Positions 1-25,720 of a stretch of DNA of 25,720 nt are shown in pieces. The position numbers and the translations under genes were made by a program. Each line of letters starts with the position of its first letter. Position 1 is the stretch's first letter. The notes under the pieces are model-generated. The model was not told where the DNA came from and searched no databases. It was given only the letters and a program-made list of their open reading frames with translations. Origin of the DNA: a virus; IMG/VR virus record IMGVR_UViG_3300027782_000328, positions 1 through 25,720 of that record; one strand, given 5' to 3'.

Positions 1-167
1 CAATCCACCCTTAGAGTGGTATTTCCTTTTATACGTTCATTATATGGGCAGTGAGCACACTTTCCACCACAACATGGACCTCTTTCTTTAAGATATTCTT
101 TAGTAAACACAACTCTCCCATCTTCTAAATAGTAGTCTTTTCCTTCTACAAATTGTTTATCTTCCAT
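1..167 (-). CDS. Small CC/CxHCPY cysteine-motif protein (DUF5522-like), 3' end outside window
   Basis: The reading frame starts at 167 with MEDKQFVEGKDYYLEDG and stays open for 55 codons to the window edge, so the C-terminus is missing. Near residue 30 it carries RGPCCGGKCAHCPYN. This resembles the RGxCCGxxCxHCPY signature of small DUF5522-type bacterial proteins, whose cysteines may bind a metal. Seen: the motif and the short YYLEDGRVVFTKEYLKERG lead-in, which also fits that family. Inferred: metal binding; the function is not known. The start codon overlaps the stop of the upstream 56-aa gene (TAATG), which suggests translational coupling. Confidence 0.7.
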   Translation of the reverse strand, partial: MEDKQFVEGKDYYLEDGRVVFTKEYLKERGPCCGGKCAHCPYNERIKGNTTLRVD

Positions 168-337
168 TATATAGAATTTTTTCTATTCATTGATGAATGG
201 ACAATGATTTCTCCTTTCTTAAATAATCTATCAACACTAGTGATGTTTAGATTAAACATATTTGAAATTTCTAAAGATGTTAACGTAGGATATCTTTCTT
301 TATATTCAAATATTAAAAGTTGAGTTTTGATTGTCAT
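167..337 (-). CDS. 56-aa putative helix-turn-helix protein
   Basis: This short frame encodes MTIKTQLLIFEYKERYP, then a stretch (residues about 20-42, TSLEISNMFNLNITSVDRLF) with the pattern of a helix-turn-helix: a short helix, a turn, then a recognition helix with polar residues. A basic wing-like end follows (FKKGEIIVHSSMNRK). It is probably a small DNA-binding regulator, but the call rests only on this pattern. The start overlaps the end of the upstream 90-aa gene by 32 bases, and its TAA overlaps the next ATG. The long same-strand overlap is a reason for some caution. Confidence 0.6.
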   Translation of the reverse strand: MTIKTQLLIFEYKERYPTLTSLEISNMFNLNITSVDRLFKKGEIIVHSSMNRKNSI

Positions 338-578
338 TGTTTCTAATTTGTTTTAATATTACACTCTCATCTTCATATACATATCTATACTTAGATTCTC
401 TATATTGATCTAATATGAAAGCATTATCATGTTTAGTAAGTCTTCTAAAGAATATTCCTTTATCATTATGTGTTTCTACAGCTAGAATGAATCTGCTGTC
501 ATCATATCCACAAACTACACCAGAATAATTAGAATGAGTTACTACTTTTTCTTTATACAGGTTGAATAGGCGTTCCAT
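306..578 (-). CDS. Hypothetical phage protein, 90 aa
   Basis: The frame begins MERLFNLYKEKVVTHSNYSG and ends QNSTFNI with TGA. The composition looks like a soluble alternating strand/turn protein (GVVCGYDDSRFILAVE, then FFRRLTKH). I do not recognise the family. It overlaps the 3' end of the upstream 112-aa gene by 26 bases and the start of the downstream 56-aa gene by 32 bases. This fits the compressed layout of the region and a shared transcript. No membrane segment or metal motif is visible. Confidence 0.7.
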   Translation of the reverse strand: MERLFNLYKEKVVTHSNYSGVVCGYDDSRFILAVETHNDKGIFFRRLTKHDNAFILDQYRESKYRYVYEDESVILKQIRNNDNQNSTFNI

Positions 579-891
579 CTTTACTTAGATTTAAAGTTTT
601 TAATCTGTTCTCTAACTCATACTCCACCTTTAGAATAAAGTTGATTTTCTCTTCGAGTTCTTGATCAATAACCCTACCTACAAATGGCATCATATCATAA
701 AGATTTGTATACACTCTAGCCATTCCATATTTAGTCTTTATTTGACTAAATTCAAATCCTGGAATCTTTATAAGATCATTAAATATTTGATCTACATATG
801 CAAGTACAGAGGGCTCATTGATGTCCATACCATAGTGGTCTTCTTCAATGTATTCCTTATACTTCTCGTTAAATTCTTTGCTTGTTCTCAT
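553..891 (-). CDS. Conserved hypothetical phage protein, 112 aa
   Basis: The protein starts MRTSKEFNEKYKEYIEEDHYG and carries IPGFEFSQIKTKYGMARVYTNL in the middle. I recognise this combination (KEFNEKYKxYxEExHYG ... IPGFxxSQIKxKxGMARxY) as a recurrent small protein of Bacteroidetes phages of unknown function. It is helix-rich and soluble. The start follows an A-rich leader just downstream of a stem-loop at 908-934. The 3' end overlaps the next gene by 26 bases. No catalytic motif is apparent. Confidence 0.8.
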   Translation of the reverse strand: MRTSKEFNEKYKEYIEEDHYGMDINEPSVLAYVDQIFNDLIKIPGFEFSQIKTKYGMARVYTNLYDMMPFVGRVIDQELEEKINFILKVEYELENRLKTLNLSKDGTPIQPV

Positions 892-907
892 TGGTTTTTT
901 AAATTGT

Positions 908-934
908 AGGGAGACAAATATAATTCATCTCCCT
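908..934 (-). promoter_or_regulatory. Stem-loop with a -7-like box in its loop, upstream of the 112-aa gene
   Basis: On the minus strand the perfect 7-bp arms AGGGAGA and TCTCCCT flank a 13-base loop that contains TATATTTG (915-922), a match to the Bacteroidetes -7 box TAnnTTTG. No TTTG is found at the expected -33 position, and no T-run follows the stem. It is therefore not a textbook terminator and only half a promoter. It fills the gap between the 136-aa gene and the 112-aa gene and could be a regulatory hairpin or an RNA-processing site. Confidence 0.4.
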
Positions 935-946
935 GATTAATCCTAA

Positions 947-1357
947 TTATTCTTCTACTATTTCCTCACCTGTCACTTCTATTTCTTCTAGAACAGGTGT
1001 TAGTTTGTTCTCTAAGATTTCAAAAGCTGCTTCTACACCAAAGTGTTCAGCTTCTTTTCTTGTCTTCCAAGACTTAGTCGTTGCTTCATTCCCAATTTTG
1101 ATTGTAAATTCTCCATTAGGGTATAATGAAGTTTCTATCACTATACCATTTTCATCGAACACATCAAATAGTATTCTGACGTTCACATCAATCAACTTAC
1201 CCACTTTATCATCTTCCACTCCTTCTTCAAGCATAAACTGCTTGAATTCCTCAGGAACGTTTTCATCTTTAAATGATTCTAACATTGTTCTCATAAACCA
1301 ATCTTTAACTACCTTTTTAGCTAAAGGGTATTTTTCTAAAAGTTCTAATCCAGTCAT
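947..1357 (-). CDS. Conserved hypothetical phage protein, 136 aa
   Basis: The protein starts MTGLELLEKYPLAKKVVKDWF and continues ESFKDENVPEEFKQFMLEEG, IDVNVRILFDVFDENGI and TRKEAEHFGVEAAFEILENKL. I recognise this arrangement as a widespread small protein of Bacteroidetes phages with no assigned function. It looks soluble and mixed alpha/beta, with an acidic C-terminus (EEIEVTGEEIVEE). The leader before its start resembles the A-rich junction element found at 20.3-24.9 kb, and the upstream gene ends in that leader. Confidence 0.82.
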   Translation of the reverse strand: MTGLELLEKYPLAKKVVKDWFMRTMLESFKDENVPEEFKQFMLEEGVEDDKVGKLIDVNVRILFDVFDENGIVIETSLYPNGEFTIKIGNEATTKSWKTRKEAEHFGVEAAFEILENKLTPVLEEIEVTGEEIVEE

Positions 1358-1358
1358 A

Positions 1359-1562
1359 TTATTTTGTTTTTAATTGTTTATTTAACATTTTTGCTGCATC
1401 AGCCCACCAGTCTCTTTCGAAATCAAGTTCACTAAGTGGATCTAAATCTTTACATGCATTGTGTCTAATATCATACATTAGACTTACTAGGCGACAAAAC
1501 TCTGCAGCTTTTTCTGTCCCCACTTCTTCTATAATAACTTCTAACACTTCTCTGTTACACAT
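1359..1562 (-). CDS. Hypothetical protein, 67 aa
   Basis: The short frame MCNREVLEVIIEEVGTEKAA... contains CRLVSLMYDIRHN and a tryptophan-rich end FERDWWADAAKMLNKQLKTK. It looks helical and soluble; I do not recognise a function. It overlaps the end of the upstream 192-aa gene by 22 bases and ends one base before the downstream ATG. Its last codons (AAA ACA AAA TAA) double as the A-rich leader of the next gene. Confidence 0.75.
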   Translation of the reverse strand: MCNREVLEVIIEEVGTEKAAEFCRLVSLMYDIRHNACKDLDPLSELDFERDWWADAAKMLNKQLKTK

Positions 1563-2119
1563 ATTTCTTTTATTTTATCAAGTTCTAAAATTTCTTTTTC
1601 TTCACTCCAACCTTCCCAAACTTCATAATCCTCTCCAACTATTGATTTAAAATCTATTCCAAGTTTTTCTTCCCAGAAGCTTACAAGGTCTTCAGCTTTG
1701 TTAAAGATTCTATATTGCAGAGATATCTCATCTTTGTGTAATCCATTTCTAGTAATCTTTACTATCTTTGGAAACATCTTTTGAAAGTTTGCAGATGTTT
1801 TTGAATATTTACCTTGTTTTACAAGTTCATAATCTCTGTTATATTTATTATCAAGTTGGTACACCACTACGACATATCCATCTTCATAATCATAGTCTTC
1901 TATGACAGCTTTTGTTCTCTCATATTCACTGTCTAGAAACTCTCTGAATTTATCTAAGTCAGTAGGTTTAAATAATAGATAAATAGATTCTTTGTATTGA
2001 TCATCTCTTCTATTATCCTTTACATACGCATTGATAAATCCATTACCTTTAAGAGCATCCTTAGGTACCTTGAGAGTAGGTACCATAAAGATGCTAGTTA
2101 TATTCTTTTTTATTTCCAT
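1541..2119 (-). CDS. Conserved hypothetical phage protein, 192 aa
   Basis: The protein starts MEIKKNITSIFMVPTLKVP and includes INAYVKDNRRDD, YLLFKPTDLDKFREFLDSEYER and KIVKITRNGLHKDEISLQYRIF. The last helix carries FWEEKLGIDF. The N-terminal FMVPTLKxPKDxLKxNGFINxY pattern looks familiar from crAss-like phage hypotheticals, but no function is known to me. It is soluble, with no metal motif. It begins just after the stop of the PD-(D/E)XK nuclease and ends in TAG, which argues against TAG recoding in this phage. Confidence 0.8.
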   Translation of the reverse strand: MEIKKNITSIFMVPTLKVPKDALKGNGFINAYVKDNRRDDQYKESIYLLFKPTDLDKFREFLDSEYERTKAVIEDYDYEDGYVVVVYQLDNKYNRDYELVKQGKYSKTSANFQKMFPKIVKITRNGLHKDEISLQYRIFNKAEDLVSFWEEKLGIDFKSIVGEDYEVWEGWSEEKEILELDKIKEICVTEKC

Positions 2120-2120
2120 G

Positions 2121-3173
2121 TTATCCTTTAATGTTTACAACTCCATTAGACAAATAGTTTTTGTGGCTTATAGTCCATGTACCAGTTGTTACACACCAAG
2201 ACAATGCAGCAATAAGATCTCCCACACCAGGATATGTTCTACCCTTGTGTACAAAACCATGATAGGCATCTCCCATATCATCAATATCAAGAGTGTATAT
2301 CAATGGTTGATAGTAGTTAGTGCTGTCACATACAATAAACTTTAGATATTCTACTACATATCCATAACATGAACTCTCTGGATCATCTACTAGTTTTAAC
2401 ATTGCATGATAGTATAGATAGGCTTGAATATATGCTCTTCTGTATAGATAGTATTCTTCATAGAAGTTTTCTACACTCCATGTGCACTTAAGATCATATG
2501 GTTGAACAATCTTCTTATCATGATCAATCACCACTTTATCCAACATACTCTTGAACTTATATCCATCAATTATATATCCTTCCACTTGCATCTGGTCTAT
2601 GATTTCATATCTAGAGCTATTAGTTAGATTTACAATTGGTGCTGTTGTAGTATTGATTCTAAGCTGTTCTACAATTTTCTCAGCAATAGATATTTCCATT
2701 GTATTCACCACTGTCAAATTCTTGCTTCTAACAGTGCGTATTTCATTGTAATATATCTCAGCATCACTTCCTATAAATTTACTTATTACAGCCTCGTATT
2801 TGATCTTGAATCCAGAATCTTTATATGCTGCTTCTAATAATTCATTCATAGGTGTTTTCACTATACCATCTTCATCTGTAGCATCTCTTGTATGTTTATA
2901 TAATGCTTCAACAAAATCTAACATCAATCCTGTTGGTGTAGAAGTACAAGATGACATATAAAACTTATCATCAAATAGATGAGGTTCCATAAGTAGGGTT
3001 TCGACTATGCGTCCCATATTAGCTGCTGAGCTATCTTTGTCTTCTACCTTCTCTCCAAGAATGTATTTCTTGTAATACTTCTTTCTGTCTTGAGAGAAAT
3101 CTTTCAATGAACTTGAACTGTCCATTTCCACTGCTCTGTATTGAGCTTCTGTTTTTGCTGTTCCTTTTATCAT
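2121..3173 (-). CDS. PD-(D/E)XK exonuclease, exodeoxyribonuclease VIII-like
   Basis: This 350-aa protein has the layout of phage RecE/RecB-type nucleases: SSSSLKDFSQDRKKYYKKY (about 20-38), the GRIVETLL motif (54-61), then a catalytic core with MLDKVVID (D212), PYDLKC (D227 and K229), and RRAYIQAYLYY (245-255), which matches the Q-x-x-x-Y helix of the fold. These residues form the expected D...DxK active site. The family degrades or resects double-stranded DNA, feeding recombination or host DNA breakdown. It is packed with a 3-4-base overlap to the small genes on its downstream side. Which member of the superfamily it is closest to cannot be settled by eye. Confidence 0.8.
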   Translation of the reverse strand: MIKGTAKTEAQYRAVEMDSSSSLKDFSQDRKKYYKKYILGEKVEDKDSSAANMGRIVETLLMEPHLFDDKFYMSSCTSTPTGLMLDFVEALYKHTRDATDEDGIVKTPMNELLEAAYKDSGFKIKYEAVISKFIGSDAEIYYNEIRTVRSKNLTVVNTMEISIAEKIVEQLRINTTTAPIVNLTNSSRYEIIDQMQVEGYIIDGYKFKSMLDKVVIDHDKKIVQPYDLKCTWSVENFYEEYYLYRRAYIQAYLYYHAMLKLVDDPESSCYGYVVEYLKFIVCDSTNYYQPLIYTLDIDDMGDAYHGFVHKGRTYPGVGDLIAALSWCVTTGTWTISHKNYLSNGVVNIKG

Positions 3174-3400
3174 AATGTTTGTTTAAATGCTTCTATAATT
3201 TGTGGATACAAAGCTCGTATCTCCCTTGGTACTCTATTGAAAAACCATCTCACTTCTAATTCATACTGATCACCATTTGGATCTAGTCCTTGTGGATGTA
3301 TCAACCAGAAGTAATGATATTTTCCTTGATGCTCTATGTGGCCTTCATGCCACACTTCGTTAAACGAAGGCTCTTTATTAATCGTTATTGCATTTTTCAT
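3170..3400 (-). CDS. Conserved hypothetical phage protein, 76 aa
   Basis: The protein reads MKNAITINKEPSFNEVWHEG... with HIEHQGKYHYFWLIHPQG, then EVRWFFNRVPREIRALYPQIIEAFK. I recognise the WHEGHIEHQGKxHYFWLIxPQG ... EVRWFFxxVPxEVR pattern from crAss-like and other Bacteroidetes phages, where it sits near nuclease genes. The function is not known. Four-base overlaps join it to both neighbours (upstream 78-aa gene, downstream nuclease), so the three are probably co-translated. Confidence 0.8.
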   Translation of the reverse strand: MKNAITINKEPSFNEVWHEGHIEHQGKYHYFWLIHPQGLDPNGDQYELEVRWFFNRVPREIRALYPQIIEAFKQTL

Positions 3401-3633
3401 AGCTCTACTGTATCAGGATTCCAAGGATATCCATATATTCTATAACGTGAGTCACCTGTTCCAAACCATTGGGATATGGAATCTCTCTCACTAACAAGTT
3501 GTTCAGGAGTTAACGTCATTATATCTCCTTTATGCATAATCTCCATTTTTTCACCAAGTCTTATGCATTGTTTCACTTTTTCTTCTGGTACTTCAGCATT
3601 ACCATTGTAAAGCTTTTTTGATTCTACTCTCAT
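3397..3633 (-). CDS. Conserved hypothetical phage protein, 78 aa
   Basis: The sequence is MRVESKKLYNGNAEVPEEKV..., with MHKGDIMTLTPEQLVSERDS and a C-terminal aromatic end YRIYGYPWNPDTVEL. It looks like a compact soluble protein; I do not recognise a domain. It lies between the HNH nuclease and the 76-aa gene, with four-base overlaps at both ends. A shared nuclease-related role is possible but not shown. Confidence 0.78.
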   Translation of the reverse strand: MRVESKKLYNGNAEVPEEKVKQCIRLGEKMEIMHKGDIMTLTPEQLVSERDSISQWFGTGDSRYRIYGYPWNPDTVEL

Positions 3634-4019
3634 TTTGTTTTAATTTTAGATTGTTTTTCTTTTAATGTTTTTTTGTTGTGACATGTTTCACATAACACTT
3701 GTAGGTTGTCTTGCTCACAGAACAGTCTCTCCACAAATTGTGGTAAGTCTGTTGATGTATTCAGACTTCCTGCAGGAATTATATGATCTACATTGATATT
3801 CTTTTCAGGATGCCATGTTTTGCACTTCTTACATTGGTATTCGTACTTCTGACGTTTGTTATCACCCTTGTATAGTCTACGTGCATTCATTTTGCATACT
3901 GATATGGGTTTCCACCATCTACTCTTCTGTCTCAAAGCACTTCTGATGAATGACCAAAACATTGCTTCGCTCATTGTACCATCACATCTTGTCTTTGGGA
4001 CCAACACTCTCTTTGCCAT
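3630..4019 (-). CDS. HNH endonuclease, 129 aa
   Basis: The C-terminal half carries a complete HNH (beta-beta-alpha metal) site: CKKC (63-66), VDHIIPAG (77-84) and LQVLCETCHNKKT (106-118), so the structural zinc cysteines and the catalytic His/Asn are present. The N-terminus has TMSEAMFWSFIRSALRQKSR, a lead-in common to phage HNH proteins. I chose MAKRV at 4019 as the start. An alternative ATG at 4046 would overlap the previous gene, and AT-rich leader sequence precedes 4019. It probably cuts DNA. It looks like a resident phage gene rather than a recent insertion, because it is tightly coupled to the genes downstream. Confidence 0.85.
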   Translation of the reverse strand: MAKRVLVPKTRCDGTMSEAMFWSFIRSALRQKSRWWKPISVCKMNARRLYKGDNKRQKYEYQCKKCKTWHPEKNINVDHIIPAGSLNTSTDLPQFVERLFCEQDNLQVLCETCHNKKTLKEKQSKIKTK

Positions 4020-4029
4020 GTAATTATAA

Positions 4030-4467
4030 TTAAGTTTCGTCCCCAAAATCCATAGAATAAGGGACGAATTGATTTAAATAGTCAATTGCTGATTTTAATA
4101 CTGATACATTATCATTAGCGTTACCAAGAAGTATATTACATTTAGCACATAATAAACCTCTTACTTTTCCACTTGTGTGACAATGATCTATATATAAACC
4201 ACCATGTTTTGATACTGTAGAATATTCTTTATTACATATTTTACATTTTTTATTTTGTAAAACATATAATTCTTCAACGTAGTTAGCATCTATACCATAA
4301 GTATTTATTGTATTTCTATTTTTACTTTTAGTATAATCATAAGTGTCTTTCTTTTGTTTATAATTACAGACCTTACAATAATGATGAACTCCTAATCTTC
4401 CATTTTTATCTTTTGTAAAGTTAGATAAATCTTTCTCTTCTTTACACTTACTACATATCTTATTCAT
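4030..4467 (-). CDS. Recombination endonuclease VII-type HNH nuclease, free-standing homing type
   Basis: The 145-aa protein opens with two CxxC pairs (C5/C8 and C31/C34, in KICSKCKEEKDLSNF and HHYCKVCNYK), a common N-terminal zinc module. The endonuclease VII core follows: CKICNKEY (75-82), YIDHCHTSGKVRG (92-104) and LLCAKCNILLGNA (105-117), with catalytic D94, H95 and N111. In T4 this family resolves branched DNA; free-standing copies in phages often behave as homing endonucleases. The start is MNKICSK at 4467; a longer frame from 4527 would run through the promoter-like box. It sits between rIIB and the resident HNH gene with its own leader, which suggests a mobile insertion. Confidence 0.85.
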   Translation of the reverse strand: MNKICSKCKEEKDLSNFTKDKNGRLGVHHYCKVCNYKQKKDTYDYTKSKNRNTINTYGIDANYVEELYVLQNKKCKICNKEYSTVSKHGGLYIDHCHTSGKVRGLLCAKCNILLGNANDNVSVLKSAIDYLNQFVPYSMDFGDET

Positions 4468-4486
4468 GACAATTAACTTTATAATA

Positions 4487-4494
4487 CAAAGATA
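4487..4494 (-). promoter_or_regulatory. Bacteroidetes-type -7 box (TATCTTTG) before the endonuclease VII gene
   Basis: The minus strand reads TATCTTTG 20 bases upstream of the ATG at 4467, a full match to the TAnnTTTG -7 box. A TTTTG lies 24 bases further upstream (about 4519-4523), longer than the N20 spacing of the better promoters here, so the -33 part is doubtful. The roughly 100-base gap between rIIB and this gene otherwise holds nothing that I recognise. Confidence 0.5.
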
Positions 4495-4569
4495 ACACAC
4501 TTTTGTGACATATTGGGACAAAAGCATGTTAACTTTATATTAAAAATCCGGGACAAAACTATAATTAAA

Positions 4570-6108
4570 TTACTTAATTGTAACCACTCTGTCTTTTATC
4601 TTAGTTTTCATCTCACTAAGATTAGCAACAATCATGTTGATTTCTGATGCAGAAATCTGTGGTAGATTAAACTCATACTTCCTAGCTTCAGTAGAGAATC
4701 CATCTTTAACTTTTTCTGTTAGAGACTCTAACTCACGAATAGCATACTCTTCATCTAGTTGTAAGAAGTCAAAGCTTCTGTCATTCATAATCTGGTCTGC
4801 TTCAGCAACAGTGGTTAGCATGAATGGAAGATATTCCCAACATCTACCTTTCTCTCTACCAATACCTACAACCTTCATAGGATTATGAAGAGTCATTACA
4901 GTGGTATCACCACAAAGAACATAAGGAGCTGTGTATCCTGCGAAGTGTAATCCTGCAGTAGCACAATCTTGTGTAGACCAGTTACAATCTTCTTTAGGCA
5001 TACTTACAACTTGTCCAACACGAATGTCAAATGTTCTGCTCCAGTTGTCAGTGAATCTATTCTCTTCTCTATTAGGAAGATCTAGATATAGTTCTGTTAA
5101 CCCACCAATTTTAGTTCCATGTTCTACATAAACAGTTTCTGTGTAATCATACTCTTCCACTTCTCCTGTTCCATTACAAACATCACAGTCTTCCCATTCA
5201 CCATCATCTTCCCATGGATCAGTATGCCATCCACCTTCACCATCACACTCTGAACAAATAGTAGATGTAAATGTTTTAGTTTGTGTTAAATGATCTTCAT
5301 GTACAAGTTTGTACTCACCATCTTCTAAGAATACAGTGTAGTGATCTGGGTTCTTCTTCCATACAGCTTTCACCTTGTTGTAAGCATTACTCACAAAATT
5401 TACAAGCTCTGGAGAACCATGTAATGTAACAACATTACGAAGAGCTACAAAGAATCCTTGTTTAGTAATCTTAAAAGAATTCTCTGTTAAGAATCTATAA
5501 AGCTCATGTGCCACTTCAGCTCTAGGATTAAGACAACACCACATAAAGAAGTTTTTATGTGCCATATACTCATCATCTTGCATCAATTGATCACTGAACA
5601 CTTCTTGAGAAGGTTCATTAGCCACTCTATCAACTATCTCAATGAATTTCTCCACAAGTAATTGAGGAAGACTTCTAGATGTTCCTGCTAGATAGACAGT
5701 GTTACCTTCCACTCTAAAGTCAGAAAGAACAGCAAGTATCTGAATACCTTGTTGTAATGCTTTGATTCTAGCAGTTTCAGCTTTTGCTTTCTCTACATCA
5801 GCCATCACTTCTGCAGAAGACATAATAGCTAATATCTCTTCTACAGATGTAGCTTCTGATACAGCATAGAAATCATCTTCACATGCATTAGGTTTGCTAA
5901 GAATAGCACCATCGTTTAACACTACTGTTAGTGTATCATTTACTATCTTCATACTGAAGAATGGTCGTTGAGGTGGTTTTGCTGTACACTTTTGGTCAAC
6001 TGGAACATCTTGTTCCATAAGACTATCTAACTTGTTTGCAATCACTCTGTCAATTGACACTTCCACTTTGCTCTTGAACCAGTCAAGGCTTAAAAATTTG
6101 TTTTCCAT
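4570..6108 (-). CDS. rIIB: rIIB-like protein with an inserted DnaJ-type zinc-binding hairpin
   Basis: This 512-aa protein lies directly downstream of rIIA, as in T4. The central part resembles rIIB: HKNFFMWCCLNPRAEVAHELYRF (184-206), FKITKQGFFVALRNVVTLHG (212-231), then DCATAGLHFAG (381-391). Between these lies CSECDGEG (285-292) and CDVCNGTG (308-315), two CxxCxGxG repeats of the DnaJ zinc-finger type, an addition I do not expect in T4 rIIB. In T4 the rII pair controls lysis inhibition and exclusion by lambda; in crAss-like phages the role is not known. Residues 90-130 look like a coiled helix. The 13-base spacing from rIIA suggests co-translation. Confidence 0.8.
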   Translation of the reverse strand: MENKFLSLDWFKSKVEVSIDRVIANKLDSLMEQDVPVDQKCTAKPPQRPFFSMKIVNDTLTVVLNDGAILSKPNACEDDFYAVSEATSVEEILAIMSSAEVMADVEKAKAETARIKALQQGIQILAVLSDFRVEGNTVYLAGTSRSLPQLLVEKFIEIVDRVANEPSQEVFSDQLMQDDEYMAHKNFFMWCCLNPRAEVAHELYRFLTENSFKITKQGFFVALRNVVTLHGSPELVNFVSNAYNKVKAVWKKNPDHYTVFLEDGEYKLVHEDHLTQTKTFTSTICSECDGEGGWHTDPWEDDGEWEDCDVCNGTGEVEEYDYTETVYVEHGTKIGGLTELYLDLPNREENRFTDNWSRTFDIRVGQVVSMPKEDCNWSTQDCATAGLHFAGYTAPYVLCGDTTVMTLHNPMKVVGIGREKGRCWEYLPFMLTTVAEADQIMNDRSFDFLQLDEEYAIRELESLTEKVKDGFSTEARKYEFNLPQISASEINMIVANLSEMKTKIKDRVVTIK

Positions 6109-6121
6109 TTTATTTATTTAA

Positions 6122-8455
6122 TTAATTGTTTACTAATTCTTCTATTGTTTCTTCTGTAACCACTTCTTCATTAAGTCTAATGTTGTAGTGTTTTAGGTCC
6201 ACTCTGTATCTGTAATACTTGAATAGATCAGCTAGTACATTTACAAGAGGGTTTTTGTCATCATAATATCCTACACCTACCATAAATGGATTCAAGAAAG
6301 GAAGTTTATCAAATATCTCTTGCATCTCCATCACTTCAGGATAGATGGTCATATCAAATAAATTATTCTCTTCAGCAATAGCTAACATAGATTCTAAGAA
6401 CTCTCTAGCTGCACCACTACCACCTGAATAAGCAGGTAAGTAATAATTGTCAGCTGCATACTTAGATAACATGTTCAGTCTATCTTGTAGAGGTTTAGAT
6501 GTGAATCCCACTTGATTAGATCTATCAAATGTAGCTCTGTATTTATCAATCATCTGTTTGATTAGATAAGCTGTAGCCATACGTTTGAATGGTTTGTTTT
6601 TCCCTTCCATAAATTGTTCTAATGATATTAAGTTATGTATTTCTGAATCCTTTATGATGTTTAGTTCTCTCTGAGAGAATGTAACCACCTTCATCTTTTG
6701 TTTCTGTATGCAACCATACAAAGCATCAAGCTTCATATAGTCATCATGATGTGTATACACCTTAAGATTCTTATCAGATTCTAGTTTTTCCAACTTATAT
6801 ATTGCAGGAACAAATTTACAGTTTCTACCATCACTCCATTTCTGAAGATCAGCAGCTTCTTTACCATTGATTTCTCCTTTAAGCTTTTGTCTTCTAACAC
6901 CAGGAACTCCTGTTCCAATAGCAGATGGTTTGATTTTCTTCTTGCTATCAACAAATTGCTGTGGCACTACAAGCTCATCTAGATCTATAAAGTTGGCACT
7001 GATAAGAGATATTACATGTTGATATTCTTCTATCACTTGTCTCCATTGATGTTTTGGATAAGACTTAAGACCTAATGCATGGTAATACGTAGTGTTGTCA
7101 AACTTAGCAGGATGACCTAACTGCATAGGTTTAGCTGGCTTAACAAAGAAATTGTTATCACTCTCTTTACATGTAGCTCTTAGATAGTCTTTCTTGATAC
7201 CAGGAATTCTATCTTGATACACATACACTTTAGCACTTCCATTACATATATTCTCGATATTGTATCCATACACATAATGTTTCTCCATGTCATGCATTCT
7301 CTTATATCTCAAAGAGTATTTACATTTGTATGAATTGCCTAAGAGAAACTGCTTATGTGCTTTATATACAGAAGCAAAATCCAAAATCTTCACTCCTTCT
7401 AGTTTAGGAATAGCTGGCTGTATTGTAGAGAACTTAACAAATGCATCAATTCTTTCCTTCTGACCATTCTCAAGAGTTAAATAATATCCATTCTTCTCAA
7501 GATAGTTGATAACAGACTTGATGTCATTACCATCTTCTATAGCTTCATTGTATTTAGTAACAAAGTAATCAGCTACATCAGTAAGTCTTTGTTTAATTAT
7601 CACCTTGGCCTCTTGTGTATAACGCAATGATTCTCTATTTGGTGTTGGATAAAGTCCATCACTCAATGAAAATCTAAGAGCTACAGGAAAATCAATTCTA
7701 TCAATACCAAGCTTCTCAAAGTCTAAAGGATAATACACATTGTCTAGACAAATATGTAATTTATCATCTGTACTCATCTCAGAGAACTGGAAGTGCTCAT
7801 GTCTGCTAATGATGAATTCATTAGTGATAGATGAATCTTCTGGTACATCAAAGTATACACTCTCGAAATAACAAAGCTGTTCTTTAATCTTTTTATGGAA
7901 CTGCCATTTGTCACTGTACTTAACAGGAATAATGATTTTTACACCATTACGTTCTGTTGTTTCTTTCTCATATAAAAGATCGATAGTGTTAGTATCTTCT
8001 CCTTCATACATCATGTACTTACGCTCCATACCATCTTTTCTACATACGAAGTAGAAACTAGATGAATATGCAAGAGGGGCTTTAAAACCAAGACCCATCA
8101 TACCCAATTCTGTAGCACTGTCTCTTTTAGTAGACTTACCATACTTACTGATGATATTCTTCACATCTTCAGCATCTAGACCAATACCAAAATCTTCTAC
8201 ACAAAACTCGTGGTTGTTATAAGTAGATGCTTTGAATGATACAATGATTGGTTCATCAACACCTGCTCTTCTGTGACTGTCTAGTGCATTAGATGCACAT
8301 TCTCTAATAGCAGAACCTATATCATCTGAATACAGGTTCTTACTTAACATTTGCATAAGGATTTGTGCACTATCTAAGTCTAGTGACATTCCAATTGATT
8401 CCTGTGCTTGTCCATCAACTAGGACATTTGCTTCTTTCTGTTTTTCTAAAATCAT
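6122..8455 (-). CDS. rIIA: rIIA-like GHKL ATPase protein
   Basis: The N-terminal 180 residues form a GHKL (HSP90/gyrase/histidine-kinase-type) ATP site: N-box AIRECASNALDSH (49-61; E52, N56), G1 box EDFGIGL (87-93; D88) and G2 box GMMGLGFKAPLAY (118-130). The remaining 600 residues hold the longer rIIA-like body. At 777 aa it is close to T4 rIIA in size. With rIIB it would form the membrane-associated rII system; here that role is inferred from homology and gene order. The start at 8455 overlaps the stop of the upstream macrodomain-like gene by four bases. All three ATP-site boxes look intact, so it should bind ATP. Confidence 0.85.
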   Translation of the reverse strand: MILEKQKEANVLVDGQAQESIGMSLDLDSAQILMQMLSKNLYSDDIGSAIRECASNALDSHRRAGVDEPIIVSFKASTYNNHEFCVEDFGIGLDAEDVKNIISKYGKSTKRDSATELGMMGLGFKAPLAYSSSFYFVCRKDGMERKYMMYEGEDTNTIDLLYEKETTERNGVKIIIPVKYSDKWQFHKKIKEQLCYFESVYFDVPEDSSITNEFIISRHEHFQFSEMSTDDKLHICLDNVYYPLDFEKLGIDRIDFPVALRFSLSDGLYPTPNRESLRYTQEAKVIIKQRLTDVADYFVTKYNEAIEDGNDIKSVINYLEKNGYYLTLENGQKERIDAFVKFSTIQPAIPKLEGVKILDFASVYKAHKQFLLGNSYKCKYSLRYKRMHDMEKHYVYGYNIENICNGSAKVYVYQDRIPGIKKDYLRATCKESDNNFFVKPAKPMQLGHPAKFDNTTYYHALGLKSYPKHQWRQVIEEYQHVISLISANFIDLDELVVPQQFVDSKKKIKPSAIGTGVPGVRRQKLKGEINGKEAADLQKWSDGRNCKFVPAIYKLEKLESDKNLKVYTHHDDYMKLDALYGCIQKQKMKVVTFSQRELNIIKDSEIHNLISLEQFMEGKNKPFKRMATAYLIKQMIDKYRATFDRSNQVGFTSKPLQDRLNMLSKYAADNYYLPAYSGGSGAAREFLESMLAIAEENNLFDMTIYPEVMEMQEIFDKLPFLNPFMVGVGYYDDKNPLVNVLADLFKYYRYRVDLKHYNIRLNEEVVTEETIEELVNN

Positions 8456-8865
8456 TTTTCTGTTTTTAAATTGTTTATTATTTCTATAAAGTCTTCTGGT
8501 AAGTAGACATTCTCCAACTCTATAAAGTTTTTGAATAGTGGAGCAATGTCTTCAGCATTATATCCAGCTAGTCCACAACCAATTCTTGTTATCATGTAAT
8601 CTAATGATGGATGTTTTATCACAAAGTCTTCAAATCTATTTATATAGAATTCAATAACATCAAGTTCTAAAGTGTTAATCAATGAATCTTTTGTAGGTAT
8701 TGCAAAACTACTACCATTAAATCCAAATCCTTGGTACATTGCTGCACCAAATTCATGATATGCTAAGTTTGCAGCACCACCACCATGAAGTCCAGCTTCA
8801 TTACTTCCAAATACAAATATTTGATTTGGTTCTAATTTTTCTATTTCAAATGGTGTTACTTTCAT
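8452..8865 (-). CDS. A1S_2505-type phage protein, macrodomain-like
   Basis: Residues near the N-terminus read IFVFGSNEAGLHGGGAANLA, followed by FGA, SFAIPTKD, and later MITRIGCGLAGYNAEDIAPLF. This is the signature of the small A1S_2505 phage-associated family, whose fold is related to macrodomains that bind ADP-ribose. The real substrate is unknown. I chose MKVTPFEIEKLEPNQ at 8865: its ATG overlaps the upstream TGA (ATGA), whereas the longer start at 8889 would lie inside the neighbour. It also overlaps the rIIA start. A role in countering ADP-ribosylation-based defence is possible but untested. Confidence 0.8.
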   Translation of the reverse strand: MKVTPFEIEKLEPNQIFVFGSNEAGLHGGGAANLAYHEFGAAMYQGFGFNGSSFAIPTKDSLINTLELDVIEFYINRFEDFVIKHPSLDYMITRIGCGLAGYNAEDIAPLFKNFIELENVYLPEDFIEIINNLKTEK

Positions 8866-9194
8866 ATTGTTCCTCTTTTTACTAACCAAACTTGTCTACC
8901 ATTAAGATCTTGTGACACTCTAAGATTGTGTCCATCAGCTGTAGGTATCCATGTTTTTTCCATTCTTGTATGAACAACACCATTTCTATCAGTGTATGAA
9001 TAACCTGCAACTAGATCTTGTCTTGTTGTGCATCTAAAGTTTCCAAGTATTGGTTTTTTTGTGTGCCAATTCACTCTAGTTTTACTCATTGTTGGTGGTG
9101 TTAGCACTCTTAAATACTTGAAGTATGACTGACAAGAAATCATTATCTCATCACCTACTTGTAAATCTTCTGGTTTAATTAATACGTTTTCCAT
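8862..9194 (-). CDS. Hypothetical protein, 110 aa
   Basis: The chosen start is MENVLIKPEDLQVGDEIMIS at 9194; the 10 extra residues of the longer frame fall in the intergenic leader. The IKPEDLQVGDEIMI opening suggests a small beta-barrel of the kind seen in SH3-like or intein-type folds, and the body is strand-rich (YFKYLRVLTPP, GRQVWLVKRGTI). No catalytic motif is visible. It lies between the UDG homologue and the macrodomain-like gene and is coupled to the latter by ATGA. Confidence 0.75.
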   Translation of the reverse strand: MENVLIKPEDLQVGDEIMISCQSYFKYLRVLTPPTMSKTRVNWHTKKPILGNFRCTTRQDLVAGYSYTDRNGVVHTRMEKTWIPTADGHNLRVSQDLNGRQVWLVKRGTI

Positions 9195-9207
9195 TGTTTT
9201 ATAATTT

Positions 9208-9927
9208 TTAAAAAGGTGGATCAATGTCTACCCATAAGACAGTGTCACCATTGGTTTCATCTAATAATCTATTTACTTTCTTAAACACACCTTCTGTGTC
9301 CCAATCTACTCCTTTGTAACTTGCAGATGCTGGATGACTGACCTCAAACACATGTGTAAATATACCTGTGTATTTTTTGTATCTCGCAGCATCTTTTCCA
9401 AGAAAGACAATTGGTACACCTAAGTGGTTTATAATTTCCTCAAACAGATACTTGATGAATGGTTCCCATATTTCCATATGAGATCCAGCTTTATCTTTCT
9501 CTGTTGTTAAAGCAGCATTAAGCATTAACACTCCCTGGTGAGCTAAGAAGCTTACATCTGGGTTCTCTATAATATCTAAGTTTAGTCCATCATAGAATTC
9601 CTTTTCCATAGCTCTATAGAATTGGTCTAACGAAGGTTGAACTTGTCCTGTTATAGAACATCCCATAAGTAATCCATCTGCCACTGGAGCATCATTCTTA
9701 AATGTGTGGTATGGACACATGCCTACCAACACCACTTTAAGATCATCTAATGGTGTCTCTAAGAAACATCTCCAAACATGCATAGATATAGGAGCAACCT
9801 TCTTGCCTCTCTTACTCTCTGCTTTTAGAAATGCATAAATCTTATCACACTCTTCACTCTCTATGAATGGCTGCAACCTTGCATGCCAACTAGGGTGAAA
9901 CTTGTCTTTAAACGCTTCCCATTTCAT
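9208..9927 (-). CDS. Family 1 uracil-DNA glycosylase homologue with GMCPYH in place of GQDPYH
   Basis: The 239-aa protein has the family 1 UDG framework: VVLVGMCPYHTF (65-76), QGVLMLNAALT (131-141), EIWEPF (152-157), IVFLGKDAARYKK (173-185) and SHPASASY (197-204). In active enzymes the first motif is GQDPYH, and its Asp activates the attacking water; here that residue is Cys71. The motif-2 His (H198) is kept, but the usual PSPLS is PASAS. It could be an inactive scaffold, a DNA-binding or processivity protein as with the poxvirus D4 UDG, or an enzyme with changed chemistry. A four-base overlap joins it to the 50-aa gene upstream. Confidence 0.85.
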   Translation of the reverse strand: MKWEAFKDKFHPSWHARLQPFIESEECDKIYAFLKAESKRGKKVAPISMHVWRCFLETPLDDLKVVLVGMCPYHTFKNDAPVADGLLMGCSITGQVQPSLDQFYRAMEKEFYDGLNLDIIENPDVSFLAHQGVLMLNAALTTEKDKAGSHMEIWEPFIKYLFEEIINHLGVPIVFLGKDAARYKKYTGIFTHVFEVSHPASASYKGVDWDTEGVFKKVNRLLDETNGDTVLWVDIDPPF

Positions 9928-10076
9928 AATGATATTGTTCTTCCAAAGAATCTTGTTAATATTACTTCTAAATCTTCTAGGAATATATAGTCAGATGTAT
10001 GGTCTCCTTTACCTGCCACTGACATTTCTAATATATTCTCTTCGAGTATTTCTAACTCGTCATCTGTTGCTCTCAT
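9924..10076 (-). CDS. 50-aa hypothetical protein
   Basis: The frame from 10076 encodes MRATDDELEILEENILEMSV, then AGKGDHTSDYIFLEDLEVIL and TRFFGRTISL with TGA. Both ends overlap their neighbours by the four bases ATGA, an arrangement unlikely by chance and strong support for a real gene. The protein is acidic and helical. I do not recognise a function. Without it there would be a 145-base gap here. Confidence 0.78.
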   Translation of the reverse strand: MRATDDELEILEENILEMSVAGKGDHTSDYIFLEDLEVILTRFFGRTISL

Positions 10077-10273
10077 AAGTCTTTTTCGTCTTTATAAATT
10101 TCTAATATTTCTTTTATGTTGTCAAAATCATAAGGTCTGCCTTTTAGTTTACAAACTCTAATCCAATCAGCAAATCCAATAGCAAATTCATCTGCTACTT
10201 GTTCGCATTTACTTTCCCAATCACTTGACCAAAATTCCATTAATATTAGTGCAAACTTTTCTTTTAGTGTCAT
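10073..10273 (-). CDS. Hypothetical protein, 66 aa
   Basis: The protein reads MTLKEKFALILMEFWSSDWE..., with EQVADEFAIGFADWIRVC and NIKEILEIYKDEKDL. It is helical with an aromatic core and no membrane segment long enough to be convincing. The family is not recognised. Four-base overlaps at both ends (with the primase stop upstream and the 50-aa gene downstream) place it in the primase-UDG translation unit. Confidence 0.78.
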   Translation of the reverse strand: MTLKEKFALILMEFWSSDWESKCEQVADEFAIGFADWIRVCKLKGRPYDFDNIKEILEIYKDEKDL

Positions 10274-11271
10274 ATTAGTTCTTTTTGTGTTAAATATTGT
10301 TCAATAACTTTTAATCCATGTGCTTTGGCTAGATCAGCCCAGTCTTTAATTCCTTCATCTAGATAGATTCTTGGTACATTGCAATACTCAAATCCAAACT
10401 TATCAGTTATCATTTGAGAATTCTTTACACCAGTCTCATCACTATCGAAGCTCAATATTTGTCTGTCTGAGTTCTCTTTGATGTATTCAACGTTCTCTTC
10501 AGAGAAACATCCAAGACCTTCATTTTGAACTGCACAACAACATGGAAATACTTTTTTCATAACCATGTAATCCTTCTTACTCTTATTGATGAACGCAACA
10601 TCACAATCTCTTATGTCATCTAGTCCATCCATCATAGTGATAGGTACATTATTTGGCATCCACTTATTCTTTTTGCCAGCAAATGGTCTGTAGAGTTTCC
10701 AATGTCCTTCATACAGATAACCAAACCTCAACTCTGTTTCCTTTAATGGAAACTTCTTCTTGTTAAGGAACAGTGTGTCTATTGAATATACATTGTTAGC
10801 TCTCAGATCATCTATGTCCTGATAATACCCATTCCAATAGGCCAGTTCTTCGTGTGTAAACTTCCTAGGTTTAACCTGAATGAAATATTCACGCTTAGAT
10901 GTAGCTGTTGGTTGTGTATAATTAGAAACAATCCTCTCATAATTTCTTGTAGAGGACCCTGTGACAATCCCTAGATCAAAATCTCTATCAATCATCATCA
11001 ATGCTTCACGCAATGATATATTGAATAGCATCATAACGAAATCAAAGCATCCACCTTTTCTGCTGGAGTCTCCAAAATCACAAAATCTCAATGCTCCTCC
11101 TCTATATCCTATAATGAATGATGGATTCTTTTCGTTTCTAAAGGGAGAATAAGTAACTACATTAATTTTCCAATTCTGATGTGGCATATAGAACTTATAA
11201 ATATCATAATCAGATATCTTCTCTAGTATGCTATCAGGTGTCAAGTTTATTCTTTTTCTTCCTCGTATCAT
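10270..11271 (-). CDS. DnaG-type primase with a TOPRIM domain
   Basis: The N-terminal part carries YSPFRNEKNPSFIIGYRGG (41-59), LRFCDFG (61-67) and GGCFDFVM (73-80), the zinc-finger-domain scaffold of DnaG-type primases, but without the complete CHC2 ligands. The C-terminal part is TOPRIM-like: FINKSKKDYMVM (227-238), AVQNEG (247-252), LSFDSDETGVK (273-283; DxD at 276-278) and KDWADL (309-314). The first TOPRIM position appears as KSKKD rather than the usual EGxxD. It would make RNA primers for the phage polymerase. A terminator lies upstream, between this gene and the SSB-like gene, so it may be expressed by read-through. Confidence 0.82.
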   Translation of the reverse strand: MIRGRKRINLTPDSILEKISDYDIYKFYMPHQNWKINVVTYSPFRNEKNPSFIIGYRGGALRFCDFGDSSRKGGCFDFVMMLFNISLREALMMIDRDFDLGIVTGSSTRNYERIVSNYTQPTATSKREYFIQVKPRKFTHEELAYWNGYYQDIDDLRANNVYSIDTLFLNKKKFPLKETELRFGYLYEGHWKLYRPFAGKKNKWMPNNVPITMMDGLDDIRDCDVAFINKSKKDYMVMKKVFPCCCAVQNEGLGCFSEENVEYIKENSDRQILSFDSDETGVKNSQMITDKFGFEYCNVPRIYLDEGIKDWADLAKAHGLKVIEQYLTQKELI

Positions 11272-11282
11272 AGCTTTAAAAT

Positions 11283-11307
11283 AAAAACCCCCACATTTCT
11301 GTGAGGG
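11283..11307 (-). terminator. Rho-independent terminator between the SSB-like and primase genes
   Basis: On the minus strand an 8-bp stem CCCTCACA / TGTGGGGG (one G-T pair) closes a GAAA tetraloop and is followed directly by TTTTTATTTT. It lies about 22 bases past the SSB-like stop codon and just before the primase ATG at 11271. This is the only clear intrinsic terminator in the window. It should raise SSB-like transcript levels relative to primase. Confidence 0.85.
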
Positions 11308-11329
11308 CTCTCATTAACAATTAATTGAA

Positions 11330-12196
11330 TTAATAATCGTCACCATCATCAGAAATGTATGCATCAGAGGCAACTAAGTTATCATCTGGATTATAATCCT
11401 GAATTTCTTTGAATGTGTAATAGTCTTTACAACCATACTCACCTATAACGTTCACAACAAACTTCTCATGAGCTTTTAGATCACGAGGTTTCTTATTCTT
11501 AAGAGCATCTTGTGTCTTTTTGTTTCCATAATCAACAAGTCTGAATTGTTTCAAAGCATATCCACCTACAAACGCTTTGTTGTAGATTCCCTGATACTCT
11601 TTAGACTCTCCTTCTCTTTCTTTAACTATTACAGTGGCAAGAGCTACAACAGACTTAGCCCACTCACCATCGATTTGGTCTTTAATGTCTTTAACATTAC
11701 CTCTCATCAACTTCTTCCATTCTATTTGAAGAACAGTGTCTGCATCACGATAATCAAGATCAGCCAACCATACACGCATAAAGTTGTAAAGATCTTCTTC
11801 ACCTGTATATGCTATTCTGAAATCTCTTCCTTTGGTAAACCATTCAGCAAGATCATTTTCATCAGCTGCCCAAGAACACATACCAACAGAATTGATATAT
11901 TGATGCTTGGTACCATCTTTGTTTTCTCTTTCTTTGTCTTCTAAGAAGAAGCTCACCTTGTACTTTTCATCATTGGTCACTCTTTGTAACCAGAAATCAA
12001 CACGCAGATAGTTGTTTCCATCCTTAGTCTCACCTAAATACTCAGCAGCTTTGCTGTCTTCTTTAAGTTCCATTCCAAGAACATCTTTAAACTCTTCCAA
12101 CGTTGGATTGATTGCAATTACATTTGCTTCTAGTAATCCTGTTTTAAGAACTTTCTCGAATGAATCGTTAGTTCTTTTTTTTCCACCTATATTCAT
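11330..12196 (-). CDS. Single-stranded DNA-binding protein-like, with acidic C-terminal tail
   Basis: The 288-aa protein starts MNIGGKKRTNDSFEKVLKTG and ends in a short acidic tail, SDDGDDY, the hallmark by which SSB proteins contact partners. The body is strand-rich with many aromatics (NYLRVDFWLQRV, YKVSFFLEDKER, FKEIQDYNPDD), as expected for an OB-type fold. Its place between the recombination ATPase and the primase fits. I recognise no exact family motif, so the call rests on tail, size, opening and context, and on the crAss-like phages having a protein of this kind. A strong terminator follows the gene. Confidence 0.62.
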   Translation of the reverse strand: MNIGGKKRTNDSFEKVLKTGLLEANVIAINPTLEEFKDVLGMELKEDSKAAEYLGETKDGNNYLRVDFWLQRVTNDEKYKVSFFLEDKERENKDGTKHQYINSVGMCSWAADENDLAEWFTKGRDFRIAYTGEEDLYNFMRVWLADLDYRDADTVLQIEWKKLMRGNVKDIKDQIDGEWAKSVVALATVIVKEREGESKEYQGIYNKAFVGGYALKQFRLVDYGNKKTQDALKNKKPRDLKAHEKFVVNVIGEYGCKDYYTFKEIQDYNPDDNLVASDAYISDDGDDY

Positions 12197-12203
12197 AATT
12201 AAT

Positions 12204-12845
12204 TTATTTTAAATAATAAAATTTACTTTGTGTTTTTTGTTTTTTTACTCTTCCTTTAATGTAAGAACATATAGTGGGAACAGAAAGATTATGTTGTTTT
12301 GCAACATCAGTTAAACTTTCCCATATAATTTCTTCTCCTGATTGAGTAACTTCTTTTATTTTAATTTTTCTAGTACTTCCTTTACTGATGTTTTTTCTAT
12401 GCTCATCAGTTATTACTTGTAAAGCTCTTTTTTCTCTTATTAAAGCTTTAGTTTCTTCAGAGTGATTAAACTCTCCTTTTTTATGTCCTCTATTTTTACA
12501 TTCTGATAATGCTTTTTTACATTTTTCAGATATTATTCCTGTTTTACCTCCTTTCGTTATATTTAATAAGTTATTTCCATCCTGTATACATTTATCTATC
12601 CAATAAATTTCTTTTTCTTCCCATTCATCAGTAAGAACTTCTTCAAGAATACTTAACTCAGGTCTAATACCTAAATCAAGTAAACTTCTTATCCATTCTG
12701 CTTTTTCTTCATTTTTTCCTTTTTTCTTATTTTTGGCTTCACCTATATGTCCCCAAAATCTATTAAAAGGATTTGTAGTTTTTCCAACATATCTAACTTC
12801 TTTAGTAGTAGGGTCACATAAAGAATATATGTATACAGTTTTCAT
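12204..12845 (-). CDS. GIY-YIG homing endonuclease with a NUMOD-type DNA-binding end
   Basis: The N-terminal nuclease core is clear: VYIYSL (4-9), RYVGKT (18-23), an Arg at 29 and the conserved Glu in the EKEIYWID helix (77-84). The middle is basic (KGGKTG, SEETKALIREKR). The C-terminus carries SLTDVAKQHNLSVPTICSY, a NUMOD1-like helix-turn-helix. This layout is typical of free-standing homing endonucleases that spread into phages lacking the gene. I chose MKTVYIYSL at 12845 over the ATG at 12851, because the latter lies in the arm of an inverted repeat. It separates the SSB-like gene from the 81-aa gene. Confidence 0.88.
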   Translation of the reverse strand: MKTVYIYSLCDPTTKEVRYVGKTTNPFNRFWGHIGEAKNKKKGKNEEKAEWIRSLLDLGIRPELSILEEVLTDEWEEKEIYWIDKCIQDGNNLLNITKGGKTGIISEKCKKALSECKNRGHKKGEFNHSEETKALIREKRALQVITDEHRKNISKGSTRKIKIKEVTQSGEEIIWESLTDVAKQHNLSVPTICSYIKGRVKKQKTQSKFYYLK

Positions 12846-12850
12846 TATCA

Positions 12851-12906
12851 TAACAAGTAGTATTAAAAGTTTTTGTAAAGATATAAAAAAATAATACTAC
12901 TTGTTA
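12851..12906 (-). promoter_or_regulatory. 15-bp perfect inverted repeat over the start of the GIY-YIG gene
   Basis: The arms TAACAAGTAGTATTA (12851-12865) and its exact complement (12892-12906) flank a 26-base loop. The downstream arm reaches to within a few bases of the endonuclease ATG, so in a long transcript the hairpin would cover its leader. The loop holds TATCTTTA (12876-12883), close to the -7 box. A transcript begun there would contain only one arm and could not fold. No TTTG is seen at the -33 position, so promoter activity is uncertain. Confidence 0.7.
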
Positions 12907-12923
12907 GGATTTTTTAATTTAGT

Positions 12924-13169
12924 TTATAATTCTTCTTCTTGTGAAAATACTTTTTCCCAAACCTTTCTAGTTTCAATTGGATTAACAATGTATTCATTTA
13001 ATGCAATCATTGCTTCTTTTACTGTTGTAAAAGGAATTTCTTTACATCCTACTGAAATAACACATCCTATATTTAAGAATTTAATTCCTATTTGAAAATC
13101 TCTAAGAGCTTCCATTCTTGATGGTTTCCATTGTTCTACTGGTTCTGGCATTGCTGATACTTCATTCAT
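12924..13169 (-). CDS. Conserved hypothetical phage protein, 81 aa
   Basis: The protein contains EALRDFQIGIKFLNIGCVIS, then VGCKEIPFTTVKEAMIALNEYI. I recognise the RDFxIGIxFLxxGCxxxVGCKEIPFTxxxEAM pattern from Bacteroidetes phages, function unknown. It is a small soluble alpha/beta protein with an acidic end (FSQEEEL). It follows the Sak4-like ATPase by about 15 bases, so a recombination or replication role is possible by position only. Confidence 0.78.
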   Translation of the reverse strand: MNEVSAMPEPVEQWKPSRMEALRDFQIGIKFLNIGCVISVGCKEIPFTTVKEAMIALNEYIVNPIETRKVWEKVFSQEEEL

Positions 13170-13184
13170 AATTTTAATTTTAAT

Positions 13185-13856
13185 TTAGTTATAATAATTA
13201 TTCACTGTGTCTACCACCAACTGTAAGTTGTTTGGTATTTTTGTTTCTGAAAACATCCCATCAGGACTTTTAGCTGGTATTTTTCTATAACGATTTGTTA
13301 CAAACTGATATGTAGCTGTACCATCTTTATTCTCTTCTACGAGTGTATAAAGACATACAGTTAACAATCCTTCTAATAACACTTGGTTATCGATTAGCTT
13401 ACCTGCAGTTTTGATTTTGTATCCCACTACATCTTGACCATCCATTATTTCTTCTGGGTGACTAAGATAGAATACAGTGATGTCATCTCTTAATTGTCTA
13501 GCTGTTCTAAATAGATCTACCATGTCTCTAGCCATAACACTAAATTTAGTAAATCCTACTTCTGTAGCTTTAGACACCATGTTGAATCCCATAATGTAAT
13601 TAGAGTCTTCAATGATGATGTTCTTAATGTGAGGAGCTTTCTCTGAGATGGTTTTTAACAAACGACTGATTTCATTTGCATCATCTATCTCTTTGTAATT
13701 TTTACTCTCTATGTTGTAAATCTTCTCACTACCCTTAAATGGGAGCTCCTTCTTTGCAACATTGATAATGTACGTTTCTTCTGGATTTAGGTGTTTGATT
13801 GCTGTACTCTTTCCAGTACCAGTCTGACCTACAATCCCTACTAATTTACTTGCCAT
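13185..13856 (-). CDS. Sak4-like AAA ATPase, single-strand annealing or recombination
   Basis: Walker A is GQTGTGKST (10-18) and Walker B is KNIIIEDS (78-85), followed by NYIMGFNMVSKATEVGF and KFSVMARDMVDLF. The body DDITVFYLSHPEE and YKIKTAGKLIDN fits the RecA-fold P-loop proteins of phages annotated as AAA_24 or Sak4. Such proteins help the SSB-like protein in annealing and recombination. At 223 aa it has the length expected for this minimal RecA-like group. It has its own promoter (13901-13932) and heads the group running down to the SSB-like gene. Confidence 0.78.
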   Translation of the reverse strand: MASKLVGIVGQTGTGKSTAIKHLNPEETYIINVAKKELPFKGSEKIYNIESKNYKEIDDANEISRLLKTISEKAPHIKNIIIEDSNYIMGFNMVSKATEVGFTKFSVMARDMVDLFRTARQLRDDITVFYLSHPEEIMDGQDVVGYKIKTAGKLIDNQVLLEGLLTVCLYTLVEENKDGTATYQFVTNRYRKIPAKSPDGMFSETKIPNNLQLVVDTVNNYYN

Positions 13857-13900
13857 TTTTTACTTGCTTTAATTATTAATATTAGTTTTTTTCACTTGTA

Positions 13901-13932
13901 TAAAGATACGAATAATAATTTTAATTATCAAA
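13901..13932 (-). promoter_or_regulatory. Promoter of the Sak4-like ATPase gene
   Basis: On the minus strand TTTG (13929-13932) is separated by exactly 20 bases from TATCTTTA (13901-13908), giving the Bacteroidetes -33/-7 layout with one mismatch in the last base. The -33 box overlaps the TGA of the upstream helicase gene. The predicted transcript start near 13894 gives a leader of about 40 bases before the ATG at 13856. This lies in one of the few real intergenic gaps of the module. Confidence 0.7.
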
Positions 13933-15004
13933 CATATTTTATCTTATTTTCATCAAAGAACTCTAGTGCTTTCTTCAACCATTTTAGTTCTGTAGGTTCA
14001 GTAGTACTGACAATATATATGTGTGCTTTCTTATCTGGTGTACTATATTCCATAGCCATACATCTATTAATCTTCTGTGCTAAATTCTCTGCATTACTAT
14101 CAAAATAGTTAATAATCACTTTGTCCAATGGTTTGTATGTAACGCCTGTATTACCAATCTTCACAACAGCTAGGTGATTACCTTCTCCTTCAGCAAATTC
14201 TTCAAAGAGTTTTTTCTCAGTTGATTTACTATGATAGGAAGGAATTCCTAGACTGTCAGCTATTTTGGTAACACCACAAAACACTAACACCCTCTCATCA
14301 GCATGCTTACTTAACAATGCTTTGGTTGCTTTCACTTTAGCTAATGATGATTGTATTAGTCTCATTCTTGCAAGACGCATAAACATTGTATCAGATCCAC
14401 TATTCTGTAACTTATTAACTACCCAAGTGAGAGCATCAAACTGTTTCTTTTCAGTTTTTTTCTTACCCTTGTAATCTTGTAATGTTATATTATCTAATGG
14501 CACTCTAATAACATGGATTTCATAATCCACAATAACTCCTTCCTCAATTGCTTTTTCAATTGTATAGGTTGCTATTACATGAAGATCTAATTGTTCTTCA
14601 ATGGTTCGTTCTGTCCAACTTGATAATGTACCAGTGAGACCAAGAATCTGTCCATTAACATCGAACAGGTCCTTACACACTTCTATCTGAGCTTCACTCA
14701 GTAGATGTATCTCATCTATGATGACAACATCAAAGCTCTGATCAGCATACTTCTTTAATGATAGATGCGTAGTGTATGTGACAATGCTGTCATCAAACCC
14801 TAGTTCTTCAAAATCAGATTGCCAAGATTCTTTAATCTTGTTATCTGGATAAGCAATAAGAATGCTCTCAGGCTTAAGCTTGTTCAATGCATGTATACTA
14901 GTTCTTATCTTACCAAATCTTGGACATAGATTTAGTATACCAAACTTACCATGCTTGAGCCATACATCTGCAAATTCTTTTTGTCTTTTATCTCTTATTG
15001 TCAT
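13928..15004 (-). CDS. Superfamily 2 DNA helicase
   Basis: The chosen start is MTIRDKRQKEF at 15004, which overlaps the TGA of the 30-aa gene upstream (ATGA); the 12 extra residues of the longer frame read through that gene. SF2 motifs are visible: motif I CPRFGKIRT (27-35), motif II DEIH (97-100), motif III LTGT (123-126), and motif VI-like AQKINRCM near 325. Motif I is unusual in having GKI where SF2 enzymes have GKT or GKS. It probably unwinds or remodels DNA in recombination or replication, as UvsW does in T4. Membership in a narrower family cannot be judged. Confidence 0.82.
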   Translation of the reverse strand: MTIRDKRQKEFADVWLKHGKFGILNLCPRFGKIRTSIHALNKLKPESILIAYPDNKIKESWQSDFEELGFDDSIVTYTTHLSLKKYADQSFDVVIIDEIHLLSEAQIEVCKDLFDVNGQILGLTGTLSSWTERTIEEQLDLHVIATYTIEKAIEEGVIVDYEIHVIRVPLDNITLQDYKGKKKTEKKQFDALTWVVNKLQNSGSDTMFMRLARMRLIQSSLAKVKATKALLSKHADERVLVFCGVTKIADSLGIPSYHSKSTEKKLFEEFAEGEGNHLAVVKIGNTGVTYKPLDKVIINYFDSNAENLAQKINRCMAMEYSTPDKKAHIYIVSTTEPTELKWLKKALEFFDENKIKYV

Positions 15005-15093
15005 TTGTTTGCTTTTTCTATTAAATAATACCATAACCAAATTACTTTGGGTCTTATGAATTCATAAGCTGCCCATATCAATATATATTTCAT
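15001..15093 (-). CDS. 30-aa membrane peptide between the two helicase genes
   Basis: The frame encodes MKYILIWAAYEFIRPKVIWL, then WYYLIEKANK. The start follows the DnaB-like stop by one base (TAAAATG), and its TGA overlaps the ATG of the SF2 helicase. Such exact stop/start packing at both ends supports a translated gene despite its length. It is hydrophobic and aromatic-rich and could span the membrane once. No function is known. Confidence 0.6.
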   Translation of the reverse strand: MKYILIWAAYEFIRPKVIWLWYYLIEKANK

Positions 15094-15094
15094 T

Positions 15095-16159
15095 TTATCT
15101 GAGAAAATATGATTTGTTAGTAATTGATTCATAATCTGCATCAGTGATGTCTTTTTTTCTAGGAAGCTCTTTGAACATACCAATCTGACCTAAGAAGCCC
15201 AAACCAATACGCACATCATCTTCTCCATAAGAATTCTTAATTAGTCTCAAGCTTCTGAAATACTTCGCTCCATAAGAGTCTACTAATTTGTCTAAGTCAT
15301 ATCCAGATGGATCTGCCACCTTGTATCTAATAGGATCAAACAGGCCCATAACAACATCAGCATCATTCTGTGTTGATGAACTGTCTGCAAAATCCTCTAG
15401 TTGTGGTTCTACATCTCCATTTTTTATCCTACTAGGATTGGATATACTTCTATTGAACTGACTAACAACAACAGGACTATGACCATAAAAATCTCTAGCA
15501 AATCTCAGCTCGTCTGACATTTTATCTATAGCATCTTTTTTGGTTGGTTGTGCTGATGTTGTTTTTAACAATCCAATATGGTCAATTACATCAAGGGTGA
15601 TTTCATTTGGATCATCTGGAATATATATTTTATTCCATTCATCCATTTGTTCAATTTTCCCTCTCTGAAGAGCATACGCTTTTAGTTCTTTAGCTATACC
15701 TACAGGGTTCTCTGGTCCATCAATAAGCGTAACCACTTCACACAACTCATTCATATAGTCTTTGTAGTGTAAATACAGGTCATGCTCATCTTTGGTCATA
15801 GTTTCTTTCCAACCAAGAAGTTTAGCTACAGGAATAAGAATTCCTTGGTCTATAAAGATCTTGCGTGACATCCATTTAGCCATTTTATAAGCTCTACTTC
15901 TCTCCATAGATCTATACCAAACCTTCACCTTGATTCCTGAGGCTCTTCCTTCCTTAGAAAGAGACCAATCAACAGGATTAAGAACAAATGCATCATCAAT
16001 AAATGATGTTTTACCTGAACCAGTGTTACCACCTATCAAATAATACATACTTTTACGAATACCTACATAGTTGGTAAGTCTATCAAAACCCATAGGGATT
16101 CCTTTATTCTTACCAGATAGGCCTTTGTTCACTTCTGCATCTAATATGTCAAAACTCAT
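15095..16159 (-). CDS. Replicative DNA helicase, DnaB/RecA fold
   Basis: The 354-aa protein contains Walker A GGNTGSGKT (43-51), Walker B ITLDVIDHIG (187-196) and the DnaB-type motif VVVSQFNRS (230-238), followed by LEDFADSSSTQNDADVVMGL, which matches motif H4 of hexameric SF4 helicases. It lacks the N-terminal domain of DnaB and is nearer the size of gp41-like or RecA-like phage helicases. It would unwind the fork for the PolB polymerase. The gene ends one base before the 30-aa membrane peptide and starts inside the end of the probable loader gene (four-base overlap), consistent with a matched pair. Confidence 0.85.
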   Translation of the reverse strand: MSFDILDAEVNKGLSGKNKGIPMGFDRLTNYVGIRKSMYYLIGGNTGSGKTSFIDDAFVLNPVDWSLSKEGRASGIKVKVWYRSMERSRAYKMAKWMSRKIFIDQGILIPVAKLLGWKETMTKDEHDLYLHYKDYMNELCEVVTLIDGPENPVGIAKELKAYALQRGKIEQMDEWNKIYIPDDPNEITLDVIDHIGLLKTTSAQPTKKDAIDKMSDELRFARDFYGHSPVVVSQFNRSISNPSRIKNGDVEPQLEDFADSSSTQNDADVVMGLFDPIRYKVADPSGYDLDKLVDSYGAKYFRSLRLIKNSYGEDDVRIGLGFLGQIGMFKELPRKKDITDADYESITNKSYFLR

Positions 16160-16785
16160 ATGTCAGTTCCTCCTTTTGGTTTTTGTGTGTTAGTGTTCAC
16201 CTTTGCTCCTTCTCTAATTAAATCAACAAAGCCTCCAAATGATCTTTGTTTTAGATATACAGCTGAGCCTTGCATAAATGTAAGTCTGTTAGCATTATTA
16301 GCAATAGAAGCTTCTTTCTTTTGTAAGATTTCAAACTTCAATGCTTCTATAAGCTCTCCAGCTGTATATTCTCCTTCTAGTATTATCTTGTCAAACTTTA
16401 GTCTACAATCATCTTTGTACAATCTAAGAGATCTTGTTCCTTTAAATGTTTTACCCTTATAGGTAAATTCATCTGTACCTGGATAGGTCTTCCACCATTC
16501 TTCAAAATCTGTTGTAGGAGGTCTTCTCTTTATAGTTTTTGCTCCTCCTTTGATATCTAAGAAGTCCAATAGGTCTCTACCTAATGTTGTGAGCTTGTCA
16601 TCAGTAGTTGTTATTAACGCTTTTCTTATCAAAGCTTGATAGACAGCAGCAATCCTCATGCTTCCATCACATAGTGGGGCAACATCATATTGCTCGTCTA
16701 TCAGCTTTAATAAATATAAAATGTCTAGGTTATAACTTCGTTTGATGAGCTCTTCGAATTGTTCTGGTGTTACATTCAGTCTCAT
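16156..16785 (-). CDS. Putative replication protein, possible helicase loader
   Basis: The 209-aa protein has an N-terminal part with the feel of a winged helix (LLKLIDEQYDV, RIAAVYQALIRKALIT, LTTLGRDLLDFLDI; residues 22-76), then RRPPTTDFEEWWKTYPGTDEF and a helical C-terminal region (GELIEALKFEIL). This layout, a DNA-binding front and helical back immediately upstream of the DnaB-like helicase with a four-base overlap, is what loader or replication-initiation proteins show in other phages. No ATPase motif is present. The role is inferred mainly from context, so treat it as a candidate. Confidence 0.5.
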   Translation of the reverse strand: MRLNVTPEQFEELIKRSYNLDILYLLKLIDEQYDVAPLCDGSMRIAAVYQALIRKALITTTDDKLTTLGRDLLDFLDIKGGAKTIKRRPPTTDFEEWWKTYPGTDEFTYKGKTFKGTRSLRLYKDDCRLKFDKIILEGEYTAGELIEALKFEILQKKEASIANNANRLTFMQGSAVYLKQRSFGGFVDLIREGAKVNTNTQKPKGGTDI

Positions 16786-16942
16786 TTGTTGTTATAGGTG
16801 TTAAAACTTGTATAATTGCAGGTAAACGTTTCTTACGATCCTGCTCTTCCTCCCATTGTTGCCATGCTATTTCAACATCATGTTGTCTCTCCATAGCATA
16901 AATATGGTCATTTGGATACTCCCAGTCCTCTAACCAACTCAT
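16730..16942 (-). CDS. Hypothetical protein, 70 aa
   Basis: The sequence begins MSWLEDWEYPNDHIYAMERQ, then HDVEIAWQQWEEEQDRKKRL, rich in tryptophan and charged residues, and ends in a basic stretch (TRTIRRAHQTKL). Its TAATG overlap with the upstream gene supports the start. The 3' end overlaps the next gene by 56 bases, an unusually long overlap for this genome. No family is recognised. Confidence 0.65.
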   Translation of the reverse strand: MSWLEDWEYPNDHIYAMERQHDVEIAWQQWEEEQDRKKRLPAIIQVLTPITTNETECNTRTIRRAHQTKL

Positions 16943-17205
16943 TATTCAGATTTTTTAGGTCTTCCAACTGGCTTTTTATCAACTGGTGCAATAGCTGGTT
17001 TTTTCTTTTTCTTCTTGTAATATTTCTTCTTTGGAACTGCTGGTTTAGAAAGATCAGTCACCTTTCTAGGTTGAAACCTATCAAGGTCATCAAAGTTAAG
17101 TTTAGGCTTTTCCTCTTTAATCTCATGTGCATTTCTAGTTAGAATGTATAAAAATACAATTGATGCAATAGCTATTGCTGGAATAATAATAAATAAATTG
17201 TTCAT
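16942..17205 (-). CDS. Membrane-anchored basic protein with an AT-hook-like tail
   Basis: Residues 4-23 (FIIIPAIAIASIVFLYILTR) form one clear transmembrane helix near the N-terminus. The rest is charged and soluble, with a lysine-rich linker (KKKYYKKKKKKPA, near 60-72) and a tail PVGRPKKSE whose GRP core is the AT-hook pattern for minor-groove binding. It is only 87 aa. It could tether replicating phage DNA to the membrane, which its position between the polymerase and helicase genes would suit. The membrane segment is seen; DNA binding and tethering are inference. Confidence 0.75.
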   Translation of the reverse strand: MNNLFIIIPAIAIASIVFLYILTRNAHEIKEEKPKLNFDDLDRFQPRKVTDLSKPAVPKKKYYKKKKKKPAIAPVDKKPVGRPKKSE

Positions 17206-17210
17206 AATGT

Positions 17211-17483
17211 TTACGATTTAATTGTTAATGATTTGATTCTTAGCCCAAACTGCATGTCAAACCATTGAAATGTTGATTCAGCTCTTGCTTTGTTAAACTT
17301 AAAAATTTTCTTTAATAGAGGAATAGCATAACGCTTAAACTCCTCATGTTGTTCTGGTGTCATGGTCCAATTGAAGTACCACATGTCATCATCTAATGTG
17401 TCCACCAGTCTTTTACCAACCATATCAAGTTGATACTCGATGAGGTGTCTGGTAATGTTTGATCTGTTAATTTTAGCTTTCAT
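17211..17483 (-). CDS. Hypothetical protein, 90 aa
   Basis: The protein starts MKAKINRSNITRHLIEYQLD and includes DDDMWYFNWTMTPEQHEEFK and FQWFDMQFGLRIKSLTIKS. It is helical and aromatic-rich with no transmembrane stretch. It follows the DNA polymerase gene with a one-base TAATG overlap. It may contact the replisome, but only position suggests that. The family is not recognised. Confidence 0.75.
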   Translation of the reverse strand: MKAKINRSNITRHLIEYQLDMVGKRLVDTLDDDMWYFNWTMTPEQHEEFKRYAIPLLKKIFKFNKARAESTFQWFDMQFGLRIKSLTIKS

Positions 17484-19441
17484 TAGAAAAGATTTAATTG
17501 GTTAGGAATAAAGACTGTTGTAATTCTTTTACCTTTAGTCTGGATCTTTGTGATTATTCTGTTGGCTTTCTCAATATAATAATCATAGTTGACATTGTCA
17601 ACAGCACTGTTCTTAGGTAGGTAATTACAAACTTTACACACCCATTCACCTGCTTCTATCTGACTGATAGCTGCAGCTCTAGTTTGACATTCAGCATTCT
17701 TTATCTTGAATATTTTATCACCAGTGTTAGATACATAATATCTAATCAGTTTATCATACACTGTCACTTCTCCTGTAGATCTATTAGTTCCTTCATAATG
17801 GAAACTTCTAGTAGCTTTCTGTCTTAAACAAAAATCATATAGATCACTATGATTTCTAATAGTCTCAGCAACAGGAATATTATTAACAAAATAATTTTCC
17901 AAAGCAATGGGAACAATCCTTGCACTCTTGTTTTTATGCAATTCAAAGTCAGTAAGGAAATCACCTTTCTTTTTAATTTCTCCATTGGTCATAATTGCTA
18001 AATAATCATTTACAGTACTAAAGATAATCTTGGAATAGTCAGTTCTCTCTAACTCATATTGAGTTATGCTACACCACCATTCATTAAGCTCATACATTAA
18101 AGGAATAAGGTCTTTCTTAATTCTAATAGTTACACCATCTGTATTTGCAGAGATCACATGTATGCCATTGGTTTCATATTTTTCAATAAGCATCATCAAG
18201 CTAAGCTCACCAGTTATAGTGGTGAACATAGTGAGTTGCCTATCATATATCCAATTTTGCATATCAGATGACTTACCATACACAGAGTTAACTGCAAGTT
18301 TAAGTGCTCCAACAATTCCTTTAATCTTCTTATCGCTTTTTGCAAGGGGTTTAAGTTCCAATCTCTTATCAAACATCTGTTTGTATCCCCTAAGGAATTC
18401 TTTTCCTAAATGAGCAGGAAATTTACCATTGTTGATAATAATAGCTGGATAATAAGAACTAACATCCCAATCGATTATCTCGTACTCTTCATCAGCTTCA
18501 AACACCTTAGGTGCATTCTCTGTATGAAGACCACCTTTCATAAAAGAATATACATTCCCATAGAAATGTAATTCTTCTTTGAAATCATCTTGAAGACCCA
18601 ATTGAGCCTTCTTTATTCTCTTTAAGAAATCACTAAGTTCTGTAGTCTCAAAAACTACGTATTTAGCAATGCAATCTTTTAAGTGTATATTCTTTCTGAA
18701 AAACCCTTTTCGAGGAAGTTCCTTATACTCAATACCTTTCTCTTGGCAATAGAACTTCTTGATTATTTCATCACCTATCTTACTGTCTGAATAGTTCAAA
18801 CAAGAAATACCAAACTCAGCTTCAATATCTTGTCTCAGCTCTATTTGGTTGTTTCCTTTGTATAAGGGATGATCAGTGTCACCCATGGTGACTTTATAAA
18901 ACTCATAAGTTGCATCCACATCATTGTAACAATAGTCTATAGTGAGATCTATCTCTTCTTTAGTCATGTTTGTTTTGCTATGATGTATAGGCATTTCTTC
19001 AATGTTCTCTAAGTCCATTTCAAACTCTAGTCTTTTTAGAGAGACCATCCTATTTTTATTATTGTAGTGCATCAAAGCAAATAAGTCTATTATTTTAAAA
19101 CTTAAATCACTTTCTCTATATTTTGGAAAAACTTCATAATTTGCATCGTGTATTGTATCTTGAGCAACTTGTGCAATCTTTGCACATATTTCAAGACCAG
19201 ACAATTCATGCCATTTATCATAATTCCTAAGAATATGCTCAATTACTTGGCTATCAAATCTTAATCCATTATATGTTACAAAGTAATGATCGTTCTTTTC
19301 TTCAAAATATCTTGCCATACGATCTATTGTATTTTTCCATCTACTAACTTCAAACTTACGATACTTATTAGTTTGAGGGTCATAACAAACGCATAAAAAG
19401 TATTCTGCCATTGTTTCTATATCTGTTACTATAACTTTCAT
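17483..19441 (-). CDS. Family B DNA polymerase
   Basis: The 652-aa protein has a 3'-5' exonuclease domain with Exo I DIET (7-10), Exo II YNGLRFDSQV (57-66) and Exo III YCYNDVDATY (170-179). The polymerase follows with motif A DWDVSSYYPAII (324-335), motif B KLAVNSVYGK (381-390) and motif C SANTDGV (431-437). Motif C reads N-T-D where family B enzymes usually read D-T-D. It is shorter than most cellular family B polymerases and matches the compact phage type. It copies the genome and proofreads, with helicase and primase genes on the same strand. The start at 19441 overlaps the GIY-YIG gene stop by four bases. Confidence 0.9.
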   Translation of the reverse strand: MKVIVTDIETMAEYFLCVCYDPQTNKYRKFEVSRWKNTIDRMARYFEEKNDHYFVTYNGLRFDSQVIEHILRNYDKWHELSGLEICAKIAQVAQDTIHDANYEVFPKYRESDLSFKIIDLFALMHYNNKNRMVSLKRLEFEMDLENIEEMPIHHSKTNMTKEEIDLTIDYCYNDVDATYEFYKVTMGDTDHPLYKGNNQIELRQDIEAEFGISCLNYSDSKIGDEIIKKFYCQEKGIEYKELPRKGFFRKNIHLKDCIAKYVVFETTELSDFLKRIKKAQLGLQDDFKEELHFYGNVYSFMKGGLHTENAPKVFEADEEYEIIDWDVSSYYPAIIINNGKFPAHLGKEFLRGYKQMFDKRLELKPLAKSDKKIKGIVGALKLAVNSVYGKSSDMQNWIYDRQLTMFTTITGELSLMMLIEKYETNGIHVISANTDGVTIRIKKDLIPLMYELNEWWCSITQYELERTDYSKIIFSTVNDYLAIMTNGEIKKKGDFLTDFELHKNKSARIVPIALENYFVNNIPVAETIRNHSDLYDFCLRQKATRSFHYEGTNRSTGEVTVYDKLIRYYVSNTGDKIFKIKNAECQTRAAAISQIEAGEWVCKVCNYLPKNSAVDNVNYDYYIEKANRIITKIQTKGKRITTVFIPNQLNLF

Positions 19442-20187
19442 CTTTGTATTTTTAATGTTCTTAAATATGTGTTTCTTCCTATAGAAGATGTTATTGTTGC
19501 AATATGGACATTTAATAAATCTGCTAAAGGTCTAGAGTTAATAGTTCCTATAAATCTATGAAAACAATCATGTATTGTATATTTACCACTATTAACTTTG
19601 ATTTGATCAAATATATTATTCCAATAAGCTTTTACATCTTCTACTGATTCATTTTCATCAAGAAATATAAACTTACTAGATTCTGAATCAATTAAATTCT
19701 TTTTAAAAAATTTTACGTTCATCTTTCTATGAACATTAGGAGCTACAATATTGAAATGTTCAGCACACTTATATAAATCAGTAAAGCTTTGATAGAACTC
19801 TCCATAGATAGTATAAACCATTACTTTTCTTTTAGGTGCAGAATTACTCATTCTTACTCTAGTTTCATCAGAAACTGCACGCTTTCCTTCAGGGCATGTA
19901 GGATCAATATTATATCCATGTTTTCTATTATGGGTATCTAACATATTGCACCAATAGTTTTCTTGAGAATAGATATGTTCAGGGTTACACTCTTCAAGTG
20001 TTTCAAATATAAAGTTTTGTTCTCCATGTTTATTAAAAGAACTTTGTAGATGGGTATTATGATGTATACCTGCTCTAAGTTTCCATTTATGCATACATAA
20101 TCTATTATATAGATCTATAGTTGCACCAATGTAACTTTTATTTGTAACTAAGTTTTGAATAATGTAAACTCCTGAACTCTTTCTCAT
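19438..20187 (-). CDS. GIY-YIG homing endonuclease directly upstream of the DNA polymerase
   Basis: The nuclease core reads SGVYIIQN (5-12), KSYIGAT (17-23), R29 and the conserved Glu in the SQENYW helix (74-79), all required residues of the GIY-YIG fold. The C-terminal 150 residues have a NUMOD-like part with FTDLYKCAEHFNI, KSY-type repeats and RPLADLLNVHIATITSS, a likely helix-turn-helix. At 249 aa it is a typical free-standing homing endonuclease. It has its own promoter (20209-20240), and its stop overlaps the polymerase ATG, so polymerase translation may depend on transcripts that begin here. Confidence 0.88.
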   Translation of the reverse strand: MRKSSGVYIIQNLVTNKSYIGATIDLYNRLCMHKWKLRAGIHHNTHLQSSFNKHGEQNFIFETLEECNPEHIYSQENYWCNMLDTHNRKHGYNIDPTCPEGKRAVSDETRVRMSNSAPKRKVMVYTIYGEFYQSFTDLYKCAEHFNIVAPNVHRKMNVKFFKKNLIDSESSKFIFLDENESVEDVKAYWNNIFDQIKVNSGKYTIHDCFHRFIGTINSRPLADLLNVHIATITSSIGRNTYLRTLKIQR

Positions 20188-20208
20188 AATGATATTATCT
20201 TAATGATG

Positions 20209-20240
20209 CAAATATAAACATCATATTTGAAACTACCAAA
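20209..20240 (-). promoter_or_regulatory. Strong Bacteroidetes-type promoter for GIY-YIG and DNA polymerase
   Basis: On the minus strand TTTG (20237-20240), an exact 20-base spacer and TATATTTG (20209-20216) give a complete match to the Bacteroidetes -33/-7 promoter. The predicted start near 20202 leaves a leader of about 15 bases before the ATG at 20187. It sits in a 72-base gap and is the best promoter in the window. A host-type sigma factor would be expected to read it. Confidence 0.78.
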
Positions 20241-20259
20241 TAAACTTATTAACAATCTT

Positions 20260-20592
20260 TTATATCTTATTTTTTAAAAAGTTATTTATTTGGTCAAATA
20301 ACCAACCTGTTAAATATGCTTCAGGTTCATCATTGAATCTATCTAACTCAATTCCTTTGTCTTGATAGATATAGTTCTTTAAGTGCACTATTTCATGGGC
20401 TATTATAGTTCCATCACTATATTCAAATGCCATAATATACTCACTAAACTTATCAGGCACTCTCATTGTAATAGCACCATAATCTGACAAAGATTTTGTC
20501 CCATATTTTTTCTCAACATAAGACAAGTCTTTATCTAATATGATAGTTAAATCACACTCATAAATGGGTATTCTAATTGTTTTCTTTCTCAT
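20260..20592 (-). CDS. HExxH putative metalloprotease-like phage protein, 110 aa
   Basis: The motif TIIAHEIVHLKNYI (62-75) is a classic zinc-binding HExxH site (HEIVH, 66-70). FNDEPEAYLTGWLFDQI (86-102) follows and supplies a Glu that could be the third ligand, as in gluzincin-like proteins. I recognise this AHExVHLKNxxxxxxGIELDxxNDEPEAYL pattern as a common Bacteroidetes phage protein. Its target is unknown. The C-terminus (NNFLKNKI) and stop fall in a degenerate copy of the junction repeat: a two-base difference reads past the usual TAA and gives NKI*. Confidence 0.78.
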   Translation of the reverse strand: MRKKTIRIPIYECDLTIILDKDLSYVEKKYGTKSLSDYGAITMRVPDKFSEYIMAFEYSDGTIIAHEIVHLKNYIYQDKGIELDRFNDEPEAYLTGWLFDQINNFLKNKI

Positions 20593-20605
20593 ATCTTATT
20601 TGGTT

Positions 20606-20734
20606 TTAAATTAAAAATATTAAAAAAATTGTAAACCAAATAATTATTGGTTCTAATAACCCACCAAACCAAAACCTGTCGTAATATTCATAACACTCAT
20701 TTAACTCTTTTTTGATTTTTTTTAATATTTTCAT
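20606..20734 (-). CDS. 42-aa tail-anchored membrane microprotein
   Basis: The frame encodes MKILKKIKKELNECYEYYDR, then FWFGGLLEPIIIWFTIFLIF and LI. A basic, soluble N-terminal half is followed by one hydrophobic segment of about 19 residues (24-42), so it looks like a tail-anchored protein. The start is set by a good junction repeat (20732-20751). I know no family. It fills what would otherwise be a 145-base gap. Confidence 0.65.
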   Translation of the reverse strand: MKILKKIKKELNECYEYYDRFWFGGLLEPIIIWFTIFLIFLI

Positions 20735-20737
20735 ATC

Positions 20738-21523
20738 TTATTTGTTTTTAAGGTTTTCAATAAATTCTATTACTTTTTCACACATTTTAGATGCAGAATA
20801 ATCTCTACGTTCTGTTATTTCTGAATATAGAAAATCTAATATCTGTTCTTGTTGCCATTTAGCACCATTGATAAAAGCCTCTTGTTTTATAATATTAATA
20901 ATATCTTTTGATTTAACCCCATAATCTGTTGGATATAACCTTTCAATAGTTTCTTCAACTGTTTCTTGTTTAGGTTCTTCAGGTCCACAATCACAATATG
21001 TTGTATGACCACAATAGCATTTTGTTTGTTCTTCATTAACTTTATCTCCAATAAGCATAACTATATGTTTCTTTTTAGCTTCTTCTTTTGGAATAATGAT
21101 TTTGTATAAACTGCCAAATGGTCTTATTGGAGCAGTTTTTACAATTTCAACCTCCTCACAACTTGGATTCTTAATAAACCATTCTAAAAACTCATCATCA
21201 ATAGATTGTACACCCTCTTTGATTAAGTCTTTGTTGTCTGTTAATATTATTTTTTTACAATAGCTTGGCTGTTTTTCTTCCATATTTAACCAAACCTCAT
21301 TGCATTTATAAATAGAATCATTGCATTTTGTATTGTCTAAACATAAATACCAATCTCCTTCTTTAATTTCTTCATCAGAAGTGATGTAGATGTTTTGTTT
21401 TTCCCAATTCTTTGTCCACATATCAGCTCTTACTCCTAATTGTAAATTATACTTAGGTTTACAGTCTAATTGAATTGCTAACCTACTTGGTTTATCTGTA
21501 GGTAGAATATATATGTTTTTCAT
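20738..21523 (-). CDS. Mosaic phage protein with a GAKWQQE module, 261 aa
   Basis: The start MKNIYILPTDKPSRLAIQLD at 21523 follows a junction-type leader; the longer frame adds 14 residues from the leader itself. Parts in order: PSRLAIQLD near the start, GDWYLCLDN, KKIILTDNKDLIKEGVQSI (about 93-111), FLEWFIKNPSCEEVEIV, a cysteine cluster CYCGHTTYCDCG (possible zinc site), then ETIERLYPTDYG and FINGAKWQQEQILDFL, and a KNK end. The front is a widespread Bacteroidetes phage protein of unknown function. The GAKWQQE end is shared with the 85-aa protein at 24207, including a 21-base exact repeat. Confidence 0.8.
   Translation of the reverse strand: MKNIYILPTDKPSRLAIQLDCKPKYNLQLGVRADMWTKNWEKQNIYITSDEEIKEGDWYLCLDNTKCNDSIYKCNEVWLNMEEKQPSYCKKIILTDNKDLIKEGVQSIDDEFLEWFIKNPSCEEVEIVKTAPIRPFGSLYKIIIPKEEAKKKHIVMLIGDKVNEEQTKCYCGHTTYCDCGPEEPKQETVEETIERLYPTDYGVKSKDIINIIKQEAFINGAKWQQEQILDFLYSEITERRDYSASKMCEKVIEFIENLKNK
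20846..20866 (-). repeat. 21-base exact repeat shared with 24336-24356
   Basis: The same 21 bases occur here and at 24336-24356, in both cases coding GAKWQQE and its lead-in, in genes 3.5 kb apart. The plus strand begins TTCTTGTTGCC. Exact identity in otherwise diverged genes points to recent exchange or strong constraint on this block. Confidence 0.85.
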
Positions 21524-21537
21524 AATGTTATTTTTTT

Positions 21538-21657
21538 TTAAATTACTAATGTTGTTGCAAAACACATAAAAAATAATCTTGTATATTTTTTACCATACAC
21601 GTTATAAGTTGGAAATTTCTTAAAACCCAACCATTGTCTGTGAATTTCTATTTTCAT
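21538..21657 (-). CDS. 39-aa microprotein with hydrophobic end
   Basis: The frame reads MKIEIHRQWLGFKKFPTYNV, then YGKKYTRLFFMCFATTLVI. It has a basic, aromatic front and a short hydrophobic C-terminus (RLFFMCFATTLVI) that might insert in the membrane. The start follows one of the cleanest junction-repeat copies (21655-21676). No function is known, and translation is likely rather than certain. Confidence 0.58.
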   Translation of the reverse strand: MKIEIHRQWLGFKKFPTYNVYGKKYTRLFFMCFATTLVI

Positions 21658-21661
21658 AATC

Positions 21662-21691
21662 TTATTTGTTTTTAAATGTTACGTTCTTCAT
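21662..21691 (-). other. 9-codon mini-ORF at a junction repeat, possible gene remnant
   Basis: The ATG overlaps the TGA of the 65-aa membrane gene (ATGA), and the frame reads M-K-N-V-T-F-K-N-K and stops in the junction repeat. It keeps both the start overlap and the FKNK tail of the neighbouring small genes but has no middle. It may be a deleted gene scar or a coupling peptide that brings ribosomes to the next start. Confidence 0.4.
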
Positions 21692-21885
21692 TGTCTCGTT
21701 GTTTTTTTATGGTCTTTCCAATCTAGCCAAAAACCTATTGCTACAATAATGTTCATACCTAAGGAAGCTATGATTTCATAAATGTCTTTATAGACGTTTA
21801 CTGATAGATGAATATGTCCCACCATCCAAAAAGGAATAGCAAGATTGTTTGATATCCACCTAACTAAATAATTTATGAACCTCAT
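21688..21885 (-). CDS. Small membrane protein, 65 aa
   Basis: The protein starts MRFINYLVRWISNNLAIPFW and has a clear second hydrophobic stretch, IIASLGMNIIVAIGFWLDW (about 38-56), giving one or two transmembrane helices. A basic tail follows (KDHKKTTRQ). A -7 box lies 6 bases before the ATG (21892-21899), so a transcript from it would be almost leaderless; a later start at M21 (MVGHIHLSVN) is the alternative. The function is unknown; phage inner-membrane proteins of this size may act in superinfection exclusion or host control. Confidence 0.7.
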   Translation of the reverse strand: MRFINYLVRWISNNLAIPFWMVGHIHLSVNVYKDIYEIIASLGMNIIVAIGFWLDWKDHKKTTRQ

Positions 21886-21891
21886 AGCTCA

Positions 21892-21899
21892 CAAAGATA
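21892..21899 (-). promoter_or_regulatory. -7 box (TATCTTTG) almost touching a start codon
   Basis: The minus strand reads TATCTTTG, a perfect TAnnTTTG match, in the 43-base gap between the HTH gene and the small membrane gene. The ATG at 21885 lies six bases beyond it, so the mRNA would have practically no leader. No TTTG is present at -33; TGTTA is near that place. Confidence 0.45.
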
Positions 21900-21928
21900 A
21901 TTAAAAATATTATATTATTATAACAGAT

Positions 21929-22426
21929 TTAGTTATTAAAGTAGTATCTGATATGGTCAGAATAGATCACCACCTTCTTTGGTGTATCAGTGAATGAAAC
22001 AATGCTTGCAGGCACTTCAATACCTATTTCTGCAGGCTGTCTTTCAATTGGTTTTTCTAAGATTTCTTCACAGATCTCTTGTACAACAGGCACTTGTTTT
22101 GCTTCAATGTCTGCAACAATCTCTTCCATTCTCTTATCAAAGTTATCCCATAGAGAGCCTGGCATAGGATCAAAATCCATTATAACAGCTTCTTTTACAA
22201 TAGCTGGTCTTGGTGCTTTCTTTCTAACATAAGGTCTTTTAGTTGGACCTGTGTAAGTATTGGTAATCTTTCTTGTCATCTTTGACAATCTTAAGACTTT
22301 ACCATAAACTCCAGCTACTGGTCTTTTCCATTCTTTTGCTAATTCATCAGCAATGATTGCTACAGGCTTACCTGTTCTGATTTCTTGTTTGATTTGATTA
22401 ATCTGTTTTGGTGTGTAATGTTTCAT
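21929..22426 (-). CDS. Putative DNA-binding protein with N-terminal helix-turn-helix, 165 aa
   Basis: Residues 1-50 (YTPKQINQIKQEIRTGKPV, then AIIADELAKEWKRPVAGVYG and KVLRLSK) have the layout of a small HTH or Myb/SANT-like domain, as in phage regulators that recognise DNA with the AKEWxRPVxGVYGK helix. A basic, proline-rich linker (PYVRKKAPRPAIVK) and an acidic C-terminal part follow. It probably regulates phage or host genes. It sits among the early small genes, which fits a regulator, though its target cannot be predicted. Confidence 0.6.
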   Translation of the reverse strand: MKHYTPKQINQIKQEIRTGKPVAIIADELAKEWKRPVAGVYGKVLRLSKMTRKITNTYTGPTKRPYVRKKAPRPAIVKEAVIMDFDPMPGSLWDNFDKRMEEIVADIEAKQVPVVQEICEEILEKPIERQPAEIGIEVPASIVSFTDTPKKVVIYSDHIRYYFNN

Positions 22427-22452
22427 GATTTAAAATTTATTTAGTTATTTAA

Positions 22453-22911
22453 TTATTCTTCTTCTAATCCTTCGTCTAGTGTTACATCCCAGTCATCAAG
22501 TTCTTCGTCTGGTACTAGTGATAACACCACTTTATCTTCTATAATTATAGGATATACAGAGTCTTCTTCATCATCTATTTCAATATCAACATAACCATCA
22601 AACTCTCGTAAGAGGTAATTGATATCATCTAGTGTAATGTCTCTGAGTTCATCTGTATGCTCTCCTTCATCCCACCAACCTATTTCTTCATGTGTAGCTA
22701 TAACATCTTTATCATTGATTAAAATACCTAGTTCTACAGGTACACCATGTTTAGCCATAAATGCATCAGGGTCTTCAGGTAATTCTTCAAGCTCAAAGAG
22801 CTCAATGAATGGTTCTATTACACCAACAGATATTCTATTGGTGAAAAGCATACCCACCTCCAATTCTGGAGGCAGATAGCTCTTTAATACAATTTCAGCT
22901 GGATACCACAT
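22453..22911 (-). CDS. Very acidic hypothetical protein, 152 aa
   Basis: The protein starts MWYPAEIVLKSYLPPELEVG and is exceptionally acidic: by eye about 45 Asp/Glu against about 7 Lys/Arg in 152 residues, with acid clusters across the middle and end (FELEELPEDPDAF, DIEIDDEEDSVYP, DEELDDWDVTLDEGLEEE). It looks soluble. Phage proteins this acidic are sometimes DNA mimics that block restriction or other DNA-binding host proteins (Ocr of T7 is the known example). The composition is seen; the mimicry is only a suggestion. A one-base overlap joins it to the 118-aa gene. Confidence 0.75.
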   Translation of the reverse strand: MWYPAEIVLKSYLPPELEVGMLFTNRISVGVIEPFIELFELEELPEDPDAFMAKHGVPVELGILINDKDVIATHEEIGWWDEGEHTDELRDITLDDINYLLREFDGYVDIEIDDEEDSVYPIIIEDKVVLSLVPDEELDDWDVTLDEGLEEE

Positions 22912-23267
22912 TAGAACTTCACTTTAATTGGTTGTTCAGCTATTTGATATACAGAACGTACACTTGCAAGTCTCAACAATATATGAAGCTGTTCAGCCTC
23001 TAAATAGTCAATCTCTTTCTTAGTGCACAATCCAATGATTTGTATCCCATCACCTGTGTCTACTAATTGCATAGCCACTGCTTTCTTTAGGTTATCAGCC
23101 CATTCTTCATCATCACTGAAATACAGTGTATGAACTGTTGCATGCTCTGCAGCTCGTAATTTATGATAATCATACTCATGTTTATCATTGATGTAGATTT
23201 CTTCTCTGTATAACACATCACTTGTGTTATTAATTACATCTTGAATTTGTTTACTCAGTGTTGCCAT
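22911..23267 (-). CDS. Hypothetical protein, 118 aa
   Basis: The sequence begins MATLSKQIQDVINNTSDVLY and includes YDYHKLRAAEHATVHTLYFS, then IIGLCTKKEIDYLEAEQLHI and ASVRSVYQIAEQPIKVKF. It is mixed alpha/beta and soluble; I see no catalytic motif and do not recognise the family. It ends one base into the acidic gene (a TAATG-type overlap), so the two may be expressed together. The 55-aa gene upstream ends inside its first codons. Confidence 0.75.
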   Translation of the reverse strand: MATLSKQIQDVINNTSDVLYREEIYINDKHEYDYHKLRAAEHATVHTLYFSDDEEWADNLKKAVAMQLVDTGDGIQIIGLCTKKEIDYLEAEQLHILLRLASVRSVYQIAEQPIKVKF

Positions 23268-23418
23268 TGTTTTCTGTTTTTAAGGAGTTAATTGCTATTT
23301 GTACTGCTACTTTGTGTCCTTCAACAGCATCTTCGTAAGATGTATATCTCTCTTGATACTCTTGATCGTTTGGTCCACCAAATATCATAGTTTCCCATAA
23401 CACTGCTGTTTGTTTCAT
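23251..23418 (-). CDS. 55-aa small protein sharing the MKQTAV start block
   Basis: The frame from 23418 encodes MKQTAVLWETMIFGGPNDQE, then YQERYTSYEDAVEGHKVAVQ and IAINSLKTENNGNTE. I recognise the WETMIFGGxxDxxxERYxxYEDAxxGH pattern from Bacteroidetes phages, function unknown. It shares its first 17 bases of coding sequence (MKQTAV) with the 86-aa gene at 23706. The start follows a clean junction-repeat copy, and the 3' end overlaps the next gene by 17 bases. Confidence 0.75.
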   Translation of the reverse strand: MKQTAVLWETMIFGGPNDQEYQERYTSYEDAVEGHKVAVQIAINSLKTENNGNTE

Positions 23419-23422
23419 AATG

Positions 23423-23701
23423 TTATTTGTTTTTAATTAATTTTTCTATTTGTGAAACATCCACAGTTAAACACAAAAATCCATTATAGATTTGAATTTT
23501 AGGTAGTAAATGTGAATATGTATCTTTAACACTAAATGTATTTTTTATATACATAGCAATTTCAATCATATCATTACAATTTAATTGATTGAAACATAAT
23601 CTTTTCCAATGTGGTAAATGACTTTCTTCTATTGTATCAATTACTTTGATACTACAATTTGCTTCAAAATGTTTTTTAAATTCTTTTAATTCGTTACTCA
23701 T
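23423..23701 (-). CDS. Hypothetical protein, 92 aa
   Basis: The start MSNELKEFKKHFEANCSIKV at 23701 follows a junction repeat. A longer frame from 23740 would only read the tail of the upstream gene. The body contains HWKRLCFNQLNCNDMIEIAM and FSVKDTYSHLLPKIQIYNGF. It is soluble with no recognised motif, and it ends in KNK, so its stop belongs to the same repeat. Function unknown. Confidence 0.72.
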   Translation of the reverse strand: MSNELKEFKKHFEANCSIKVIDTIEESHLPHWKRLCFNQLNCNDMIEIAMYIKNTFSVKDTYSHLLPKIQIYNGFLCLTVDVSQIEKLIKNK

Positions 23702-23705
23702 AATT

Positions 23706-23966
23706 TTATTTGTTTTTAAATTCTTCAATAAATTGTTCAAAATTCGTATCGCCTTCTCTGCCTAAATATAACCTACCAACGTGAAAAGCTTGTTTCATAT
23801 CTTCCTCACTATAACCTTGTTCATTTTCTATTTCTTTGGCTTGTTCTTCTAATTCTGTTAATATATGTGTAGGCATCTCAATAACATAATTTGATTGGTC
23901 TTTAAGACCCGCACTATCATACTTTTTTAATTCTTCTACTAACCATTCTACTGCTGTTTGTTTCAT
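23706..23966 (-). CDS. Mosaic small protein, MKQTAVEWL family, 86 aa
   Basis: The protein opens MKQTAVEWLVEELKKYDSAG, then ELEEQAKEIENEQGYSEEDM and VGRLYLGREGDTNFEQFIEE, ending FKNK. MKQTAVEWL is a recurrent opening in Bacteroidetes phage small proteins. The YSEED piece resembles SYSEEE of the 85-aa protein at 24207, with a shared 16-base stretch (23800-23815 and 24316-24331). It is acidic and helical, with no known function. Its start and stop are both junction-repeat copies. Confidence 0.78.
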   Translation of the reverse strand: MKQTAVEWLVEELKKYDSAGLKDQSNYVIEMPTHILTELEEQAKEIENEQGYSEEDMKQAFHVGRLYLGREGDTNFEQFIEEFKNK

Positions 23967-23980
23967 ATTATTTGTTTTTT

Positions 23981-24202
23981 TTAAATAAATCTATATCCAT
24001 TATAATCGCATTTTTCGTTTGAACACTTTGTGTTTTTTTGTGCTGGAAAAGAAGTTAAAATAACATTAGGTTGTGAATCAAATAATTCACTTCCACATTT
24101 AGGACAAGCTATTCCATTTAATCGTGGTGCATTAAAATCAACACGAGTTCCATAAAATGCTAAAGCATTGTTTTCCTCTAAAGTTTTTAATTGTTTTTTC
24201 AT
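23981..24202 (-). CDS. Zinc-ribbon protein, 73 aa
   Basis: Two cysteine pairs form a zinc-ribbon pattern: ACPKCGSELFD (about 32-42) and KCSNEKCDYNGYRFI (about 59-73), so it should bind one zinc ion. The middle (NVILTSFPAQKN) matches a small ribbon protein I recognise from Bacteroidetes phages (CPKCGSELYDSxPN ... CGYKGYR). The start follows a clean junction repeat at 24200-24221. The partner, nucleic acid or protein, is unknown. Confidence 0.78.
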   Translation of the reverse strand: MKKQLKTLEENNALAFYGTRVDFNAPRLNGIACPKCGSELFDSQPNVILTSFPAQKNTKCSNEKCDYNGYRFI

Positions 24203-24206
24203 AATC

Positions 24207-24464
24207 TTATTTGTTTTTAAATAATTGAAATGTTTCTCTTAATAAATCCATCTGCTCAATATTAGTATTCCCAAACTTATATTGCATAAGCATTGTTTGT
24301 GTAAAATTTAATACTTCTTCCTCACTATAACTTCTTTCTTGTTGCCATTTAGCACCTGCTATAAAAATACTTCTAGCTATAGCATTGTTATCACCTCCAT
24401 ACATCATATTAATAGGATATACTTTTTCAGCAACTTCTTCTATTGTTTCACGTTCTTTTTTCAT
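24207..24464 (-). CDS. Mosaic small protein with a GAKWQQER module, 85 aa
   Basis: The protein reads MKKERETIEEVAEKVYPINM, then SIFIAGAKWQQERSYSEEEV, and ends in TFQLFKNK. The order ETIEE, YP and GAKWQQE matches the C-terminal 75 residues of the 261-aa protein at 20738, with 21 bases identical. The SYSEEEV piece is also found in the 86-aa protein at 23706. It is helical and acidic, function unknown. Junction repeats bound it on both sides. Confidence 0.78.
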   Translation of the reverse strand: MKKERETIEEVAEKVYPINMMYGGDNNAIARSIFIAGAKWQQERSYSEEEVLNFTQTMLMQYKFGNTNIEQMDLLRETFQLFKNK

Positions 24465-24467
24465 ATC

Positions 24468-24557
24468 TTATTTGTTTTTTATTTCTTTTAAAATTTCATT
24501 CAGTGTATAACCTATGTAACATAGGTTTACTGATATAATCGTTAATGTTAATTCCAT
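24468..24557 (-). CDS. 29-aa membrane microprotein
   Basis: The frame encodes MELTLTIISVNLCYIGYTLN, then EILKEIKNK. Residues 3-18 are hydrophobic and could form one short membrane helix. The start and stop both fall in junction repeats (24555 and 24462), strong support for a real cassette in spite of its length. A 19-base palindrome (24509-24527) lies inside it. Confidence 0.58.
   Translation of the reverse strand: MELTLTIISVNLCYIGYTLNEILKEIKNK
24509..24527. other. 19-base palindrome, operator-like
   Basis: The arms AACCTATGT and ACATAGGTT are perfectly complementary around a single central base (24518). It lies inside the 29-aa gene. Such a site could bind a dimeric repressor, or the symmetry may simply reflect coding of N-L-C-Y-I-G-Y. 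No second copy was noticed in the window. Confidence 0.5.
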
Positions 24558-24560
24558 ATC

Positions 24561-24923
24561 TTATTTGTTTTTTACTATTTCTATTAATTTTTTAAGACAT
24601 TCAAGTTCTGCTTCTTCATAAGTTTCAAATCTATTAATAGATTTATCTTCAATTCCATGATTGACATAACTACCATTTATTTGAGTTACAAATCCTAATG
24701 TATTATCAAATGCATAAGATTCTCTAACGTGAGAATATAACTTATACTTCTCTCTAAACCATCTAAATGCTTGTTGGTACAGTGGTGCTTCTACTACTTC
24801 ACCATAAGAAGTTCTACTACCAAATGATAGTTGTTTATTAAAATAATAACTTAAACATTCTTCATCAAATCCTAATTCTTTTAAAGCTAATGCTTGTTCG
24901 TAGGGTATAAATTCATTTGTCAT
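24561..24923 (-). CDS. Conserved Bacteroidetes phage protein, FIPYEQALALKELGF family, 120 aa
   Basis: The protein begins MTNEFIPYEQALALKELGFD, continues PLYQQAFRWFREKYKLYSHV and ends with TYEEAELECLKKLIEIVKNK. I recognise all three blocks as one very common Bacteroidetes phage and prophage protein without known function, which supports the host assignment. It is soluble and helix-rich. The C-terminal TYEEAELECL block echoes SYEDAVEGH of the 55-aa protein. The stop is in a junction repeat, and the start follows a weaker copy (24921). Confidence 0.82.
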   Translation of the reverse strand: MTNEFIPYEQALALKELGFDEECLSYYFNKQLSFGSRTSYGEVVEAPLYQQAFRWFREKYKLYSHVRESYAFDNTLGFVTQINGSYVNHGIEDKSINRFETYEEAELECLKKLIEIVKNK

Positions 24924-24934
24924 CTTATTTCTTT

Positions 24935-25066
24935 TTAAATTGTTCTACAATCATTACATTCATCATTCTCGTCTAAATCTGCGTGTATGTTACAAAAACT
25001 ACCACAAGAAGGACATTTATCTTTTTGTTCAAACTCTGAACTTGGGTAACTATTTTTTGTTTTCAT
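24935..25066 (-). CDS. 43-aa zinc-finger-like protein
   Basis: The frame from 25066 encodes MKTKNSYPSSEFEQKDKCPS, then CGSFCNIHADLDENDECNDC and RTI. The CPSC pair (18-21), C25 and the CNDC pair (37-40) look like a small zinc finger with an acidic loop. It overlaps the 3' end of the upstream 116-aa gene by 17 bases. The function is unknown; zinc binding is inferred from cysteine spacing. Confidence 0.65.
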   Translation of the reverse strand: MKTKNSYPSSEFEQKDKCPSCGSFCNIHADLDENDECNDCRTI

Positions 25067-25400
25067 TTTTTATTATTACAAAATTATTTAATTTCATCCA
25101 TTCTAAAAATTGAGATACAGTCCAATCATCATTTGATAGTTCTTGGTGTTCTCCACCTTCTTCAAACTGATTAATAAAACCTTGTAGATAATTGTGTTCT
25201 TCAAGAGTAGTTTCTTGTATAGGTAATGATTTTATTTCAGACAATATTTGTCTTGCTCTATCATTACTTTCTTTAAACAATTCTTTTCCTTTTAATCTTT
25301 CAGCAGCATCTTTAAGTGCTTGGTTTGGAAGCTCAATAGTGTCTTCTAAACATGTACAGTCTTCTAATGACTTATTACAATCTTTACATTCTTGTTTCAT
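25050..25400 (-). CDS. Hypothetical protein with N-terminal cysteine cluster, 116 aa
   Basis: The start MKQECKDCNKSLEDCTCLED at 25400 is preferred: the upstream 11 residues of the longer frame lie in the previous gene. The first 20 residues hold five cysteines (CKDC, CTC), a likely metal site. The rest is helical and acidic (QALKDAAERLKGKELFKESN, EEHNYLQGFINQFEEGGEHQ, DWTVSQFLEWMK). I do not recognise the family. It overlaps both neighbouring genes by 17 bases. Confidence 0.72.
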   Translation of the reverse strand: MKQECKDCNKSLEDCTCLEDTIELPNQALKDAAERLKGKELFKESNDRARQILSEIKSLPIQETTLEEHNYLQGFINQFEEGGEHQELSNDDWTVSQFLEWMKLNNFVIIKNENKK

Positions 25401-25581
25401 AATTAAAATCTGGTATATAATTAGGGTTAACAATTAAACTTACACTGTCTATAGATTTAAACACATTGTTTGCTGTAAACTTCTCAAGTGCTTCCATTAT
25501 ATTGTCTGCATCAACAAATTTTTCTAGGTCTGTGGCTTCATCATTACGTTCTGCCCAATAACATATTAAATATTTTCTCAT
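25384..25581 (-). CDS. Hypothetical protein, 65 aa
   Basis: The protein reads MRKYLICYWAERNDEATDLE, then KFVDADNIMEALEKFTANNV and ends in VNPNYIPDFNYETRM. It is a compact alpha/beta protein; no motif is recognised. The first 15 residues (strand, then an acidic helix) resemble openings of small ferredoxin-like folds, which is only an impression. It overlaps the next gene by 17 bases and follows the partial gene upstream by three bases. Confidence 0.72.
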   Translation of the reverse strand: MRKYLICYWAERNDEATDLEKFVDADNIMEALEKFTANNVFKSIDSVSLIVNPNYIPDFNYETRM

Positions 25582-25584
25582 AGC

Positions 25585-25720
25585 TTAATAAGTTTTATGA
25601 AATTCGATAAACCATCCTTTGTCTATAATCACTCTAAGACAAGTGTCATCATCAAATAATTGAATAGCCACTCTTGTTCCTCTTTCATCTAAACATTCTA
25701 CAATCTGATATGTATCACCA
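25585..25720 (-). CDS. Hypothetical protein, N-terminus outside window
   Basis: The last 44 residues are visible: GDTYQIVECLDERGTRVAIQ, then LFDDDTCLRVIIDKGWFIEF and HKTY, ending with TAA. It is a beta-rich small domain by appearance (alternating hydrophobics, DERGTRVAIQLFDDDTCLRV). The family is not recognised. The start lies beyond position 25720. Confidence 0.65.
   Translation of the reverse strand, partial: GDTYQIVECLDERGTRVAIQLFDDDTCLRVIIDKGWFIEFHKTY

Follow-up and report, generated by a model that had tools for sequence, protein, structure and literature searches.

A GIY-YIG homing endonuclease gene in a crAss-like phage is preceded by a hairpin that is conserved and carried with the endonuclease cassette, and folding predictions indicate that this hairpin likely masks the translation start. 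We consider it probable, on balance, that the hairpin silences translation on read-through RNA and that an internal promoter releases it, an arrangement resembling that of T4 I-TevI and reached by convergence.

The window, i.e. the whole stretch of 25,720 nt analysed here, has its likely genes on the minus strand. It is a crAss-like phage fragment encoding PolB, DnaB, a helicase, Sak4, a 288-aa protein and a primase, and its replication-gene order and the proteins in common place it in Crassvirales. The gene order is partly common to Crassvirales cr128_1, where helicase, Sak4, small genes, a gene of about 300 aa and primase follow one another as in the window, and the slot of the 288-aa gene between Sak4 and primase is also present. 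Sak4 identity to such Crassvirales phages is about 40%. The endonuclease gene (12204..12845, minus strand) encodes 213 aa from the conserved ATG, or 215 aa from 12851. Its product matches PHROG 314, homing endonuclease (E 1.2e-17), and scores 22.1 bits against Pfam GIY-YIG, slightly below the 22.6 cut-off. Upstream lie an 81-aa gene (12924..13169, minus strand), optional among relatives, and, within the endonuclease's transcription unit, the gene for a Sak4-like ssDNA annealing protein (13185..13856, minus strand; PHROG 2872, E 2.6e-53). The conserved 288-aa gene (11330..12196, minus strand) follows downstream; a full promoter motif belonging to it was not found. The cassette has no close match among annotated phages, annotated phage records contain no close relatives by DNA and three weak ones by protein, the genome contigs searched yielded no relatives, and further pattern scans gave no additional family members. 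Relatives of the endonuclease were taken from viral contigs, the closest of which provide six distinct leaders in three branches (window and L001; L003; L072, L172 and L173).

On the minus strand, the hairpin consists of the 5' arm TAACAAGTAGTATTA (12892..12906), the 26-nt loop TTTTTTTATATCTTTACAAAAACTTT (12866..12891) and the 3' arm TAATACTACTTGTTA (12851..12865), directly followed by TGATAATGAAAACTG. The perfect 15-bp repeat around a 26-base loop before the GIY-YIG start, as reported in the initial annotation, is confirmed and exceeds in length all others of its kind in the window; with its flanks it extends to 19 nt at 95%. It is also the sole Watson-Crick stem of at least 12 bp with a loop of at most 45 nt in the window, and the longest stem across 60 Markov simulations was 14 bp. 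Its RNA fold has a predicted energy of -19.3 kcal/mol (z -4.6), which none of 200 shuffles equalled, and a search of Rfam with the hairpin gave no match. The ATG was said to come right after the hairpin. The first ATG, at 12851, indeed shares its A with the last base of the stem. The start conserved among relatives, whose proteins begin MKTVYIYSL, is instead the ATG at 12845, 6 nt beyond the stem.

The effect of the stem on the start region (-20..+12) was predicted by folding the leader from the two alternative 5' ends. As had been proposed, the start is predicted to be closed on read-through RNA and open on RNA begun four bases past the loop box, with opening costs of 17.8 and 2.5 kcal/mol, respectively. 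Shuffling the upstream sequence gave 5.6 ± 1.8 kcal/mol, and 0 of 200 leader shuffles reached 17.8. The endonuclease start (z 7.3) is more occluded than any other in a set of 318 genes drawn from the window and two near-complete relatives. Occlusion is strong in L072 as well (15.9 kcal/mol, z 3.5), while L003, L172 and L173 each lie weakly above their shuffles (z 1.8, 1.8 and 0.7). Bacteroidetes lack Shine-Dalgarno sites, and in F. johnsoniae structure around the start reduces translation initiation (PMC6847099).

In the mechanism we propose, the hairpin would act as an RNA element borne by the mobile endonuclease cassette. With the cassette inside a Sak4–(81-aa)–288-aa–primase unit, the RNA covering it would mostly be read-through from the Sak4 promoter. 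The presumed source of this RNA is a Bacteroidetes-type promoter, TTG-N20-TATCTTTA, upstream of Sak4 (13901..13931, minus strand); as this is the nearest upstream full promoter motif of the transcription unit, read-through is expected. On such RNA the hairpin would sit over the bases immediately preceding the endonuclease start and block initiation, which in Bacteroidetes, without Shine-Dalgarno sites, is favoured by an unstructured start. RNA from a promoter inside the hairpin would begin at about 12871, exclude the 5' arm and thereby offer an open 26-nt leader that permits translation. The translational block, the activity of the promoter and the timing of expression are inferred.

The internal promoter is putative and, from its sequence, plausible. 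Of 930 leaders, 38 contain the octamer TATCTTTA, against 10 for the reverse strand and 3 for shuffled sequence. The phages here show host-type promoters, the longer motif TTTG-N18-21-TAnnTTTG being present in 22 of 930 leaders, against 1 for the reverse strand and 2 for shuffled sequence. The -7-like box noticed earlier in the loop, TATCTTTA (12876..12883, minus strand), holds up as a plausible Bacteroidetes element, with a predicted +1 at about 12871 by the spacing given in PMC6847099. It is less than canonical, as the final G of the -7 box, nearly invariant in Flavobacterium johnsoniae (PMC6847099), is replaced by A, and no -33 TTG was found at the proper spacing from the loop box in the window or L001. 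From the L072/L172/L173 branch the canonical loop box is absent. These features would suit a hairpin that silences the endonuclease on read-through RNA with no internal promoter, expression then being kept low or arising from transient opening or upstream ribosomes; the stem is kept in six leaders and the loop box is not, and the window box lacks its -33 partner. We regard this reading as rather unlikely, since in L003 the promoter TTTG-N19-TATATTTA is complete and its -7 box falls inside the loop, in L072, L172 and L173 a TTG-N19/20-TACTTTTA stops four bases short of the ATG and lies partly within the 3' arm, and the promoter motif is usual on endonuclease genes here. The candidate promoter of L072, L172 and L173 would yield a leaderless RNA. 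In every branch, control by an internal promoter would thus have a candidate positioned so that its own RNA cannot fold the hairpin.

The hairpin is linked to the cassette. It precedes the gene in 6/6 distinct leaders, and no relative with the endonuclease was found to lack the repeat, which is accompanied by compensatory changes. In contigs that include both neighbours, the gene next downstream of the cassette is the 288-aa gene, whereas the one before it differs, being the 81-aa gene or Sak4. The endonuclease is an insertion missing from the same site of close relatives, where the junction between Sak4 and the 288-aa gene is present with and without the cassette. In about 57 distinct endonuclease-free relatives, Sak4 or the small gene is followed merely by a short AT-rich spacer, mostly 13–37 nt. 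The hairpin, whose presence there would have counted against the earlier proposal, is absent from all these empty sites, the spacer being too short for it. As the hairpin is found at endonuclease-bearing sites and has no room at empty ones, the cassette brings both arms with it. Absence of the repeat from the empty sites also led us to reject a palindromic homing target as its explanation.

The same comparison bears on whether the hairpin is a transcription terminator, or an element for RNA processing or stability of the neighbouring genes. Hairpins are common at such places, and that of an endonuclease-like gene in L035 resembles the terminator found before primase. Here the element is missing in endonuclease-free relatives, the stem is A/T rich and Rfam has no match; the terminator reading was rejected since, on the coding strand, the 3' arm is not followed by a U run, and this group of functions as a whole seems improbable.

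The stem also shows covariation. In the alignment of the six leaders, 83% of stem cells are paired against 75% in shuffled alignments (1/500), and 7 cells are changed on both sides of the stem against 3.5 (3/500). Both pairing and covariation fell when the partner was shifted by 1–3 columns, slide 0 being the best register, and the double changes include C-G/A-U, U-A/G-C and A-U/U-A. We consider this covariation for RNA pairing, which comprises six rows and three branches only, good but not overwhelming. It also bears on a DNA operator at which the endonuclease or another protein would repress the promoter, as I-TevI does. The palindrome overlaps a promoter-like box, and I-TevI is an autorepressor, with its relatives thought to act likewise (PMC2988022). 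Between relatives whose proteins are 66% identical, however, the arms differ yet stay complementary, which fits RNA pairing and not a fixed binding site, and makes an operator decidedly improbable. A chance repeat without function, although the genome is AT-rich and 14-bp stems arise in simulations, is highly improbable given the compensatory changes and the conservation over divergent relatives.

The conserved, start-covering hairpin on read-through RNA that characterizes I-TevI-like control is found here by prediction together with covariation. In T4, the leader hairpins of I-TevI, I-TevII and I-TevIII have internal middle/late promoters (PMC2988022). They fold only on RNA initiated upstream and mask the start (PMC2988022), as predicted for the window, and the promoter is sited to give the endonuclease a transcript of its own that is unable to fold the hairpin, a role for which the window has a candidate. 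The T4 hairpins differ in masking a Shine-Dalgarno site and in belonging to intron-encoded genes, whereas the window gene is free-standing, its candidate promoter is of the Bacteroidetes type and a Shine-Dalgarno site is not expected. It also stands ahead of the 288-aa replication-region gene, unlike the three T4 genes. T4 segB and Aeh1 mobE are closer in being free-standing phage homing endonuclease genes among other phage genes with a hairpin at the start (PMC2988022); the host phylum is different, and the window layout is known from sequence alone. By analogy, the window leader would follow the same logic as the T4 and Aeh1 leaders, with no sequence link claimed, and the T4-like layout apparently evolved separately here. 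For the proposed I-TevI-like control, stem conservation, linkage and the folding prediction are borne out; the loop box is imperfect in the window and absent from the loop in the L072/L172/L173 branch. An earlier report of such control in crAss-like phages was not found in the open-access literature. Should this hold, hairpin gating of homing endonucleases as in T4 would have an independent origin in an unrelated and abundant order of phages, whose hosts initiate translation in the absence of Shine-Dalgarno sequences. Silencing a selfish nuclease inside an essential operon would then be a problem that comes up repeatedly and receives a similar answer each time. The layout also has a signature that is simple to compute, and it lends itself to a clean test by reporter.

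In a wider comparison, 14 of 20 GIY-YIG leaders carried the full promoter motif, against 39 of 555 other genes. Nesting of a promoter box within a start hairpin was seen for 7 of 17 endonuclease-type genes and 3 of 301 others (p 3.5e-8), by a score defined after examples were seen, so that the new-data test is the run on nine fresh genomes only. With the score unchanged, the loosest, preset cut-off gave 5/18 versus 9/971 there (p 2e-6), the endonucleases being Pfam-defined and the genomes related to the first set, hence new but not fully independent data. The next cut-off gave 1/18 versus 3/971 (p 0.07), and a score of at least 11 loses most cases. The folding-energy test was not significant in the nine fresh genomes (p 0.06), nor was a family-level test on five GIY-YIG families (p 0.15); upheld in neither, an energy-based claim covering endonuclease genes in general was dropped. 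Individual cases include a GIY-YIG gene in L364, where 15-bp arms flank TACATTTG, and one of HNH type in L365, whose loop contains TAAATTTG. A high-scoring gene at L035:5459, of NUMOD4-HNH type as read from sequence, was set aside because its hairpin is like the terminator that precedes primase. We read this as a layout that recurs in particular endonuclease families and not as a rule for all. That unrelated endonuclease families of crAss-like phages repeatedly evolved a promoter within or just after a start-masking hairpin, as a general convergent rule for selfish endonucleases in essential operons of non-Shine-Dalgarno hosts, is a possibility we hold tentatively and with some doubt.

Other leaders of the window have comparable features, all on the minus strand. 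A hairpin at 4036-4068 precedes an HNH gene starting at 4019, with a family match in 11/11 genomes scanned. Its arms are wholly different among relatives and still paired (GTCCC/GGGAC, GTCGC/GCGAC and CCCAGGG/CCCTGGG), with double changes at 8/10 consensus pairs, and its loop often ends with a TAnnTTTG-like box, partly because TTTG pairs with CAAA. At 4494-4531, a 13-bp hairpin (TAACATGCTTTTG / CAAAAGTGTGTTA) lies upstream of the likely start of an endonuclease VII-like gene (4030-4527) and recurs in L387 with changed arms and pairing kept. An extended promoter, TTTGGTAG-N-TAnnTTT[GA], is located at 20209-20239 before a second GIY-YIG gene (19438-20187). In 1.26 Mb of local loci, all its ORF-leading matches precede endonuclease-like genes; in 20 relatives it has 17 matches versus 0 in the control, before a 487-aa protein, small proteins, an HNH gene and others, and it possibly represents a late class. 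At 20596-20643, the hairpin TTATTTGGTTT / AAACCAAATAA surrounds TTG-N17-TATTTTTA before a 110-aa gene (20260-20592) with an HEIVH motif, a non-endonuclease with the promoter-in-hairpin layout whose 3' arm is altered in L380. Genes of about 187 aa in L401, L412 and L423 (MADLKLDIIVVPTY and similar) have very strongly occluded starts (z 3.8-8.3).
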